DNA of 64,000 bases from Gemmatimonas sp. (GTDB lineage: Bacteria > Gemmatimonadota > Gemmatimonadetes > Gemmatimonadales > Gemmatimonadaceae). The stretch spans positions 1 to 64,000 of the forward strand of contig PNKL01000011.1 in NCBI GenBank assembly GCA_013822425.1. Reading direction: 5' to 3'. Both the position numbers and the translations under genes were made by a program. Shown here one piece after another: positions 1-64,000 of the stretch (its first letter is position 1; every line of letters starts with the position of its first letter). A model generated the notes under the pieces. That model did no database searches, was not told where the DNA came from, and saw only the letters and a list, made by a program, of their open reading frames with translations.

Positions 1-493
1 CCAGCACCTTCTCGCGCAGGATGTACTGCCAGCAGAGGCCGTCGCAGTCCTCTTCCATGACCGTGCCGGTGACCCAGAGCTGCACGCCGTCGAGCAGGCC
101 GAGTTCCTTGGCGATCCGCGCGCCGTAGACCGAAGCCGCGAACCCTCCTTCCATGTCGCCCGCACCGCGACCGTAGATGATCCCGTCCTTCAACTCGCCC
201 GTGTAGGGGTCGCGCGTCCAGGTGGAGGGGTCGCCCACGCCGACGGTGTCGAGGTGCGCGTCGAGCGCGATGACGGTCTTCCCCGTGCCCACGCGCCCGA
301 GGACGTTGCCCATCCCGTCCACCTTGATCTCGTCGAACCCGCAGGCCTCCAGTTCGGCGCGGGCGCGCGCCATCACCTCCCGTTCCTGCGTGCTCTCGGA
401 AGGAATGGCGATCATCGCGCGCAGGAAGCGCACCATGTCCGGGGTGTACTGGTCGGCTTTCTTCGCGATGTCGGCGGTCGGGATCGGGGTCAT
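1..493 (-). CDS. ygeY: YgeY-type M20 family hydrolase (N-terminal part; continues past the window edge)
   Basis: This is the first 164 codons of a metallohydrolase of the M20 peptidase/deacetylase family, and it matches the YgeY branch found in selenium- and purine-linked clusters. Reading from the ATG at 493, the protein shows the M20 metal motif ALDAHLDTVG at about residue 78 (His and Asp ligands), then GRGAGDMEGG (metal Asp) and VMEEDCDG (catalytic Glu-Glu). The start overlaps the stop of the upstream ygfK-like gene as ATGA, so translation is probably coupled. In E. coli ygeY sits with ygeX, hyuA and ygfK. YgeY acts on amide substrates in anaerobic urate/purine breakdown clusters. The C-terminus lies left of position 1, so completeness cannot be judged. 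Confidence 0.85.
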   Translation of the reverse strand, partial: MTPIPTADIAKKADQYTPDMVRFLRAMIAIPSESTQEREVMARARAELEACGFDEIKVDGMGNVLGRVGTGKTVIALDAHLDTVGVGDPSTWTRDPYTGELKDGIIYGRGAGDMEGGFAASVYGARIAKELGLLDGVQLWVTGTVMEEDCDGLCWQYILREKVL

Positions 494-2283
494 TGCACCA
501 GACTCTGGTTCACGTAGTTGACTTCGGTCGGCGCCAGCAGCGCGTCGCGCAGCCGGCGCAGGATGAGGACGTTCGCGTCATCGGTGGAGGCTGTGCCGTC
601 CGTCACGCGCACCTCCACCCCGCCGAAGCGGCCGGTGATCGCATCCCGCTCCACGAGGATCGCGTCCCGCGGGGCATCCGCTAGCCACCGCTCGCGACTG
701 ACGAAGAACCGTGGCTTCAGCTTGAACGGCCCGCCGTCCTCGGGGCAGAATGTATCGCAGTTCCCGCAGTCGTTGCAGAAGTCGGCGAAGTTGCCGATCT
801 GCCGCGCCTCGGTGACCGGCACCTCGGGCGTCGAGGGCATCGAGAAACTGAAGTTCGCGTCGTTCGGACAGACGGGGATGCACTTGTCGCAGGTCAGGCA
901 GTCGAAGAGCTTGAGCTGCCGGCCGATCTTGCGCGGCACCTTGCGGCGCGTGGCCGCCGCGTAGCGCGGATCGGCGGTGGCACGTTCCACGTAGAGGTCG
1001 GTATTCCGGATCTTCGCCGCAGCGAGGTCCAGCGGTCCTCCGGCACCGTACGCGCGCACGATGAACTCGTTGACCGACGATGCGCCCACGACATCCATCC
1101 GCTTCTTCAGCTCGTCGAAGTAGCCAAAGGGACGACCGTATCCGCCGGGCTGCAGCAGATCGGTGCAGACCGTGACCGGCACCAGTCCCAGCGCCACGGC
1201 ATCAGGGAAGTTCGCGCGTTCGATCCCCGCCGAGAAGGAGATGGGGAACCGGTCGCCAAAGGTCTGGCGGACGCGGCGCACCAGGTGCATGGCGAGGACA
1301 TGGAGCGGCGGGCCCGAGAGATACATCGCCGCTTCGGTCTTCGGAAAGACGTTGCGATGGTTCTCGACGATCAGCGTGTTGGTGAGCTTCACTCCCACGT
1401 CGAGGTCCAGCGACCTGGCCGTGCCGTCCAGCCGATCCATGAACGCCGCCGCCTGCTCCCACTGCGTGTCCTTGGCGAAGGCGTCGTCGGGAACGTGCAG
1501 ATCGGTGTAGCCGAGGGCGTCGTTGAGGAGGGCGTGCACCTCCGTGGCACCGAGGAGCGTGGGGTTCAGCTTCACGACGCAGGCGAGATGCCGCTCCCGC
1601 ATCAGGAAGTTGACGATCTGCTCGATCTCGTGCGGCGGGCAGCCGTGGAAGGTGCTGAGCGTCAAGGTGTCGGAGAGGCGCGTCACGAAGTCGAGGTCGC
1701 GCAGGGGGCCGAGTTCCTTCGGCAGCGCCCTGCGCAGGCGCTCGACCACCGCCGATGCGTCCATCATTCCGGCGATGAAGACCTGCACTCGCTCGCTGCG
1801 GATCCCCGCCAGGTCGTAGCCGACGCTCATGTCGAAGACCGTCCGCCCGAAGCCCGGCGCCAGCGCCAGCCTGCCGCTCGCTTCCAGGATGCGGATGAGC
1901 ATCGCCGCCTTCACGTACTCCTCGAGCGACTCCTCGAGCGTCAGCTCCTGCGACCACTCCACGTTGTAGCCCACCGTCTGCATGTCGATGCAGGGACGCG
2001 GGATCGTGAGACGGTCGTTGACCTGCACCGTCTTCATCTCGAGGATGCGTCCGCCCGCGAGCCAGGCGAGGACGATGTTCTGTGCCAGCTGGGTGTTGGG
2101 GCCGGCGGCGGGCCCGAACGGCGTGGCGGCGGCGTGGCCGTGGAAGCGTACAGAGCAGTCGTGCGACGCGTCGCCGCGGACGAACTTGCGCGCGGGCAGG
2201 TCGAAGATGCCGTCCTTCGCGTCCAGCTCGCGCAGCATTCGCCGCACGAGCGTCGCGATGGGCATCGGCGCGAGGATGGCCAT
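490..2283 (-). CDS. ygfK: YgfK-like iron-sulfur oxidoreductase, compact form
   Basis: 597-residue protein resembling the ends of YgfK, annotated as a putative selenate reductase subunit and now linked to anaerobic purine degradation. The N-terminal ~440 residues form a dihydroorotate-dehydrogenase-like barrel (PFGPAAGPNTQLAQN, then the EMKTVQ region). The C-terminal part has two cysteine clusters, CLTCDKCIPVCP and FCNDCGNCDTFCP, typical of [4Fe-4S] ferredoxin domains. E. coli YgfK is about 1030 residues and carries a GltD-like FAD/NAD(P) module between these parts; that module is absent here. The gene lies 3 nt after hyuA and overlaps ygeY by 4 nt (operon). An alternative ATG at 2265 would give a start closer to known family members. 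Electron donor and substrate are not determined. Confidence 0.75.
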   Translation of the reverse strand: MAILAPMPIATLVRRMLRELDAKDGIFDLPARKFVRGDASHDCSVRFHGHAAATPFGPAAGPNTQLAQNIVLAWLAGGRILEMKTVQVNDRLTIPRPCIDMQTVGYNVEWSQELTLEESLEEYVKAAMLIRILEASGRLALAPGFGRTVFDMSVGYDLAGIRSERVQVFIAGMMDASAVVERLRRALPKELGPLRDLDFVTRLSDTLTLSTFHGCPPHEIEQIVNFLMRERHLACVVKLNPTLLGATEVHALLNDALGYTDLHVPDDAFAKDTQWEQAAAFMDRLDGTARSLDLDVGVKLTNTLIVENHRNVFPKTEAAMYLSGPPLHVLAMHLVRRVRQTFGDRFPISFSAGIERANFPDAVALGLVPVTVCTDLLQPGGYGRPFGYFDELKKRMDVVGASSVNEFIVRAYGAGGPLDLAAAKIRNTDLYVERATADPRYAAATRRKVPRKIGRQLKLFDCLTCDKCIPVCPNDANFSFSMPSTPEVPVTEARQIGNFADFCNDCGNCDTFCPEDGGPFKLKPRFFVSRERWLADAPRDAILVERDAITGRFGGVEVRVTDGTASTDDANVLILRRLRDALLAPTEVNYVNQSLVQ

Positions 2284-2286
2284 GGG

Positions 2287-3639
2287 CTAGATCGGGAGCC
2301 GGGCGCGGGGCAGGAACCGGCCGGTCCCCGCCTCGCCCGTGAAGGCGCCGCGTTCGACGATGGGGCGGCCGCGGAGCAGCACCATGTCGGGCGCCCCTTT
2401 CAGCACCCGCCCTTCGTACGGATTGTGGTCCACACGCATATGATGCGTGGCGGCGCTGATGGTCTGTGCCCGTGCCGGATCCCAGATCACCAGGTCGGCA
2501 TCTGAACCGGGGGCGATCGTGCCCTTCTTCGGATAGAGCCCGAAGAGCCGGGCCGGTTCCGTTGCCGTCACGGCGACGAAGCGTTCCAGCGGGAGTCGCC
2601 GTGCGTCGAAGAGGAGAGCCATCCTGGTCTCGATCGTCGCCGCGCCGCCCGGCACCTCGTTGAACGCGACGTGGCGGTGCTTCTCGGCGAGGGTGAAGGG
2701 GCAATGATCGGTCGCCACCGCCTGCAGGTCGCCGGCGAGCAGGCCGCGCCACAGGCGCTCCTGCGCGCGCGCATCACGGAGCGGCGGGCTCATGATGAAG
2801 CGCGCACCGTCCTCCTTGTATGCGGCGTCGGTGAGGAAGAGGTACTGCGGACAGGTCTCGCCGAAGACCGGCAGCCCGCGTGCGCGTGCCGCGGAAATTA
2901 CGTCAACTGTTTCGGCCGCCGAGACGTGGACGATGTACAGCGGCGCACCGGCCATCTCCGCCAGCGCGATCGCGCGATGCGCGGCTTCCGCCTCGGCGAG
3001 GGGCGGGCGCGTGAGGGCATGCTGCATCGGCTCCGTGCGCCCGGCCGCCAGCGCGCGCTCCTGGAGGACCTCGATGACGCTGCCGTTCTCGGCGTGCATC
3101 ATCACCATGCCGCCGTTCTTCGCCGTGGCGAGGAACGCGCGGAAGATCGCCGCATCGTCCAGCATGAGGCGGCCGGGATAGGCCATGAAGAGCTTGAAGG
3201 TCGTGATCCCCTCCGCGACCAGCTCGTCCATCTCGCGCAGCACGGCGGGCGTCATGTCGGTGACGATCACGTGGAAACCGAAATCGATGGCGGCCTTGCC
3301 GCGCGCCTTTGCCTTCCACGTTTCGACCGCCGCGTGCAGCGTGCCGCCGCGGTCCTGCACGGCGAAGTCCACGATGGTCGTCGTGCCGCCCATCGCGGCG
3401 GCCATGGTGCCGGAGGCGAAGTCATCGGCGGAGACGGCGTCGCCGTACGGCATGTCGAGATGGGTGTGGACGTCCACGCCGCCGGGGATCACAAGGCGGT
3501 TCGTGGCGTCGACAGTGCGATCGGCCGCCGCAGTGACGCCGGGAGTGACCTGCACGATGGTCTCACCCTCAACGAGCACGTCGGCCGCACGAGTGCCTTC
3601 AGCGGTGACCACCAAGCCGTTGCGGATCAGGAGACGCAT
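2287..3639 (-). CDS. hyuA: Dihydropyrimidinase/hydantoinase family amidohydrolase
   Basis: 450-residue cyclic-amide hydrolase. The start MRLLIRNGLVV at 3639 was chosen because it aligns with the beginning of the family's beta-sandwich; the frame stays open 20 codons further upstream. Binuclear-metal ligands are visible: HTH at residues 58-60, Lys149 in TTFKLF (the carbamylated lysine), His in MMHAENG, His in YIVHVSAA and Asp in VATDHCP. Such enzymes open hydantoin or dihydropyrimidine rings to N-carbamoyl amino acids. First gene of the hyuA-ygfK-ygeY operon. The divergent carbamate kinase suggests that carbamoyl groups released downstream are used to make ATP. Close relatives include allantoinase-like enzymes, so the exact ring substrate is uncertain. 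Confidence 0.85.
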   Translation of the reverse strand: MRLLIRNGLVVTAEGTRAADVLVEGETIVQVTPGVTAAADRTVDATNRLVIPGGVDVHTHLDMPYGDAVSADDFASGTMAAAMGGTTTIVDFAVQDRGGTLHAAVETWKAKARGKAAIDFGFHVIVTDMTPAVLREMDELVAEGITTFKLFMAYPGRLMLDDAAIFRAFLATAKNGGMVMMHAENGSVIEVLQERALAAGRTEPMQHALTRPPLAEAEAAHRAIALAEMAGAPLYIVHVSAAETVDVISAARARGLPVFGETCPQYLFLTDAAYKEDGARFIMSPPLRDARAQERLWRGLLAGDLQAVATDHCPFTLAEKHRHVAFNEVPGGAATIETRMALLFDARRLPLERFVAVTATEPARLFGLYPKKGTIAPGSDADLVIWDPARAQTISAATHHMRVDHNPYEGRVLKGAPDMVLLRGRPIVERGAFTGEAGTGRFLPRARLPI

Positions 3640-3768
3640 GGAAAGATGCCAAGCCTCAACCGGAGAAGGGCCACGAGGGATCGAGCGCGAGTTCTTCATG
3701 AATCAGCGTGTCGCCGAGTCCAGCCTTTTCCGTCCGAGTCCATTGAAAGTATGGCGCGTATCCCGGCC

Positions 3769-3796
3769 CCACGCCACGAGCCGGGGCGTGGCGTGG
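3769..3796. promoter_or_regulatory. 10-bp inverted repeat between hyuA and carbamate kinase genes
   Basis: Perfect arms CCACGCCACG (3769-3778) and CGTGGCGTGG (3787-3796) are separated by 8 nt. The repeat sits in the divergent promoter region, 67 bp upstream of the carbamate kinase start. No T-run follows, so it looks more like an operator for a dimeric regulator than a terminator. No regulator gene is visible next to it. Confidence 0.45.
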
Positions 3797-3863
3797 AATC
3801 GAGAGTACGGCCATACTTGCACCACACCCACACGACGCCGACGATGGGCTCAGGAGACGGACG

Positions 3864-4811
3864 ATGGCCAAGTCCACGCTGGTGATTGCCATTGGCGGCA
3901 ACTCGCTCATCAAGGATCGGCAGCACATGAGCGTGCCGGATCAGTATCTCGCGCTGGGCGAGACCAGCGGGCACATTGCCCGCATCATCAAGGATGGCTG
4001 GCGCGTCGCCATCGGTCACGGCAACGGACCGCAGGTGGGCTTCATCCTGCGCCGTTCCGAACTGGCCGCCCACGAGCTGCACGAGGTACCGCTTGACGTG
4101 TGCGACGCCGACACGCAGGGCGCCATCGGCTACGAGCTGCAGCAGAACCTGGGGAACGACTTCAGGCGGATGCGGATCGACCGCCAGGCGGTCACCGTCG
4201 TGACCCAGGTCGAGGTCGATCGCGACGACCCCGCGTTCCACCACCCCAGCAAGCCCATCGGCTCGTTCATGGACGAGGTGCAGGCGCGGCAACGGGTGGA
4301 GCAGGATGGCTGGATCGTGCGCGAGGACGCGGGGCGGGGCTGGCGGCGGGTGGTTGCCTCGCCGCGGCCGGTGCGGATCGTCGAGGAGCGCGCGATCACG
4401 TCGCTGTTGCGGGATGACTTCGTCGTCATCACCGTGGGCGGCGGCGGTATCCCGGTCGTCGCCGATTCGCACGGCAGCCTGCATGGCGTTGCGGCCGTCA
4501 TTGACAAGGACTTTGCCTCGGCGCTCCTGGCCACCACCATCCACGCCGACGTCTTCATGATCACGACCTCAGTGGACCGGGTGGCGCTCGACTGGGGACG
4601 CGCGACGCAGCGCTGGCTGGACCGCCTGACGCTCGCCGAGGCGAAGGCCTACCTCGCGGAAGGCACCCATTTTGCATCGGGGAGCATGGCGCCGAAGATC
4701 GAGGCCTGTATCGAGTTCCTGGAGCGCGGCGGCCGCGAGGCGGTGATCACGAACCCGGAGAACATGGAGGGAGCGCTCGTGGGGCTCGCGGGGACCCGGA
4801 TTGTCGCTTGA
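3864..4811 (+). CDS. arcC: Carbamate kinase (ArcC/YqeA type)
   Basis: 315-residue amino-acid-kinase-fold enzyme catalysing carbamoyl phosphate + ADP to ATP + ammonia + CO2. Signature motifs are AIGGNSLIKD near the N-terminus, GHGNGPQVGF, and GGGGIPVV for nucleotide binding, with DKDFASALLA and a late GSMAPKIEA helix. Length is normal for the family. A Shine-Dalgarno GGAG lies 7 nt before the ATG. The gene diverges from hyuA-ygfK-ygeY, as YqeA clusters with these functions in E. coli, so ATP recovery from carbamoyl groups of purine or hydantoin breakdown is the likely role. No arginine deiminase or carbamoyltransferase gene is visible in the window. Confidence 0.9.
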   Translation: MAKSTLVIAIGGNSLIKDRQHMSVPDQYLALGETSGHIARIIKDGWRVAIGHGNGPQVGFILRRSELAAHELHEVPLDVCDADTQGAIGYELQQNLGNDFRRMRIDRQAVTVVTQVEVDRDDPAFHHPSKPIGSFMDEVQARQRVEQDGWIVREDAGRGWRRVVASPRPVRIVEERAITSLLRDDFVVITVGGGGIPVVADSHGSLHGVAAVIDKDFASALLATTIHADVFMITTSVDRVALDWGRATQRWLDRLTLAEAKAYLAEGTHFASGSMAPKIEACIEFLERGGREAVITNPENMEGALVGLAGTRIVA

Positions 4812-5236
4812 GTCCGGATTCGAGGGATCAGGTCAGCGCGACTGCGACAAGCGCCGCGGTTCCTTCGCGCGCTGGGAGTACCGGTTCATGCCGCGTCCGC
4901 TGTTTCGCCAGAACGCCTCGTCTTGGCATATGCACGCTACCGGTCCTTGCTGCAAGGCGTAACGCTGAAGAAGCGTGCGAGTGGGCGTTCATATCTGGGC
5001 GTACTCAGGTATCTCGTGGCAGTTCACGCGCTCACTGAGCCGGACACTCGGTTTGCGAGCCCACTACGCTGCAAGAGGTATGCGGATCCGCGTCGAATCA
5101 GGAGCACGGGGGCGGGCGAAATGAGTGTCTTGCATCTTCGGTATTTGTTCGGTATTCTAAACATGAACTTCCCTTCGCGGTCCGGCGCGAGAACCAACGT
5201 TGCAGCCCCCTGTTCCCTGCTCCCTGCACCAGGATC
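4812..5236. other. 425-bp non-coding gap upstream of dnaE2
   Basis: No convincing gene was found here. The gap has mixed composition, less GC-rich towards its right end (5130-5170). It contains a tandem 9-bp repeat that could be an SOS-type operator (5137-5156) and ends in a TTCCCTGCTCCCTGCACC-type pyrimidine-rich word just before the polymerase start. Similar words recur at other gene boundaries in the window. Confidence 0.5.
5137..5156 (+). promoter_or_regulatory. Candidate SOS (LexA-like) box upstream of dnaE2
   Basis: The word TTCGGTATT occurs twice, at 5137-5145 and 5148-5156, stepping by 11 bp. The arrangement reads CTTC-N7-GTTC, one base from the GTTC-N7-GTTC direct-repeat operator of alphaproteobacterial LexA. 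It sits about 80 bp before a gene class (dnaE2) that is usually under SOS control. The LexA specificity of this organism is not known from the window. Confidence 0.4.
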
Positions 5237-8200
5237 GTGTCCGTGTACGCCGAGCTCCACTGCCATTCCACGTTCTCGCTGCTCGACGGCGCCTCCGACC
5301 CGGAGCGCCTCGTGGAACGCGCGGTGGAACTGGGCCTCCCTGCCCTCGCGCTCACCGACCACGACGACTTGGGCGGCGCGGTGCGGTTTGCCACTGCGGC
5401 GAAGGCGGCGGGGCTCGCGGGGATTATTGGCGTTGAGCTGACGGTGAGCGCAGGGGCAGGCATTGCTTTCGGCGATGCGCTCCCACGGACGGTGAGCGCT
5501 GGGGCAGGCGTTCCTTCCGGCGATGCGGCCGCAGGACCGCGCAGCGGTCCGAGAGCATCGCCGGAAGGAATGCCTGCCTCGGCGCTCTCCCACCTGGTGC
5601 TGCTAGCCGAAAGCCGCGACGGCTACGCCAACCTCTCGTCGCTCATCACCCGCGCGCGCATGGACAACCCGCGCGGCACGCCGCGCGTTTCGCTTGACAC
5701 GCTCGCACGGCACGCCGATGGGCTGTACGCGCTCACCGGCTGCGCGCGCGGCGCGGTGCCGCAGGCGCTGCTGCGCGGCGGACGCGACGCGGCGTGCGAA
5801 TCGCTCGCCACCCTGCTCGACATCTTCGGGCGGCGCGTCTCCGTGGAAGTGTGGGATCATGCCATTCCCGAGGAGCGCGAACTCGCGCGCGAGCTCATCG
5901 CCGTATCACGCGCCCTCGACGTGCCGTGGGTGGTGACCAACGACGTGCACTACGCGCGCGCCACGCAGCGGCTCGCGCACGACGTGCTCTGCGCGCTGCG
6001 CCACGGTGAGACGCTCGAGGCCATGGGCACGCGCCTGCGCCCCAACGGCGAGTGGTACCTCAAGGGACACGCGCAGATGCGCCGCCGCTGGCAGGACGAT
6101 GACGCGGGCATCAAGCAGACGCTCGCCATCGCCGAGCGGTGCGCGTTCCGCCTGCAGGACCTGAAGCCGCGCCTGCCGCACTTCACCCTGCCGCCCGGCG
6201 TGAGCGAGGACGAGTATCTCGCGCGGCTTGTCGAGGGCGGCGCCGCGGAGCGGTGGGGGTGGCGGCGCACGGCGCGACACGACAAGCAGCTGGAGCACGA
6301 ACTCGCCCTCATCGCCAAGCTCGGGCTTGCCGGTTACTTCCTGATCGTCTGGGACATCGTGCGCTTCGCGCGCCGCGACGGGATCCTCTGCCAGGGGCGC
6401 GGTTCGGCGGCCAACAGCGCCGTCTGCTACTGCCTCGGCATCACGGCGGTGGATCCCATCAAGCTCGAGCTGCTGTTCGAGCGCTTCCTCAGCGAGGAGC
6501 GCACCGAGGCGCCCGACATTGACATCGACTTCGCGCACCGCGACCGTGAGCGCGTGCTGCAGTACGTGTACGAGCGCTACGGCCGCGAGCACGCGGCGAT
6601 GGTGTGCGAGCACATCACGTGGCGCGGGCGCAGCGCGGTGCGCGACGCGGCGCGTGTGCTTGGCTTCTCGCCGCAGCAGGCGGAGGAGCTGGCGCTTAGA
6701 GCCGACCGGCTGGGGATGCAGTTCATGCCGGGCACGCAGGCCTACCAGCGCATGCGGGAGGAGCGCGAGGCGCATCGGCGCGGGGCGGGTGCGGTGACGG
6801 CGAGTGCGGTGGCAGGCGCTGCGACAACGGTGGATGCGGTGGCAGTGGCCGGTGCAGTAGCCGATGCAGTGGCGGACGGCGATGTCCCGTCCCGCGAGGC
6901 GGCGGGGGCTGATATCCCGTTGCACGAGGCTCTCGGACCGCTGCGCGGTCCTGCGGCCGCCTCGTGCAACGGGACATCAGCCCCCGCCGCCCCCCACACG
7001 TTGGCTGACATCGTAGAACAGCTCGCCGAGGCCCCGCGCCACCGCGGCATCCACGTCGGCGGGTTCGTCCTCACCGAACAGCCACTGTGCACCATCGTCC
7101 CCATCGAGCCCGCGGCGATGGCCGGACGCACCGTCATCCAATGGGAAAAAGACGACCTCGACCCCGTGGGGCTCGTCAAGATCGACCTCCTCGGCCTCGG
7201 CATGCTTACGCTGCTGCAAGACTGCATCAAGTACGTGCGCGCCACGCGCGGCGTGACCATCGAGCTCTCGCAGCTCGACATGAACGATCAGGCGGTGTAC
7301 GACGACCTCTGCCACGCCGACACGGTGGGCGTTTTCCAGGTGGAGAGCCGCGCGCAGATGAACACCCTCCCGCGGCTCAACCCGCGTTGCTTCTACGATC
7401 TCGTCGTCAAGGTGGCGCTCATTCGTCCGGGACCCATCCAGGGCGAGATGGTGCATCCCTACCTGCGGCGTCGCGCGGGAGAAGAAGAAGTCACGTATCC
7501 GCATCCGTCGCTCGAGCCGGTGCTCAAGCGCACGCTCGGCGTGCCGCTCTTCCAGGAGCAGGGAATGCAGGTGGCCATCGTCGCCGCGGGCTTCACGCCG
7601 GGCGAGGCCGACGTGCTGCGCAAGGCGATGGGGCACAAGCGCAGCCACGAGCGGATGGCCGCCATCTGCCAGAAGATGATCGCCGGCATGAAGGCCAACG
7701 GCATTCCCGAGGACATCGCCCAGCGGATCTACCAGCAGATCAACGCCTTCGCCGACTACGGCTTTCCCGAGAGCCACGCGGCGAGCTTTGCGCTCATCGT
7801 CTACGCCAGCGCCTATCTGCGGCACTACTACGCGGCCGAGTATCTGTGCGCGATCCTCAACGCCCAGCCGATGGGCTTCTACAGCGAGGGGACGCTGGTG
7901 GAGGACGCCAAGCGGCACGGCGTGAAGGTGATGGGCGCCGACGTGACGAAGAGCGGATGGGACCACCAGATGGTGTGCGCCGACGGGAAGATTGTCCGGC
8001 CAAGAGATGGTGTTGTATTCGTCGGCGCAGAGAAACAACAGAGAGACAACAGAGAGACAACAGAGAAACAACAGACGCGCGATCTACCATCTACCATCCA
8101 CCATCTACCATCTGCCCCTGTCGTGCGCCTCGGCCTGCGCTCCATTCGGGGTCTGGGACCTGACGCCCGCGATCGCATCGGCCGGGCGCGGACGGGGGGC

Positions 8201-8836
8201 GGGTTCCGGTCCATCGACGATTTCGTGCAGCGCACGCAGCTCGACCGCCGCGCGCTGCGTCTCCTCGCCGAATCGGGCGCGCTGGACGCGTTCGTGCGCG
8301 ACGAACCCGCGCCGCGGCGTCGGCGCGTGGCGCTGTGGAAGGTGCTCGAGGCACAGCGCGGGAGTGGCGGGCCGCTCGCGCTCTTCCCCGAGGTGGAAGT
8401 GCCGAAGACGCTTCCCGCCTACACGGCGCCGGAACTCACCGAGGCGGACTACCGGCTCACCGGCGTGTCACTGCACGGCCATCCGATGCGCCACCTGCGT
8501 GCGCTGCTCAAGCTCAACGATGTCGCCACCGCCAAGGCGCTGCTCACGGAAGGGCGGGACGGCGCGCCGGTGGGGATGGCGGGCCTCGTGATCTGCCGCC
8601 AGCGCCCGGGGATGGCCAAGGGATTCGTCTTCCTGACGCTCGAGGACGAGACGGGGATGGTGAACGTCGTCGTGACACCGCAGGCGTTCGAACGGCAGGC
8701 GCTGCTGATCTCGCGTACGCCGTTGCTGCTCGTGCGCGGCGTCCTGCAGGTGGGGCAGCGCGTCGTCCACATTCGCGCACACGAGTTCTTTCCACTCGAG
8801 GGAACCATCGAGGCGCGGTCGCACGATTACCGCTGA
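5237..8836 (+). CDS. dnaE2: Error-prone DNA polymerase III alpha subunit, DnaE2 type
   Basis: 1199-residue C-family polymerase used in translesion synthesis and damage-induced mutagenesis. An N-terminal PHP domain starts [17 protein letters not shown]. The palm carries [15 protein letters not shown] near residue 430 (catalytic aspartates) and [14 protein letters not shown]. Helix-hairpin-helix and OB-fold regions follow ([10 protein letters not shown], then [17 protein letters not shown]). The GTG at 5237 is used here; GTG 5243 fits the family N-terminus and the AGGA motif slightly better. No imuA/imuB genes are adjacent. Three in-frame segments look foreign to the family: residues about 70-117, 514-588 and 925-960. 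They are alanine/glycine-rich or repetitive and correspond to DNA hairpins or repeat words (annotated separately). They fall in probable loops, so the enzyme may still work. Confidence 0.9.
5441..5587. repeat. Hairpin repeat inside dnaE2, copy 1 (direct repeat + arm + 28-bp core + inverted arm)
   Basis: A 38-bp unit (5441-5478) is repeated imperfectly at 5489-5526. The second unit ends in an arm (5494-5526) that pairs with 5555-5587 at 30 of 33 positions (22 of 23 in the inner part). Between the arms lies a 28-bp core at 5527-5554 containing the mini-hairpin GGACCGCGCAGCGGTCC. The whole element is in frame with the polymerase. The core is identical, in reverse complement, to 6931-6958. Confidence 0.85.
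6878..6988. repeat. Hairpin repeat inside dnaE2, copy 2 (inverted core, different arms)
   Basis: Arms 6901-6930 and 6959-6988 pair at 29 of 30 positions around a 28-bp core (6931-6958). That core is the exact reverse complement of the copy-1 core. A degenerate version of the left arm precedes it (6878-6900 resembles 6908-6930, 17 of 23). The arms share no obvious sequence with copy 1, so only the core and the architecture are conserved. Translation is in frame and yields Ala/Gly/Pro-rich residues. Confidence 0.85.
8029..8113. repeat. Simple repeat words inserted in frame in dnaE2, copy 3
   Basis: Tandem AGAGACAACAG-type words (8029-8074) are followed by CTACCATC-type words (8083-8113). They encode a polar Gln/Arg/Thr stretch around residues 932-958, just before the conserved [12 protein letters not shown] segment. 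The first word also builds the intergenic hairpin at 57932-58056. The second word recurs between genes at 40220-40250. Confidence 0.8.
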
Positions 8837-8902
8837 CACAGGATCGCTTCCAAAACGGTACGCTGGACTCCAAATTACGACGCATACTTCTGCCGGTCCC
8901 AA

Positions 8903-9454
8903 ATGACGACGCCCCCCAATGGATTGGCGCAGGCCACGCTGGCCGGCGGTTGCTTCTGGTGTCTGGAAGCGACCTTCGAACGGCTGCGCGGCGTCGACGC
9001 CGTGAAGAGCGGCTACGCCGGTGGCGCTCGGCCGAACCCGACCTACGAGCAGGTCTGCACCGGCGTCACGGGCCACGCCGAAGTGGTGCAGGTCACGTAT
9101 GACCCACGTGAGATTTCGTACCGCGACCTGCTCGAGGTCTTCTTCACGATCCACGATCCGACGCAGCTGAACCGCCAGGGGCCGGATGTCGGCGCGCAGT
9201 ACCGATCGGCCATCTTCCCGCACACGCCCGAGCAGGAAGCCGAGGCGCGCGCCGTCATCGAAGCGCTCAGCCGTGACAGCGTCTACGACCTGCCCATCGT
9301 CACGACCGTCGAGCCGAACGCGACGTTCTGGCCGGCGGAATCGAACCATGACCGCTACTACCGGCGGCATCCGTTCCAGCCGTACTGCTTGGCGGTCATC
9401 GCCCCCAAGGTCGCCAAGCTGCGCGCCAGGCACGCGGACAAGTTGCGCGACTGA
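8903..9454 (+). CDS. msrA: Peptide-methionine (S)-S-oxide reductase
   Basis: 183-residue MsrA, which reduces methionine-S-sulfoxide in damaged proteins. The active-site motif GGCFWCLEATFE is at residues 15-26, followed by the family segments SGYAGG, NPTYEQVCTG and FFTIHDPTQLNRQGPDVGAQYRS. Length and motif order are standard. No fused MsrB domain and no obvious C-terminal recycling cysteines are present. The ATG at 8903 lies 66 bp after dnaE2 on the same strand. The link to the polymerase may be simple proximity. Confidence 0.93.
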   Translation: MTTPPNGLAQATLAGGCFWCLEATFERLRGVDAVKSGYAGGARPNPTYEQVCTGVTGHAEVVQVTYDPREISYRDLLEVFFTIHDPTQLNRQGPDVGAQYRSAIFPHTPEQEAEARAVIEALSRDSVYDLPIVTTVEPNATFWPAESNHDRYYRRHPFQPYCLAVIAPKVAKLRARHADKLRD

Positions 9455-9532
9455 CCCAGTGCCGCGCATGGTCGCCGGTGGCACGCCGCAAGACTAGATT
9501 CGCCACAGACACTCTGCAGGGAGAGACGCACC

Positions 9533-10039
9533 ATGTATCGCTCGCTTGACGACTTCGCCGCGGCGTGGAACCAGGAGACGGCCAGCACGCTCAAGGTTTT
9601 CCGCAATCTCACCGACGCCTCGCTCGCGCAGCCGGTCGTGGCCGGGGGACGCACCCTCGGCTTCCTCGCGTGGCACATCACCTGCACGCTCGCAGAGATG
9701 GGCGGGCACGCCAAACTCAGCGTCGAGGGCCCGACGGAGGAGACGCACCCCGCCATCCCCGCCCACGCGGCGGACATCGCGGCGCAGTACGAGCGCTCGG
9801 CGGCATCGCTGCTGGCTGCCGTGCGGGCCGCATGGGCCGATGCCCAGCTTGGCGACACGATCCCGATGTACGGCGAGGAGTGGCCCAAGGGGCGCGTGCT
9901 GGCGATCCTGCTCAACCACCAGTGGCATCACCGCGGCCAGATGACGGTGCTGATGCGGCAGGCGGGAGTGCCGGTGCCCGGCGTGTGCGGCCCGTCGCGC
10001 GAGGAGTGGGCGGCGATGGGCATGCCCCCGAGGCCGTGA
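9533..10039 (+). CDS. DinB-family protein
   Basis: 168-residue four-helix protein of the DinB/YfiT superfamily. The three metal-site histidines are visible as His in AWHITCTL and two in NHQWHHRGQM. These folds bind Ni, Zn or Fe, and some members are low-molecular-weight-thiol transferases; the reaction of this one cannot be read from sequence. It is preceded by GGGAGAG in front of the ATG and followed within 8 bp by the NRAMP-like transporter gene, so the two are probably co-transcribed. It is the first of three DinB-like proteins in 3.3 kb. Confidence 0.8.
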   Translation: MYRSLDDFAAAWNQETASTLKVFRNLTDASLAQPVVAGGRTLGFLAWHITCTLAEMGGHAKLSVEGPTEETHPAIPAHAADIAAQYERSAASLLAAVRAAWADAQLGDTIPMYGEEWPKGRVLAILLNHQWHHRGQMTVLMRQAGVPVPGVCGPSREEWAAMGMPPRP

Positions 10040-10046
10040 TCGCCTG

Positions 10047-11243
10047 ATGTACGAGCACCGCACCGCGCCGCTGCGTGTCCTCGCCGGCGCGGCGTTCCTC
10101 ATGGCCACGTCGGCCGTGGGTCCGGGCTTCCTCACGCAGACCGCCGTCTTCACGCAGCAACTGGGGGCAAGCTTCGGCTTCGCCATCCTGCTATCGGTGC
10201 TGTTCGACCTCGGCGCGCAGTTGAACATCTGGCGCGTGCTGGTCGTCAGCGGGCGGCGCGCCCAGGACGTGGCGAACATCGTCGTGCCGGGCCTCGGCCA
10301 CCTGCTCGCCTTCCTCGTGGTGATCGGCGGACTCGCCTTCAACGTGGGCAATGTTGCCGGCGCCGGCATGGGCCTCAACGTCATGTTCGGGTTCGACGTG
10401 CGCACGGGCGCCGTGCTCAGCGCATTGCTCGCCATCACCATCTTCGTGGTGAAGGAGGCGGGACGTGCCATGGACCGTTTCGCCATGGCGCTTGGTTTCG
10501 TGATGATCGCGCTCGCCTCGTACGTGGCCATCGCCGCGGCGCCGCCGCTCGGCGAGGCCGTGCTGCGAACTGTCGTCCCCGACCGCATTGCTCCGCTGAG
10601 CATCGTCACCATCGTGGGCGGCACGGTGGGCGGCTACATCACGTTCGCGGGGGCGCACCGCCTGCTCGACGCCGGGCTCTCCGGCCCCGGGGCGCTGGGC
10701 GCGGTCACGCGGTCGGCGACCAGCGCCATTCTCCTCGCATCGCTGATGCGGGTGGTGCTCTTTCTTGGCGCGCTCGGGGTGGTCTCGCACGGCATGCAGC
10801 TTGATCCGGAGAATCCGCCGGCTTCGGTCTTCCGCCTCGCGGCCGGGGAGGCAGGGTACAGGGTCTTCGGTATGGTGATGTGGTCGGCGGCGATCACCTC
10901 CGTGGTCGGTTCGGCGTACACGTCGGTGTCGTTCCTGCGCGGGCTGCTGCCGCGCATGGAAAACCGCTGGACGTGGCTTGTCATCGGATTCATCGCCCTG
11001 TCCACGGCGGTCTTCGTGACCGTCGGGCGACCGGTGAAGGTGCTGATCGCGGTGGGCGCGCTGAACGGCCTGATTCTCCCACTCTCGCTCGGCACGATGC
11101 TGGTGGCCGCCAGCCGGCGTACGGTCGTGGGCGACTACCGGCATCCCGTGGCACTGACGCTCGGCGGCGCCGCCGTTGCCTTCGCCATGGCGTGGCTGAG
11201 CGTGCAGACGCTGGCGCGCGACCTGCCGGCGCTGATGCAATGA
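10047..11243 (+). CDS. NRAMP-like membrane transporter
   Basis: 398-residue integral membrane protein with about eleven hydrophobic helices. It resembles the divergent NRAMP branch (YcsG-like). The usual DPGN metal motif of helix 1 is replaced here by a GPGFLTQTA segment, and the helix 6 region is AAITSVVGSAYTS, so classical Mn/Fe import should not be assumed. It sits between DinB-family genes with only short gaps, in an apparent operon with them. The cytoplasmic-membrane location is clear; the substrate is unknown. Confidence 0.7.
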   Translation: MYEHRTAPLRVLAGAAFLMATSAVGPGFLTQTAVFTQQLGASFGFAILLSVLFDLGAQLNIWRVLVVSGRRAQDVANIVVPGLGHLLAFLVVIGGLAFNVGNVAGAGMGLNVMFGFDVRTGAVLSALLAITIFVVKEAGRAMDRFAMALGFVMIALASYVAIAAAPPLGEAVLRTVVPDRIAPLSIVTIVGGTVGGYITFAGAHRLLDAGLSGPGALGAVTRSATSAILLASLMRVVLFLGALGVVSHGMQLDPENPPASVFRLAAGEAGYRVFGMVMWSAAITSVVGSAYTSVSFLRGLLPRMENRWTWLVIGFIALSTAVFVTVGRPVKVLIAVGALNGLILPLSLGTMLVAASRRTVVGDYRHPVALTLGGAAVAFAMAWLSVQTLARDLPALMQ

Positions 11244-11262
11244 CCCCCTGACGGAGCTCGAC

Positions 11263-11778
11263 ATGACGACACCCTCCATCGCCACTCATCTCCACGCCAT
11301 CCTGTTGCGCGACCTGCGCGGCCTGCGCCGCGAAGTCGAGGCGTACCCCGATGACGACGCCGTGTGGGCGCAGCCGCCTGGCGTCTCGAACTCCTGCGGC
11401 ACGCTGGTGCTTCACGTGGCCGGCAACCTGCGCCTCTACGCCGGCCATGTGATTGGCGGCATTACGTACGAGCGCGACCGTCCTCGCGAGTTCGCCGCCC
11501 GCGGACTGCCGCGCGCCCAACTGCTGCGCGAACTCGACGCCGCCATGGACGCCGTGGACCGCGCGCTGCCGCAGGCCACCGACGCGGTGCTCGCAAGCGA
11601 GTTTCCGCTGCCGATCGGCGCCGTGCGCGTGAACACGCAGGAGTTCCTCATGCACTGTGCGGCGCATCTGGCGTACCATCTCGGCCAAGTGAACTACCAT
11701 CGTCGCATGACAACCGGGTCCACCGTGACCGTCGACACGATGGCACCCGCGGAACTTTCGAGCGCACGGCCGCAATGA
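11263..11778 (+). CDS. DinB-family protein
   Basis: 171-residue DinB-superfamily protein. Family-type histidines occur in TLVLHVAGNL and in MHCAAHLAYHLGQVNYH near the C-terminus, as expected for the metal-binding three-histidine site. The ATG at 11263 follows a GGAG motif 7-8 nt upstream. The stop overlaps the start of the next DinB-type gene (ATGA at 11775-11778), which implies translational coupling. The specific reaction is unknown. Confidence 0.8.
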   Translation: MTTPSIATHLHAILLRDLRGLRREVEAYPDDDAVWAQPPGVSNSCGTLVLHVAGNLRLYAGHVIGGITYERDRPREFAARGLPRAQLLRELDAAMDAVDRALPQATDAVLASEFPLPIGAVRVNTQEFLMHCAAHLAYHLGQVNYHRRMTTGSTVTVDTMAPAELSSARPQ

Positions 11779-12746
11779 TGGCTCGCGCCTCACGCTTCAG
11801 GATTCCTCCGCCCAGCGACTGGATCCTGTTCGGCCGTCCGGCGGGGGAATGGGTGTTCCTCGCCGTGATGAGCCTTGTCGGCGTGAACGAACTGTGGAGC
11901 CTGTTCGGCCGCGGGACCGTCGCCGCGATCAGGCAGTCGGTCGCCGTCGGCCGGTTCACGATGGGCGTCACGGCGATCGGCGTCGTTGTTTCGACGATCA
12001 TCGGATGGCGGAACGGCCTGCGTTTCCTCTGGTTGTTCGCAGCGGCCGCCTGCATCACGGCACCGCTCGCCGCACGGGAGTTCGACGACACACCGCCCTC
12101 CGACCTGGTGATGGCCGCCCTCGCGGCGCTCGTCATCAGCGTTCCCGTGCTCTGGTACGGCCGGCGTCGGATGCACGCGGCGATCACGCAGCGGCTGTGG
12201 TCCGCGATGCTCGCTGAGCATGCCGCGGCGGCGGACGAATTCGCGGCGACCATCGGCGCACTGACCGCAGAGCAATGGACCGCACGCCGCGATCCGGAGG
12301 CATGGTCGCCGGCGGAGATCACCGATCATCTCGCCCGGACGTACTCGCAGTATGCGGGCGAGGCGCGTGGCAAGAACTCGCTGCGCATCCGCCTGCGGTT
12401 CCCCATGCTCGTCCTGGCGCGTGCCTTCGTGAAACCCCGCCTGCTGCGGGGGGCGCCGTTCCCCAAGGCCAAGGCACCGCGTCCGCTCCGTCCCGGCGCC
12501 GGACCCGAGACGCCGGCCGACGGCATCGCGCTGTTCCGCGCCACGGGGACCGCGTGCCTGTGCGACCTCGGCCTTCTCGCCGAGCGGCGGCCTTATCGCC
12601 AGCTGGTGCACCCGTATCTTGGCGCGTTGCCGCTCTACGACATGGTGCGGTTCGCCGCCCAGCACGTCCGCCATCATCATCGCCAGGTGCTCGCGGCCAT
12701 CGCCGCGCCGCCGTCGAAGGAGGCATCCAATGTCATCGCGTCGTGA
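11775..12746 (+). CDS. Membrane-anchored DinB-domain protein (4 TM helices + DinB)
   Basis: 323 residues from the ATG that overlaps the previous stop. The frame is open further upstream, but coupling and the membrane topology support this start. The first ~140 residues carry four hydrophobic helices (WVFLAVMSLVGVNELWSLF, a second near VTAIGVVVSTIIGW, then LWLFAAAACITAPLAA and MAALAALVISVPVLWY). The remainder is a DinB-like four-helix domain (AWSPAEITDHLARTYSQY, AAQHVRHHHRQVLAAI) that keeps the terminal histidine cluster. Fusion of a DinB domain to a membrane bundle is unusual. It overlaps the following isomerase gene by 17 bp. Confidence 0.7.
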   Translation: MMARASRFRIPPPSDWILFGRPAGEWVFLAVMSLVGVNELWSLFGRGTVAAIRQSVAVGRFTMGVTAIGVVVSTIIGWRNGLRFLWLFAAAACITAPLAAREFDDTPPSDLVMAALAALVISVPVLWYGRRRMHAAITQRLWSAMLAEHAAAADEFAATIGALTAEQWTARRDPEAWSPAEITDHLARTYSQYAGEARGKNSLRIRLRFPMLVLARAFVKPRLLRGAPFPKAKAPRPLRPGAGPETPADGIALFRATGTACLCDLGLLAERRPYRQLVHPYLGALPLYDMVRFAAQHVRHHHRQVLAAIAAPPSKEASNVIAS

Positions 12747-13575
12747 CGCTGTGAAGACGCTGGCCGCGCTCGCGGCCGCTGGCTTGTTTCCGCGGGCGAC
12801 CCGTGCCGGCGCGATGCCGCCTGACGCCATAGAGCGCATCGGCCTGCAGCTCTACACCGTGCGCAGCCTGATGACCAGGGACATGCCCGGCACGATCGCC
12901 GCGGTCGCGGCGGCCGGGTATCGCGAGGTCGAATTCGCCGGCTATTTCGGCCGGACGCCCACGCAGGTGCGCCAACTGCTCGACGCGCACGGGCTGACGG
13001 CACCGTCCACGCATGTCGGGCTCGACGCCGTGCGCGAGCAATTCGGCGCGACCGCCGAGTCGGCGCAGACGCTCGGCATCCGGTACCTGACGGTGGCGTC
13101 GCTCGATATGCGGGCCATCAAGACCGCCGACGACTGGAAGCGAATGGCGGACGTGTTCAACGACGTCGGGCGTCGCGCGAAGTCGGCTGGCCTGCGCTTC
13201 GCCTTCCACAACCACTCGGTCGAGTTCACGCCGGTGGACGGTGCGGTGCCGATGGACCTGCTCATCCGCGGCACGGATCCGTCGCTCGTGGCATTTGAAC
13301 TCGACCTCTTCTGGGCGATGAAGGCCGGGCAGGATCCGCGCGCGTACTTCGAGCGGCATCCTGGCCGCTTCGAGATGGTGCACGTGAAGGATGCTACTGC
13401 GGCGCCGGCCAGCGACATGACGGACGTCGGCGCCGGCGTCATGGACTGGACGCAGATCTTCGCCGCGCGCACGACGGCGGGCATCCGTCACTACTTCGTG
13501 GAGCACGACAACCCCGCCGACCCGATGCAGAGCATCCGGCGGTCGGCGGACTATCTCAGGACGCTGCGGTTCTAG
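12730..13575 (+). CDS. Exported sugar phosphate isomerase/epimerase (TIM barrel)
   Basis: 281 residues. The start MSSRRDAVKTLAALAAAGLF gives a Tat-type signal peptide. The mature part is an AP-endonuclease-2-like TIM barrel (IGLQLYTVRSLM, GYREVEFAGYFG, FAFHNHSVEF, FELDLFWAMKAGQDP, FEMVHVKD, HYFVEHDNP), with the metal-binding Glu/His/Asp positions expected of sugar isomerases and epimerases. Export suggests action on a sugar in the periplasm. Together with the dehydrogenase and oxidoreductase genes at 15-26 kb it may belong to a 3-keto-glycoside pathway, where such barrels act as epimerases or lyases. It overlaps the upstream DinB gene. Confidence 0.82.
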   Translation: MSSRRDAVKTLAALAAAGLFPRATRAGAMPPDAIERIGLQLYTVRSLMTRDMPGTIAAVAAAGYREVEFAGYFGRTPTQVRQLLDAHGLTAPSTHVGLDAVREQFGATAESAQTLGIRYLTVASLDMRAIKTADDWKRMADVFNDVGRRAKSAGLRFAFHNHSVEFTPVDGAVPMDLLIRGTDPSLVAFELDLFWAMKAGQDPRAYFERHPGRFEMVHVKDATAAPASDMTDVGAGVMDWTQIFAARTTAGIRHYFVEHDNPADPMQSIRRSADYLRTLRF

Positions 13576-13603
13576 TCCGACACTTCCCCTGGGCGCTGCG
13601 ACT

Positions 13604-15094
13604 TCAGTCCAGCGCTTCCTCCAGGTGCTCACACAGCGTCTTCAGCACCTTGATACGCGCGTGATACTTGTCGTTCGCCTCAATCATCGTCCACGGCGCC
13701 TTCGCGGTTGACGTGCGGCCCACCATGTCGCACACCGCGTCGCTGTACGCGTCCCACTTCTTGCGGTTCCGCCAGTCTTCCTCGGTGATCTTGAACGTCT
13801 TGAAGCTCACCTGCTCACGTTCCTTGAAGCGCCGCAGCTGCTCGTCCTTGGAGATCGCCAGCCAGAACTTGGCCATCACCACGCCGTGCGTGGAGACCTC
13901 CTCCTCGAAGTCGTTGATCTCGCCGTACGCGCGCTCCCAGTCGTACGGTGTGCAGAAGCCCTCGACGCGCTCCACGAGCACGCGCCCGTACCACGACCGG
14001 TCGAAGATCGTGATGTGGCCGTTGCGCGGCAGCTGCCGCCAGAAGCGCCACAGGTACGGGTGCGACTTCTCCTCGTCGGTCGGCGCCGCAATCGGGACGA
14101 CGCGAACGACGCGGGCATCCACGGCGCCCGTGACGCGGCGAATGGTTCCGCCCTTGCCGGCAGCGTCGTTTCCCTCGAACACCACCACGACGGAACGCTC
14201 GCGGAACCGCTTGTGCCGCGTGAGCAGCGCCATCTGACCCTGCCACTTCTCGAGCTCCTTTTCGTACCTGACCTTCGACAGTTTCTTCGTGAGATCGAGT
14301 TCGCTGAGCAGCGTGCGGTGCGCATCGATCTCAGGCGCATCGCTCGGGCGCGCCGGGGCCGGCCGCGCGACGTTGGGCGCCGCCAACCGGGCCTTCAACG
14401 CGCGCAGCAGTTCCTCGGCCACGAAAAGTTCGCGATACCGGCGGTCCACGCCTTCGACCACGAGCCACGGCGCAAGCGCCGTCGACGTGTGCCGGATCGT
14501 CCGTTCCGAGACGTCGCGGAACCGGTCGTACTTCTCGAAGTAGTCCTCGTCGATGCCTGTCACGCGCCAGCGGGTGTGCGGGTCCTTCTTGAGCTCCTTG
14601 ATCCGCTTGCGCTGCGCGCTCTTGGAGAGATGGAACCAGAACTTCAGGACCAGCGCCCCCTCCTCGGCCAGCATGCGCTCGAAACGCACGATCTCGTCGA
14701 TGCGCTTGTCCAGCCTGGCCCAGCGCACTTTCCCCTTGGCAAGCGACGCATCCAGGATGGGCTGAGTGTACCAGGAGCCGAAGAAGACGCCGATCTTCCC
14801 TTTCGGCGGCAGCGCGCGCCAGAAGCGCCACATGCGCGGCCGCTCGAGTTCCTCGTCGGATGGCTCGCCCATCCCGTTCACCTCGATGTGCCGCGGATCG
14901 AGCCACGACGTGAGCGCGTTCACCGTTTCGCCCCGCCCGCCGCCTTCCACGCCGCCCACGAGCAGCAGCACCGGGAACGCTTTCTGGTCCTTGAGCGCGA
15001 ACTGCGCATCGAGCAGCTCGGAGCGCAGCGTTGGCACGCGCGCCTCGTACGTGGCCTTGTCGATGGCATGACCCAGCTCGGCATCCTCGAACAT
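13604..15094 (-). CDS. pap: Polyphosphate:AMP phosphotransferase (double PPK2 domain)
   Basis: About 496 residues from ATG 15094, which has GGGAGG 4 nt upstream; the frame is open 22 codons earlier from a TTG. Two tandem PPK2 domains are present. The N-terminal one has a degenerate P-loop (VGGVEGGGRGETVN) and the C-terminal one an intact FEGNDAAGKGGTIRR followed by FDRSWYGRVLVERVEGF. That layout is the Pap type, which makes ADP from AMP and polyphosphate. The gene stands alone on the minus strand, convergent with the isomerase gene (28 bp between stops) and divergent from the GMC gene. It probably links polyphosphate stores to nucleotide charge. Confidence 0.9.
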   Translation of the reverse strand: MFEDAELGHAIDKATYEARVPTLRSELLDAQFALKDQKAFPVLLLVGGVEGGGRGETVNALTSWLDPRHIEVNGMGEPSDEELERPRMWRFWRALPPKGKIGVFFGSWYTQPILDASLAKGKVRWARLDKRIDEIVRFERMLAEEGALVLKFWFHLSKSAQRKRIKELKKDPHTRWRVTGIDEDYFEKYDRFRDVSERTIRHTSTALAPWLVVEGVDRRYRELFVAEELLRALKARLAAPNVARPAPARPSDAPEIDAHRTLLSELDLTKKLSKVRYEKELEKWQGQMALLTRHKRFRERSVVVVFEGNDAAGKGGTIRRVTGAVDARVVRVVPIAAPTDEEKSHPYLWRFWRQLPRNGHITIFDRSWYGRVLVERVEGFCTPYDWERAYGEINDFEEEVSTHGVVMAKFWLAISKDEQLRRFKEREQVSFKTFKITEEDWRNRKKWDAYSDAVCDMVGRTSTAKAPWTMIEANDKYHARIKVLKTLCEHLEEALD

Positions 15095-15140
15095 GGCGCC
15101 TCCCGCGTCACCTCCAACATGGTGCGTCCAGGGGAGGCGC

Positions 15141-15188
15141 TCAACCGGCGCGGCCATCAACCGGCGCGGCCATCAACCGGCGCGGCCG
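15141..15188. repeat. Three tandem 16-bp repeats between pap and the GMC gene
   Basis: The unit TCAACCGGCGCGGCCA occurs three times head to tail (15141-15156, 15157-15172, 15173-15188, the last copy differing at its final base). It lies upstream of both divergent genes, so it could be a regulator array or a slippage-prone repeat. The upstream open frame of pap runs through it. Confidence 0.8.
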
Positions 15189-15224
15189 CTGGCGAACGGG
15201 CGTGCGAAGCGACATTTTCGCCGG

Positions 15225-16919
15225 ATGCAAACGCAACCGAAGCGCCTCGAATACGATGTCGTCATCGTCGGTTCCGGCGCGGGCGGCGGCATCGCCGCCC
15301 ACGTGCTCGTGGAGGCCGGCGCCAATGTGCTCATGCTCGAAGCCGGCGGCTGGTGGGACAACACCAGGGATTCCACGATGCTCAAGATGCCGTACGATTC
15401 GCCGCGTCGCGGGGCGGGCACGCCCGAGCGGCCGTTCGGCGAGTTCGACGCCTGCATCGGCGGCTGGCAGATCCCCGACGAGCCGTACACCGTTGCCGCG
15501 GGACAGAAGTTCGACTGGTGGCGGGCCCGCATGCTCGGCGGCCGCACCAATCACTGGGGGCGTATCTCGCTCCGCTTTGGCCCCGACGACTTCCGCCGCA
15601 GGAGCATTGACGGCCTTGGCGACGATTGGCCGATCACGTACAAGGACGTCGCGCCCTACTACGACAAGGTGGATCAGCTCGTCGGGATCTTCGGATCGAA
15701 GGAAAATCTTCCGAACCACCCCGACAGCATCTTCCAGCCCGCACCGCGTCCGCGGTGCCACGAACTGCTGATCAAGCAGACCGCGGACCGGCTCGGCATC
15801 TGGTGCATCCCGTCGCGCCTTTCGATCATCACCAAGCCGCTGCACAACCGCCTGCCGTGCCACTACTGCGCGAACTGCAATCGCGGCTGCATGACCAACT
15901 CGAACTTCACGTCGGGCGACGTGCTCCTCTTCCCGGCGGCCAAGACCGGACGGCTCTCCATCATCACCGACGCGATGGCGCGCGAGGTGACGGTGGACGC
16001 CAAGGGCAACGCCACCGGCGTGAGCTACATCGACAAGCCCACCGGCAAGGACATGCACGTGAGGGGACGCATCATCGTCCTCGCCGCCAGTTCGTGTGAA
16101 ACCTCGCGCATCATGCTCAACAGCAAGTCGCCGCGCTTCCCCAACGGCATCGGCAACCAGAGCGGCGTCGTGGGCAAGTACCTCACCGACAGCACCGGCA
16201 CCGACGTGGGCGGCTTCATCCCGAAGTTGACCGATCGCGTGCGCCACAACTGCGACGGTGTGGGCGGCGGTCACATCTACATGCCGTGGTGGCTCGACAA
16301 CAAGAAGCTCGACTTCCCGCGCGGCTACCACATCGAGGTGTGGGGCGGCCTCGGCCAGCCGAGCTACGGCTTCATGGGCGGCATCGAGAACTACCCCCAC
16401 TTCTCGGGCTACGGCGCCGGCCTCAAGAACGACTATCGCCGTTACTGGGGTTCGACCATCGGCTTTTCCGGCCGCGGCGAGATGGTCCCCAACGCCGACA
16501 GCTACTGCGAGATCGATCCCGCGAAGAAGGACAAGTGGGGCATCCCCGTGCTCAAGTTCCATTGGAAGTGGAGCGATCACGAGCACAAGCAGGTCAAGCA
16601 CATGCAGGAGACGTTCCGCAAGCTCATCGCCGAAATGGGTGGCGAGGTGTGGAGCCCGATGCCCGGTCCCGAGAAGGGCTACGGCATCTCCAACGGCGGG
16701 CAGATCATCCATGAACTCGGCACCGTACGCATGGGGAGCAGCGCCGAGAACTCGGCGGTTGATGTGCACCAGCGGGCATGGGGGTGCAGGAATCTCTTCG
16801 TCGCCGATGGCGGGCCGTTCGTGAGCCAGGCCGACAAGAACCCGACGTGGACGATCATGGCGCTCGCGTGGCGAACCGCCGACTACATCGTGCAGCAGCG
16901 GAAGGCGGGAGTTCTATGA
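15225..16919 (+). CDS. GMC-family oxidoreductase (glucoside/gluconate dehydrogenase large subunit type)
   Basis: 564-residue FAD enzyme. The ATG at 15225 follows the repeat region and directly precedes the Rossmann segment DVVIVGSGAGGGIAAHVL. The C-terminal GMC signatures are present (HELGTVRMG, NLFVADGGPFVSQADKNPT). A cysteine-rich motif CHYCANCNRGC sits near residue 211, reminiscent of the Fe-S site of FAD glucose dehydrogenase-type subunits. The next gene, overlapping by 4 bp, encodes a Tat-exported gluconate-2-dehydrogenase subunit 3 protein, so the pair probably forms a periplasmic membrane-linked sugar dehydrogenase. By analogy with LacA/LacC of Caulobacter it may oxidise C-3 of glycosides. 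The substrate is inferred. Confidence 0.85.
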   Translation: MQTQPKRLEYDVVIVGSGAGGGIAAHVLVEAGANVLMLEAGGWWDNTRDSTMLKMPYDSPRRGAGTPERPFGEFDACIGGWQIPDEPYTVAAGQKFDWWRARMLGGRTNHWGRISLRFGPDDFRRRSIDGLGDDWPITYKDVAPYYDKVDQLVGIFGSKENLPNHPDSIFQPAPRPRCHELLIKQTADRLGIWCIPSRLSIITKPLHNRLPCHYCANCNRGCMTNSNFTSGDVLLFPAAKTGRLSIITDAMAREVTVDAKGNATGVSYIDKPTGKDMHVRGRIIVLAASSCETSRIMLNSKSPRFPNGIGNQSGVVGKYLTDSTGTDVGGFIPKLTDRVRHNCDGVGGGHIYMPWWLDNKKLDFPRGYHIEVWGGLGQPSYGFMGGIENYPHFSGYGAGLKNDYRRYWGSTIGFSGRGEMVPNADSYCEIDPAKKDKWGIPVLKFHWKWSDHEHKQVKHMQETFRKLIAEMGGEVWSPMPGPEKGYGISNGGQIIHELGTVRMGSSAENSAVDVHQRAWGCRNLFVADGGPFVSQADKNPTWTIMALAWRTADYIVQQRKAGVL

Positions 16920-17644
16920 GACAGAAGAAGGCAGGGAATGGCGGAGAACGGCGGAGAACGGCAGTTCCGGCGGCGGGTTCGTCGCGCGCGCTGCCACTCG
17001 CTGGGCCGCAGGACGCTGCGCCGCCAGGGATGGATCGCCGAGCCGTGGTGAAGATGCTGGGCGCGGCGTCGCTCGCAGCGATCGGCCTCGCGTCGCCTGA
17101 TGTGGCGCGGGCCGCCGAGTACGCGAACGCGGCATTGCAGCAGGGGGCGCCTGCGTACAGGCCGGTTTTCTTCACCAAGGCTGAATGGCCGATGGTGCGC
17201 ACGCTCTCCGACCTCGTGATTCCCGGGGACGCGCGGTCGGGAAGCGCCACGGAGGCGGGCGTGCCTGAGTTCATGGATTTCATCATGAGCGACTTCAAGT
17301 CGAACCAGAAGTGGATGCGCGACGGCCTGGTCTGGCTGAACGGCGAATGCACGAAGCGTTTCAGGCACGGCTTCGTGGCCTGCACACCGGAACAGCAGAA
17401 GCAGGTGCTCGACGACATCGCCTTCCCCAGGAAGGCGCCGGCGGCGCTCAAGCCGGGGGTCGAGTTCTTCACCAAGTTCCGCGACCTCACGGCGAGCGGC
17501 TTCTGGTCCAGCCGCGTCGGCTACAAGGACATCGGGTACATGGGCAACACGATCGTCCCGGTGTGGGAGGGCTGCCCCGAACCGCAGTTGCAAAAGCTGG
17601 GCGTCTCGTACAAGATGTCGATGCGCCCCGCCCGTCGCGGATAG
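16916..17644 (+). CDS. Gluconate 2-dehydrogenase subunit 3 family protein, Tat-exported
   Basis: 242 residues from the ATG coupled to the GMC stop, with GGCGGGAG upstream. A start at 17030 (MDRRAVVKMLGAASLAAIG) would leave just the Tat signal and mature domain. The mature part matches the small subunit of FAD sugar dehydrogenases (FFTKAEWPMVRTLSDLVIPGD, GVPEFMDFIM). It should carry its partner across the membrane, since the GMC subunit has no signal of its own. The extra 38 N-terminal residues are low complexity and come from a CGGAGAAC-type repeat word, like the simple-repeat insertions seen in dnaE2. Confidence 0.82.
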   Translation: MRQKKAGNGGERRRTAVPAAGSSRALPLAGPQDAAPPGMDRRAVVKMLGAASLAAIGLASPDVARAAEYANAALQQGAPAYRPVFFTKAEWPMVRTLSDLVIPGDARSGSATEAGVPEFMDFIMSDFKSNQKWMRDGLVWLNGECTKRFRHGFVACTPEQQKQVLDDIAFPRKAPAALKPGVEFFTKFRDLTASGFWSSRVGYKDIGYMGNTIVPVWEGCPEPQLQKLGVSYKMSMRPARRG

Positions 17645-17671
17645 CGTCGCACCGCGTTGCCAAGTCATGAG

Positions 17672-17706
17672 CGGCGGGGCATCTGTGACGGATGCTCCGC
17701 CGTTTT
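17672..17706 (+). terminator. Rho-independent terminator after the sugar dehydrogenase operon
   Basis: GGCGGGGCATC pairs with GATGCTCCGCC (one G-T pair) across a short loop and is followed by GTTTT. It begins 28 bp after the stop of the small-subunit gene. Confidence 0.75.
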
Positions 17707-17718
17707 CCTTGTGCGGCC

Positions 17719-17904
17719 GCTGGGCTTTTTCACCACGGAGCACACGGAGAACAGCCTGAGGGCCACGGAGTAGGTGCAAATGCCTGGGGTAACGACATCG
17801 CGCTACGCTGATGTTCGCGTGGCGCGCGTAGGTCCCCCAGGAAGTGGTCGTACTCCGTGGTTCTCCAGCAGTTCTCCGTGTGCTCCGTGGTAAAGAAGCC
17901 CAGC
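17719..17904. repeat. Long inverted repeat of ACGGAG words
   Basis: Arm 17719-17752 pairs with 17871-17904 at 32 of 34 positions. Further ACGGAG/CTCCGT words occur on both inner sides. The element belongs to the same architectural class as the inverted repeats at 26251, 28877, 47806 and 57932: repeated word, spacer, reverse complement. Confidence 0.85.
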
Positions 17905-17991
17905 GTCCCGCACCAGTCGTATAGCGCACCTCCCTCGCCGTGAGCGATAATTCCCCGCACCATACCCTGTTCCCCTCCCCTGCACCCCGCC

Positions 17992-19227
17992 ATGTCTCGA
18001 CTTGGAGTTGGTTTCATCGGTTCCGGCTTCAATGCCCGCTTTCACATGCAGGGCTGGGTGGGCGTCCGCGGCGCCGACATCCTAGGCGTCTGGAGTCCCG
18101 ACGACAAGGGCGCCAAGTCGGCCGCCGCGTACTGCCGATCGCTGAACGTCGGCGACTGCAAGCCGTACCGCGGCATCGCACAGATGGTGGCCGACCCGGC
18201 GATTGACGCCATCTGGCTGAGCGGCCCCAACCACGCGCGCATCGAGAACGTAGAAGAGATCGTCGACACGATCAAGCGCGGCAAGGGCGAGCTGAAGGGC
18301 ATCGCCTGCGAGAAGCCGCTCGCGCGCAACGTGACCGAAGCCAAGCGGGTGAAGCAGCTCGTGGATTCCGTGGGGCTCAAGACCGGCTATCTCGAGAACC
18401 AGCTCTTCGCCCCGCACGTCGAGGCGGGCAAGAAGCTCATCTGGGCGCGCGGCGCGGCCACCACGGGGCGCCCGTACCTGGCGCGCGCCGCCGAGGAGCA
18501 CAGCGGCCCGCACAGCCCGTGGTTCTGGATGGGGCAGCTGCAGGGCGGCGGCGTCCTGAACGACATGATGTGCCACTCGGCGCTTGTCGTGCAGCATCTG
18601 CTCACCCGCCCCGGCGAACCGCTCAGCACCGTGAAGCCCGTGCGGGTCACCGGCCACATCGCCTCGCTCAAGTGGTCGCGCCCCGCGTACGTGAAGAAGC
18701 TCAAGCAGACCATGGGTGCGCAGGTGGACTATGCAAAGGCGCCGTCCGAGGATTTTGCGTCGCTGACGATTGAGTTCGAGACCGCCGAGGGACACACGGT
18801 CATCGGCGAGGCGTCCACGTCGTGGAGCTTCGTCGGCGCCGGTCTGCGCCTGTCGGCGGAGCTGCTGGGCCCCGAGTACTCGATGAAGTGGAACTCGCTC
18901 GACAGCGGGCTGCAGCTCTTCTTCAGCCGCGAGGTCACGGGACGTGCGGGCGAGGACCTGGTGGAGAAGCAGAACGCCGAACAGGGCGTGATGCCGGTGG
19001 TGCCGCAGGAGCATCTCGCGTACGGCTACACTGATGAAGACCGTCACTTCGTGAATGTCTTCCTCGGACGTGAAGAACCGTTGCTCACGTTCGATGACGG
19101 TTTGGAGGTCGTCAAGATGCTGATGACCGCCTATCAGAGCGCAGAGAGCGGCAAGACGCTCGCCTTCCCGCCGAAGAACCTCAACACCTTCAAGCCGAAG
19201 GTGGCGCAGGGGACCTGGAAGCCATGA
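17992..19227 (+). CDS. Gfo/Idh/MocA family oxidoreductase
   Basis: 411-residue NAD(P)-dependent sugar oxidoreductase. The N-terminal Rossmann motif is GVGFIGSGFNARFH, followed by IAQMVADPAIDAIWLSGPN and the family EKPL motif (ACEKPLARNVTEAKRV), whose lysine is catalytic. It has no signal peptide, so it should act in the cytoplasm. Its stop overlaps the start of the proline dehydrogenase gene (ATGA). In the context of the upstream sugar dehydrogenase it could reduce or interconvert keto-sugars; the specificity is unknown. Confidence 0.88.
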   Translation: MSRLGVGFIGSGFNARFHMQGWVGVRGADILGVWSPDDKGAKSAAAYCRSLNVGDCKPYRGIAQMVADPAIDAIWLSGPNHARIENVEEIVDTIKRGKGELKGIACEKPLARNVTEAKRVKQLVDSVGLKTGYLENQLFAPHVEAGKKLIWARGAATTGRPYLARAAEEHSGPHSPWFWMGQLQGGGVLNDMMCHSALVVQHLLTRPGEPLSTVKPVRVTGHIASLKWSRPAYVKKLKQTMGAQVDYAKAPSEDFASLTIEFETAEGHTVIGEASTSWSFVGAGLRLSAELLGPEYSMKWNSLDSGLQLFFSREVTGRAGEDLVEKQNAEQGVMPVVPQEHLAYGYTDEDRHFVNVFLGREEPLLTFDDGLEVVKMLMTAYQSAESGKTLAFPPKNLNTFKPKVAQGTWKP

Positions 19228-20150
19228 GCCTGGGGCGCACGATCCTCCTCAAGATGGCCGACTCGCCGTTCCTCAACCGGCAAGCGACGCAGCGCACGTT
19301 CGTGAGGCGCGCCACGCGGCGTTTCATGCCGGGCGAGGCGCCCGAGGACGCGTTGCGCGCGGCCCAGGCGCTCAAGGCCGAGGGACGCGGCACCGTGTTC
19401 ACCAAGCTCGGCGAGAACATCGTCGTGCCCGCTGACGCGGAGGCCGTGCGCGACCACTACCTGTGGTTCTTCGACCAGTTGGCGGCGTCCGGACTCGACG
19501 GCCACGTGAGCGTGAAACCCACGCAGCTCGGACTCGACCTGTCATACGACAAGTGCCTCGAGCACATGACGGTGCTCGCCGCACGCAGTGAGTCCATCGG
19601 CAAGGTCTTCTGGATCGACATGGAAGGGTTCGTCTATGTGGACCCCACGCTGAAGCTCTACCGCACGCTCAAGGAGAGGCATCCGCACGTGGGGCTGGCC
19701 CTGCAGGCGTACCTGTATCGCACGCAGGCGGACATTGACGCGCTGATGGACCTGAACCCCATCATCCGGCTCGTGAAGGGGGCGTACGCCGAGCCGTCGT
19801 CCGTGGCGTATCCCGTGAAGGCCGACACCAACCGCAATTACTTCGACCTGTCCGACCGGATGCTGCAGGCCGCGGCGACCGGCCGGTGCACGCCGATCCT
19901 TGGTACGCACGACATTCCGCTGCTCGACCGGCTGGTGGCGCGCGCCAAGGCACACGGCACGCCGGACAAGGGATACGAGATCCACATGCTGTACGGCATC
20001 CGCGACGCCGACCAGCGCCGTCTGCGCAGCCAGGGACGCACGGTGAAGACGCTGATCAGCTATGGCAGCGCCTGGTACAAGTGGTACATGCGGCGGCTGG
20101 CGGAGCGGCCGGCGAATGTGTGGTTTGTGGTCCGATCGATGCTCGGCTAG
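19224..20150 (+). CDS. putA: Proline dehydrogenase
   Basis: 308-residue monofunctional flavin-dependent proline dehydrogenase, first step of proline catabolism (proline to pyrroline-5-carboxylate). Family segments are present: HVSVKPTQLGLDLS, WIDMEG, RLVKGAYAEP, THDIPLLDRLV and the late YGSAWYKWYMRRLAERPAN. There is no P5C dehydrogenase domain, so this is the short PRODH type; a separate rocA/pruA should exist elsewhere. Its translation is coupled to the Gfo/Idh/MocA gene by a 4-bp overlap, an unusual partnership with no clear pathway logic. Confidence 0.9.
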   Translation: MSLGRTILLKMADSPFLNRQATQRTFVRRATRRFMPGEAPEDALRAAQALKAEGRGTVFTKLGENIVVPADAEAVRDHYLWFFDQLAASGLDGHVSVKPTQLGLDLSYDKCLEHMTVLAARSESIGKVFWIDMEGFVYVDPTLKLYRTLKERHPHVGLALQAYLYRTQADIDALMDLNPIIRLVKGAYAEPSSVAYPVKADTNRNYFDLSDRMLQAAATGRCTPILGTHDIPLLDRLVARAKAHGTPDKGYEIHMLYGIRDADQRRLRSQGRTVKTLISYGSAWYKWYMRRLAERPANVWFVVRSMLG

Positions 20151-20204
20151 GATGCCGAACGACGCCACCAGGCGCCGTTCGGCGTTGCTGGGGGCAGTCT
20201 CGAC

Positions 20205-20846
20205 CTACAGCCCCTCCACCGCCCTCAGCATTCCCGCGTATTCACGTCCGTGTACCATCGGCACGCCGGTCGCCTTCACGAGCGCGGCCACGTTCGCCGG
20301 CGTCACCTTGCCGCCTGCAATGATCATGATGCGGTCGCCGGCGCGTTCCACCAGGCGCTTCAGGTGCGGCGCGCCCTCCGCTGCCGTCTTCGCCCCGCCG
20401 CTCGTCAGGATGCAGTCGAACTGCAGCGAGACCAGCAGCTCCAGCGCCTCATCCTGGTCCTTCACGCTGTCGAACGCGCGATGAAAGCCCACCCGCATGG
20501 GACTCGCCACCGCGTGCAGTTCGGCCAGCCGGCCGGCGTCCACTTCGCCGTCGGGCGTGAGGATGCCGATCACCACGCCGTCCGCCCCGAGTTCCTTGGC
20601 CACGGCAATGTCGCGCTTCATGATCTCGAACTCGTCGTCCGTGTACACGAAGTCGCCCACCCGCGGGCGCACCAGCACGTGCACCGACACGAGCAGCCGC
20701 TCGAGGGACCGCGCGATCAGCCCGGCGCTCGGCGTCGTGCCCCCGTCATGCAACGGCCCGCACAACTCGATGCGGTGGACGCCGGCGTGCTGCGCCGACA
20801 ATGCCGCCGCAAACGAATCAACCGCCGCTTCCACACGCACCGACAT
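20205..20846 (-). CDS. cutC: CutC family protein
   Basis: 213-residue TIM-barrel protein of the CutC family, historically linked to copper tolerance though the biochemical role is unsettled. The start VEAAVDSFAAALSAQ follows ATG 20846, preceded by CCGGAGG at suitable spacing. The family motifs are HRIELCGPLHDGGTTPSAGLI, VHVLVRPRVGDFVY, GADGVVIGILTPDGEVD and FHRAFD. Two bases separate it from the DUF885 stop, so it ends a five-gene minus-strand operon with DUF1080, MFS, Gfo/Idh/MocA and DUF885 genes. Confidence 0.9.
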   Translation of the reverse strand: MSVRVEAAVDSFAAALSAQHAGVHRIELCGPLHDGGTTPSAGLIARSLERLLVSVHVLVRPRVGDFVYTDDEFEIMKRDIAVAKELGADGVVIGILTPDGEVDAGRLAELHAVASPMRVGFHRAFDSVKDQDEALELLVSLQFDCILTSGGAKTAAEGAPHLKRLVERAGDRIMIIAGGKVTPANVAALVKATGVPMVHGREYAGMLRAVEGL

Positions 20847-20848
20847 GG

Positions 20849-22747
20849 CTACTTGCCTCCGGGGGGCGGTAGGGTGGCCGCGAACTTCCACTGCGTGCGG
20901 AAGTCGTGCGCCAGCGGTTGCCCGAGCATCAGCACCCGCACCATCTCCACGGGCATGGACCCGTGCGTGAAGATGAAATCATGGAACTGGCGGTTCGTCA
21001 TCTTGCCGCCGTCCACCACTTCGTGATGGAGCGCGCGGAACTGCAGCCCGCCCATCATGTACGCTACCTGATACAACGGCCCGTACGACCCATTGAACGA
21101 ACGACGCACCTCCGCCGTTGCGTTGGCCCGCTCGTGCCCCACGCGGTCAATCAGGAATTCAATGCACTGCTGGGGCGTCCAGTTCCCGAGATGGAAGTTG
21201 AGCGAGAAGATGACCCGCGCCGAGCGGTGCATGCGCCAGAACAGCGCGCCGATGCGGTCCTCGGGCTTCGAGTGGAAGCCGTTGTCCCACAGGATCGTCT
21301 CCCAGTAGAACGCACCGCCCTCGCTCCAGAACGGCGTGCTGAATTCGCGCCGGTACGGATAGTAGCGCGACGTCATGAACCCCTGCATGTGGTGGCCGGG
21401 GATCATCTCGTGGAAGGCCGTGGCGTGTGAGAAGTGCGGGTTGTTGCCGCGCATCGCCATCAGCTTGTCGTCATCCGACATGCTGTCGGTGGGATATGCC
21501 ACCTGGAACACCTCGCCGCCGAGAAAGAACGGCGAGGTCTTCTGGCGTTCCGGCGAGATCATCTCGATGCGCCAGACGTCCTGCGCGAGCGGCGGAATGG
21601 TGACCATGTCGTGGTCGCGGAGCCACTGCACCGCCTCGAACTCGAGGTCGCGCACCATGTTCACCTGCTCGCCGGGCGGCACGTAGCTCTGTTTCACCTT
21701 CTCCATCGCCGCCTTCCAGTCGTCCCCGAAGCCCATCTCGCGCGCCGCTTTCTTCATCTCGCGCTCGCCCCAGTCGAGCTCCTTCTGCGCAATGGCGATC
21801 AGCTCCTCCGGCGAGTACGGCAGCATCTCGTGCGTGATGCTCGTCTCGATCGCCGCGCGGCCGATGGGCAGACCCACGATGGGCTCGTCATCGCCGCGCT
21901 TCCAGCCGACGATCTTCTCGCGCAGCACGCGCTGGTAGTTGACGAGCGCCGAATCCGCCGCGCGGTACGGCGCGCCGGTCCACCACGAGAAGAGCGGATC
22001 GTAGCCGTTGTAGAACTGGTGCCAGCTGCGCAGCAGTGTGCGCAGCGACGCGGTCACCTCGGCGGCGCGGTACGCCGCCACCTTGGTGATCCTGGCCACC
22101 GACGAGTCGCCCTTGGGCGGGTTCTCGATCTTCGTGCGCAGGGCATTCACCGTGGCGCCGATGTACGCGAGCGTGCGCGCCGAGCGTGGACCGTCCACCG
22201 CTTCCATCCGGCGGCGCGCGTCCTCGAGCGCAAAGACCGAGTCGCCGAACGGGAGGAGCGCGCCGAGGTCGGCGTACACCTTGGTGTCACGCTGCAGCAG
22301 GTCCTGCGCCTCTTCAATGGTGTTGCGGAGGAGGACGTGATCGGCCTTGGCGCTGTGGCTCAGCGCATTGAAGTCGATCGCCTTGAGCTGGTCGAGCCAC
22401 GCCTGGTAGAACGTGCCGAACACCTCGCGCTGAGACGGCGAGTACTGCTGCGGGTAGCGCCGCTGCAGTACGGCACGGTCAGCGGAATACCTCTCCACGA
22501 CGCCGCGCAGTTCGCTCCCGCGCTCGGCGATGAGCAGGTTCGCGTCGGGGGCGTAGACCAATGGCCGCCCCTGGACATGCTTGTTCGCCGGGGCAGAAGT
22601 CGCTTGCTGTGCCTGTGCCTGTGCCTGTGCCCGCGGTTGAGGTGCCCCTGCCTGCTGTTGTGGCGCCTGTGCCCGTGCCTGTGCCCCTGATGCACCGGCA
22701 CACAGACCGATGAGCGCCATCGCGACGATGCGGCTGTGCCGGTGCAT
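20849..22747 (-). CDS. DUF885 family exported metallopeptidase-like protein
   Basis: 632 residues from ATG 22747, where an N-terminal signal peptide (MALIGLCAGASGAQA region) begins. The core carries the DUF885 metal motif FHEMIPGHHMQGF (HExxPGH), followed by FWSEGGAFYWETILWD, suggesting a secreted zinc peptidase. Just after the signal peptide is a Gln/Ala repeat (AQAQAQAQQ) encoded by CCTGTGCCTGTGCC words, another simple repeat inside a coding region. The start codon overlaps the stop of the upstream Gfo/Idh/MocA gene (TGATG). Its role in the sugar operon is not evident. Confidence 0.85.
   Translation of the reverse strand: MHRHSRIVAMALIGLCAGASGAQARAQAPQQQAGAPQPRAQAQAQAQQATSAPANKHVQGRPLVYAPDANLLIAERGSELRGVVERYSADRAVLQRRYPQQYSPSQREVFGTFYQAWLDQLKAIDFNALSHSAKADHVLLRNTIEEAQDLLQRDTKVYADLGALLPFGDSVFALEDARRRMEAVDGPRSARTLAYIGATVNALRTKIENPPKGDSSVARITKVAAYRAAEVTASLRTLLRSWHQFYNGYDPLFSWWTGAPYRAADSALVNYQRVLREKIVGWKRGDDEPIVGLPIGRAAIETSITHEMLPYSPEELIAIAQKELDWGEREMKKAAREMGFGDDWKAAMEKVKQSYVPPGEQVNMVRDLEFEAVQWLRDHDMVTIPPLAQDVWRIEMISPERQKTSPFFLGGEVFQVAYPTDSMSDDDKLMAMRGNNPHFSHATAFHEMIPGHHMQGFMTSRYYPYRREFSTPFWSEGGAFYWETILWDNGFHSKPEDRIGALFWRMHRSARVIFSLNFHLGNWTPQQCIEFLIDRVGHERANATAEVRRSFNGSYGPLYQVAYMMGGLQFRALHHEVVDGGKMTNRQFHDFIFTHGSMPVEMVRVLMLGQPLAHDFRTQWKFAATLPPPGGK
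22597..22686. repeat. CCTGTGCC word repeats in the 5' end of the DUF885 gene
   Basis: Tandem and near-tandem CCTGTG/CCCGTG words encode the Gln-Ala linker after the signal peptide. The same word in reverse complement (GGCACGGGCACAG) builds the intergenic hairpin at 28877-29035. Confidence 0.7.
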
Positions 22748-24156
22748 CAGTAGCTGTACCCCGCACGGTACTTCGGCGTAATCCACTCTTCGTTGATCCC
22801 TGTGGTGAGCAGCTCGCCCGTCGTCGGGTTGAGGTCAATGCTGCGCCCCGCGCGGACCGCCAGGTTGCCGAGCACGATCATCTCGGTGAGCGGACCCGCG
22901 TGGCCGGCAATGTTCGAACCGGGCTGCGTGCCCGCCTTGATCGCCTCGATGAACTCGCCGTACACGCCCTTGGTGCGCGGGAACTTCTGTGGCAGCGGCG
23001 CGGCCTTGACAGCCTTGTCCGCCTCGGCGTCCACGAGACGCGGATTCTCGCCGTACGTGCCGGCCATGATCATCCCTTTCTCGCCAACCCAGAGCTGGAA
23101 GCCGTCATCGCTGTATGGCCAGTTCTCGGTGAGCGGCCACCCTTCCGGGCGAGCCGGCAGGATGCCGCCGTCACGCCAGTTGAGCGTCACGATGCCGTTC
23201 CTGCCGATGGCGTTCATCGTGCCGGCCACCGGGAACTCGTACGTGATGCGCGACATCTTGGGCGCCGTCTCAGGGAAGAGTTGCGATGTCTCCGGAATCA
23301 CGCGGCCCGGGAACTTGAGGCCGAGGATCCACACCGCGCAGTCCATGATGTGGCAGGCCATGTCGCCCATGGCGCCGGTGCCGAAATCCCACCAGCCGCG
23401 CCAGTTGAACGGCGCGTACGCCGGGTGATACGGACGGAACGGCGCGGGGCCAAGCCAGAGCTCCCAGTCGAGCGTCGGCGGCACGTTGTGCGCTTCGCTC
23501 GGCCGGCGGATCCCCTGCGGCCAGATGGGACGGTTTGTGTAGAAGTCGATGCTGACGACCTTGCCGATCAACCCCGCCTCCACCCACTCGCGCATCACGC
23601 GGATGCCCTCGGCGGCGTGCCCCTGGTTGCCCATCTGCGTCGCCTGCTTCGGGCGCCGCGCTGCCTCGGCCTTGAGCGAGCGGACTTCGGCGACGGTGCG
23701 GGCCAGCGGCTTCTGGCAGTAGAGGTGCTTGCCGGCCTTGAGCGTCAGCATTGACGCCGATGCATGGAGATGGTCGGGCGTGGACACGGTGATGATGTCG
23801 ATGTTCTTCGCCTCGCGGTCGATCATCTCGCGGTAGTCCTTGTACTTCTTCGCCTGCGGCTGCAGCCGGTAGGTGCGCTCGGCCGCCACGTCATCCACGT
23901 CGCAGAGCGCGTGGATGTTGCAGTCGGCCTGCGCGGCGAAGCCCCGGACGTCGCTGTGCCCCATGCCGCCGACGCCGATGCACGCAACGCTCACCTTGTC
24001 GCTCGGCGCTACGTGGCGCGGCCCGCCGAGGACGTGCGGCTTGACGATGGTGAAGGCCATGCCGGCCATCGAGGTCTGTTCCACGAACTCGCGGCGCGAG
24101 ACGGTCGGGCTCTCCGCGGCAGCGTCGGGAGTGGACACGGGATTCTTGGTCGTCAT
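22747..24156 (-). CDS. Tat-exported Gfo/Idh/MocA family oxidoreductase
   Basis: 469 residues. ATG 24156 was chosen because GAGGAG lies 7 nt upstream; ATG 24162 is also in frame but too close to it. The N-terminus has a Tat signal (SRREFVEQTSMAGMAF). The Rossmann domain begins VSVACIGVGGMGHSDVRGF, with TVSTPDHLHA and the catalytic-Lys motif YCQKPLARTVAEV. The second domain includes WWDFGTGAMGDMACHIMD, typical of exported planctomycete/Bacteroides-type members. Such periplasmic enzymes with tightly bound NAD act on sugars. The neighbouring DUF1080 and MFS genes suggest a keto-sugar pathway. Confidence 0.88.
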   Translation of the reverse strand: MTTKNPVSTPDAAAESPTVSRREFVEQTSMAGMAFTIVKPHVLGGPRHVAPSDKVSVACIGVGGMGHSDVRGFAAQADCNIHALCDVDDVAAERTYRLQPQAKKYKDYREMIDREAKNIDIITVSTPDHLHASASMLTLKAGKHLYCQKPLARTVAEVRSLKAEAARRPKQATQMGNQGHAAEGIRVMREWVEAGLIGKVVSIDFYTNRPIWPQGIRRPSEAHNVPPTLDWELWLGPAPFRPYHPAYAPFNWRGWWDFGTGAMGDMACHIMDCAVWILGLKFPGRVIPETSQLFPETAPKMSRITYEFPVAGTMNAIGRNGIVTLNWRDGGILPARPEGWPLTENWPYSDDGFQLWVGEKGMIMAGTYGENPRLVDAEADKAVKAAPLPQKFPRTKGVYGEFIEAIKAGTQPGSNIAGHAGPLTEMIVLGNLAVRAGRSIDLNPTTGELLTTGINEEWITPKYRAGYSY

Positions 24157-24158
24157 CG

Positions 24159-25397
24159 TCATGCTCCTCGGTTGGCGGCGCCCGGCACGGCCGGGGTTTC
24201 CTTGGGACGGAACAGGATCGCGAACAGCACCATCACCGCCGCGGCGGCAATGGCCGGATGCAACCAGATGGCGGGCCAGTTGTGCGTGGAGGCGGTCGTG
24301 GCATCGGCTGTCGTCGTCGTGAAGCGCTGCACGACGGCGCCCGAGACGGACGCGCCGATGAGGTAGCCAACGCCGTTGGTCACGAAGTTCATGAAGCCCT
24401 GCGCGGCGCCACGGATCTTCTCGCCGGCGCGCTCGTCGGTGTAGATCTGGCCGGCCACGAAGAAGAAGTCGTAACAGACGCCGTGGAGCAGGATGCCGGC
24501 GTAGATCATCCACATCCCGCCCGCCGCGTCGCCGTGAGCGAACGCAAAGTAGCGCAGTGCCCACGCCGCCATGCCGCCGACCATGATCCACTTGATCCCG
24601 AACTTCCGCAGGAAGAACGGGAGCAGGAGCATGAAGAAGATCTCGCTCGTCTGCCCCAGGATCTGGATGAACGCCGGCCATGGCGCGCCGATCTCGTTGA
24701 GGAAGAGGTTGGCGAACGCGTAGTAGAACTGCAGCGGGACGCAGAGCAGGAACGACCCGATGACAAAGAGCAGGAAGTCCGGCTGCTTGAGCAGCTGCAG
24801 CGCGTCGACGCCCAGCGCGTCACGCCAACTGAACGGCGTTCCGGCGGCCTTGGGTGGCGTGTGCGGAAGGATCAGCGAGAAGGCCGCCATCGCCACCGAC
24901 GCGTACGCGGCGAGCTGCATTGGCAGCGCCTGCGCGTCGGCCTTGAGCACCCAGCCCACGATGATGCCGGCGACGATCCAGCCGATCGTGCCGAGCACCC
25001 GAATGGCCGGAAACTCACGCCCCGGATCCTTCACATGGTGGAAGCTGATGCTGTTGGTCAGCGACAACGTCGGCATGTAGCAGAGTGCGTAGCCGATCAG
25101 CACCGGGTAGAACGTCGCGAAGGTCGTCTGTGTCGAGGCGATCCACATCAGGGCCGCACCGGCCAGGTGCAGGATGGCCAGCAGTTTCTCCGACGAGAAG
25201 AACCGGTCGGCCACCATGCCAACGAAGAACGGCGACAGCAGCGCAGCGATGGCCGTCGCCCCATACGCCTGCCCGATCTGCGTCCCCGAGAACTTGAGCG
25301 TGGCACCGAGGTACGTGCCCATCGTCACGAACCAGACCCCCCAGATGAAGTACTGGAGGAACATCATCGTCATCAGCTTGAGGCGCGTCGCGTTCAT
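24159..25397 (-). CDS. MFS transporter, nucleoside:H+ symporter-like
   Basis: 412-residue inner-membrane protein with twelve hydrophobic segments. It resembles the NupG/XapB branch of the major facilitator superfamily ([19 protein letters not shown] start, [37 protein letters not shown]). Several members of this branch in sugar operons import saccharides rather than nucleosides. It overlaps the Gfo/Idh/MocA start, and lies 30 bp downstream of the DUF1080 gene. A sugar or nucleoside substrate is the reasonable inference. Confidence 0.82.
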
Positions 25398-25427
25398 CGA
25401 GGCTCCGGTGGCGGTGGAACGCCGGGG

Positions 25428-26117
25428 TCAGTCGAGCGGGCGGATGCGGATGTGGCGGAGCGAGAGCGCGCCATTGTGGTCGCCCTGAATGCCAATGGCA
25501 CCGCGCGCCGCGAGGCCGTACTTGGGGTACTTCGCGAACTTCGACGCAGCGACCTTGGCCTTCCAGTCGGCGCTCCACAGTTCGTACTCGACCACCTTGG
25601 TGCCGTTGAGCCAGTGCTCGACGTGGTTCTTCTTCACCACGATGCGCGTCTTCTGCCACTCGCCGGCCGGCTTGAGTGCCCCCTCGGCAGCCGGATACAG
25701 CCCGTAGGCCGCACCGGCCGAAGTGAGCCGCGTCCGTCCGTCGGGCGCGTTGGCATCGTCGAGCAGCTGATACTCAGTGCCGCTCCAGTAAATCCGGTCG
25801 TACTGCTCGGTGGCCCGGTAGAAGAGACCGGCGTTCCCGCCTTTCTCGAGCTTCCACTCCAGTTCGAGCTCGAAATCGCCGAAGGTCTCGCGCGTCATGA
25901 TGTCGGCAGCGGTCCCCTTCTTCACCAGCACGCCGTCCTCGATGCCCCATCCCTTCGGCAGTTCCTGGCTGCGGTACCCGCGCCACGCGGACGTAGAGGA
26001 ACCATCGAACAAGGGCTTCCAGCCGCCCTGCGCGTGCGCGCGAAAGGTCGCACAGGAGGTCAGGAGGAGCACGCTGACCGGGAGGGCGCGCCAAGTATAT
26101 CGGAACAGACGGGGCAT
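25428..26117 (-). CDS. DUF1080 lipoprotein (3-keto-disaccharide hydrolase family)
   Basis: 229 residues with a lipoprotein-type signal (VSVLLLTSC, lipobox cysteine about residue 22). The mature protein has the jelly-roll DUF1080 pattern (GWKPLFDGSSTSAWRGY, FGDFELELEWKLEKGGNAGLFYR, GAIGIQGDHNGALSLRHIRIRPLD). Family members cleave 3-keto-glycosides. It is the promoter-proximal gene of the operon with the transporter and Tat-type Gfo/Idh/MocA oxidoreductase. With the sugar dehydrogenase pair at 15-17.6 kb it supports a pathway of C-3 oxidation followed by cleavage. Confidence 0.87.
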   Translation of the reverse strand: MPRLFRYTWRALPVSVLLLTSCATFRAHAQGGWKPLFDGSSTSAWRGYRSQELPKGWGIEDGVLVKKGTAADIMTRETFGDFELELEWKLEKGGNAGLFYRATEQYDRIYWSGTEYQLLDDANAPDGRTRLTSAGAAYGLYPAAEGALKPAGEWQKTRIVVKKNHVEHWLNGTKVVEYELWSADWKAKVAASKFAKYPKYGLAARGAIGIQGDHNGALSLRHIRIRPLD

Positions 26118-26477
26118 GGACCGTTTCCGGGGTGTAGGTAACCGCGAAAACGTACCGCCCGGAGGGGGGTTCTGAAAGGTTTGGGAGACCGTTTGGACGC
26201 CTGGCCGGTGCGGGTCCGGACGCTTCGAAGGAGGGCCGAGTTCTACAGCTTTGCCGCGGATTACGCGGATGCGGGCGGATGGCGCGGATCAACGTCAATT
26301 GGGGTACTCCGCCCGAAGACCAAGTCGGCGTGGCGAGCCCCCTCGTGTATGATCCGCGTCCATCCGCCCGTGATCCGTGAAATCCGCGGCAAGGCAGTAA
26401 GACCCACCCCGCATCAATAGTCGCCGCATGACCACCGCTTTCGTATCGTTGAGAAGCCCCAACCAGACACCGCGTAG
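26118..26477. other. 360-bp divergent gap with an inverted repeat of GCGGAT words
   Basis: It lies between the DUF1080 start and the acetyltransferase start. No gene was recognised. The central part is the GCGGAT inverted repeat (26251-26392). The flanks should hold promoters of the two divergent genes, but no clear -35/-10 pair was identified. Confidence 0.55.
26251..26392. repeat. Inverted repeat of GCGGAT words
   Basis: Arms 26251-26290 and 26351-26392 are reverse complements with a few small gaps (TTGCCGCGGATT at one end, AATCCGCGGCAA at the other). Each contains several GCGGAT or ATCCGC words, and 60 bp separate the arms. Confidence 0.85.
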
Positions 26478-26957
26478 ATGAACTTCACCATCGAACTCGC
26501 CCGCGACGCTGCCGACCGCGAGGCCTGCGCCCGCATGATGTCGGAGTCCGACCCCTGGATCACACTCGGACGCGACTTTGCCCGCTGCCTGACCGCGGTT
26601 TCCGACTCCTCCCGCGAGCTGTATGTCGCCCGTACCGGGGACGGGGTGGCGGGGTTCATCCTGCTCACGATGAAGGGCCAGTTTCCCGGGTACATCACCT
26701 CGGTGTGCGTGGCCGCCTCGGCGCGCAGCTCAGGCCTCGGCACGCAACTCGTGGCCTTCGCCGAGCGGCGCATCCATCGCGAGTCGCCCAACGTTTTCCT
26801 CTGCGTGTCGTCGTTCAACCCCGGCGCGCGCCGCCTCTACGAGCGGCTCGGCTTCGAGTTCGTCGGCACCCTGAAGGACTTTCTCGTCAAGGGCTACGAC
26901 GAGTTGTTGTTCCGGAAGACCATTGGCCCGTGGAGCACCTTCAAGCCGCAACCATAG
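26478..26957 (+). CDS. GNAT family N-acetyltransferase
   Basis: 159 residues with the GNAT fold. The acetyl-CoA loop is VAASARSSGLGTQLVAFAERR (residues ~76-96), preceded by strand GYITSVCV and followed by NPGARRLYERLGFEFVGTLKDF. The overall look recalls RimI-like enzymes, but the substrate cannot be assigned. It stands alone on the plus strand between two repeat-rich gaps. Confidence 0.85.
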   Translation: MNFTIELARDAADREACARMMSESDPWITLGRDFARCLTAVSDSSRELYVARTGDGVAGFILLTMKGQFPGYITSVCVAASARSSGLGTQLVAFAERRIHRESPNVFLCVSSFNPGARRLYERLGFEFVGTLKDFLVKGYDELLFRKTIGPWSTFKPQP

Positions 26958-27074
26958 GCAGGCCTCCCCACTCCGCCCTCCTCCCTCCACTCCTCCCTCC
27001 TCACCCAACCCCTGCACCCCTCCCCCTCCCGGTCATCTTCTGACCGCCTTGTCTCGACGGCTGTAGCTTTATCG

Positions 27075-28874
27075 ATGCCAACCATCCTCACGCATCAGGT
27101 GCCAACCGTGTCCAAGACTCCTCATCTCGCCGACCCCGACAAGAACCCGTCGTTCACCAAGGCGCTTTTCTCGGGCGATATCCGCGAAGACCTCGTTTTC
27201 CCCTTCCCCGTTCCGTCGGAAGCCGACCGCGAGGCCGCGGCCGCCATTCTCGATTCATTCCGCGGCTGGGCCAAAGAGACGGTCGACCCGCGAAAGCACG
27301 ATCATGACGGCAAGTTCACCGACGCGACGCGCGCCGGCATGGCCGAACTAGGGTTGATGGGACTCAACATTCCCGAGGAATACGGCGGCTTCGGCGCCAG
27401 TGCGATGGTCGTCAACCGCGTCTTCGGTGAGATCGGTGCCGTGGATGCCGCGTTGGCCGTCTATTTTGGCGCGCACCAGTCCATCGGCTGCAAGGGGATC
27501 ACGCTCTTCGGCACCGAGCAACAGAAACAGAAATACCTGCCCAGGTGCGCCTCGGGCGAACTGATCGCCGCGTTCTGCCTGACCGAGCCGGGTTCGGGAT
27601 CCGACGCCCAAGCGATGCGCTCCATCGCCATTCCCAGCGCGGACGGCACGCACTACGTGCTGAACGGCACGAAGATCTGGATCTCCAACGCCGGGTACGC
27701 CGGACTCTTGACGGTCTTCGCGAAGGTGCCGATGACGGTGGACGGCAAGCCGAAGCAGCGCGTCACCGCGTTCCTCGTGGACGCGCACGCTCCCGGCGTC
27801 TCCGTAGGGCAGCCGGAACAGAAGATGGGCATCAAGGCCTCCGACACGCGCACCTTCACCTTCGAGGACGTGAAGGTGCCGGTGGAAGACCGGCTCGGTG
27901 ATGTCGGCGCGGGCTTCAAGATCGCCCTTGAGATCCTCAACTCCGGCCGACTGGGCCTCGCGGCGGCATCGTCACGCGGCACGCGCGAGATGATGCGCCA
28001 TGCGCTCGAGTACGCGAAGCAGCGTGAGCAATTCGGGCGTCCCATCGGCTCGTTCGAGATGATCCAGCGGAAGTTCGCGTCGGCCGCCGCCGACTGCTAC
28101 GCATCGGACGCGGCGTGGATGGTGACCTCCGCCATGGTGGACCGCGGCGGCGTGGATTTCTCGCTCGAAACCGCCTGCTGCAAGATCTTCGCATCGGAAC
28201 TCGCCAACCGCACGGCGCACGACACCATGCAGATCGCCGGCGGCATCGGCTACTCCAAGGAATATCCGTACGAGCAGTTCGTGCGCGACGCACGCATCAA
28301 CATGATCTTCGAGGGAACCAACGAGATCCTGCGCGCCCTCATCGCACTCTCGGCGCTGCAGGAGCCCGGCGAGCGGCTCAAGCAGATCGGCAAGGCGTTC
28401 AAGGATCCGCTGCGCTCCATCGGCGCCATCAGCGGCTATATCGCGGGCCGAGCCAAGAAGCAGATGGTGAAGCCCGAGTTCAGCAAGGTGCACGCGGCGC
28501 TCAAGGACGAGGCTGACATGGTGGCGGAAGTGGTCCAGGACCTCGCGCTCGGCGTCGAAAGCGTGCTGATGGCCGAGGGGAAGGCGATCATCGAGAAGCA
28601 GTTCCACCAGGAGCGTCTCGCCAACGCCGCGATCGACATCTACATGGCGGTCTGCGCGCTCTCCCGTGCAACGGCAGCATTGGAGGCGACCGGCGGCGAC
28701 GAAGCGAAAGCGGCCCCCGACCTCGACTGTGCGCGGCTCTTCGTCGCGTCCGCCTCCCGCCGAGCGCGCCGCGCGGTGCGCGGCCTCTCGCGCAACCAGG
28801 ATGCGCGGCAGAAGGCGGTGGCCCAGCGGGCGATGGAGAGCGGGACCCTCTGTCCCGAAGTGCCGATTGGGTGA
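27075..28874 (+). CDS. Acyl-CoA dehydrogenase (very-long-chain type)
   Basis: 599-residue flavoprotein of the beta-oxidation family. Domain order is the N-terminal helical domain, the middle beta domain (FCLTEPGSGSDAQAM, TKIWISNAGYA), then the C-terminal helical domain. The catalytic Glu lies in INMIFEGTNEILR, and the extra ~180-residue C-terminal extension is typical of VLCAD/ACAD9-like enzymes. It catalyses FAD-dependent desaturation of acyl-CoA. No other beta-oxidation genes are adjacent. The first 15 residues are poorly conserved, and a GTG at 27108 is an alternative start. Confidence 0.92.
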   Translation: MPTILTHQVPTVSKTPHLADPDKNPSFTKALFSGDIREDLVFPFPVPSEADREAAAAILDSFRGWAKETVDPRKHDHDGKFTDATRAGMAELGLMGLNIPEEYGGFGASAMVVNRVFGEIGAVDAALAVYFGAHQSIGCKGITLFGTEQQKQKYLPRCASGELIAAFCLTEPGSGSDAQAMRSIAIPSADGTHYVLNGTKIWISNAGYAGLLTVFAKVPMTVDGKPKQRVTAFLVDAHAPGVSVGQPEQKMGIKASDTRTFTFEDVKVPVEDRLGDVGAGFKIALEILNSGRLGLAAASSRGTREMMRHALEYAKQREQFGRPIGSFEMIQRKFASAAADCYASDAAWMVTSAMVDRGGVDFSLETACCKIFASELANRTAHDTMQIAGGIGYSKEYPYEQFVRDARINMIFEGTNEILRALIALSALQEPGERLKQIGKAFKDPLRSIGAISGYIAGRAKKQMVKPEFSKVHAALKDEADMVAEVVQDLALGVESVLMAEGKAIIEKQFHQERLANAAIDIYMAVCALSRATAALEATGGDEAKAAPDLDCARLFVASASRRARRAVRGLSRNQDARQKAVAQRAMESGTLCPEVPIG

Positions 28875-28876
28875 CC

Positions 28877-29035
28877 ACAGGGGCAGGGGCACGGGCACAG
28901 TGGGGTGCAGGGTGCTTGGGAGGTGAAGAGAGAAGGGGGGCGGACCGATTTGACGGTTCGCCCCCTATTCCCTTCACCCCACCCTGCACCGCGCACCCCA
29001 CCGTGCCCCTGCCTCTTCACCCCACCCTGCACCGT
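28877..29035. repeat. Inverted repeat of GGCACGGG words with an inner terminator-like hairpin
   Basis: The left arm (about 28877-28927, words GGGCAGGGGCACGGGC and GGGGTGCAGGGTGC) pairs imperfectly with the pyrimidine-rich right arm (about 28974-29035). Inside, 28936-28966 forms a 12-bp stem, GGGGGCGGACCG with CGGTTCGCCCCC, around ATTTGA. It lies between convergent genes and could stop transcription from both sides. Confidence 0.75.
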
Positions 29036-29152
29036 GCACCTATCTCGTGATGTTCACCGTCCCCGCCACCGCGCCGCGCCGAGGAACTCCCGGCGTCGCA
29101 CGGCGCAGGAGTGGCTGCAGGGATGAGCATTTTCCATGGGGGGCGCCTCGGT

Positions 29153-29653
29153 TCAGACGGTGATCATCGCAGCGGCCCACTGCGTGGGCTCGGAATCCGA
29201 CTCGTAGTACACGTCCAGGTTCACCGCCACCGACGCGCCATCGCGGCGAATCGCAAAGCGATCCATATTGCGCGTCGCGCGCCCGGAAATGAATTCGCCA
29301 CTGGGTTTGTACCGGGATTCATGTCTGGTGCAGTAGAACCCGCCCGAGCCAGCGGGGTCGAGTTTCAGCGCCGTGTTCTGGTGCGGGCAGGACAGGAGGA
29401 ACGCGTACACGCGACCGTTGAAGCGCACCAGGATCACCTCGTTGTCGTCATCAAACCGCACGCCGTCCGTGGCCGGTATCGGGTAGCGCACCTCGGCCTG
29501 TTCGCGCGAGAGGGCGCGAATCGGCTGCGGCAGGGCCGATGCCCCGCGCGGCGCGAGTCCCGCGGTCGCCAAGGCGGCGGCGAACAGGGACACGTCCTTC
29601 AGGAAGGCGCGGCGGGCAAGCGGGCAGCTGCCCGCGCAGTCATCAGAACTCAT
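29153..29653 (-). CDS. Tat-exported Rieske [2Fe-2S] protein
   Basis: 166 residues. The Tat-type signal (ARRAFLKDVSLFAAALATAG) is followed by a Rieske domain with both ligand boxes, CPHQNT (Cys, His) near residue 83 and CTRHESRYKPSGE near 103. Cytochrome bc1-type Rieske proteins have CTHLGC and CPCHGS; here the two disulfide cysteines are missing, as in arsenite-oxidase-small-subunit-like or dioxygenase-type Rieske domains. It is the last gene of a three-gene minus-strand group with two polytopic membrane proteins, so it probably passes electrons on the outer face of the membrane. Confidence 0.85.
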   Translation of the reverse strand: MSSDDCAGSCPLARRAFLKDVSLFAAALATAGLAPRGASALPQPIRALSREQAEVRYPIPATDGVRFDDDNEVILVRFNGRVYAFLLSCPHQNTALKLDPAGSGGFYCTRHESRYKPSGEFISGRATRNMDRFAIRRDGASVAVNLDVYYESDSEPTQWAAAMITV

Positions 29654-29681
29654 GGCACCGTTGAAATCGTGAAGAGGCAGG

Positions 29682-30179
29682 TCAGATGTTCCCCAGCATC
29701 ACGCCGATCAGCACGACGACAAACCACAGCATGAGGCTCAGTCGTGCGGAACGCGTGAACTTCGCCCATGCGGCTGGCGCCACGCCGGGCGTGCGCAAGG
29801 CAGCACCTCCGAGGGATCGCAACCGCGCGCCATTGGCGAGCAGCACGGCGACTCCTCCCATCTTACCCCACCAGACCGGCGATGTGACGTAGGTTTCGAG
29901 ATCAGCCGCCGTCATCAGCGCGCCGGAGAGCATGGCGAGCACCAGCCCGATGATCACGGGACGGTGCACCGCCGCAACTTCCGCGAGTATTCGCGCGCGC
30001 ACTTCCTCCGTGGCCGCGCCTGCCTTCCAGATCGCCCGATCCGCGGCGATGGCGAGTCCGCCACCGCCCAGCAATCCGGCCAGATGCGCAAACAGGATGA
30101 CGTTCTGGGCCGACGTGGACTTGGAATAGAACTTGGCCCACGGCTTCAAGAACTCGACCAGCGTATCGAGCACTTCCAT
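29682..30179 (-). CDS. Four-helix membrane protein of a Rieske-linked module
   Basis: 165 residues with four hydrophobic helices (about 27-46, 72-93, 104-119, 145-163). Histidines occur at the beginning of the first two (LFAHLAGLL and AVHRPVIIGL), where they could bind haem. No family was recognised with certainty. It lies 28 bp upstream of the Rieske gene and 1 bp after the second membrane gene, so co-transcription is very likely. A role as membrane electron carrier is inferred from context only. Confidence 0.65.
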   Translation of the reverse strand: MEVLDTLVEFLKPWAKFYSKSTSAQNVILFAHLAGLLGGGGLAIAADRAIWKAGAATEEVRARILAEVAAVHRPVIIGLVLAMLSGALMTAADLETYVTSPVWWGKMGGVAVLLANGARLRSLGGAALRTPGVAPAAWAKFTRSARLSLMLWFVVVLIGVMLGNI

Positions 30180-30180
30180 C

Positions 30181-30774
30181 TCAATCTCTCCGGAACGGCT
30201 TGAGCATCATCAGGTACGAGGCGGTCGCCACCCCGATCGAGGTGAGCGCAACCGTGCGGTGCAACTGCCGGTCGTCGCCCGACTTCTCGGCGTCCTCGGC
30301 GAGCAGGCCGGTGGTCGTGAAGCCGGCGTCGGCCGCCAGCATCATCGCCGCGTGCACGGTGCGCCACGTGCGCCCCTTCTCCTGGCGGCGTGTCTCCCAC
30401 CAGTTGAGTCCGCCGGTGATGGTGTTCAGCGCGAACAGGCCCGCAACGCCGGTGGCGAGCACCCCGTGCGAATTCTTCGCCCAGTCGGGGGCGGCGCTTC
30501 CCTTCTTGTACAGTTGATTACCCGCGGCATACTGCGCCGCGAAGAGCGGCAGCATGGCGTATGAGGCGACCTTGTGGATGCGGAGGCGCGTGTGGTAGGC
30601 CTCGCTGAGCCGCACCGCCCGGCGGCGCGGCTTCACGGTATCGGGTGCGGCCAGGTCAATGCCGACTCGAGCCGACTCGAGCCGCGGCCCCGACCCTCGG
30701 CTCCCGGGACCGTTCGCCACCGGCTCGCCGACGACGCCCGCGAAAAGGAGCGCCACTGCCGCCGCTGCAACCAT
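30181..30774 (-). CDS. Cytochrome b561-like membrane protein (hypothetical)
   Basis: 197 residues from ATG 30774, which has GGAG 8 nt upstream; the frame extends to 30882 but lacks a ribosome site there. An N-terminal signal anchor is followed by four helices, each opening with a histidine: RIHKVASY, NSHGVLAT, TVHAAMML and QLHRTVAL. Four helices with paired histidines are the pattern of di-haem b561-type proteins. It is the first gene of the group with the second membrane protein and the exported Rieske protein. Family assignment is by pattern, not by a recognised domain. Confidence 0.6.
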   Translation of the reverse strand: MVAAAAVALLFAGVVGEPVANGPGSRGSGPRLESARVGIDLAAPDTVKPRRRAVRLSEAYHTRLRIHKVASYAMLPLFAAQYAAGNQLYKKGSAAPDWAKNSHGVLATGVAGLFALNTITGGLNWWETRRQEKGRTWRTVHAAMMLAADAGFTTTGLLAEDAEKSGDDRQLHRTVALTSIGVATASYLMMLKPFRRD

Positions 30775-30931
30775 GAGGAGGGCTCCGCGCTGGGGGAGAG
30801 CGAACACCAGGAATCCTGCTCGTACCACACGACCGGACGCGGAGTTCCCCGCGGCAGGCCCGTGCAAGCAAGATAACCGCACCCAGCCGTGCTCGCGCCA
30901 GTCTGGACCGCTCGGGGATTAGATTGCGCGC

Positions 30932-32863
30932 GTGACCCAGATCTCCCTTGCCGGTGTGCGCGTCGAGTTCGGCGCCACGACGCTCCTGCGCGATGTCGCA
31001 TTCACCATTGCGGAGGGCGAACGGTGGGGCATTATCGGCCGCAACGGCTCCGGCAAGACCACGCTGTTCCGGCTCATCACGGGTGACCAGCGTCCGTCGG
31101 CCGGCGCCGTCTCGCGCGCCGGAAGCCTGCGGCTGTCGCTGCTCGACCAGCACCGCGATTTCGGCGACGCCGTGACCGTCTGGGAGGCCGCCGCCCAGCC
31201 GTTCGCCTCGCTCATTGAACTCGAGGCGTCGCTCGCCGAGCAGGCCAACCGGCTGGCCGACATGGGCGCGCACCCCGATCCCGCCGCGCTCGACCGCTAC
31301 GGCCACGACATGGAGCGCTTTGGCCATGACGGGGGCTACGACTTCCACGCCCGGGTGGACGCGGTGCTGCAGGGCCTCGGCTTCGACGCGGAGGAAGCCA
31401 AGGTCAAGCGCCTCTCGGTATTGTCCGGCGGTGAGCGCGGCCGCGTGGGCCTGGCCGCGCAGCTCGTTGCCCCCGCCGACGTGCTCCTGCTCGACGAGCC
31501 GACGAACCACCTGGATCTCGAGACGACCGAGTGGCTGCAACAGTACCTGCGCGAACGCCGCGGGACGGCGCTCATCATCAGCCACGACCGCGCCTTCCTC
31601 GATGAAACCGTTGACCACGTGCTCCACGTCGAGGGCGGCACCGTCACGGCCTACCGCGGTGGCTACTCCGCCTTCGTGACGCAGCGCGCCGAGCGACGGC
31701 TGGCGCTCGAACGCCAGGTGGATCAGCAGCGCAAGTTCATCGCCAAGGAAGAGGAGTTCATCCGCCGCAACATCGCGGGGCAGAACACCAAGCAGGCGCA
31801 GGGGCGCCGCAAGCTGCTTGCGCGGCTGCCGCGCCTCACCCCGCCGCCCGGTGAATCCGAGGCGATGTCGTTCTCCCTGGAGGTCAAGGAACGCGGTGGC
31901 GACCGCGTGGTCTATTGCGACAAGGTGGACATCGCCGTCGAGGGCCGCACCCTCGTGAAGGGCTTCCACGCCACCGCCATGCGCGGCGACGTGGTGGCCA
32001 TCGTCGGCCCCAACGGCGCCGGCAAGTCCACGCTTCTGCGCACCATCCTCGGCGAACGCGAGCCTACGGCCGGGGAATGCCGGCTCGGCGGATCCATCAG
32101 CCACGCGCATTTCCGCCAAGATCTCGCGCAGGTGCCGATGGGCACGACCGTGTACGACGTGATCAACGACCTGCGCCCCCTGTGGACCCGGGGTCAGATC
32201 CAAGGCCTTCTCGGCGCCTTCGGCTTCTCCGGTGACACGGTGCAGCGTCGCACTGACGTCTGCTCGGGCGGCGAACGTTCGCGTCTCGCGCTGGCCATGA
32301 TCACGCTCGCGCGCGCCAACCTGCTGGTGCTCGACGAACCGACCAACCACCTCGACGTGGAGTCCATCGAGGCCATCGAGGACGCCCTCGACGGCTACGA
32401 GGGGACAGTGCTGCTCGTCAGCCACGACCGCGCCTTCCTGCGCGAGCTCTCCACGCGCGTCTGGGCATTCGATGGCGTGCGGGTGGAGGACTTCGCCGGC
32501 ACGTTCGTGGAATGGGAGGAGCGACAGAAGCTGCGCGCCGCCGAGGCCGCAACGGAGGCCAGCCGCGCTGCCGTTGCCCGCCGCGAGGCCGAGAAGAAGC
32601 TCGCGCTGCGGAGTGCGCAGTCGCAGGAGAAGGAGCATGCGACGCGCCGCGACCGGAAGCGGGCGGTCGAGAAAGCGGAGCGCGGCGTGGCCCACGCGGA
32701 AGCGCGTGTCGAGGCGGCGCGCGCCGAACTCCAGGACCCGGCGCTCTACGACGGCAGCGCCGCGGCGGCGCGCCGCGCCGCCGAGCTCAATCGGGCGCTG
32801 AAGGACGCCGAGGCTGCGCTCGACGGGGCCATGCATCGCTGGGTCGAGACCACGGCTGAGTGA
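30932..32863 (+). CDS. ABC-F family ATP-binding protein
   Basis: 643 residues from a GTG start. Two ABC ATPase domains lie in tandem without membrane segments: Walker A GRNGSGKTT and GPNGAGKST, signatures LSGGERGR and CSGGERSR, Walker B LLLDEPTNHLD and LVLDEPTNHLD. The linker contains the charged helix typical of ABC-F proteins (RKFIAKEEEFIRRNIAGQN), and the C-terminus is a long Arg/Glu/Ala coiled coil, as in Uup-like members. ABC-F proteins act on the ribosome in translation rescue or resistance. It diverges from the b561-like gene and converges with the TonB receptor gene. Confidence 0.93.
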   Translation: MTQISLAGVRVEFGATTLLRDVAFTIAEGERWGIIGRNGSGKTTLFRLITGDQRPSAGAVSRAGSLRLSLLDQHRDFGDAVTVWEAAAQPFASLIELEASLAEQANRLADMGAHPDPAALDRYGHDMERFGHDGGYDFHARVDAVLQGLGFDAEEAKVKRLSVLSGGERGRVGLAAQLVAPADVLLLDEPTNHLDLETTEWLQQYLRERRGTALIISHDRAFLDETVDHVLHVEGGTVTAYRGGYSAFVTQRAERRLALERQVDQQRKFIAKEEEFIRRNIAGQNTKQAQGRRKLLARLPRLTPPPGESEAMSFSLEVKERGGDRVVYCDKVDIAVEGRTLVKGFHATAMRGDVVAIVGPNGAGKSTLLRTILGEREPTAGECRLGGSISHAHFRQDLAQVPMGTTVYDVINDLRPLWTRGQIQGLLGAFGFSGDTVQRRTDVCSGGERSRLALAMITLARANLLVLDEPTNHLDVESIEAIEDALDGYEGTVLLVSHDRAFLRELSTRVWAFDGVRVEDFAGTFVEWEERQKLRAAEAATEASRAAVARREAEKKLALRSAQSQEKEHATRRDRKRAVEKAERGVAHAEARVEAARAELQDPALYDGSAAAARRAAELNRALKDAEAALDGAMHRWVETTAE

Positions 32864-32879
32864 TCGCCGGGATGCGAAC

Positions 32880-32913
32880 GGCGGCCGGCACCTCTTCTCG
32901 CGTGCCGGCCGCC
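32880..32913. terminator. Bidirectional terminator-like hairpin between convergent genes
   Basis: A 12-bp perfect stem, GGCGGCCGGCAC with GTGCCGGCCGCC, encloses a 10-nt loop between the ABC-F and TonB-receptor stops. There is no clear T-run, so it may need Rho or act as a transcript 3' stabiliser. Confidence 0.65.
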
Positions 32914-32931
32914 CGGTCCGTCTGTCCGTCC

Positions 32932-35631
32932 CTACCAGGTGTACGTCAGCCGCGTGTAGAGGAACCGCCCGTTGAAACCGAACGGCGTGATGCCGCTAAA
33001 GGGGAAGATGCCACTGTTGTCCGTGCCTGCGATGTTCTGCGTTGGATACTTGTCGAGGACGTTGTCGGCGCCGAGGTTCCACTTCACCTTCCACGGCGTC
33101 TGCCAGCCAAGGTTGACGTCGGTGATCCACATCGGTTCGTAGGTGTTGTCGAGCGAACCGTTGGCGGCCGTGCCGCGCGAGATCACCTGACCGAACCGCT
33201 GGGCGCGCAGCAGGACACTCCAACCCTTCCGCGTCCAGTCCAGCGAAGTAAGCACGTTGTTCCTCGGCTGGCCTACCTCGATGCGGCCACGTTCGACACG
33301 GCCAAACAGCGCCTCTGACTGGCTTGAGAGTTCCGGCGGTGTGGGCGTGACGCGCGTGACTTCATTCCTGGTGCCGTTGTAGCCGCCCGTGAAGCGCGCA
33401 AAGCCGGCGTTCTTCAGGTCGAGGGAGTAGTTCACGACCACATCGAATCCCTTGGTCTTGGTGTCTATCGCGTTGGTGAAGTACCGGCCACCCGAGACTC
33501 CCGTCAGTCCCTTCGCTACCAGCAGCGCCGTTACCTGCGCGCCGGTGAAATTCTCGGAGAACACGATACGGTCCGTGATTTCAATCGAGTAGTAGTCCGC
33601 GGTCAGCGACAAGTTCTTCGTTGGCTCGGCGGCGAAGCCGACGCTGATGTTGTTCGACTCCTCGGGCTTCAGGTCCTTCGACCCGAGCACGCGCGCAATC
33701 GGGTCGCTCACCGGGAATGTGCGCACCTCGAATGGCACACCGTTGATGAAGTTCGTGGCGGTGGATGAGAAGAACGACTGGTGGAGCGACGGTGCACGGA
33801 ATCCCGTGCTGACAGCGCCGCGCAGGTTGAGCCCCTGCACGACCTTGAGCCGTGTCGCCAGCTTGCCGGTGGTCGTCGCTCCGAAATCACTGTAGTTCTC
33901 GAATCGCGCCGCGCCCGATACGAGCCAGCGCGACGTGAGGTCGGCTTCGACATCCGCGTACGCACCCATATTTGAACGGCTGTTGGTACCCGCATCGCTC
34001 GGTCGAAAGCCGGGGAAGACCTGCGCACCGATGGCGGGCTGTTTGCCCGCGTTCGGACCGTCCAGGATCTTCACGCCGCCGTCCTTGTACGAGTTCGGTT
34101 CGCCGGCGGAGATCTCGTAGGTGTCAATGCGGAACTCCGCACCGAGGCCTAGGCGTACCGGTCGCCCTGGGTTGTACTCGCGGTTCAGATCAAGATTGGT
34201 GGTGACCTGACGGAAGCCGAGTGTGCCGGCGTCGAACTCGCGTGGGCTCGAAGCGCCCATTGACGTGTTCAGCGAGTTCTTGACCGCGAAACCGAAACTA
34301 TTACTGCCGTACACCGTGCTCAGGTCGTACCCCCATCCCTTGGCATCTCCCTTGATTCCGACAGAGCCGGAGACGTCCACGATGTCAGACGCAATGATGG
34401 GCAGGAAGCCATTCGGCGCGATGGCCCGTACGGTACGGTCGTCGAGCGACCGCCGAAAGAACCCCGCGGCTTCACCGCGGCGCTTGCCGAAGCCGCCGAA
34501 GGCGTAGATCTCGCCGTTCACGGCGTCCCACGGCCGCCCGAAGTTGGCGAACGCCGTCACATCGCTCGTCGCCGCATCGCCCTGCCGGTGGTTGATCTGG
34601 TTGGTGTAGCGCGGATCCGAGTTCCTCGGGTCACCCGCCAGGTACTGTGGGCGCGTATCGGGAAGCGAGCGATTCGTCCAGCCCTTCTGACGCACCTCAC
34701 CACCTAGCATCAAGTAGCCGGTTTCCAGCGGAGCATTCCACGTCGCGTTGCCCTTCCACACCTTGCCGTCCCACAGCGTCTTGCTCACCACCGCCGCCGG
34801 ATTTTGACGCTCCGGTTCGAATTGGGTCATGTTGGTTCCGACCGTGAATTGGGCCTCGTTGGCCGCGTTCGCCTTGAGGACGATGTTGATAACGCCGGCG
34901 ATGGCGTCGGAGCCATACTGGGCCGAAGCACCGTCGCGCAGGACTTCGATGCGATCGATAATCGATGCCGGAATCGCGTTGAGGTCCACGGCCGCCTGGC
35001 CGCGGCCAATCGATCCATTGACGTTCACAAGTGCGCTGGTGTGGCGGCGCTTGCCATTGATGAGCACGAGCACCTGATCGGCACCGAGGCCGCGCAGGGT
35101 GGCCGGGCGCACGTGATCGGTGCCGTCGCCGATGCTCATGCGCGGAAAGTTGAACGACGGCGCGAGTGCCTGGATCATCTGCGCCGTTTCGGTGCGGCCC
35201 GTGGCCCGGATGTCGGCGGACGGCAGCACGTCAATCGGCGCCGGCGCGTCCACCACCGTGCGTTCCTCGGATCGGGACCCGATCACCGCGACCGCCGACA
35301 GGGCGGCCGCCGCTCGGGTCAAGGTGAAGTCCTTGGTCACCGTCTGGCCCGCCCGGATGGTGACGGAGTCGCGGGCGAGGGCGTATCCAATCAGTCGAGC
35401 CCGTAGTTCGTACCGGCCTGGGCGGAGATTGATGCGATACGTGCCGTCATTTTTGGCGATGGCGCCGAACTGCGTGCCGGCGACACCCACGGACGCCCCT
35501 GCCACGGGCTCTCCGCTGGCCGCCACGACCTTGCCGGTGACGGTACCAAGCGTCGTCTGCGCAGCGAGCATTCCGCCGAACCCAAAGATTAGGACCAAAG
35601 CCAGCGCCAACCGGGACAGGAAATGCATCAT
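32932..35631 (-). CDS. TonB-dependent receptor with carboxypeptidase-regulatory N-terminal domain
   Basis: 899-residue outer-membrane protein. A signal peptide (LALALVLIFGFGGMLAAQ) leads into a CarboxypepD_reg-like beta domain (GTVTGKVVAASGEPVAGASV, ~25-105). A plug follows (LPSADIRATGRTETAQMIQ, RIEVLRDGASAQYGSDAIAGVINIV), then a 22-strand-type barrel ending in the aromatic FNGRFLYTRLTYTW. It imports a large substrate using TonB energy; the ligand is not evident. It is monocistronic, with about 1.3 kb to the next recognised enzyme gene. The ABC-F gene converges with it. Confidence 0.92.
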   Translation of the reverse strand: MMHFLSRLALALVLIFGFGGMLAAQTTLGTVTGKVVAASGEPVAGASVGVAGTQFGAIAKNDGTYRINLRPGRYELRARLIGYALARDSVTIRAGQTVTKDFTLTRAAAALSAVAVIGSRSEERTVVDAPAPIDVLPSADIRATGRTETAQMIQALAPSFNFPRMSIGDGTDHVRPATLRGLGADQVLVLINGKRRHTSALVNVNGSIGRGQAAVDLNAIPASIIDRIEVLRDGASAQYGSDAIAGVINIVLKANAANEAQFTVGTNMTQFEPERQNPAAVVSKTLWDGKVWKGNATWNAPLETGYLMLGGEVRQKGWTNRSLPDTRPQYLAGDPRNSDPRYTNQINHRQGDAATSDVTAFANFGRPWDAVNGEIYAFGGFGKRRGEAAGFFRRSLDDRTVRAIAPNGFLPIIASDIVDVSGSVGIKGDAKGWGYDLSTVYGSNSFGFAVKNSLNTSMGASSPREFDAGTLGFRQVTTNLDLNREYNPGRPVRLGLGAEFRIDTYEISAGEPNSYKDGGVKILDGPNAGKQPAIGAQVFPGFRPSDAGTNSRSNMGAYADVEADLTSRWLVSGAARFENYSDFGATTTGKLATRLKVVQGLNLRGAVSTGFRAPSLHQSFFSSTATNFINGVPFEVRTFPVSDPIARVLGSKDLKPEESNNISVGFAAEPTKNLSLTADYYSIEITDRIVFSENFTGAQVTALLVAKGLTGVSGGRYFTNAIDTKTKGFDVVVNYSLDLKNAGFARFTGGYNGTRNEVTRVTPTPPELSSQSEALFGRVERGRIEVGQPRNNVLTSLDWTRKGWSVLLRAQRFGQVISRGTAANGSLDNTYEPMWITDVNLGWQTPWKVKWNLGADNVLDKYPTQNIAGTDNSGIFPFSGITPFGFNGRFLYTRLTYTW

Positions 35632-35741
35632 GCCTGACCTCCTGCTTGGGGGAATGGGAGGAAATGACGACGCAAATCGCGCCGTGGTCTGCCGGCCCGG
35701 CGTCCTACCGGACGCCGCGCCGTCACTGTCCTGTCAGTTGT

Positions 35742-36227
35742 CTAATGCGCGTCGGGCCGAAGCTTCTGGTACTGCTCCACCGCGTACCGCAAGGCGAGCA
35801 CCGCCGAGGCCTTCAGTTCGTATTCAACGGCCAACTCGCCCAGATGGTTGGCGGAGTGGCGGCTCATCTGCGCCGACTTGACGTTGCACGAATGGTGGCG
35901 CCGCGTGTACTCGCGGCTCGCATGCCAGAGCGTGTTGGCCGCATGCCACGTCGCCTCGTCGAGGCCGTCGCGCGACCCGGAGCCGACCGCCGCGTACCGT
36001 TCGCACGATTCGGCAAGAATCCGCACGCAGAGCACCGAAACCTCGATGACGGCCTCGAGCTCCTCCTCCCCGCACTGGAGGTCGAGCACGCGTCCGATGC
36101 GCGCCTGCTGGCGGCAGCACTCCGACGCCGAGCGGAGCATGTTGTCAGCCGCACACTGCAGCAGCGAGGCCTGCTCTTTCACGGCAAGGGCACCGCCCTT
36201 CGCAGAAGCTGTCTTGGAGTTCGGCAT
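35742..36227 (-). CDS. Cysteine- and histidine-rich hypothetical helical protein
   Basis: 161 residues from ATG 36227 (MPNSKTASAKGG); the open frame extends upstream without support. The sequence is mostly helical, with scattered cysteines (LQCAADN, ECCRQQ, DLQCGEEE, SVLCVRI, ESCERY, SCNVKSA) and an HSANHLGELAVEYELKAS segment. It has no signal peptide and no recognised domain. The cysteine spacing on successive helices recalls small metal-binding four-helix bundles, but this is only a resemblance. The gene lies 110 bp downstream of the TonB-receptor start on the same strand and could not be tied to a pathway. Confidence 0.5.
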   Translation of the reverse strand: MPNSKTASAKGGALAVKEQASLLQCAADNMLRSASECCRQQARIGRVLDLQCGEEELEAVIEVSVLCVRILAESCERYAAVGSGSRDGLDEATWHAANTLWHASREYTRRHHSCNVKSAQMSRHSANHLGELAVEYELKASAVLALRYAVEQYQKLRPDAH

Positions 36228-36303
36228 GTGTTGCCTGGTGCCTGGTGCGGGGTGGGAGGGGCAATTGAACAATTGGTCTGGTGCACCCCACGCCACAAGC
36301 GCC

Positions 36304-37074
36304 CTACCGCAACTCCCCGGCCCGGACGTGCAGGGGGAAATTGACCCGGCGAAGGGTGAGCGGGTGCCCCCACCGCTCCGCGACCGACCGGGCGAAGGCG
36401 TCGAAGCTGTCCCGCCCCCGGCTCGCCAGGCAGCGCTGCACCGCCGACCACGTCTCCACGTACCCGAGGAACTGGGGCAGGGTCAGGTCGGCCATCAGGT
36501 CGAAGGGAGGAACGTCGAGTTCGTCGATCGGCAACGCCACGGTGCGATAGCCCTGGTCCACGAGGCGCCGTTCGGGTGGCCAGAACGACCCAACCGTCAC
36601 CCGGTAGAAGAACTCCACCAGCTCGTCGAGGGCCGGCGTGATCTTGCAGAGCGAGTAGCACCAGACGGCCAGCAGGCCGCCGGGCTGGAGCACGCGTCGC
36701 GCCTCGCCCACGAACTCGTTGACGTCCATCCAGTGCAGCGCCTGCGCCGCCGTCACGAGCTGCGCGCTCGTGTCCTCGAGCCCGCTGTCGTACGTGGCAA
36801 CACGATACGTGACGCGCGGGTGCGTCCGCGCCAGCTTCAGCTGTGCTGCGCTCGGGTCCGTGGCGACGACCTGCGCAAAGCGCTCGGCCAGTCCGACGGC
36901 TGCCTGCCCGTTGCCTGTCCCGCAATCCCACGCCAGTGCGGTGCCCGGCGCCCGCAGCGCAAGGTAGTGAAACAGCGCCATGGGGTAGCGCGGCCGGAAC
37001 CTCGCGTACCCCGGCGCATTCGCCGAGAAGTGGTCGGCGAACGTCTCCGGTGTGTGCAGGTCACGGGGTGGCAC
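36304..37074 (-). CDS. Class I SAM-dependent methyltransferase
   Basis: 256 residues from a GTG start. The SAM motif I is LAWDCGTGNGQAAVGLAERF (residues ~47-66), then motif II VVATDPSAAQLKLAR and the downstream ALHWMDVNEFVGEARRVLQPGGLLAVW, as in Methyltransf_11/ubiE-like enzymes. It may belong to the trans-aconitate or biotin-type group (HWMD), but the substrate is not assigned. It overlaps the end of the beta-propeller gene by 14 bp. Confidence 0.88.
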   Translation of the reverse strand: MPPRDLHTPETFADHFSANAPGYARFRPRYPMALFHYLALRAPGTALAWDCGTGNGQAAVGLAERFAQVVATDPSAAQLKLARTHPRVTYRVATYDSGLEDTSAQLVTAAQALHWMDVNEFVGEARRVLQPGGLLAVWCYSLCKITPALDELVEFFYRVTVGSFWPPERRLVDQGYRTVALPIDELDVPPFDLMADLTLPQFLGYVETWSAVQRCLASRGRDSFDAFARSVAERWGHPLTLRRVNFPLHVRAGELR

Positions 37075-37972
37075 GGTCTTCCGCCACGAACGCCAGGCGG
37101 TCGCCCGATGGACTCAACGCCAGTCGCGAGATACTGCGCACACCATCCACGGCGAGGTCGGCGACCACATCCCACCGTCCGTCCACCCACGCCAGCAGGC
37201 GTGAGCCGCTGCCGGCGAGCAGTACGCCATCGGGTGTCCAGACGTGATAGTCCGACCGGTCGGGGGACTTCGCGATCGAGGCCGAGCGTCCCGTGAGCAG
37301 GTCGAGCGCGGTGACCCACGCACCGTCCTTCCCCTGCTGCAGGTAGCTGATGGCGGCGCGGCCGGGAATCTTCTGCAGGGCGCGTCCGATGTCACGTGCA
37401 ACCACTTCGCCCGTACCGGTGCGCACATCGGCCAGCTGCAGCGTGGCCGGTGCGCCACCCGGCGCGCCAAGTGGGGCGCCAAGCACGTACAGCCCGAGCG
37501 TCACGTCGCTCGCCCACACGTGGTAGCCGACCGGCTGGATCTTCTCGATGAGCAGCGCCGGCGCTTCGTCGCCGCGCAGCGAGAACCGCCACAGCCGCTG
37601 CGCGCTATCGGCCTCGACGCGCACGGTCGAGAAGTGCACGCCATCAGGCATCGGGGTGGCCGAGTACTCGCTCTCGACCACGGTCCGGGTGACATTGGTG
37701 CGCTCGCGGGTGGCCAGATCCAGTCGCCAGATGTCCGAGGGGCCGCCGTCCTCGATCGCCGTGTACAGAAGGGCACGGCCGTCGGGGGTAAACGACGGCT
37801 GGTTATCGTAGCCGATGCGCTGGGTCAGGTTCTCGGCACGTCCAACGCGCGGCACGCCGCGCCCTTCGAGCGCCACCATCCAGATGTCGGTGGAAGAGCG
37901 TCCTTGCGCCAGGGCCGCGGAAAGCGGTACCGCGACGCCGCAGGCGCCAATGAGCAGTGCGCGCAGGATCAT
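37061..37972 (-). CDS. Exported TolB-like beta-propeller protein
   Basis: 303 residues with a signal peptide (LLIGACGVAVPLSAALAQG) and repeated WD40-like/PD40 blades (NQPSFTPDGRALLYTAIE, SDIWRLDLATRERTNVT, YHVWTPDGVLLAGS, RLALSPSGDRLAFVAED). Similar propellers occur as stand-alone periplasmic proteins and as the N-terminal part of S9 peptidases such as the one at 40262-42334. No hydrolase domain is attached here. It is translated ahead of the methyltransferase with a short overlap. Confidence 0.78.
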   Translation of the reverse strand: MILRALLIGACGVAVPLSAALAQGRSSTDIWMVALEGRGVPRVGRAENLTQRIGYDNQPSFTPDGRALLYTAIEDGGPSDIWRLDLATRERTNVTRTVVESEYSATPMPDGVHFSTVRVEADSAQRLWRFSLRGDEAPALLIEKIQPVGYHVWASDVTLGLYVLGAPLGAPGGAPATLQLADVRTGTGEVVARDIGRALQKIPGRAAISYLQQGKDGAWVTALDLLTGRSASIAKSPDRSDYHVWTPDGVLLAGSGSRLLAWVDGRWDVVADLAVDGVRSISRLALSPSGDRLAFVAEDRATP

Positions 37973-38023
37973 CCGCCGGCCCTCGTAAAGGTATCCAGTG
38001 TCAATTGGACCGTACGCCAGCCA

Positions 38024-39358
38024 TTAGGCAAGCGCCGGGAGCACTTCTCCGCTGCAGTCGCCAAACCCGATGCGCCGGAATCCCTCGCGCTCGCACCACC
38101 CGCGCAGGGTGATCTCGTCGCCATCATGCAGGAACACGCGCGACTCGCCCGTGGAGAGCGTGACCGGGGACTGGCCGCGCCACGCCAGCTCGAGGAGGCA
38201 GCCGCGGGAGCCGCGGTCGGGGCCAGACACCGTCCCACTGGCAATCAGGTCGCCCGACTGCAGGTTGCATCCCGCACTGGCGTGGTGCGTGAGCATCTGC
38301 GCCAGCGTCCAGTACATGCTGCCGAAGTCCCCGCGGCTCAACCGCTCGGCGGGCTGTCCCGCGGCACGCATCGCCGCGGTGCGCAGCCAGACTTCGAGCG
38401 TGATGCCGAACCCGCCGCGCGCGCGGTCCGTCGCGTCGTCAAGGTACGGCAACGGCGCCGGGTCACCCGGCGGCCGCACGAAGGCAGGCGTCCGGAACGG
38501 TTCGAGCGCGTCCAGCGTCACCACCCACGGCGACACCGTCGTCGCAAAGCTCTTGGACAGGAACGGCCCGAGCGGCTGGTATTCCCACTGCTGGAGGTCA
38601 CGCGCCGACCAGTCGTTCACCAGGCACAGGCCAAAGAGGTGGTCCTCGGCGACCGACAATGGGATGACGTCGCCCCGCCGGTTGCCGCGCGCAACGAACG
38701 CGCCGACTTCGAGCTCGTAGTCCATGCGGGCGCTCGGCCCCACCGAGGGCGGGCCGTCGGGGGACGCGACGCTCTGACCACGCGGCCGGCGCACCGGCGT
38801 TCCGCTCGCGACGATGCTCGAAGCGCGCCCATGGTAGCCGATGGGCATCCACTTGTAGTTCGGCAGCAGCGGATGATGGGGCCGGAACATGGACCCGACG
38901 TTCGTCGCGTGGTTCACGGACGCGTAGAAGTCCGAGTAGTCGCCAATCTCCGCAGGCACGCGCATGCCGATGGCGGTATTCGACGCGAGAAGGTCGGCCG
39001 ACAGCGACCGCGCGCGGCTCCCCTCGGCGGTCCCGGCACTCAGCAGGCGATGCGCCACGCGGCGCACCGCGCGCGCGTCGGCGCGCCCAAGCGCCATCAG
39101 CGGGTTCAGTGTCCACGACTGCAGAGCGTCTCGGACAGCGGGATCCACGTCACCGAAGAACCCGGCGCGGGTTGCGGCCAGGCAGTCGAGCACGTGGTCG
39201 CCGATGGCGATGCCGATACGCGGACGTTCCTCGACGTCGTGACGGAAGATCCCGAACGGGAGATTGGCCAGCGGGAAGTCCGTGTCGGCGCCATTGGCGC
39301 TTTCGACCCATGAAGTGGCCGACGGGTCATGCGTATCGTCGAGCTGGAGCTGGGTCAT
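38024..39358 (-). CDS. fahA: Fumarylacetoacetase
   Basis: 444-residue enzyme cleaving fumarylacetoacetate to fumarate and acetoacetate, the last step of tyrosine and homogentisate breakdown. The close match to eukaryotic-type FAH is visible in DFYASVNHATNVGSMFRP (catalytic His), PIGYHGRASSIVASGTPVRR, DYELEVGAFVARGN (metal Glu residues) and LVNDWSARDLQQWEYQPLGPF. ATG 39358 overlaps the stop of the upstream unknown gene (ATGA). No hppD or hmgA gene is in the window. Confidence 0.93.
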   Translation of the reverse strand: MTQLQLDDTHDPSATSWVESANGADTDFPLANLPFGIFRHDVEERPRIGIAIGDHVLDCLAATRAGFFGDVDPAVRDALQSWTLNPLMALGRADARAVRRVAHRLLSAGTAEGSRARSLSADLLASNTAIGMRVPAEIGDYSDFYASVNHATNVGSMFRPHHPLLPNYKWMPIGYHGRASSIVASGTPVRRPRGQSVASPDGPPSVGPSARMDYELEVGAFVARGNRRGDVIPLSVAEDHLFGLCLVNDWSARDLQQWEYQPLGPFLSKSFATTVSPWVVTLDALEPFRTPAFVRPPGDPAPLPYLDDATDRARGGFGITLEVWLRTAAMRAAGQPAERLSRGDFGSMYWTLAQMLTHHASAGCNLQSGDLIASGTVSGPDRGSRGCLLELAWRGQSPVTLSTGESRVFLHDGDEITLRGWCEREGFRRIGFGDCSGEVLPALA

Positions 39359-40221
39359 GGGAGGGAGAGGGCCGAAAGGTCGTCGAGGGGCTCGCGGAAC
39401 GAGCAGGATCCGAAACTGATGGCGAAGCGGTCGCGGTCGCTCGCCAGGGCGGCCGTGGCACGTGTGTGCCCGCGCCACGTCACGCGGTCGTCGTCCACAT
39501 GGAACGCGCCGGCATCACGTTCTTCAAGCAGTTCTGCCAGGACCGCGGCGTCCATTCCCTGCCGGGCGAACGACGCGGCGAGAAAGACGTTGAGGTAGCC
39601 GAACATCGTGGCGCGCGCGGAATGGGCATCGTAGGTTAGCAGGTAGTCGCCGCGGAGCGGATGGTGCAGTCCGGCGGTGGCCTTCAGCATCACGCGGTGC
39701 CGCACGCATGCCACGAGGAATCGCGCCACCTCACCCGCGGTCGGGAACGAGTCCGCGGTCACGCCGCCCGTCCGCACCTTGGCGCGCAGGCCGTGTGCTG
39801 CGACGGCGGTGACGAGCGGCGCGGGATCGTCGTGAATGGGAAGCTCGACGTACGTCGTGGCGAGCGTGGCAAGCGGCGCCAGCGCCGCCACGTCATCCAC
39901 CGTCGCGGCCCGCGACTCCACGGTGTCAATGTGGGCACGCCCTGCGAGACGCGCATTGAACGCGCCGATCGCGCCGGCATCCGACGGCTGCGCGAGCACC
40001 GCCAGTCGCCACGGCGCGCCACGCAGGTGCGGCGCGGCGACGCCCTCGAACTCCTCGAGCCGGCCGACCGGCAGCACGAACCGGGCGAGAGCCCATGCGT
40101 CCGCGCTCTCCCTGTACGAAGCGAAGTTCGCAACCGCATCGGCCATCGGCAGCGCCGCGGGAGGAAACAGTCCCGCGTAATCGATGCGCTCGGCGAGGAG
40201 CGAGCGAAGCGATGCCCTCAT
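39355..40221 (-). CDS. Conserved protein of unknown function coupled to fumarylacetoacetase
   Basis: 288 residues, no signal peptide and no recognised domain. Conserved-looking motifs are RIDYAGLFPPAALPM at the N-terminus, PIHDDPAPLVTAV, AKVRTGGV (a lysine/glycine loop) and MLKATAGLHHPLRG, with a C-terminal FGSCSFREPLDDL. Alternating strands and helices with a late KATAGLHHP loop suggest an aldolase-like barrel, but this is conjecture. Its stop codon overlaps the fahA start by 4 bp, a strong hint that it works in aromatic amino-acid catabolism or handles an acid intermediate. Confidence 0.6.
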   Translation of the reverse strand: MRASLRSLLAERIDYAGLFPPAALPMADAVANFASYRESADAWALARFVLPVGRLEEFEGVAAPHLRGAPWRLAVLAQPSDAGAIGAFNARLAGRAHIDTVESRAATVDDVAALAPLATLATTYVELPIHDDPAPLVTAVAAHGLRAKVRTGGVTADSFPTAGEVARFLVACVRHRVMLKATAGLHHPLRGDYLLTYDAHSARATMFGYLNVFLAASFARQGMDAAVLAELLEERDAGAFHVDDDRVTWRGHTRATAALASDRDRFAISFGSCSFREPLDDLSALSLP

Positions 40222-40250
40222 CTACCCTCTACCATCCACCATCTACCATC
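40220..40250. repeat. CTACCATC word repeat
   Basis: Four or five near-identical CTACCATC/CCACCATC words lie in the 40-bp gap between the S9 peptidase stop and the start of the fahA-coupled gene. The same words form part of the dnaE2 insertion at 8083-8113. Confidence 0.7.
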
Positions 40251-40261
40251 ACTTAAGGCCC

Positions 40262-42334
40262 TCACATCCTCGGCCCCGTCGCCAGATACTTCGCCAACCA
40301 TCCATGAAACTCCTTGTACCACAACTGACTGTTCTGCGGCTTCAGGATCCAGTGGCCTTCGTCCGGATACACGAGCAGCCGAGCGTCAACACCCTGGCGC
40401 CGGAGCGTCGTGAACATCGAGAGGCCTTCGGTATACGGAACGCGGTAGTCCAGCTCGCCGTGGATCACCAGCGTCGGCGTCTTGAAATGCTTCGCGTAGA
40501 GGTGCGGCGAGAACCTGCGGTACTGCGTGGCCATGGCGGCGGCGTTCCAGAACGGGCCGCCATACTCCCACTCGGGGAACCACAGTTCCTCGGTCGCGGC
40601 GTACATGTGCTCGAGGTTGAACGGCCCGGCGTGCGAGACGAGCGCCTTGAAGCGGTTGGTGTGCCCCGCGATCCAGTTCACCATGTAGCCGCCGTACGAG
40701 CCGCCGGCCGCCGCCATGCGCGTGCTGTCCAGCCACGGGTTCGCCTTCAGCGCGGCGTTGAGCCCGTTCATGATGTCAACGTAGACCTTGCCGCCCCAGT
40801 CCTTGCTTACGCCGTCCGTGAGCTTCTGGCCGTAGCCGGTCGAGCCCGTCGGGTTGATGACCACGAGGCCGTAGCCGCCGGCCGCGAACATCTGGTAGTT
40901 CCAGCGCGTGCTCCAGGCGTCGAGCCACGCGCCCTGCGGTCCGCCGTGGATGAGCAACAGCACGGGGAACTTCTTCCCCGCCTCGAACTGCGGCGGCTTC
41001 ATCACCCAGCCGTGGATCTTCACGCCGTTCGCGCCCGTGAACCAGTAGTCCTCGAGCGGGGGGAGCGTGAACTGCGCGAGGTGCGCGTCGTTCTCGTGCG
41101 TGAATTGGCGCTGGTGGCTCACGCCCGAGGCGTCGAGCGTGCCGATCCACACCTCGCCCGGCGCCGATGCCGACTCGCGGATCCATGCCACCGTGCCGTT
41201 CTTGGAAATCGAAAGCTGTGTGTTGTTGTGTTCGGTGATCACCGGCTGCGGCGTGCCGACGTTGCCCTTGGCGTCGAACGTCACGCGGAACCAGCGGTCG
41301 CGCCCATGATCGCCCGCCATTACCAGCAACGACGTGCCGTCGGGCGCGGCCACGATGCCGTCGGCGTTGCGGTCCCAGTTGGGGAGCAGTTCGCGCACAT
41401 CGGAGGTAATGGAGTCGTTCATCATCAGGCGCCACTTGTCAGCCTCGAATCCGGCGCGGCGCTGCGACGCATAGAACAGTCGACCGCCGGTCGGCGACGC
41501 CACCGGATTCTGGTCGGCGCCTTTGTTCGTCGCCGTTACCACGCCCGCAATGCCGCCGAGCCCGACCATGTAGATGTTGAGGTCGGTCGACCACGCATCC
41601 TGCGCGCCCTGGTCCTTGGCCGTGAAGAACAGGTCGTTGCCGCTGGCGCTGAACGTATACCCCTCACTCCCGCCGAACGGCCCCGGTGGCACGTCGTACT
41701 TCGCCCCCGGCACCAGGTCGCGCAGGTCGCTCCCGTCCGGCTTCACGACGAACAGGTGCGAGCGCGTCCCTTCGTCGTACGCGTTCCAATGGCGGAACAT
41801 CAGGTCGTCGGCGATGCGCGCCTTCACCTTGCTCTCGGCCTTCGCTTGCTCCTTCGCCGCGTTGCACGCGTCATCGCGGCAGTCGGGATAGACGGCCGAT
41901 ACGAACGCGATGTGGCCGCCGGTGGGCGCCCAGACCGGGCCGCTCGCGCCGCCGGTCAGGTTCGTCAGCTGCTTCGGCGGCCCGCCGCTCGCCGGTGCGA
42001 TCCACAACTGGCCGCCGCTCGTGTAGGCGACCGACTTTCCGTCGGGCGACCAGCGCGCCTCGACGGCCATCGTCGACTCGTTCGGGAACTGCCGCGCCGG
42101 GCCACTGGCCACCGGGGCCAGCCACGTGCGCGTCGTCCGCCGGTTGGCGGCCAGGTCGGTGCTGCGCACCGCGTAGAGCAACCACTGCCCATCGGGCGAC
42201 AGCTGCGGATCCGAGACGATGCGGGCCGCGGCGAACTCCTGGAACGTGATCGGGCGGCGCGACTGCGCGCCCACGGGCGGCACCGCCACAGCCAGCAGCA
42301 ACGCGGCGATGAGCAAACGGCGAAGCAGGGACAT
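40262..42334 (-). CDS. S9 family prolyl-oligopeptidase-type serine peptidase
   Basis: 690 residues. A signal peptide (LLIAALLLAVAVPPVGAQS) is followed by an N-terminal propeller (SPDGQWLLYAV, WSPDGKSVAYTSGGQLWIAP) and a C-terminal alpha/beta-hydrolase domain. The triad is visible as Ser in AAGGSYGGYMVNW (~548), Asp in HGELDYRVPYTEG (~632) and His in DEGHWILKP (~664). It is an exported di/acyl-aminopeptidase. The ATG has AGGAG upstream (CAGGAGTCCCGC). It lies 34 bp downstream of the cupin gene on the same strand, so it may share its transcript. Confidence 0.92.
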   Translation of the reverse strand: MSLLRRLLIAALLLAVAVPPVGAQSRRPITFQEFAAARIVSDPQLSPDGQWLLYAVRSTDLAANRRTTRTWLAPVASGPARQFPNESTMAVEARWSPDGKSVAYTSGGQLWIAPASGGPPKQLTNLTGGASGPVWAPTGGHIAFVSAVYPDCRDDACNAAKEQAKAESKVKARIADDLMFRHWNAYDEGTRSHLFVVKPDGSDLRDLVPGAKYDVPPGPFGGSEGYTFSASGNDLFFTAKDQGAQDAWSTDLNIYMVGLGGIAGVVTATNKGADQNPVASPTGGRLFYASQRRAGFEADKWRLMMNDSITSDVRELLPNWDRNADGIVAAPDGTSLLVMAGDHGRDRWFRVTFDAKGNVGTPQPVITEHNNTQLSISKNGTVAWIRESASAPGEVWIGTLDASGVSHQRQFTHENDAHLAQFTLPPLEDYWFTGANGVKIHGWVMKPPQFEAGKKFPVLLLIHGGPQGAWLDAWSTRWNYQMFAAGGYGLVVINPTGSTGYGQKLTDGVSKDWGGKVYVDIMNGLNAALKANPWLDSTRMAAAGGSYGGYMVNWIAGHTNRFKALVSHAGPFNLEHMYAATEELWFPEWEYGGPFWNAAAMATQYRRFSPHLYAKHFKTPTLVIHGELDYRVPYTEGLSMFTTLRRQGVDARLLVYPDEGHWILKPQNSQLWYKEFHGWLAKYLATGPRM

Positions 42335-42368
42335 GCGGGACTCCTGCGGCCAGCGCGGCCGCCAAGGG

Positions 42369-42854
42369 TCAGAGGTGGGGCAGCAATTCCGGGAACAACT
42401 CCTTGAGACGTGCGGCCAGATCCGGCATGTCGCGCAACAGCCGGAAATCCGAAAACTCGAACCCCGGCGCCACGGTGCAGCCGGCCAGCGTGTACTCGCC
42501 CGTGCAGCGCACGGCCTGCCAGCAGCCGGCGGGAACGACGCGCACCAGGGCGCTCGCCGCGCCCACCGGGCCGAGCGCCTCCGACCGAACGCGCGTCACC
42601 GGCGCATCGAGCAGGTGCAGCTCGATGGGCGCCCCTTCGTACCAGTGCCAGATCTCATCCGACGCCACGCGATGCCACTTGTTCAGGTCGGCACCGCGCA
42701 GCAGGTAGTAGATGGTCGTCGCCGCCCAGCGCTCCGACCGCCCGTCGTCGGTGCGCACCATGCGGCGCGAGCGGAACAGCTCGCGATAGAATCCCCCCTC
42801 GGGATGCGGCGCCAGCCCGAGTTCGCGCACCAGCGCGTCGGCCCGTGCGCTCAT
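42369..42854 (-). CDS. Cupin-fold DUF985 protein
   Basis: 161 residues from ATG 42854, which overlaps the TerC stop as ATGA. The sequence matches the DUF985 cupin family: LGLAPHPEGGFYRELF at the N-terminus, TTIYYLLRGADLNKWHRVASDEIWHWYEGAPIELHLL (metal and substrate pocket) and a late VAPGFEFSDFRL. Members include sugar-epimerase-like proteins of unknown activity. The gene is translationally coupled to terC and is followed by the S9 peptidase gene. Confidence 0.85.
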   Translation of the reverse strand: MSARADALVRELGLAPHPEGGFYRELFRSRRMVRTDDGRSERWAATTIYYLLRGADLNKWHRVASDEIWHWYEGAPIELHLLDAPVTRVRSEALGPVGAASALVRVVPAGCWQAVRCTGEYTLAGCTVAPGFEFSDFRLLRDMPDLAARLKELFPELLPHL

Positions 42855-43627
42855 GGCGTGCCCTGGCGCAGCTTCACCGCCGTGGCACGGGCGCGCACCT
42901 TGATGTTGATCATCTCCACCCCGATCGCGAACGCCATCGCGAAGTACGTGTAGCCCTTCGGCACGTGATAGCCGAAGCCCTCGATGATCAGGTTGCCGCC
43001 GATCATCACGAGGAAGGCCAGCGCCAGCACCTTGATGGTCGGGTGCCGGTCCACGAAGTCGGAGATCGGCGTCGCCGCCCACAGCATGACCATGAGCGCG
43101 ATGACGTTGGCCGCGATCATGATCTCGACGTGCTGCACCATGCCCACGGCGGTGATCACCGAGTCCACCGAGAAGACGATGTCCACCACCATGATCTGGG
43201 CCACCACGGCCCAGAGCGACGCCTTGATCGCCGTTTCGTGATGGTGCTCGACGCCCTCGAGCTTGGAGTGGATCTCGAACGTCGCCTTGCCGATCAGGAA
43301 CAGCCCGCCGACGATGAGGATCACGTCGCGCCCGGTAAAGTCGCGTCCCATCGCCGTGAACAGGGCTCCCGTGAGTCCCATGATCCACGTGATGCTCAGC
43401 AGGAAGCCGATGCGGGTCACGAGCGCGCCCGTGAGTCCCAGGCGGCGCGCCTTCGGTTGCTCGCCCTTGGGCAACTTCCCGGCGAGAATCGCGATGAAGA
43501 TGATGTTGTCGATGCCGAGAACGAGTTCGAGCGCCGTCAGCGTCACGAGCCCGATCCACGCGTTCGGATCAGCAGTCCAGGAGAGCATGAGGTCGATGTG
43601 CGTGGTGAAGGGAAGCGCGTCGCCCAA
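42851..43627 (-). CDS. TerC family integral membrane protein
   Basis: 258 residues with seven to eight membrane helices. The TerC signatures are LTALELVLGIDNIIFIAIL near the N-terminus and VDIVFSVDSVITAVGM in the middle; the paired acidic residues are thought to bind metal ions. YjbE/TerC proteins are linked to manganese export and metallation of exported enzymes in other bacteria, and to tellurite resistance historically. It is followed by the DUF985 gene with a 4-bp overlap. Confidence 0.9.
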   Translation of the reverse strand: MGDALPFTTHIDLMLSWTADPNAWIGLVTLTALELVLGIDNIIFIAILAGKLPKGEQPKARRLGLTGALVTRIGFLLSITWIMGLTGALFTAMGRDFTGRDVILIVGGLFLIGKATFEIHSKLEGVEHHHETAIKASLWAVVAQIMVVDIVFSVDSVITAVGMVQHVEIMIAANVIALMVMLWAATPISDFVDRHPTIKVLALAFLVMIGGNLIIEGFGYHVPKGYTYFAMAFAIGVEMINIKVRARATAVKLRQGTP

Positions 43628-43653
43628 TACCGGGCAGTCCGCCGGCCTCTAAA

Positions 43654-44670
43654 CTACGGCGCCTCGGCCGGCGGCGGAGCCGCCCCGCCCGACCAGGTCA
43701 CCGTCCAGCGACGTGTCGCACCGGCGTCAATCCAGCGCGCGCCGTCCCACGCCCCAAGCGCGTCGCTCAGCGTGTCGGGAGCGCCGATGGCCGGTTCGAA
43801 GGCAAAATTCTCGTACGGAACCGGCTTCCGCCACGGCAGCCACGAGGTGCGTGGCAACGGGTTCCACCCGCCCCGGTTGATCCACAACGCTAGCTGCGGC
43901 ACGTCCGCCGTATCGAACCGCGCCGCCAACATGTCATCGCCCTCCACCACGCGCACCGTCTGCATGCCTGAGGGGAGATTCACGAACAGTTTGCAGGCAA
44001 ACGGGCGCCGCCAGGCCCGACCCGGTGCCGACAGGTCCAGCAGCTGCCCCCCGCTGCGCAGGCGCGGCCATCGGTGCTCCGCGCCCGTACCGCCAAGATC
44101 AATGCCGTGCTGCGCCCACACGCGCACGCGCGCCGCTTCCGGGAGTTCCACGCGCGTTTCCCGACCGAGCGGCAGCAACGGGTGAGCGGACCAGATGAAG
44201 GGGAACCTCTGCTCGCCGAGGTTGGTCACCGCGTACTCGCAGCACACGTCGCCGTCCGCCGTCACCACCAGCGATCGCTCGAAGCGATAGGGAAGGCGCT
44301 CACCCTGCCACACGAAGTGCGCGCGGTGCCCGTCTTCGGCGGTGGTCAGTTGCATCGCCGGCTGCTGCGACCACAGCTCGCCGTGGTCGGGCAGTTCCCG
44401 CCCCCCCGCCCCGCGTACCAGCGACGGCAGCGTGCACGCCCCCACCGTCGGGAAGCACTCGTCGAATCCGCCGCTGTCGGCCGTCAACACGTACGACGCG
44501 CCGGCGACCGGAGCACGAAACGGAAGTTGCGCGTTGTGCCACAGCCACTGCCGCTCACCGAACCAGAGCTCCGAGATCTTGCCGCCGAGCGCGGGGACCA
44601 GGACGACGCGTGCGTTGCCCCCGCGCAGCTCGACGCTGCCAAACGACCGCGGGGGTGACGGAGTGGCCAA
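43654..44670 (-). CDS. Aldose 1-epimerase-like protein (galactose mutarotase superfamily)
   Basis: About 338 residues of beta-sandwich sequence: VELRGGNARVVLVPALGGKISELWFGERQWLW at the start, GGFDECFPTVGACTLP, the DHGELWSQQ histidine segment and FIWSAHPLLPL. These are typical of mutarotase-fold proteins; the catalytic His/Glu pair is not secure. The start is uncertain. TTG 44670, 6 nt inside the stop of ispH on the same strand, is the first plausible codon, and the frame is open well into ispH. It probably binds a sugar. Confidence 0.68.
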   Translation of the reverse strand: MATPSPPRSFGSVELRGGNARVVLVPALGGKISELWFGERQWLWHNAQLPFRAPVAGASYVLTADSGGFDECFPTVGACTLPSLVRGAGGRELPDHGELWSQQPAMQLTTAEDGHRAHFVWQGERLPYRFERSLVVTADGDVCCEYAVTNLGEQRFPFIWSAHPLLPLGRETRVELPEAARVRVWAQHGIDLGGTGAEHRWPRLRSGGQLLDLSAPGRAWRRPFACKLFVNLPSGMQTVRVVEGDDMLAARFDTADVPQLALWINRGGWNPLPRTSWLPWRKPVPYENFAFEPAIGAPDTLSDALGAWDGARWIDAGATRRWTVTWSGGAAPPPAEAP

Positions 44671-44675
44671 CCGGC

Positions 44676-45884
44676 CTACCGGATGTCGGCTGGGTCGATC
44701 CCCCGCGTCGCAAAGACGCGGGCGATGGCATCGCCGATCTTGTTGTTCGGCGTGCTCGCACCGGCGGTGAGCCCCACGTTCACTTTGCCCCTCCCCAGCC
44801 ATCCGAGCGTCTCCACCTGGTCGCCCGAGATGGGATCGCGCGCATGGATCGCGTCGCGCGTCGGATCGATGCTCAACGCATCCTCCACGTGATACGTGCG
44901 CACCTTCTCGGCGCAGAGCGCGGCAAGCGACAGCGTGTTGCTCGAGTTGTAGCCGCCGATGACGAGCATCACGTCGGGCGGGCTCTCCAGCATCGCGTTC
45001 ACGGCGTCCTGCCGGTCCTGCGTCGCACTGCAGATGGTGTCGAAGGTCCGGAAGTTCGCCTTCCGGTATTCCTCGCCCTTGGCGGCGGCCATGGCCCGAC
45101 CCACCTCTTCGCCGATCGCGAGCGACTCGCGTGCAAGCATCGTCGTCTGGTTGGCCACGCCGAGGCGCTGCAGGTGCACGTCGGGATCGAAATGCGCGCT
45201 CGCCGCCCGGCCGTACTTGGCCAGGAACGCCTCGCGGTCGCCGCGCCCCGCGACGTACTCCGTCACGTCGTGCGCTTCATCCATGTTGCGCACCACCAGG
45301 TAGGTGCCCCCAGGGAACTTCTCCACCTGCGACGCCGTGGCCCGCGTCTCTTCGTGGTAGTACTTGCCGTGGATGAGCGCCGTAAACCCGTCGCGCGCGT
45401 ACACCTCGACCCGCTTCCACACGTTCAGCACCGACCCGCAGGTCGTGTCCACTACCACGCATCCCTTCGCGCGGAGCGTCTGGAAGTCGGTGATCGTGAC
45501 GCCAAAGGCGGGGAGGATCACCACATCCTCGGCTGCGATGCCGGAATAGTCGAACCCGCCGGGCCCCGGCATGAGAATCTGTATCCCCATCTCCTGCAGG
45601 CGCTGGTTGACGTGCGGGTTGTGGATGATCTCACCCACCAGCAGGACGCGCCGGCCCGGGAACTTGTGGCGGGTCTGGTAGGCATACTCCACGGCCCGCT
45701 CCACGCCATAGCAGAACCCGAACTCCCGGGCGAGTCGCACCGTCACGTCGCCGACCGTGAGCTGATAGTTCCGCGCCCGCAGCAGGTCCACGATCTGGCC
45801 GGAGTAGTCGGCCGACAGCGTCGCCTCGACGTCCTGCTTGAGACCGAAGCCCTTGCGGAAGTAGGTGGTGTCGGGGGCGTTCAT
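44676..45884 (-). CDS. ispH: 4-hydroxy-3-methylbut-2-enyl diphosphate reductase, long form
   Basis: 402 residues, last enzyme of the MEP isoprenoid pathway, yielding IPP and DMAPP. Three Fe-S cysteines are visible in EFGFCYGVERA (~57), VDTTCGSVLNVW (~148) and DTICSATQDRQDA (~287). Other active-site segments are ILPAFGVTI and GGYNSSNTLSLAALC. At ~400 residues with an N-terminal extension it belongs to the cyanobacterial/plant-type subfamily rather than the ~315-residue E. coli type. It is divergent from sthA with 50 bp between starts. Confidence 0.94.
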   Translation of the reverse strand: MNAPDTTYFRKGFGLKQDVEATLSADYSGQIVDLLRARNYQLTVGDVTVRLAREFGFCYGVERAVEYAYQTRHKFPGRRVLLVGEIIHNPHVNQRLQEMGIQILMPGPGGFDYSGIAAEDVVILPAFGVTITDFQTLRAKGCVVVDTTCGSVLNVWKRVEVYARDGFTALIHGKYYHEETRATASQVEKFPGGTYLVVRNMDEAHDVTEYVAGRGDREAFLAKYGRAASAHFDPDVHLQRLGVANQTTMLARESLAIGEEVGRAMAAAKGEEYRKANFRTFDTICSATQDRQDAVNAMLESPPDVMLVIGGYNSSNTLSLAALCAEKVRTYHVEDALSIDPTRDAIHARDPISGDQVETLGWLGRGKVNVGLTAGASTPNNKIGDAIARVFATRGIDPADIR

Positions 45885-45934
45885 GCAGGAAATCTAGTGG
45901 ACACCAACCGGTTCCGGGGGATAGTCTCTAGGGG

Positions 45935-47365
45935 ATGAGCGAGCCCTTCGATCTCGTGGTGGTGGGCGCCGGCCCCGCAGGGGAGAAGGGGGCAGCGCAG
46001 GCCGCCTATTTCGGCAAGAAGGTCTGCCTGATCGAGCGCGCGCCCAAGCCGGGCGGCGCCGCCGTCAACGCCGGATCCATTCCGGCCAACACGCTGCGCG
46101 AGTCGGCCGTCCTGCTTTCCGGGCTCCGGCGAAAGGGCATGTACGGCGTCGAGTTCCACGTACAGTCGGAGCTGTCCGTCGCCGACTTCATGCAGCGCGA
46201 ACGCCAAGTCAAGGAGAACGCCTGGCGTGACATCGAGGAGAACATCGCCCGGCACCAGATCACGTCGGTCCAGGGCACGGCGCGCTTCACCAGCCCGCAG
46301 GCGATCGAGGTCACCCGACATGGGCAGGCGCCACGCAGCATCACGGGCGACATCTTCCTCGTCGCCACCGGCGCGCATCCCTGGCGCCCGTCGCACGTCC
46401 CGTTCGACGGCTCCGTGATTGTTGACAGCGTCGACGTGCCCACGATGCCGTGCATCCCGGCGCGCCTGATCATCGTCGGCGGCGGTACCATCGGCTGCAC
46501 CTACGCCTGCATCTTTGCCGCGTTCGGCGCGCAGGTGACCATCGTGACGTCGCGCGAACGCCTGTTGGCGCAGTTCGACCACGAGGTGGGCCACGCGCTG
46601 CGTCAGGAGATGACCCGAAGACTTGGCGTGCAGGTGCACCTGGGCGTGGACGTCACCCGCATTGATGCGCAGGCCGGGCTGGGGTACGTCACCATTGCCG
46701 ACGGCACGACGTTGGTCGCCGAGTGCGTGCTCTTCTGCGCCGGTCGCGAAGGGGCCACTGAGCAGCTGGGGCTCGAGAACGCCGGGATCGCCACGAATGC
46801 GCGTGGGTTCATCCGCGTGGACGAGCGATACCGCACCAGCACCACCAGCATCTACGCGGCTGGCGACGTCATCGGCTACCCCGGCCGCGCGTCCACCGCC
46901 ATGGAGCAGGCGCGCGTGGCGATGTGCCACGCCTTCGGGCTGCGCTACAAGCAGGCCGTCTCGTCCGTGGTGCCGTACGGCGTCTGGACCATTCCCGAGG
47001 TGGCCAGCGTGGGGATGTCGGAAACGGAGGCGCGGGCCCGCGGCATCGCGTGCGAGATTGGCCGGGCCGAACTGCAGCACAACGCCCGCGGGCAGATTCT
47101 CGGCGAGACGACGGGCTTCGTGAAACTCATCTTCAATCCCGAAGACCAGCAGCTTCTGGGCGCCACGATCTTCGGCGAGGGTGCCTGTGAGATCATTCAC
47201 GTTCCCAGCGCCGTGCTCGCCCATCAGGGCACGCTCGACTACTTCATCCAGGCGGTGTTCAACTATCCGTCGCTGACGGAGGCGTTCAAGTACGCCGCCT
47301 ATGACGGGCTGCAGCGGCTGCAGCGGCGCATCGAGGCCGCCGGCGGATTGGCGAGCGGCATTTAG
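45935..47365 (+). CDS. sthA: Soluble NAD(P) transhydrogenase-like flavoprotein (SthA family)
   Basis: 476-residue two-dinucleotide-binding-domain flavoprotein. The FAD motif is DLVVVGAGPAGEKGAAQA at residue 6, the NAD motif IIVGGGTIGCTYACIFAAFG, followed by IYAAGDVIGYPGRASTAMEQA and a dimerisation domain. In disulfide reductases the region after the FAD motif is GGxCxNxGCxPxK; here it reads PGGAAVNAGSIPANTLRES, so both redox cysteines are absent. That fits a transhydrogenase rather than a dihydrolipoyl or glutathione reductase. It stands alone on the plus strand, with GGGG just before its start codon. Confidence 0.84.
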   Translation: MSEPFDLVVVGAGPAGEKGAAQAAYFGKKVCLIERAPKPGGAAVNAGSIPANTLRESAVLLSGLRRKGMYGVEFHVQSELSVADFMQRERQVKENAWRDIEENIARHQITSVQGTARFTSPQAIEVTRHGQAPRSITGDIFLVATGAHPWRPSHVPFDGSVIVDSVDVPTMPCIPARLIIVGGGTIGCTYACIFAAFGAQVTIVTSRERLLAQFDHEVGHALRQEMTRRLGVQVHLGVDVTRIDAQAGLGYVTIADGTTLVAECVLFCAGREGATEQLGLENAGIATNARGFIRVDERYRTSTTSIYAAGDVIGYPGRASTAMEQARVAMCHAFGLRYKQAVSSVVPYGVWTIPEVASVGMSETEARARGIACEIGRAELQHNARGQILGETTGFVKLIFNPEDQQLLGATIFGEGACEIIHVPSAVLAHQGTLDYFIQAVFNYPSLTEAFKYAAYDGLQRLQRRIEAAGGLASGI

Positions 47366-47372
47366 GGAGCGG

Positions 47373-47792
47373 TCAGTCCGCTTCCACGTACACTGCGATC
47401 TTCTCCCGCACGTCGGCCGGGAGCGGGTACTTCTCCATCGTGTCCTTGTGCACGCAGACCACGGTGAGCGTGCCGGAGGCCCGGTGCGCACGGTCGCCCT
47501 CGCGGTAGACCTCGAAACGCATGGTGAGCGATGTCTCGCCAACGCGCGAGAACCAGGCCTCGATCTCCAGGGGTTCGTCCATGTGCGCGGGGGAGTGAAA
47601 CTCCGCCTGCACCGCCTTGCGCGGCAGCCAGACGCCGCCCGCAATGCGCAGCGTCTCATACGACAGTCCGCAGGTGCGGAACATCTCGTGCTCCGCCACC
47701 TCGAACAGCCGCAGGTACGTGCCGTAGTGGATGATGCCGAGCGGGTCGCAGTCGGACCAGCGGACGCGATCGGTAATGCGAAATCGGGGCAT
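47373..47792 (-). CDS. Acyl-CoA thioesterase, hotdog fold (YbgC/4HBT type)
   Basis: 139 residues. The 4HBT-type start VRWSDCDPLGIIHYGTYLRLFE contains the catalytic Asp and the conserved HY-N/TYL motif. It continues with EFHSPAHMDEPLEIEAWFSRVGETSLTMRFEV and ends TVVCVHKDTMEKYPLP. Length and motifs match single-domain thioesterases, which release CoA from acyl chains. It is convergent with sthA (7 bp between stops). The specific acyl substrate is unknown. Confidence 0.88.
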   Translation of the reverse strand: MPRFRITDRVRWSDCDPLGIIHYGTYLRLFEVAEHEMFRTCGLSYETLRIAGGVWLPRKAVQAEFHSPAHMDEPLEIEAWFSRVGETSLTMRFEVYREGDRAHRASGTLTVVCVHKDTMEKYPLPADVREKIAVYVEAD

Positions 47793-47805
47793 GATGTGGT
47801 TAAGA

Positions 47806-47926
47806 GGAGGGGGTAGAGGCTAAGGGACGGGGGACGAGCGCAGGTACGGGATCGAGCTACGGAGGCTGGTGGTTCTCGTCCCTCATCACCACCCCCCTCG
47901 CCCGTCCCTACGCCTCTACCCCCTCC
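47806..47926. repeat. Inverted repeat of GGGTAGAGG/GGGACGG words
   Basis: Arm 47806-47838 pairs with 47897-47926 almost throughout (GGAGGGGGTAGAGG against CCTCTACCCCCTCC). It lies in the 123-bp gap between the yjjX stop and the thioesterase start on the same strand. It belongs to the same architectural class as the repeats at 17719, 26251, 28877 and 57932. Confidence 0.85.
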
Positions 47927-48473
47927 CCGTTCCGTGTCTGTAAAGGTTCGGTCCAAGCACCGGCGCCAGCGCATACGCCAGCAGTGTCTCATACGCCCCC
48001 TGCCGGTTCACCAGCCCTTCCGTCAGGATTCCCACGGCGCCGGCACCGTGCTTGATGTTCGTCGTCCCGATGAGACGGTCGATGGCGTGCCCCAGTTCCT
48101 CGCCGTCGCGGATCAGTGCGGCGACCGCGTCGGGGAGCGGCATGGAGAGCGAGCCACCGACGTGTGCGGCGTCGTTGCGCGTGGCGACGACGGCCCAAGC
48201 GCAGGTACGCATGCCGTCGGGCGACTCCACCACCCCGCCCTCGATGCCGACGCCGAGGTCCGCGTCGAGGGCGGCGCGGGCCGCACGGGCACGATTGGTC
48301 GCCCCTGCGATCGTCTGCGCGTCGCCCATGGGCTGGTCCGGAACCAGCGAGGCCACGGCGATCCCGTCGACCTGCGTCCGCGGCGCGAGTCGCTGGAAGA
48401 CCGCCCGGACGGCGGCCAGCTTCACGGGATTCGTCGACCCGACGGCGACACGATGGATGTTGGTGAGCGGCAC
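47916..48473 (-). CDS. yjjX: Inosine/xanthosine triphosphatase (YjjX/DUF84)
   Basis: 185 residues from GTG 48473. The family features are VAVGSTNPVKLAAVRAVF, ASLVPDQPMGDAQTIAGATNRARAA, the acidic DADLGVGIEGGV segment, and GHAIDRLIGTTNIKHGAGAVGILTEGLVNRQ. YjjX-type enzymes remove deaminated ITP/XTP from the nucleotide pool. The frame is open upstream to 48764 but lies antisense to the CGNR gene, so the short form was chosen. Its start is 22 bp from the divergent CGNR regulator start. Confidence 0.85.
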   Translation of the reverse strand: MPLTNIHRVAVGSTNPVKLAAVRAVFQRLAPRTQVDGIAVASLVPDQPMGDAQTIAGATNRARAARAALDADLGVGIEGGVVESPDGMRTCAWAVVATRNDAAHVGGSLSMPLPDAVAALIRDGEELGHAIDRLIGTTNIKHGAGAVGILTEGLVNRQGAYETLLAYALAPVLGPNLYRHGTGRG

Positions 48474-48494
48474 GACGTGTAACTTAGGCGCACG

Positions 48495-49133
48495 ATGCCT
48501 CGCGCGAGAACTCCGTTCGCCGCCGGCCGCCTGTGGCTCGACTTCGTCAACACCGACGAGGCGTTGCGCCACGCGCAGAGCGACGCCCTGGTCTCCTTCG
48601 ACGGCTACCTCGCCTGGCTCGAGGAGGCCGCGCTCCTCGACGCCGCGCGTCGTGCCGCACTCCAGCGCCGCGCGTTGGAGCAGCCGGCCAGTGCCAGCGC
48701 CACGCTGCACGAGGCGCGGCGCATCCGCAGTGCGCTGCGTCCGCTGGCCGAACGGGGCGTGCACGCGTCAGAACGGGAACGGCAGGCGGCCGTGCTCGAG
48801 ATCAACCGGGTGCTCGGACGCTCCACCGGCGTGCGGCGCATCGAGCACGACGCGCGCGACGGCTCCTTCAACCGGACCTTCGTGCCGTCGGGCGACGCGT
48901 TCGCGGCCCTTGTCATTCCCGTCGTGGAGAGCGCGGCCGATACGCTCGTCACGGGGGAACTCACCCGCGTCCGGCGCTGCGCCGCCGATCCGCCGTGCCC
49001 GCGCGTCTTTCTCGACACCAGTCGCAACGGGCGGCGCCGCTGGTGCGACATGCGCACCTGCGGCAATCGTGCAAAGGCCGCCCGTCACCGCGTGGCCTCG
49101 CGAACCAAACGGCGGAAACCGCCAGCGGGCTAA
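48495..49133 (+). CDS. CGNR zinc-finger (ABATE domain) regulator
   Basis: 212 residues. The N-terminal ABATE domain (LWLDFVNTDEALRHAQSDAL, then DGYLAWLEEAALLD) is followed by a C-terminal zinc finger with RRCAADPPCPRVFLDTSR and RRWCDMRTCGNRAKAARHR, containing the defining CGNR motif. Proteins of this family bind DNA as stress- or ligand-responsive transcription regulators. The 21-bp gap to the divergent yjjX start leaves little room for two promoters, so the two genes may be controlled together. Its targets are unknown. Confidence 0.87.
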   Translation: MPRARTPFAAGRLWLDFVNTDEALRHAQSDALVSFDGYLAWLEEAALLDAARRAALQRRALEQPASASATLHEARRIRSALRPLAERGVHASERERQAAVLEINRVLGRSTGVRRIEHDARDGSFNRTFVPSGDAFAALVIPVVESAADTLVTGELTRVRRCAADPPCPRVFLDTSRNGRRRWCDMRTCGNRAKAARHRVASRTKRRKPPAG

Positions 49134-49169
49134 TATCCGTTAGACCGACACGGCGCTAAGCCCCCCGTC

Positions 49170-49796
49170 TTACCGACCGTACTTGGGCAGGCGCGCAAGC
49201 AGCACTCGATCTCGGAGTCGATCCGGAAGTCGCTCCACCCATACCCGACGACGAGCGTCCGCTCCCACGACATAGCGCGTCTTCGGACGCGCCGCGTGCA
49301 GTGCATGCACCACCGCGTCACACACGGAGTCGACGGGTATGCCGCGTACCTTCCGCAATCCGGCGAGCATCGCGTCGATCAGCGGACCGTACAGCGACTT
49401 TCCCTTGGCTGGATACCGATCCAGTGCTCGCCGAAACTCTGAGAGCTCTACCGTCTCCAGGACACCGCCGGCCGCAACGCCCGCGTTGTTCACGAGGCCT
49501 TGCAGCCCGGATTCGCCCACCGCTGCCGCCACCACGTTCGCGAGCGCGTGAACGGCATCTCCATCGGTCACGTCCACGATCACCGGTACGAGGTGCCTGC
49601 TCGCCGACGCACGGAGCGTGGCCGCGTCCTCATGCCTCCGTACGCCGGCGATGACGCGCCATCCTTCCCTGTCGAGCCTCAGCGTACATGCCCGTCCTAT
49701 TCCCGAAGATGCTCCGGTAACGACGACTGTTCGCACTCGCTGAGCCTCGCTGAACGATGTCGCAGGGTCTGACCGCAACTCGCCGACTGCAATCAA
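49170..49796 (-). pseudogene. Short-chain dehydrogenase with the catalytic region deleted in frame
   Basis: 208 residues. The first half is a normal SDR: RTVVVTGASSGIGRACTLRLD (Rossmann TGxxxGIG), VIVDVTDGDAVHALA and GLVNNAGVAAGGVLETVELSEFRRALD. A normal SDR would then have the VNV helix, the catalytic Ser strand and YxxxK. Here the sequence jumps to RYPAKGKSLYGPLIDAMLAGLRK and ends with the usual C-terminal helices. About 80-90 residues are missing, but the frame is intact. It should not be catalytically active as an SDR. The first 20 residues may be non-native, since GTG 49736 gives a standard N-terminus. It could be a decaying gene or a binding-only remnant. Confidence 0.72.
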
Positions 49797-49937
49797 TGCT
49801 CGCTCGTTCGCCGCCGGCTCGCCAGTTTGGAAGGGGCGAGGCGCGCTTCGGCCCAGTCCTCTCAGTGGAGCGGCCGCAGTAGAAACCCAATATTTGGACT
49901 CAGCCCAGCGCGCCGTTCCCTGTTCCCCGCCCCCTGC

Positions 49938-50540
49938 TCAGCGCGCAGCGCGGAGATAACCCATGTCCTCGGCGTACGCGCGCAGCTGGCCTTGCAGGAG
50001 GCGACGCCCGCGGAACAGGCGCGACTTCACCGTCCCCTCCGGTACGCCGAGCACGCGCGCGATCTCGGCGTAGCGCAGGCCATGCACGTCGCTCATCACG
50101 AGCGCGCTCCGATACTCCTCCGGCAGCTCGCCGATTGCCCGCACCACATCCTCGTCGATGAACGAATCGTAGAACGTCGCCTCGGGGTTCTCGTCGGCCA
50201 CCGGTTCGAGGCGGTTGAAGCCGTCCTCGGTTTCGGGCATCGGCACTTCACGCGCGTCAATGCGGCGCTTGCGACTCACGAACGCGTGATAGAGGATCGT
50301 GAACATCCAGGCCCGTATGTTCGAGCCGAGCTGGAACTGCCGCCAGCGCTCGAACGCGCGCAGCATCGTGTCGCTGACGAGATCCTCCGCTTCCTCGCGG
50401 ACCTTGGTCAGCTTGAAGGCAAAGCTGTAGAGCGCATCCATCTGCGCCAGAGCTTCCTCGTCGAAGCGCGCCGGCCGCTCATGCCGGGAAGCTGTTCCAA
50501 CTCCGTTGTCGATCGTCGCACTCGCCATCATCGTCGCCAT
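49938..50540 (-). CDS. ECF-type sigma-70 family RNA polymerase sigma factor
   Basis: 200 residues from ATG 50540 (GGGAGAGAAT precedes it; GTG 50552 is also in frame). Region 2 is visible as MDALYSFAFKLTKVREEAEDLVSDTMLRAFERW and region 4 as LPEEYRSALVMSDVHGLRYAEIARVLGVPEGTVKSRLFRGRRLL, with no region 1 or 3, so it is an ECF factor. No anti-sigma gene is adjacent; control may be transcriptional through the strong promoter at 50571-50599. Its regulon is unknown. Confidence 0.92.
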   Translation of the reverse strand: MATMMASATIDNGVGTASRHERPARFDEEALAQMDALYSFAFKLTKVREEAEDLVSDTMLRAFERWRQFQLGSNIRAWMFTILYHAFVSRKRRIDAREVPMPETEDGFNRLEPVADENPEATFYDSFIDEDVVRAIGELPEEYRSALVMSDVHGLRYAEIARVLGVPEGTVKSRLFRGRRLLQGQLRAYAEDMGYLRAAR

Positions 50541-50570
50541 ATTCTCTCCCACACGGGTCAGTTGAGAGAA

Positions 50571-50599
50571 AATCTATGGCAACGAAGCATTCTTGTCAA
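50571..50599 (-). promoter_or_regulatory. Sigma-70 type promoter of the ECF sigma gene
   Basis: On the minus strand, TTGACA (50594-50599) and TAGATT (50571-50576) are separated by exactly 17 bp. The -35 matches the consensus at 6 of 6 positions and the -10 at 4 of 6. Transcription should begin near 50564, leaving a short leader before ATG 50540. It sits in an AT-rich pocket (50570-50660) of otherwise GC-rich DNA. Confidence 0.72.
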
Positions 50600-50667
50600 C
50601 GTTATGTCTAGCTTTTATATATATTTTGCTGGACAAACTGATCCTTAAGGGATGTATTTCGCTAAGT

Positions 50668-53385
50668 CTATTTACCCCTTCGCTTTCCGCGGCCCGCCGG
50701 AGATCCGGGGCGATGCCGTCCCCCGCCGGTGGGCTCGCCACCCCCAGGACCCTTCCACGGTGTGCCTCCAGCCGGCCCGCCATCTCTGCCGCCGCGCCCC
50801 CCGAATCCGCCGCGTCCGCGCGGGCCCTTCCGGTCGAAGTCGCGACCGGCGTTCCGCCCCTGATCCTTGCTCCGTGACCGCTCGTCATCCGTGAACGGAT
50901 CGTCGAGCCGGTCCTGCAGTTCCTCCAGCGTCGCCGCCTTCACCGCCCCGCGCGCGCCGCGCATCACGGTGAACCGCAGCGGCCGGTCGAGCTCAGGCAA
51001 CTCCTCCGCGACCAGCGTGCGGGCGACCTTCTCCGGCAGTCGCAGCCGCGCCACGCCCGTGACGCCGTTGGCCGTCTCCTCGACGTCGTAGTCGATCGTC
51101 ACCGCGCGGTCGCGCACCTCCACCGCCCCCGGCAGCGCCATCAGCCGCTCGCGCTGCACGCGCGGCACGAACTCGTCGGGATCCAACGTCGCCCGCACCG
51201 AACGCCACGCCTGCAGGTCGCGCACGCCGGCGATGGCACGCTCGTACCACACGGTGAGTTCGGCCAGTCCAAGACGAGGCGTCGTGCCGCCGCTCCGCCG
51301 CCAGGCCTCGCGCACCTCCTCGATGCCTTGCCGGTTTCGCTGCACCGACTGATGGTGCGCCTCGCCGCGCGCCATCGCCTCGGCCAGGATTCGCCGCGCC
51401 TCCACCTCGAGGCCGACCGGGAAGTCCTGCACGGGGTCGCGTTCGCGCGACAGCTCGAATCCGAAGAACGTGACGCGGCGCTCGAGTGCGAGCGGCGACT
51501 GCTTGTGCCGGCTGTCGAACGTCAGCGCCGGTGCGTGCGCCGTCGCGTACCGCCGCACGAGGTCCTTCGACAGCTGCGTCCCCTCCACCGCCGCGCGCGG
51601 TACGCCCCACCGGTCGGCGAAGTAGCGCAGCGTTCCCGCAATCGCCCCCCACGTGCCGCAGACGCTGGTCTTCGACACGCGCGCCTCGTCACCCCACGCC
51701 GTCTGCTCGTCGATCACGAGGTCGAACGGCATCACCTGCGCCAGCAGTTCGCGGAACCGCCGGTCCACCTCGGCCGAGGCCTTCGGCATGTGCGTCGGCA
51801 GGTTGAGTCCCGTCGCGCGATAGATGCTCGCCATCGCCAGCGCCGCATCCTCCAGCGCCTTCACCAGCACGCCGCGACGCTCGGCCCACGTTCCCACGCT
51901 GTCGTCGAACAACTGCCGCGGCAGGCCGTACACTTCGCCCAGGAAACCGCATCGCGTGTACGCCTCCGCGTACACGTTGTACGCCGTGAGGTGGTCGCTT
52001 CCCGGGACGATGAGCCCCGACAGGTCGCGGTCCTCGCGCGTCATGCGGTGCAGGCTCTCGATGCTCGCCATTACCGCCACGTACGGCAGCAGGTCGTCGT
52101 CGCAGTGCACGAGCAGCTCGGCCCAGGGCCGGTCCACCGGCATCGCCTCGACCTTCCGCCCGTACAGGGTGAGCTTGCCCTGCTCCACGATGCCGCGCTC
52201 CTCGAGGAACTCGAGTGCGCGACGGTAGCTCAGCTTGTCGAGCGGCACCGGCAGGTCCAGTGCGTCGGCGCGCACGCCGAGTGCCGCGCAGGTGAGCGCC
52301 ACGCGCTCACTGTCGCCGGCCAACTGGAACTCGGGTGCCGTCGGCTGCAGTCCGTCGAACTGGATGTCGCGGTCGCTCAGGATGAAGACGCGCCCACCGG
52401 CGACACGTCCGTGCACGCGCCCCGCCATCTGCAGGATCTCGTTGGCGCCGAGGTGCAGGCGGGTGAGCACGTTCTTGCCGCGCTCCACCAGGTTGGTGAA
52501 GCGCGTGTCGTCAATGACCACCGTGTCGAGCCCCTGCACGTTCAGGGCGCTCTGCCCCGCCGCGGTCATCGCCAGGAGAAACGGCTTGGGCTCCTGCGCT
52601 TCCAGGAACGGGCGGATCACGCGAATCGGCTCGCCGCCGTGGTAGAAGGCGACGTTCATGCGGGGAAAGCGCCCCTGCACCAGGGCTGCTGCCTGCTCGA
52701 CGCCGGCGCGCGTCGGCAGGAAGACGCCCACGCCGCGCTTCTCCCTGGTGACGCGCTGCAGGAACCTGTCATCGAGGAAATCGAGCGGCTGCTTGCGAAT
52801 GACCTCGACGACCGCGGCCTTGGCCGGATCGAACGCGCTGCTCTCGATCACCTCGGCGGCATCGAGATAGCGCGCGTAGAATGCGGGGTCCACGGTGGCC
52901 GACAGCCAGATGTACCGGCACCCGACGCGCTTGCCGAGGGCGAGGCAGAGTTCCAGCTCGGCGGAGGTCTGGTGGATTTCGTCCACGACCAGCGTGTCCT
53001 GCGGCCGGATGTCGCCGTCCTGGAACCAGCGTCGCGCGATGCCGGTGGTGACGATGATGACGTTCCAGGTGGGCGTCTCCGGCGTCGCCTCGCGCTCGCG
53101 ATTGATGACGCCCACGCGCAGGTCGTCGGTGGCGAGCATGATCTGGGCGATCGGCTTGATGCTGAGCGTCTTGCCCGTGCCCGTGCCGGCCACGATGCCG
53201 AAGCCCGGACGGTGACCGGCGCGCTCCCCTTCGGCGGTCAGGCGCGCAGCGAGTGCGCGGAGGCGCTCGCCGTGGCTCTTCCAGAGCACCGTCTCGATGT
53301 CGAGCGTGAAGGCCAGCTCGATCGTCTCGCACGCCGCGCGCGTCGGGGCAATGACGATGATGCGCCCCCCGGTCCCGCTGCGCAC
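50668..53385 (-). CDS. DExH-box helicase (HrpA/HrpB-like) with RGG-rich tail
   Basis: 905 residues. Helicase motifs are GTGTGKTLSIKP (I), LVVDEIHQTSAELE (DEIH, II), YIWLSATVDP (III), and QMAGRVHGRVAGGRV (VI), as in the HrpA/DEAH group. The long C-terminal half lacks a recognised domain and ends in RKGPRGRGGFGGRGGRDGG, a Gly/Arg-rich disordered tail likely to bind RNA. Codons upstream of GTG 53385 remain open for about 20 residues to the stop of the previous gene, so a non-standard earlier start is possible. It lies 56 bp after the small secreted-protein gene, probably co-transcribed with it. Confidence 0.8.
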   Translation of the reverse strand: MRSGTGGRIIVIAPTRAACETIELAFTLDIETVLWKSHGERLRALAARLTAEGERAGHRPGFGIVAGTGTGKTLSIKPIAQIMLATDDLRVGVINREREATPETPTWNVIIVTTGIARRWFQDGDIRPQDTLVVDEIHQTSAELELCLALGKRVGCRYIWLSATVDPAFYARYLDAAEVIESSAFDPAKAAVVEVIRKQPLDFLDDRFLQRVTREKRGVGVFLPTRAGVEQAAALVQGRFPRMNVAFYHGGEPIRVIRPFLEAQEPKPFLLAMTAAGQSALNVQGLDTVVIDDTRFTNLVERGKNVLTRLHLGANEILQMAGRVHGRVAGGRVFILSDRDIQFDGLQPTAPEFQLAGDSERVALTCAALGVRADALDLPVPLDKLSYRRALEFLEERGIVEQGKLTLYGRKVEAMPVDRPWAELLVHCDDDLLPYVAVMASIESLHRMTREDRDLSGLIVPGSDHLTAYNVYAEAYTRCGFLGEVYGLPRQLFDDSVGTWAERRGVLVKALEDAALAMASIYRATGLNLPTHMPKASAEVDRRFRELLAQVMPFDLVIDEQTAWGDEARVSKTSVCGTWGAIAGTLRYFADRWGVPRAAVEGTQLSKDLVRRYATAHAPALTFDSRHKQSPLALERRVTFFGFELSRERDPVQDFPVGLEVEARRILAEAMARGEAHHQSVQRNRQGIEEVREAWRRSGGTTPRLGLAELTVWYERAIAGVRDLQAWRSVRATLDPDEFVPRVQRERLMALPGAVEVRDRAVTIDYDVEETANGVTGVARLRLPEKVARTLVAEELPELDRPLRFTVMRGARGAVKAATLEELQDRLDDPFTDDERSRSKDQGRNAGRDFDRKGPRGRGGFGGRGGRDGGPAGGTPWKGPGGGEPTGGGRHRPGSPAGRGKRRGK

Positions 53386-53441
53386 GAAGTATTCGTGGTC
53401 GCGCGGGAGGTACGGGTCTGTGACGGGGCGCAGGGACTGGC

Positions 53442-53954
53442 TTACTGCGGCTTCTCCGGCTTGCGTGGCACGGCCTTGACGGGCGTCTCCGCTGCGCGCG
53501 TCTGCGGTTCGTCACGGGTGGCGGCGGCCGGACGTGCCCGCAAGTCAGTCCGGGCCGCATCAGCCGGACGCGAGCGCAGCTCGTCGCGCAGTGCCTCATC
53601 ACGGCCCTCACTGCGGGCGCCCGACACGGCCTGGCGCTCGTTCAGCCTTCCCGAACGCCGGGAAAAGGGCTCGATCTCCTTCGCCTCTATGCGCACCGGC
53701 GGCCCGAACACCACGGCGGCGTTCGACGGCCGGTTCTTGACCGCGTTGGCGCAGTCTGTCGGCGCCGGCTGCTGCGACGCCGGCACGCCGCTGATCCAGA
53801 GCCGGCAGAGCCCGGCGGGCGGCGTGAATGCATCCGGCATGCGCGGATGCTGACCACGCGGCTCCTGCGCCGCCAAGGCGGACGACAGGAGCAGAACCGG
53901 CAAGATGCAGGACAGGCGCTTCAGAACTGCCTCCAGAATGGGCGAGGGGTCCAC
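53442..53954 (-). CDS. Small secreted protein of unknown function
   Basis: 170 residues. A signal peptide (LKRLSCILPVLLLSSALAAQ) is followed by the conserved-looking block PPAGLCRLWISGVPASQQPAPTDCANAV, with a two-cysteine spacing that probably forms a disulfide. The second half (residues ~100-170) is charged, Arg/Ala/Glu/Pro-rich and low complexity. No enzymatic motif is visible. It precedes the DExH helicase gene on the same strand. Confidence 0.6.
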   Translation of the reverse strand: MDPSPILEAVLKRLSCILPVLLLSSALAAQEPRGQHPRMPDAFTPPAGLCRLWISGVPASQQPAPTDCANAVKNRPSNAAVVFGPPVRIEAKEIEPFSRRSGRLNERQAVSGARSEGRDEALRDELRSRPADAARTDLRARPAAATRDEPQTRAAETPVKAVPRKPEKPQ

Positions 53955-54102
53955 TCCATGGACGACGGGCCAGCATCACTCGCTACTGGCGATACAGTAT
54001 ACCCGGGGAACGCCTGCTTGATCCAGAAGATGCAGGGCCGCACGGTCACTCGACAGGCCGCGCCCAGCGGACACCGCGACGATGGTTGCGAGCGTCGCGT
54101 GA

Positions 54103-55569
54103 CTACTCGAACGGCGTCGCGGCCGGCAGTCCTGGTAGCGGCTCCCGGAAGATGCGACTCACGTTCCATCCGGCCTTGACGAGATTGCGACTTACCGCAT
54201 GGCAGTAGAGTGCCGCGGGCACGAAGTGCAGCACGAAGTCGCCGATGCGTTGCTCGCGCTCTATGGTGCGGGTTGTCACCGCCGCCGTGCCAAGCCCGTT
54301 TGCCTTCGCGAAGTCCAGCAGCGCGCGAAGGTCGCGCTCCGGCCGCTGAGCGGGAGCGTCAGTCCACTTCACCTCCGCCGCGAACGCGGGCCGTAGTCGC
54401 TCATTCAGAAGCACGAAATCGACTTCGTTCGGCCCCTTTCCCGTCCATCGCGCGTAGTGCATCGGATACATGGAAGGCAACCACTGCGAGAAGCACCCCG
54501 TCTCGACAACGTGACCCATCTCGGCGTCGTTGGCACCGAGTGGCGCAAAGAGCGCGGCACGGAGCGACGAGTTGGTGACATACACCTTGAAGTGCGTCTC
54601 GCGCTTGAAACGACGCGCCGAGCGATCGATCCGGTACACGCGACGAATCAGAAACGCCGCCTCGAGATAATCGAGATACCGCTTGATGGTGTTCTTGGCG
54701 ACCCTCGAGTGCGTCGCGAGTTCTTCGAGCTGAATCTCCTGTCCCGTATTGAAGGCCAGCGTCGTGAACAGGTAGTTCAGTTCCTGCACGTCGTGAATGC
54801 CGTAGAGGCTCGGCAGGTCGCGCAGCAGCACCTTGTCGATGATATCGCTCTTCACGAATTGTGCCGGATTGTCCTGCACTTCCTTGACGAGGGCCACTTC
54901 CGGATAGCCGCCGAAGTTCAGGTATCGCACGAAGGCGGCGTTCAGCGCGTCCAGGTCGGGGGCGACGCCCCATCGCGTCGTTTCGGTGGACTCCACCAGC
55001 CCGTCTTCGCCGCGCAGTGTCAGGTACTCTGCAAAAGTGAGCGGCGGTAGATGGAAGTCGGTGAAGCGCCCCGCGCCAGATTCCCGGCTCTTCAGTCGCA
55101 GCGCGGCTGCAGCCGATCCCGAGGCAACGTACTTCACGCGCGGTGAGTCATCCACAAGGACCTTCAGATGAATCTCCCAGTCGCGCACGTACTGAATCTC
55201 GTCGAAGAGAACGACCCGAAAGTGTGATGTGCCGCTTGCCTTCTCTCCCAGCTTCACCAGTTCGTCGAGCCGACGCCTGCTGTAGACCGGGCTATCGACG
55301 GAACAGTACAGGATATCCTGCGGCGACAGTTCATCGCGCAATAACGCGTCAATCGCGTGGTGCACCAGGACCGTCTTGCCGACGCGTCTCGGTCCCAGGA
55401 CGATCACCGCGCGTCGCATGGCGGCGACTCGGAGGAGTGACAAGAACGATGGCAGATACGCTCGTGGAGCCAATCCACGTACATGAGCACCAACCGTGTG
55501 CGGCGCCTGCCACCACGGATTCTCCTGGCGGAGTCGTTCTATAACTTGTTCTTCTGGAATGGCTTGCAT
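54103..55569 (-). CDS. AAA+ ATPase with C-terminal DUF4143 domain
   Basis: 488 residues. The N-terminal AAA domain has Walker A LGPRRVGKTVLVHHAID and Walker B VVLFDEIQYVRDWEIHLK. The C-terminal half has a winged-helix-like stretch (ATHSRVAKNTIKRYLDYLEAAFLIRRV) and the DUF4143 end (GPNEVDFVLLNERLRPAFAAEVKW), which resembles a nuclease-fold core. Members occur in archaea and bacteria as defence- or toxin-like ATPases, but no function is proven. Composition is less GC-rich than its neighbours, a hint of horizontal transfer. Two near-identical operators lie directly upstream. Confidence 0.87.
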   Translation of the reverse strand: MQAIPEEQVIERLRQENPWWQAPHTVGAHVRGLAPRAYLPSFLSLLRVAAMRRAVIVLGPRRVGKTVLVHHAIDALLRDELSPQDILYCSVDSPVYSRRRLDELVKLGEKASGTSHFRVVLFDEIQYVRDWEIHLKVLVDDSPRVKYVASGSAAAALRLKSRESGAGRFTDFHLPPLTFAEYLTLRGEDGLVESTETTRWGVAPDLDALNAAFVRYLNFGGYPEVALVKEVQDNPAQFVKSDIIDKVLLRDLPSLYGIHDVQELNYLFTTLAFNTGQEIQLEELATHSRVAKNTIKRYLDYLEAAFLIRRVYRIDRSARRFKRETHFKVYVTNSSLRAALFAPLGANDAEMGHVVETGCFSQWLPSMYPMHYARWTGKGPNEVDFVLLNERLRPAFAAEVKWTDAPAQRPERDLRALLDFAKANGLGTAAVTTRTIEREQRIGDFVLHFVPAALYCHAVSRNLVKAGWNVSRIFREPLPGLPAATPFE

Positions 55570-55582
55570 GGTGATTCACCGA

Positions 55583-55645
55583 TAAGATCAACTGATTGAT
55601 CTTATGTGCTCACCGCCTGAGCGTCAAGATCAGTTATCTGATCTT
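55583..55645. promoter_or_regulatory. Twin palindromic operators upstream of the AAA+/DUF4143 gene
   Basis: TAAGATCAA-CTGA-TTGATCTTA (55583-55604) and AAGATCAG-TTAT-CTGATCTT (55626-55645) are two copies of an AAGATCA/TGATCTT palindrome. Their centres are 42 bp apart, about four helical turns. They lie just upstream of the start at 55569 in an AT-rich patch, which suggests binding of a dimeric repressor. The HTH-like segment of the ATPase itself makes autoregulation possible. Confidence 0.6.
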
Positions 55646-55697
55646 AGTTGCGCAAGGAGTATTAACACCAATGATATCATGGTGTTGGCGCCTGCGG

Positions 55698-56774
55698 CTA
55701 ATCCCCGAACGAAATCCCGATCCGCCGCGCCGTGCGTACGATATCGTGCGACGGGTCCACCCGTTTAAGCGTCTTCAGCGCTTCGGCGATCGGGATCGGC
55801 ACGATGTGTGGCGTCTGCAGCGCCACCATGTGCCCCCACTTGGCGTTGGCCACCGCCTCGGTGGCCGCCCCGCCGAACCGCGTGGCCAGCAGACGGTCGT
55901 ACCCGGTGGGCATGCCGCCGCGCTGGAGATGCCCCAGCACCAGTGACCGGCACTCCTTGCCCGTGCGGGCCTGGATCGCTCTCGCGATCCGCGCCGCCAC
56001 GCCTCCGACCCGCCGGGCCTGCCCGGGCATCGAAGCGCCCAGCGTCCCCTGCTCGCCCTCGAACGACACGCCTTCGGCGACCACGACAATCGCGAACTTC
56101 TTGCCCTGCACGTCGCGCTGCATGATGTGCGCACACACCTTGTCGATGTCGAACGCGATTTCGGGAATCAGGATCGCGTGCGCCTGACCCGACACGCCGG
56201 AGTGGAGTGCGATGAAGCCGCAGTCGCGCCCCATCACTTCCAGAACCAGCACCCGGTCGTGGCTCGAGGCCGTCGTGTGCAGCTTGTCGATCGCTTCCAT
56301 GGCGGTCGTCACCGCCGTGTCGAAGCCGAAGGTCGTGATCGTTCCGCTCACGTCGTTGTCGATGGTCTTCGGCACGCCCACAATGCGCACGCCCTTCTCG
56401 AAGAGCCGCTGGGCAATGGCGAGCGAGCCGTCGCCGCCGATCGTGATGAAGGCCTCGATGCCGAGGTTGCGGGCGTTCTCGATCAACTCGTCCGAGCGGT
56501 CCACCTCGACGAACGACCCGTCGCCCTGGCGCACCGGATAGTGGAACGGATTGCCGCGGTTCGTCGTGCGAAGGATCGTACCGCCCAGGTGGGCGATGCC
56601 CCGCACGCTCTCGGCGGTGAGCGGAATCACCTCGTCTTCGCCCAGCAAGCCCATGTAGCCACGCTTGATGCCGAGCACGTGCCAGCCCCTGTCGAGCGCC
56701 GACATGACGGCGGCGCGGATGACCGCATTCAGGCCCGGGGCGTCACCGCCGCCGGTGGAAATCGCGATTCTCAT
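55698..56774 (-). CDS. pfkA: 6-phosphofructokinase
   Basis: 358 residues, glycolytic phosphofructokinase. The N-terminal nucleotide site is STGGGDAPGLNAVIR. The catalytic loop reads PKTIDND and the phosphate site ITIGGDGSL, then LEVMGRDCG. Gly at the GGDGS position is associated with ATP use, whereas the Lys in PKTIDND is common in PPi-type and group III enzymes (E. coli has PGTIDND). The donor therefore cannot be fixed from sequence. ATG 56774 overlaps the stop of the SelW-like selenoprotein gene (ATGA), so the two are probably translationally coupled. Confidence 0.9.
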   Translation of the reverse strand: MRIAISTGGGDAPGLNAVIRAAVMSALDRGWHVLGIKRGYMGLLGEDEVIPLTAESVRGIAHLGGTILRTTNRGNPFHYPVRQGDGSFVEVDRSDELIENARNLGIEAFITIGGDGSLAIAQRLFEKGVRIVGVPKTIDNDVSGTITTFGFDTAVTTAMEAIDKLHTTASSHDRVLVLEVMGRDCGFIALHSGVSGQAHAILIPEIAFDIDKVCAHIMQRDVQGKKFAIVVVAEGVSFEGEQGTLGASMPGQARRVGGVAARIARAIQARTGKECRSLVLGHLQRGGMPTGYDRLLATRFGGAATEAVANAKWGHMVALQTPHIVPIPIAEALKTLKRVDPSHDIVRTARRIGISFGD

Positions 56775-57025
56775 GAATTCAGAAAGTGAAGGAAGTCGCC
56801 ACCCGCGCGTCGGATCAGGTCCAGCACCTCGCCCGGCTGTGCATGCCGGCCGAGCCTGGATTTCTCGAAGACCATCGTACCGTTGACGGATACCTCGAAC
56901 CGGCCGCCGCCGCTGGGCTGCAACGATACCTCGGCCTCGGGAAAGGTCTCGCGAATCGCGGCCGCCAGACTGACGGCCCGGGGTTCGTAGTTTCAGATGA
57001 CGCAGTATTCGATGTTGACGCGCAT
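56771..57025 (-). CDS. SelW-like selenoprotein (SelT/SelW/SelH family) with in-frame TGA (Sec) codon
   Basis: Reading from ATG 57025 with TGA at 56993-56995 as selenocysteine gives 84 residues: MRVNIEYCVIU at the start, then NYEPRAVSLAAAIRETFPEA, and FEVSVNGTMVFEKSRLGR with GEVLDLI near the end. The C-x-x-U redox motif at residues 8-11, directly after the first beta strand, and the thioredoxin-like layout match the SelW/Rdx family. The only stop after the TGA is the final one, 73 codons later. It overlaps pfkA by 4 bp. Functionally it is a predicted selenium-dependent thiol oxidoreductase. Without recoding it would end after ten residues, which is why standard gene calling misses it. Confidence 0.85.
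56960..56978 (-). promoter_or_regulatory. Candidate bacterial SECIS hairpin
   Basis: In the mRNA sense, GGCCGUC pairs with GGCGGCC (five Watson-Crick pairs, a U-G pair and a C-G pair) around the 5-nt loop AGUCU. The loop begins 22 nt after the UGA and contains G and U at positions 2-3. Known bacterial SECIS elements show these features: a short apical loop with a GU and a distance of roughly 16-37 nt from the UGA. Confidence 0.65.
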
Positions 57026-57060
57026 GGCACCTCCCGTGCAATCGAAATCTACGGCGCGTC

Positions 57061-57134
57061 TACGGCACCGGCACCCCGCTCGTGGCGGAGAGCCGCTTAC
57101 GGCACCGGCACCCCGCTCGCGGCAGCCAGCCGCT
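57061..57134. repeat. 37-bp tandem duplication at the 3' end of a lipoprotein gene
   Basis: 57061-57097 and 57098-57134 are consecutive copies, identical at 33 of 37 positions (first 22 bases identical). The duplication spans the stop codon of the gene at 57097-57342, so a decayed copy of its last codons lies just beyond the stop. Confidence 0.8.
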
Positions 57135-57342
57135 TGATGAGCGTGTCCTGCCGCGCGACCACCTGCACGAGCGAGTCCACGGTCACAGCGTTCATCGCGA
57201 TCTGGTCCTGCATCGCGACCAGCGCGTCGGACACCTGGGCAAGTTGTTCGGCAATGGCGGCGTCGGCGGTGGGGGAACGGCAGCCGGCGGCGAGGACCAG
57301 CAGGGCAAGCGCCCAGCGACGGCGCGATCCGGTGAGCGGCAT
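57097..57342 (-). CDS. Small coiled-coil lipoprotein
   Basis: 81 residues from ATG 57342, with GGAG 8 nt upstream. The signal peptide has lipobox LVLAAGC. The mature peptide is a short amphipathic helix (EQLAQVSDALVAMQDQIAMN, then SLVQVVARQDTLIKRLAA), resembling tiny Lpp-like or trimeric coiled-coil lipoproteins. It is convergent with no gene but lies 71 bp upstream of the selenoprotein start on the same strand. The last residues SGVPVP are duplicated at DNA level beyond the stop. Confidence 0.6.
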   Translation of the reverse strand: MPLTGSRRRWALALLVLAAGCRSPTADAAIAEQLAQVSDALVAMQDQIAMNAVTVDSLVQVVARQDTLIKRLAAASGVPVP

Positions 57343-57501
57343 GAGCAGTCTCCATGTGACGCGTTCAAGGCCGGCCGCAGCGTAGGCAATCCTTTGCCCC
57401 CATGGGCATTCGCGTGGTGATGCAAGCCGGCGCGATGCCCCCAAGATGTGCGGTCATCACCCGTCGCGCACGTCCCGCGCCGACGGCACCGGAGACGCCG
57501 C

Positions 57502-57927
57502 ATGCGCCGCGCCCATACCCTTCCCGAGATGGCCCTGACGCTCGCCCTGCTCGCCATCGTCGCCGCCACCGTGGTTCCTTCGCTGGCCGCGATCACGGCG
57601 CGCTGGCAGGTGCGCGCCGCCGTTGGCGACCTTGTCAACGCCCTGGTGCTGACGCGCGAGGCGGCGCTCGCCCGCGGCGCGGTTGCATCGTTCGTGGTGG
57701 ACGCCGCGCGCGGTGAGGTGACCGTGACCTGCGCCGGCGACACCATCGCCCGCCGCGCCATAGGCGCCCTGCACGGCGTCACGCTCGCCGCCAGCGGTGA
57801 CTCCGTGCGCTACGCCCCCGACGGCCTCGCCACGGGCGTGTCCAACACGACGGTGCTCGTCGTGCGCGGCACGCGCGTCGACTCGGTCATTGTCTCGCGG
57901 CTGGGGCGGGTGCGATGGAGCCAATAG
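57502..57927 (+). CDS. Type IV pilin-like (GspH/FimT) protein
   Basis: 141 residues. The start MRRAHTLPEMALTLALLAIVAATVVPSL resembles a prepilin leader with the conserved Glu at +5 of the mature form, although the usual G-F is replaced by A-H. The remainder is beta-rich (AAVGDLVNALVLTREAALARGA, VASFVVDAARGEVTV), as in GspH/FimT minor pseudopilins. ATG 57502 has GGAG upstream; an in-frame upstream start at 57448 would add an Arg-rich leader. No prepilin peptidase or other pilus genes are adjacent. Confidence 0.65.
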   Translation: MRRAHTLPEMALTLALLAIVAATVVPSLAAITARWQVRAAVGDLVNALVLTREAALARGAVASFVVDAARGEVTVTCAGDTIARRAIGALHGVTLAASGDSVRYAPDGLATGVSNTTVLVVRGTRVDSVIVSRLGRVRWSQ

Positions 57928-57931
57928 AGAG

Positions 57932-58056
57932 AGACAACAGAGAGACAACAGAGAGACAACAGACAAACAACAGAGAGACAACAGAGGGCCTCGCTCGCCG
58001 AGCCGGGCCCTCTGTTGTCTCTCTGTTGTCTCTCTGTTGTTTGTCTGTTGTTTCTC
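57932..58056. repeat. Inverted repeat of GAGACAACAG words between convergent genes
   Basis: The left arm (57932-57990) carries five AGAGACAACAG-type words. The right arm (58005-58056) has their reverse complement, and GAGGGCC and GGGCCCTC close a short apical loop. It lies between the pilin-like and RhlE stops and may terminate both transcripts. The same word forms the coding insertion in dnaE2 at 8029-8074. Confidence 0.85.
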
Positions 58057-58066
58057 TTCGGGACCG

Positions 58067-59374
58067 TCAGGTCCCGAAATCGTAGCCGGTAACTGATATT
58101 CTCGGTATTTCCTGATTAATCGTCCGCTCGATCGTCTTCACCATCGCGATCTCGTCGGCGCACATGAACGTGTAGGCGTCGCCGGTCTGCGCGGCGCGGC
58201 CGGTGCGCCCGATGCGGTGCACGTAGTCCTCGGCCTGCTGCGGCACATCATAGTTGATGACGTGCGTGATGCCCGAGATGTCGAGTCCGCGCTGGGCGAT
58301 GTCGGTGGCCACCAGGACGCGCGTCTTCCCTTCCTTGAAGCGCAGCAGCGCCGACTCGCGTTGCCCCTGCGTCTTGTCGGCATGCAGGGCGTCGGACTCG
58401 ATACCCTGCTTGGCGAGGTGCTGCACCACGCGGTCCGCGCCATGCTTGGTGCGCGTGAAGACGAGCACCGAGTCCATCTCCTTCTGCTTGAGCAGTTCGG
58501 CGAGCAGTTCGGTCTTGCGCTGCTTCGGCACCGGATAGACAAAGTGCTTCACCGTCGTTGCCGCGCTCGAGCGGCGTCCTACCTGCACCACCACCGGCTT
58601 GCGCAGGTACTTGCGCGCCAGTGCCTCCACCTCGGGCGGCATCGTGGCGCTGAAGAGCAGGGTCTGGCGGTACGGATGGATGGTGGCGACGATGCGCTGG
58701 ATCTGCGGCGCAAAGCCCATGTCGAGCATCCGGTCGGCCTCGTCGAGCACCAGCACCTCGAGTTCATCGAAGTTGACGTTCTGCTTCTCCAGATGGTCGA
58801 TCAGGCGCCCCGGGGTCGCCACGATCACATCCACACCGCCGCGCAGCGCGGCCACCTGGATTTCGTAGCCGACGCCGCCGTACACCGAAATCACTTCGAG
58901 CCCCGCGTACTTGCCGTACTTGCGGAAGCTCTCCTCCACCTGCTGGCAGAGTTCGCGCGTCGGCGTCAGAATGAGTGCGCGTGTGCGGTGCGGACCGTCG
59001 AGCAGCCGCTCGATGATCGGAATCGAGAAACCGGCCGTCTTGCCCGTCCCCGTCTGGGCGAGCCCCATGAGGTCGCGGCCGTTCAACGCCAGCGGTATCG
59101 CCTGCCGCTGGATGGGCGTGGGGAGCGTGTACCCCGCGTCGGCAATCGCCCGCAACACCGTTTCATGCAGTCCGAGTTCGGCAAACCCGCCCCCATCGCT
59201 CGCGCTTGCGATCGCCTCGGCGTGCGCGAGGTTGACGCCCTCGACGAGTGCGGGCGGAGTGGGAGCGACGTCATGCGGCTTCGATGTGCCGTCGGCGTCC
59301 GCCGCAGCCCGGCCCTTCCGGCGCGCGCCCGTCCGGCGCGCGGGGGCCGTCTTCTTCTGCGTGTTCGTGGTCAC
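58067..59374 (-). CDS. rhlE: DEAD-box RNA helicase, RhlE type
   Basis: 435 residues. A basic N-terminal extension (KKTAPARRTGARRKGRAAA) is followed by a standard DEAD core: Q motif GYTLPTPIQRQAIP, motif I AQTGTGKTAGF, PTRELCQQ, motif II VLDEADRML, motif III FSATMPPE, motifs V and VI GLDISGITHVINYD and HRIGRTGRA. There is no long C-terminal domain. It acts in RNA remodelling and ribosome assembly. Codons near the start are Ala/Arg-rich and lack a clear motif. Confidence 0.92.
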   Translation of the reverse strand: MTTNTQKKTAPARRTGARRKGRAAADADGTSKPHDVAPTPPALVEGVNLAHAEAIASASDGGGFAELGLHETVLRAIADAGYTLPTPIQRQAIPLALNGRDLMGLAQTGTGKTAGFSIPIIERLLDGPHRTRALILTPTRELCQQVEESFRKYGKYAGLEVISVYGGVGYEIQVAALRGGVDVIVATPGRLIDHLEKQNVNFDELEVLVLDEADRMLDMGFAPQIQRIVATIHPYRQTLLFSATMPPEVEALARKYLRKPVVVQVGRRSSAATTVKHFVYPVPKQRKTELLAELLKQKEMDSVLVFTRTKHGADRVVQHLAKQGIESDALHADKTQGQRESALLRFKEGKTRVLVATDIAQRGLDISGITHVINYDVPQQAEDYVHRIGRTGRAAQTGDAYTFMCADEIAMVKTIERTINQEIPRISVTGYDFGT

Positions 59375-59383
59375 TCCCGCAAC

Positions 59384-60283
59384 CTAATCGGCGCTGACGG
59401 CACCCGCTACGCGCGCCCCCTGCACGAATGCGACGAGCAGCCGGCCAACCTCCTCCACAGCCTCGACTTGCGGCAGGTGCCCGATGCGCGACAGCATCAC
59501 CAGCCGACCCTCAGGAACGAGGCGCACGCGCGCCGCGATGTCCACGGGGCGCACGACCGCATCGTGGGTGCCGAAGATGACGAGCGTTCCGCGGGGCAGC
59601 CGGGCGAGTTGCGCATTGGAGTGCAGCCGAAAGTCGAACTCCTTGAGCGTGCGCAGCAGCGCGCGATAGATGCCGCGCCGCGTGTACGGCGCCAGCAGTT
59701 CCGCTTCGTCGCGCGCCGTCCAGACCCCGTCAGGGCCGTAGACGTCGCCCAGCACGACGGCGGCGGCAGCGCGCGAAGCGAGCAGCCGAGCGAGCGGCGC
59801 GAGGGCATCGGGTATGTGCCGGATGAGTCGCATGCGCTGGGGCACCAGGCCAAATCCCGCCGGTGACAGCAGCGCCAGACGGGCGACCCGCTCGGGGTGC
59901 TGCCACGCCATTTCGGCCGCGATGGCGCCGCCCATCGAGTGTCCGATGACCGGCGCGCACGCAACGCCGAGTGCGTCCAGCAACTGCCACATCCGGCGGG
60001 CGTACACGTCGCGGGAGTACGCGCCGTCGGGAAACGTCAACGCGCTGAAGCCGTGCCCGGGCAGGTCCGGTGCAATCGCGTGATAACCGGCGGCGGCGAG
60101 CACGGGCAGGGTGAATCGCCATTGATACGCGGACGCGCCGAATCCATGCACCAGCAGGACGGGCGGGGCGTGAGAATCGCCGCTTTCCACGAGCCGGAGC
60201 CGCGTCCCGTCCGCCAGCGAGATATCGCGCGCGGCGCACCCCGCGTACCCCTCCGGAAAGAACGAGGGCCGGGTCACCGGCAC
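59384..60283 (-). CDS. Alpha/beta-fold hydrolase
   Basis: 299 residues from GTG 60283 (GTG 60277 is also possible; the frame runs antisense beyond). The oxyanion and nucleophile elbow motifs are LLVHGFGASAYQWRFTLP and VIGHSMGGAIAAEMAW, with Ser as nucleophile, a later LVIFGTHDAVVRP (Asp) and LSRIGHLPQVEAVEEV (His), so the triad is complete. It resembles esterase or epoxide-hydrolase-like enzymes with a small cap. The substrate is unknown. It lies 34 bp downstream of the next minus-strand gene. Confidence 0.8.
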   Translation of the reverse strand: MPVTRPSFFPEGYAGCAARDISLADGTRLRLVESGDSHAPPVLLVHGFGASAYQWRFTLPVLAAAGYHAIAPDLPGHGFSALTFPDGAYSRDVYARRMWQLLDALGVACAPVIGHSMGGAIAAEMAWQHPERVARLALLSPAGFGLVPQRMRLIRHIPDALAPLARLLASRAAAAVVLGDVYGPDGVWTARDEAELLAPYTRRGIYRALLRTLKEFDFRLHSNAQLARLPRGTLVIFGTHDAVVRPVDIAARVRLVPEGRLVMLSRIGHLPQVEAVEEVGRLLVAFVQGARVAGAVSAD

Positions 60284-60317
60284 CGGCCCCCACGTCGCAT
60301 GGCACTGCCGGCGATCG

Positions 60318-61460
60318 TCACACGATCTCGATCGGACGTCCCGACAGCCGCGCAATGAGCCCGATGCGGAACGTGACGTCGGTCCACCGCTCTTCACCCG
60401 CCGCGTGCACTTCGAGCGGGAAGAACGGCCAGACAAACGGATTCGTCGTCTTGGGTGTCGCCATTCCCTTGTGCGGATGCCAGACACCGTCCCGGCCGCA
60501 ATCGTCCACGAACCGCTCGTACATCTTCGACCAGTTCTCGTTGCGTCGCAGGAAGTTCAGGCGGGCCATCGTCTCCAGCCAGGCGAGCGCCATCGGAATG
60601 TCCGCATCCACTGCGTTGCGGTGCGGCAGCATGTCACCCAGCACGAAGAGCGGAACGGGCAGGTGCTTCTTGCCGACGATCTGGATGGCCTCCTGCCGCG
60701 GCAGGGGGCGCGTGAGGTACTCGTACAGCGTTTCCATCGACGTGTAGTACTCGCTGCGGAACAACGGCATGTGGGCAAGCATCTGCAGCGCGTACACCGA
60801 CGGCGGCGCCGCTTCGGCGGCGAGCAACTGCTGATTGCCGACGCGCACCCACGGCTTCTGCCCCAGCGGCGAGTCGAGGAAGTCCATGATCCGTTCCAGC
60901 GTCCGACGCGCCAGCCCGCGCACACGCGGATCCGACTCGAACCCCGCCTGGGCCAGCGTCGCCCCTGCGGCTTCGCGCAGCAGCCGGCGATGGTGCGCGG
61001 CGACCTCCGGCTCCAGGGACTTGCCCGGCTTCGGCTGGAACTCGTAGAGCTGCGCCGTGTCCTCGTCCTCCGCCAGCAGGCGGAACAGCGCACGCCGCGC
61101 CTGATACACGGCTGGCGAGTCCTTGTCCCAGCCGCACTCGAGCAGGCGGCGCACGGCGTTGATGCTGCCGAGACCGTCAATCCCGCCCTTCGAGGGCAAC
61201 GTGAGCATCGCACCATTCCACGTGCCGTCGTACGACTGCCGAATGGCGATCTCGACGGCTGGCCGGTGGAAGTACGGCGTGTTCGCGTATGACGCCGGGA
61301 GCTGGTCGCCGAGCTTGGCCACCTCGGTGACGGCGCGATACTGAATCGGGAGCGCCGCATGTCCGAGAATCCAACCGAACGGAAAGACCACCGGCGTCGG
61401 CGGGGGCGGCGGGGGCAGTGGCGGAAACAGCGGAATGGTTGGAACGACGAGTGAATTCAA
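60318..61460 (-). CDS. Conserved protein of unknown function with proline-rich N-terminus
   Basis: 380 residues. An unusual N-terminal polyproline tract (FPPLPPPPPPTPVVFPFG) precedes an all-helical body. Segments of note are SKGGIDGLGSINAVRRLLECGWDKDSPAV, GVRVGNQQLLAAEAAPPSVYALQ-like helical repeats, and a C-terminal TTNPFVWPFFPLEVHAAGEERWTDV. The helical-pair pattern recalls alpha/alpha toroid folds, such as prenyltransferase- or squalene-cyclase-like folds, but no catalytic motif is recognised. It is divergent from the haloalkane-dehalogenase-like hydrolase gene across a 168-bp AT-richer gap. Confidence 0.55.
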   Translation of the reverse strand: MNSLVVPTIPLFPPLPPPPPPTPVVFPFGWILGHAALPIQYRAVTEVAKLGDQLPASYANTPYFHRPAVEIAIRQSYDGTWNGAMLTLPSKGGIDGLGSINAVRRLLECGWDKDSPAVYQARRALFRLLAEDEDTAQLYEFQPKPGKSLEPEVAAHHRRLLREAAGATLAQAGFESDPRVRGLARRTLERIMDFLDSPLGQKPWVRVGNQQLLAAEAAPPSVYALQMLAHMPLFRSEYYTSMETLYEYLTRPLPRQEAIQIVGKKHLPVPLFVLGDMLPHRNAVDADIPMALAWLETMARLNFLRRNENWSKMYERFVDDCGRDGVWHPHKGMATPKTTNPFVWPFFPLEVHAAGEERWTDVTFRIGLIARLSGRPIEIV

Positions 61461-61628
61461 CTCTCTAAACTCCGTTCTAACTTGTTGGCATTATTGGATA
61501 TAGCCACATTCTGCGGCCACGCCTTGCCAAAGATTGCGTAACTATACTCCTTTTGACGCAAAACGCCAGAGTGATGCACGCATCTTTCCCGCCTTGAAAG
61601 CGCGCGAGCGCGGGGGAGAATTGCGCAG

Positions 61629-62444
61629 ATGCGCGGTGAATTCCTCGACCTGGCTGGACGCCGGCTTTACTACTACGCCGCCGGCACACGCGGCGTCGGG
61701 GACCCCGTGCTCTTTCTGCATGGATTTCCTACGTCGTCCTATCTCTGGAACGACGTCGTACGTTTCATGCCCGACGGATACCGCCTCATCGTGCTCGACC
61801 AGCTGGGGTTCGGGCGCAGTGATCGGCCGGACGGTGCCGCCGTTTCCGTTTCGGCGCACGCAGCGCGTGCCCTCGCCGTGCTCGATACGCTGCAGGTGCC
61901 GCGTGCCTGCCTCGTGGGACATGACTTTGGCGGTGCAGTGGCACAGTGGATCGCCGTGCACGCCCCCGACCGCGTGACGCACATGGCGCTCGTCAACAGC
62001 GTCGGACTCGACGCATGGCCGCGCTGGCCCACGCGCGCAGCGCGCGCGCTCCTCGGCATCGCCTACCGCTTGCCTGCACCACTGCTGGCCGGCGAAGCCT
62101 ACGCGTCGCTGCTGCGTGGCTTTGCCGACCGCGACGAGGGAAGGCATGCACTCGACCATTTCCTGCGCCCGTTCGCGCAGCGCGCCGGTCGCGAGGCCCT
62201 GCTCGCGCACCTCGCTGCGCAGCGGCCGGACGAAACGGCCACCCTCGCTCTCGGCTCGGTGCGCGCGCCAACCGCCATCGTCCACGGGGCTCGCGATCCG
62301 TTCGTCACGGGGGCGATCAGCCGCGGGCTGCAAGCAGCGATACCCGGTGCCACGCTTGACGTGATCCGGGACGGCTCACACTTCCTGCCACTCGATGCAC
62401 CCGACCGCGTCGCTGCCGCGATGTCCGCACTGCTCACCCGGTAG
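61629..62444 (+). CDS. Alpha/beta hydrolase, haloalkane-dehalogenase/epoxide-hydrolase-like
   Basis: 271 residues. Motifs are VLFLHGFPTSSYLWNDVV, VLDQLGFGRSDRP, the nucleophile elbow LVGHDFGGAVAQWIA (nucleophilic Asp, as in dehalogenases and epoxide hydrolases), and late IVHGARDPFVTG and IRDGSHFLPLDAPDRVA with the catalytic His. The Asp nucleophile distinguishes it from the Ser hydrolase at 59384. Substrate unknown. The start lies after AT-rich sequence that could hold a promoter. Confidence 0.85.
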   Translation: MRGEFLDLAGRRLYYYAAGTRGVGDPVLFLHGFPTSSYLWNDVVRFMPDGYRLIVLDQLGFGRSDRPDGAAVSVSAHAARALAVLDTLQVPRACLVGHDFGGAVAQWIAVHAPDRVTHMALVNSVGLDAWPRWPTRAARALLGIAYRLPAPLLAGEAYASLLRGFADRDEGRHALDHFLRPFAQRAGREALLAHLAAQRPDETATLALGSVRAPTAIVHGARDPFVTGAISRGLQAAIPGATLDVIRDGSHFLPLDAPDRVAAAMSALLTR

Positions 62445-62450
62445 CGACAG

Positions 62451-63257
62451 CTAGCGGCTGTTCGTCCAGAGCAGGATCGTGAGGCACGCCTGTGCATCGT
62501 CGAACCGCGACGGCACCGAGCTGCGCCCCCGGTAGACCTCCACGGCCCACACCTGTTCCGGCAAGTACTCCGATAGAATGTGAAAGCGTCCGGTGTAGCT
62601 CGTCTCGACCTTGAGGCCGTCCACCCACAGCACCGATTTGGCCTGGGCAAGGCCGGCATCGCACCGACGCGTGGTAACCTGGTCGTAGCCGGGCCCCTCC
62701 CTGACGGTGATGCCCGGCACCCTGGCCAGCAGATACGCGAGGCGTCGGATGTGCGAGTTCTCGATGTCCACACGATCGAAGTACGAACCGAGTCCCATGC
62801 GCCGCCGATCGAGGAAGCCGTCGAGCCAGGTCGGCCGAAAGTTCTTCATCACCTTGCTCGACTCGATCACGACCACTTCGGGCAGGGCCTGCGCGGCCCG
62901 GTCCATCGTGATGGTGCCCTCCCATAGGTCACCGGCGGTCACGGCGAGCCGGAAGCGGATGGGGACGAAGCCGATCTTGCGCACGAGCACCTCGTGCACC
63001 CCGGGTGCCACTGGATCAAAGGCGAAGCGCCCCTTGCGGTCCGTCGCATTCTTGAGCGTATCGCCGAGCAGGACCTCCGCGTCCTCGAGCGCCTTCTCGT
63101 CGGGACCCAGAACCTTGCCGGTCACCATCGCCGGCGGTGCGGCAATCTCCGCTCTGGTTGGCACCTTCTGCGCGTCGGCGGGTCGCGCAAGCGGCGACAG
63201 CGCGACGCATGCCCCGGCCGCAACGCCCAGTCCGTACCGATGAGCAGCGGATATCAT
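62451..63257 (-). CDS. Exported protein with carboxypeptidase-regulatory domain and TonB plug-like C-terminus
   Basis: 268 residues with a signal peptide (VAAGACVALSPLARPADA). A beta domain like the CarboxypepD_reg fold (GKVLGPDEKALEDAEVLLGD, GRFAFDPVAPGVHEVLVRKIGF) is followed by a plug-like segment (RRLAYLLARVPGITVREG) and a cysteine pair (RRCDAGLAQAKSV and DDAQACLTI). No barrel follows, so this is a stand-alone plug-type protein, perhaps periplasmic or outer-membrane associated. It is convergent with the hydrolase gene at 61629. Confidence 0.7.
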   Translation of the reverse strand: MISAAHRYGLGVAAGACVALSPLARPADAQKVPTRAEIAAPPAMVTGKVLGPDEKALEDAEVLLGDTLKNATDRKGRFAFDPVAPGVHEVLVRKIGFVPIRFRLAVTAGDLWEGTITMDRAAQALPEVVVIESSKVMKNFRPTWLDGFLDRRRMGLGSYFDRVDIENSHIRRLAYLLARVPGITVREGPGYDQVTTRRCDAGLAQAKSVLWVDGLKVETSYTGRFHILSEYLPEQVWAVEVYRGRSSVPSRFDDAQACLTILLWTNSR

Positions 63258-63331
63258 GTGAGGACCTCCCGATGACGCGGATTCACGACTCCTTCCCGGG
63301 CGACCTTATCATCTCGTAGTAGCCGCGGCCG

Positions 63332-64000
63332 CTACCGGATCTTCTGCACTTCCTCCGCGACTTCGAGCGCGCGCTCGATTTCGGCCACGACCGCGCGCGC
63401 ATCCTGCGTCTGGAACGTCGCGTCCGACATCTGCGACTGCAATCCGCTCGAGCGCAGCTTGAGCAGGTCGTACTTCATGGTGTCGAGCACCAGCGAGGCA
63501 TGGTCGAGCTGCGCCGCTACCGTATCGCGGCGTCCCGCCAGGTCGGCAAGCGTTTGCCGCTGCCGCTCGAGCAGGGTGACCCGCCGCTCCTTGTCGGGCG
63601 CGCCATCGGCCAGCGCACGCGCATCGGCCAGGCGCTGGTCGAGCCGTGCGATCGCCTCGGGCGAGGCATCCTGGTCGAGCTGATGCAGCCCGCCGACCAG
63701 GGAGATGATGCGTTCCACGAGACCCGTTACGGTCGGGCCGATGTCGGGAAGCAACTGTTTCTCGGACGCCGGCAGCTTCTCAAGCAAGTCGGTGATGGTG
63801 CGGCGTGCCTCGATGGCGTCCGTGATAGCCCGGCCGTGGCGCCCCACGAGCACCTCGCGTGGCACGTTGGCGAGCAGCGGGTCCGACCCCGGCGGGGGCA
63901 GCGCCCGCACGCCCACGCCAGGACCGGCGACGGACGCGCGCGCGGCCTGCCCTTCGGCGCCGTGCGGACCGCGCCTGAACAACTTGCGCAGCGGGATGCC
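63332..64000 (-). CDS. C-terminal part of a coiled-coil protein (5' end outside window)
   Basis: About 222 residues ending at 63332; the frame is open to the window edge, so the protein starts further right. The visible part begins with a basic stretch (LRKLFRRGPHGAEGQA) and is then mostly helical and charged (RTITDLLEKLPASEKQLLPD, ERRVTLLERQRQTLADLAG), ending EVAEEVQKIR. This suggests a coiled-coil regulatory tail. The N-terminal function is unknown; a kinase-type or receptor-type N-terminus cannot be excluded. Confidence 0.5.
   Translation of the reverse strand, partial: GIPLRKLFRRGPHGAEGQAARASVAGPGVGVRALPPPGSDPLLANVPREVLVGRHGRAITDAIEARRTITDLLEKLPASEKQLLPDIGPTVTGLVERIISLVGGLHQLDQDASPEAIARLDQRLADARALADGAPDKERRVTLLERQRQTLADLAGRRDTVAAQLDHASLVLDTMKYDLLKLRSSGLQSQMSDATFQTQDARAVVAEIERALEVAEEVQKIR

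Follow-up and report, generated by a model that had tools for sequence, protein, structure and literature searches.

Within the 64,000-nucleotide stretch of a Gemmatimonas sp. genome (G000) analysed here, hereafter the window, the dnaE2 gene carries two long palindromes that have the same tip in opposite orientation, and the locus raises the question of what kind of element these inserts represent and how it came to reside in the gene of an error-prone polymerase. The dnaE2 reading frame continues uninterrupted through both of them over its full 1199 aa. The features discussed below are as follows.

5237..8836, plus strand: dnaE2, error-prone DNA polymerase III alpha, a 1199-aa open reading frame with DnaE2 homologues in relatives
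5440..5487, plus strand: incomplete tandem duplicate of insert 1's left arm that has neither core nor right arm, 83% identical to 5488-5535
5491..5590, plus strand: insert 1, located in a PHP-domain loop (residues about 75-117); its core reads in sense and its arms span 5491-5526 and 5555-5590
5526..5556, plus strand: constant core of insert 1, CGGCCGCA / GGACCGC-GCA-GCGGTCC / GAGAGC
6871..6903, plus strand: partial left-arm copy ahead of insert 2, resembling the left arm 6898-6930
6898..6991, minus strand: insert 2, the whole hairpin antisense, in loop M2 just before the conserved LADIVEQL
6929..6959, minus strand: constant core of insert 2, the reverse complement of 5526-5556
8030..8116, plus strand: third variable DnaE2 loop (residues about 919-960), filled by 11-bp and 7-bp repeats

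The original prediction described the cores at 5527-5554 (plus) and 6931-6958 (minus) as exact reverse complements, which they are; the identical stretch in fact extends over 31 nt, CGGCCGCAGGACCGCGCAGCGGTCCGAGAGC. The 36-nt arms of insert 1 are 89% paired, with the predicted 30/33 pairs in the inner 33 nt, and the 33-nt arms of insert 2 are 97% paired (32/33, slightly above the 29/30 claimed). The partial direct repeats of the left arm that had been noted ahead of both inserts are likewise present. Folding as ssDNA yields -51.2 kcal/mol for insert 1 (z = -9.1 vs shuffled sequence) and -56.3 kcal/mol for insert 2 (z = -11.4). The inner 17-nt palindrome is found in two exact copies in the 64-kb window, where 0.16 would be expected even at up to two mismatches, and the shared core is therefore far beyond chance. 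The R1 covariance model matches insert 1 at 5497-5584 (E = 5.5e-20) and insert 2 at 6901-6988 on the minus strand (E = 2.2e-20). Alignment places the inserts in predicted loops of the DnaE2 protein. The site of insert 1 is empty in G127, and the loop corresponding to window positions 8030-8116 holds a core hairpin in G023 and G030. Just a short imuB fragment (G000:C45:8019-8168, L199) was found in the window's genome, away from dnaE2; the gene may have been disrupted or have diverged, or the assembly may have lost it.

In the window's genome, the 25-mer core occurs only twice, even with 3 mismatches. Exact copies were retrieved from 11 stretches, all of them from Gemmatimonadota, in a search of one genome per species across bacteria and archaea. 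Screening of 179 genomes from the window's own family and the R1 covariance-model search together give a total of 46 copies in about 19 genomes, which represent genera g1, g7, g23 and g31 of one bacterial family and carry 1-8 copies each. Outside this family, a degenerate core search of 395 genomes of the phylum returned chance-like matches only, the core was not found in viral contigs, phages or plasmids, and a search of Rfam produced no family above its gathering score, with sub-threshold hairpin matches only. Among the core matches with 2-3 mismatches, L059 (G134) was confirmed by the covariance model, and L051 and L062 were judged spurious. Most of the genomes are incomplete assemblies, many of them metagenomic; the near-closed G149, G137 and G138 agree with the overall picture. 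This is in agreement with the proposal of an undescribed element family: the proposal had named absence of the core elsewhere as the contrary outcome, and the core search in relatives instead returned copies at other loci.

The copies are unevenly placed. Thirty-three of the 46 lie in frame within imuA, imuB or dnaE2, and the other 13 are intergenic, adjoining unrelated genes, among them asparaginase, envC/amidohydrolase, map/adk, lon and glyoxalase (several of these assignments come from reading the translations). The three imu genes are estimated to account for ~0.2% of the genome (about 6.3 kb of 3.2 Mb), and chance would place about 0.1 copies in them vs the 33 seen, a comparison in which the copies are not independent because all carriers fall in a single DnaE2 clade. 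Across the three genes, no fewer than six distinct positions are occupied (DnaE2 loops N, M1, M2 and C; ImuA; ImuB), with six copies distributed over three loops in the dnaE2 of G023. A sense copy in loop M2 is common to all four genera, and where a genome has a single imu copy it is in sense orientation in eight of nine cases, G120 having an antisense copy only. An intergenic copy next to map/adk is found in both G134 (L059:4148-4237) and G140 (L063:2789-2878), with strongly diverged arms, and was probably inherited vertically.

A gap-free structure alignment of 36 distinct copies defines a common fold of about 90 nt, in which arms of ~29 bp lead through a GGCCGCA/GAGA internal loop to an inner stem of 7 bp capped by a triloop. 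Almost every triloop has the sequence GNA, whose central position can be C, A, T or G; GCGNAGC is a known extra-stable DNA mini-hairpin. Compensatory changes on both sides are observed in 26 of 33 pairs, 93% of the cells are paired, and the covariation score is 0.547 compared with 0.141 for shuffled and at most 0.122 for slid alignments. Even the inner stem has compensatory variants (GGACGCC/GGCGTCC and GGACCCC/GGGGTCC). Inverted pairs of hairpins are frequent and are arranged with the antisense member first by gene direction (core minus, then plus), 108-344 bp apart.

The core and the arms have evolved very differently, as the original prediction of a constant core with variable arms implied. 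Between genera, the core is identical at 28/28 positions, while four-fold sites of dnaE2 are 0.50-0.60 and the arms 0.42-0.63 identical; this comparison involves mostly genomes with one copy, and G021 is off at one position. The frame in which the core is read differs between copies: it encodes an 11-residue peptide in g1, a 10-residue peptide in g7 and g31, and another peptide of 11 residues in antisense, so the constraint acts on DNA or RNA and not on the peptide. Sense copies use only two of the three frames, and antisense copies always encode the one 11-residue peptide. A G-T excess is present on the core strand of coding copies, in sense and antisense alike (43:23), and is not seen in intergenic copies (4:10); the excess is small and the copies are not independent.

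Identity of the arms across copies averages 52%. The two arm pairs of the window were initially thought to be unrelated, which is true only superficially, since the arms are homologous across the family, highly diverged, and fall into clear subfamilies. In G023, arms at different loops are 0.79-0.93 alike vs at most 0.68 for the orthologous site elsewhere, and in G030 the within-genome arms are 0.88 alike. Because arms of the same genome are closer than arms of the same site in other genomes, copies in lineages of this type have either spread across the imu genes or undergone homogenisation there. The M2 copies of g1 and g31 track descent, with identities of 0.63-0.98.

In g7 the inverted pair is one copied unit, present in three DnaE2 loops of G023, in ImuA of G031 and G038, and at two intergenic loci of G037. 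The paired units of the three G023 loops are 0.79-0.87 alike over about 350 bp vs 0.66 for shuffled sequence. In G037, a 236-bp unit occupies two intergenic loci with 92.8% identity and unrelated flanks; its outer inverted ends are imperfect and it has no convincing target-site duplication. The notion of the pair as one fixed unit is true of g7 and was rejected for the family, the g1 members being separate loop sites around native DnaE2 sequence. Two intergenic paired-unit loci with differing cores are seen in G037 and G025 (L168:4776-5010, L169:4640-4874, L180, L190). The G037 sites were considered as fresh insertions and rejected as such, as both are occupied in G025 by related units with a different core, a pattern that points to concerted evolution or to replacement of units at fixed positions.

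Insert 2 of the window is a whole-hairpin inversion relative to the sense element of G127, G122 and G123, and the flip can be recognised by the shared mismatch GATGTCCCG/CGGGATATC. The partial copy at 6871-6903 is oriented like the unflipped relatives, and the same upstream duplicate is present in G127. Most arm changes affect the two sides of the stem together: the ratio of paired to single changes is 6:0 between G000 and G123 and 5:0 between the N+ and M2 copies of G023. Template switching is documented to homogenise the arms of inverted repeats (PMC8604942) and to invert the intervening spacer (PMC8794818). Judged from the aligned copies, the two-sided arm changes and the whole-hairpin flip appear to be signatures of this process. 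Duplications of half a hairpin recur, at window 5440-5487, in ImuA of G031 and in loop N of G122. Elements are also lost: of the whole elements found in its close relative G030, G036 retains half an element and the remnant of an arm, and copies are lost or truncated in G143 and G146 compared with G149 and G140. The original prediction that snap-back copying is at work is thus borne out in so far as template switching would homogenise existing arms and flip the hairpin; the further suggestion, in which flanking DNA is copied under the direction of the core, is not supported as it stands, as the arms are homologous, up to 0.93 between sites within one genome, and therefore travel with the core.

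The Y1/TnpA-REP transposase envisaged at the outset is absent from most carriers. Y1 (PF01797) was detected among them only in G000 and G122, and Y1_Tnp is absent in all others, including the single-contig G149 and the near-complete G137, G138 and G031. No mobilising enzyme was found, the Y1 family being the only one searched; nor was a copy seen to move, and there is no convincing target-site duplication among the copies and no clean empty/filled pair for any intergenic copy. At the foot of the hairpins, the tetranucleotide GTAG occurs in 1 of 78 flanks and CGTC in none of the 78.

Palindromes of other kinds occupy the same loops. Where a g1 genome lacks the core in one of its DnaE2 loops, the place is usually taken by another palindrome, made of inverted 7-bp repeats; the DnaE2 loops thus accommodate palindromes of at least two origins. 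Degenerate in-frame arrays of 7-bp repeats (GAYGGNN) are found in g1 DnaE2 loops (L068, L070, L071 and L069 of G128, G125, G126 and G129, respectively, and window 8030-8116). Such arrays are common genome-wide, with 251 pattern matches vs 166 for the reversed control; none of 30 sampled matches was in a detectable coding context, by a test that misses some true coding sites, and the dnaE2 array is coding. Sister families with other apical stems are present in g1 and G025. The g1 sister hairpins have the same GGCCGCAGGACC...GGTCCGAGAG frame and a longer apical stem, GACGGCGCGCGCAGCGCGC, with at least four copies in G122 (g1 sister hairpins: L172:2866-2975, 3850-3961 and 4977-5086; L173; L174; L175). 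An unrelated long hairpin with the apex GCGAGCCGCAGGCTCGC at L176:3522-3604 in G086 is possibly another element family, of genus g15.

Compared with known systems, the constant-core family is nearest in behaviour to the Rickettsia palindromic elements (RPEs) and nearest in anatomy to REPs, and is a member of neither. RPEs are palindromic repeats of about 100-150 bp that are found in frame in protein genes, with preferred frames, and between genes (PMC10969869), and the 33 copies in imuA, imuB and dnaE2 are likewise in-frame palindromes in coding genes. However, RPE families conserve the whole sequence and the peptide and reside in many unrelated genes, whereas here only the apical core is conserved, the arms covary and the coding copies are confined to three genes; with arms 52% identical and three peptides, the conserved repeat and conserved peptide in unrelated genes that characterise RPEs are not observed. 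REPs of the GTAG/CGTC type are also short hairpins with frequent inverted dimers, and a 2013 study described REPs that lie within dnaE2 and further repair genes, sometimes as a species' only coding sequences with the tag, which it judged unlikely to be fortuitous (PMC3733652). REP stems are 5-13 bp compared with arms of about 29 bp here, and the present family differs further in the lack of a tag, the 1-8 copies, the absence of Y1 from most carriers and the conserved tip. REPINs and BIMEs with their RAYT resemble it as an inverted hairpin pair acting as one replicating unit, but are extragenic, RAYT-dependent and of high copy number (usually over 100), none of which is true here. Long palindromes in functional coding genes are known from Nematomorpha mitochondria, with identical arms possibly maintained by template switching (PMC6649704); these have no constant core, have perfect arms, and consist of conserved protein sequence instead of inserts. 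MITEs share with the 236-bp G037 unit and the G023 loops the copying of a small non-coding inverted-repeat unit as a whole, but no convincing target-site duplication was found here, nor a related transposon in a search that covered the Y1 family, and the coding copies are concentrated in one gene set.

The data establish the fold, copies at many loci, recent spread in imu genes, the frozen core, the flip and in-frame residence in loops, and the explanation we prefer, with confidence that is about even, is that these are non-autonomous hairpin repeats, recognised by their tip, spreading mainly within the imu genes and maintained by template switching. In such a scheme, the apical core would be the part contacted by a putative factor and the arms would merely need to pair. 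Copying within the imu genes would be mainly short-range and presumably replicative, long-range transfer to intergenic sites would be rare, and two hairpins in inverted orientation, about 200-390 bp in all, would often serve as the unit. Template switching at replication would maintain arm pairing, duplicate half-hairpins and invert the unit. The core would be retained through a hairpin-binding protein or enzyme, for which the folded core strand is a likelier target than the host mRNA; host mRNA as the folding strand is weakly disfavoured, as antisense copies, too, have their G-T excess on the core strand. A stronger version, in which hairpins with a constant core and free but pairing arms reside specifically in the error-prone mutasome genes, are copied around them, have a dedicated putative recogniser and affect mutagenesis, is doubtful. 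The imu bias can be explained without targeting by one old arrival and local copying, because the carriers are one DnaE2 clade.

The main rival holds that the frozen core serves the host in the mutasome genes as a domesticated site at which a structured nucleic acid is kept, such as a hairpin bound in the course of repair or an mRNA element that adjusts the imu proteins, with mobility mostly in the past. We regard this as somewhat unlikely but serious: the core is frozen in single-copy genomes in which four-fold sites are near saturation, a conservation for which host function is no worse an explanation than mobility, and the M2 sense copy of all four genera, the sense orientation of eight of nine single imu copies and the 33 of 46 copies within imu genes point in the same direction. 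It is harder to reconcile with copies lost or truncated in close relatives (G036 vs G030; G143 and G146 vs G149 and G140), with the existence of both orientations, G120 being antisense only, with a G-T excess that tracks the core strand and not the mRNA strand, and with intergenic copies next to unrelated genes. A reading in which old palindromes with nothing special about their core formed by template switching in tolerant loops and were simply inherited would account for the unrelated 7-bp-repeat palindromes in the same DnaE2 loops, which are hypervariable across the family, and for the evident template switching. This is improbable; it is contradicted by the same core at unrelated loci, leaving unexplained both the copied paired units and an identical 28-nt core at non-homologous loci in four genera. 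Still a little less probable is a REP/REPIN-type element moved by a Y1/RAYT transposase, in spite of the inverted pairs, an apical GNA loop of the type that several REPs have (PMC2817692, Table 1), the intragenic REPs on record in dnaE2 (PMC3733652) and the Y1 gene in the window's genome and in G122. The lack of Y1_Tnp in the remaining carriers, among them G149, G137, G138 and G031, largely refutes it, and the foot without a GTAG/CGTC tag and the 1-8 copies per genome do not agree with it either. Selection on the encoded peptide as a flexible linker in DnaE2, ImuA and ImuB is very improbable: the uniform antisense peptide and the use of two sense frames would fit, but one conserved nucleotide string gives three different peptides, intergenic copies are conserved too, and the residues encoded by the arms are unrelated.

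REPs resident in dnaE2 were already known (PMC3733652). The present family, in Gemmatimonadota, is separate from them and has 33 of its 46 copies in repair and error-prone polymerase genes of the kind noted in 2013 (PMC3733652). The hairpins provide a natural example of a frozen tip with arms that are kept paired, probably by template switching, and the relatives are numerous enough for core, arms, orientation and frame to be told apart, which makes the entry of such repeats into mutasome genes a testable question.
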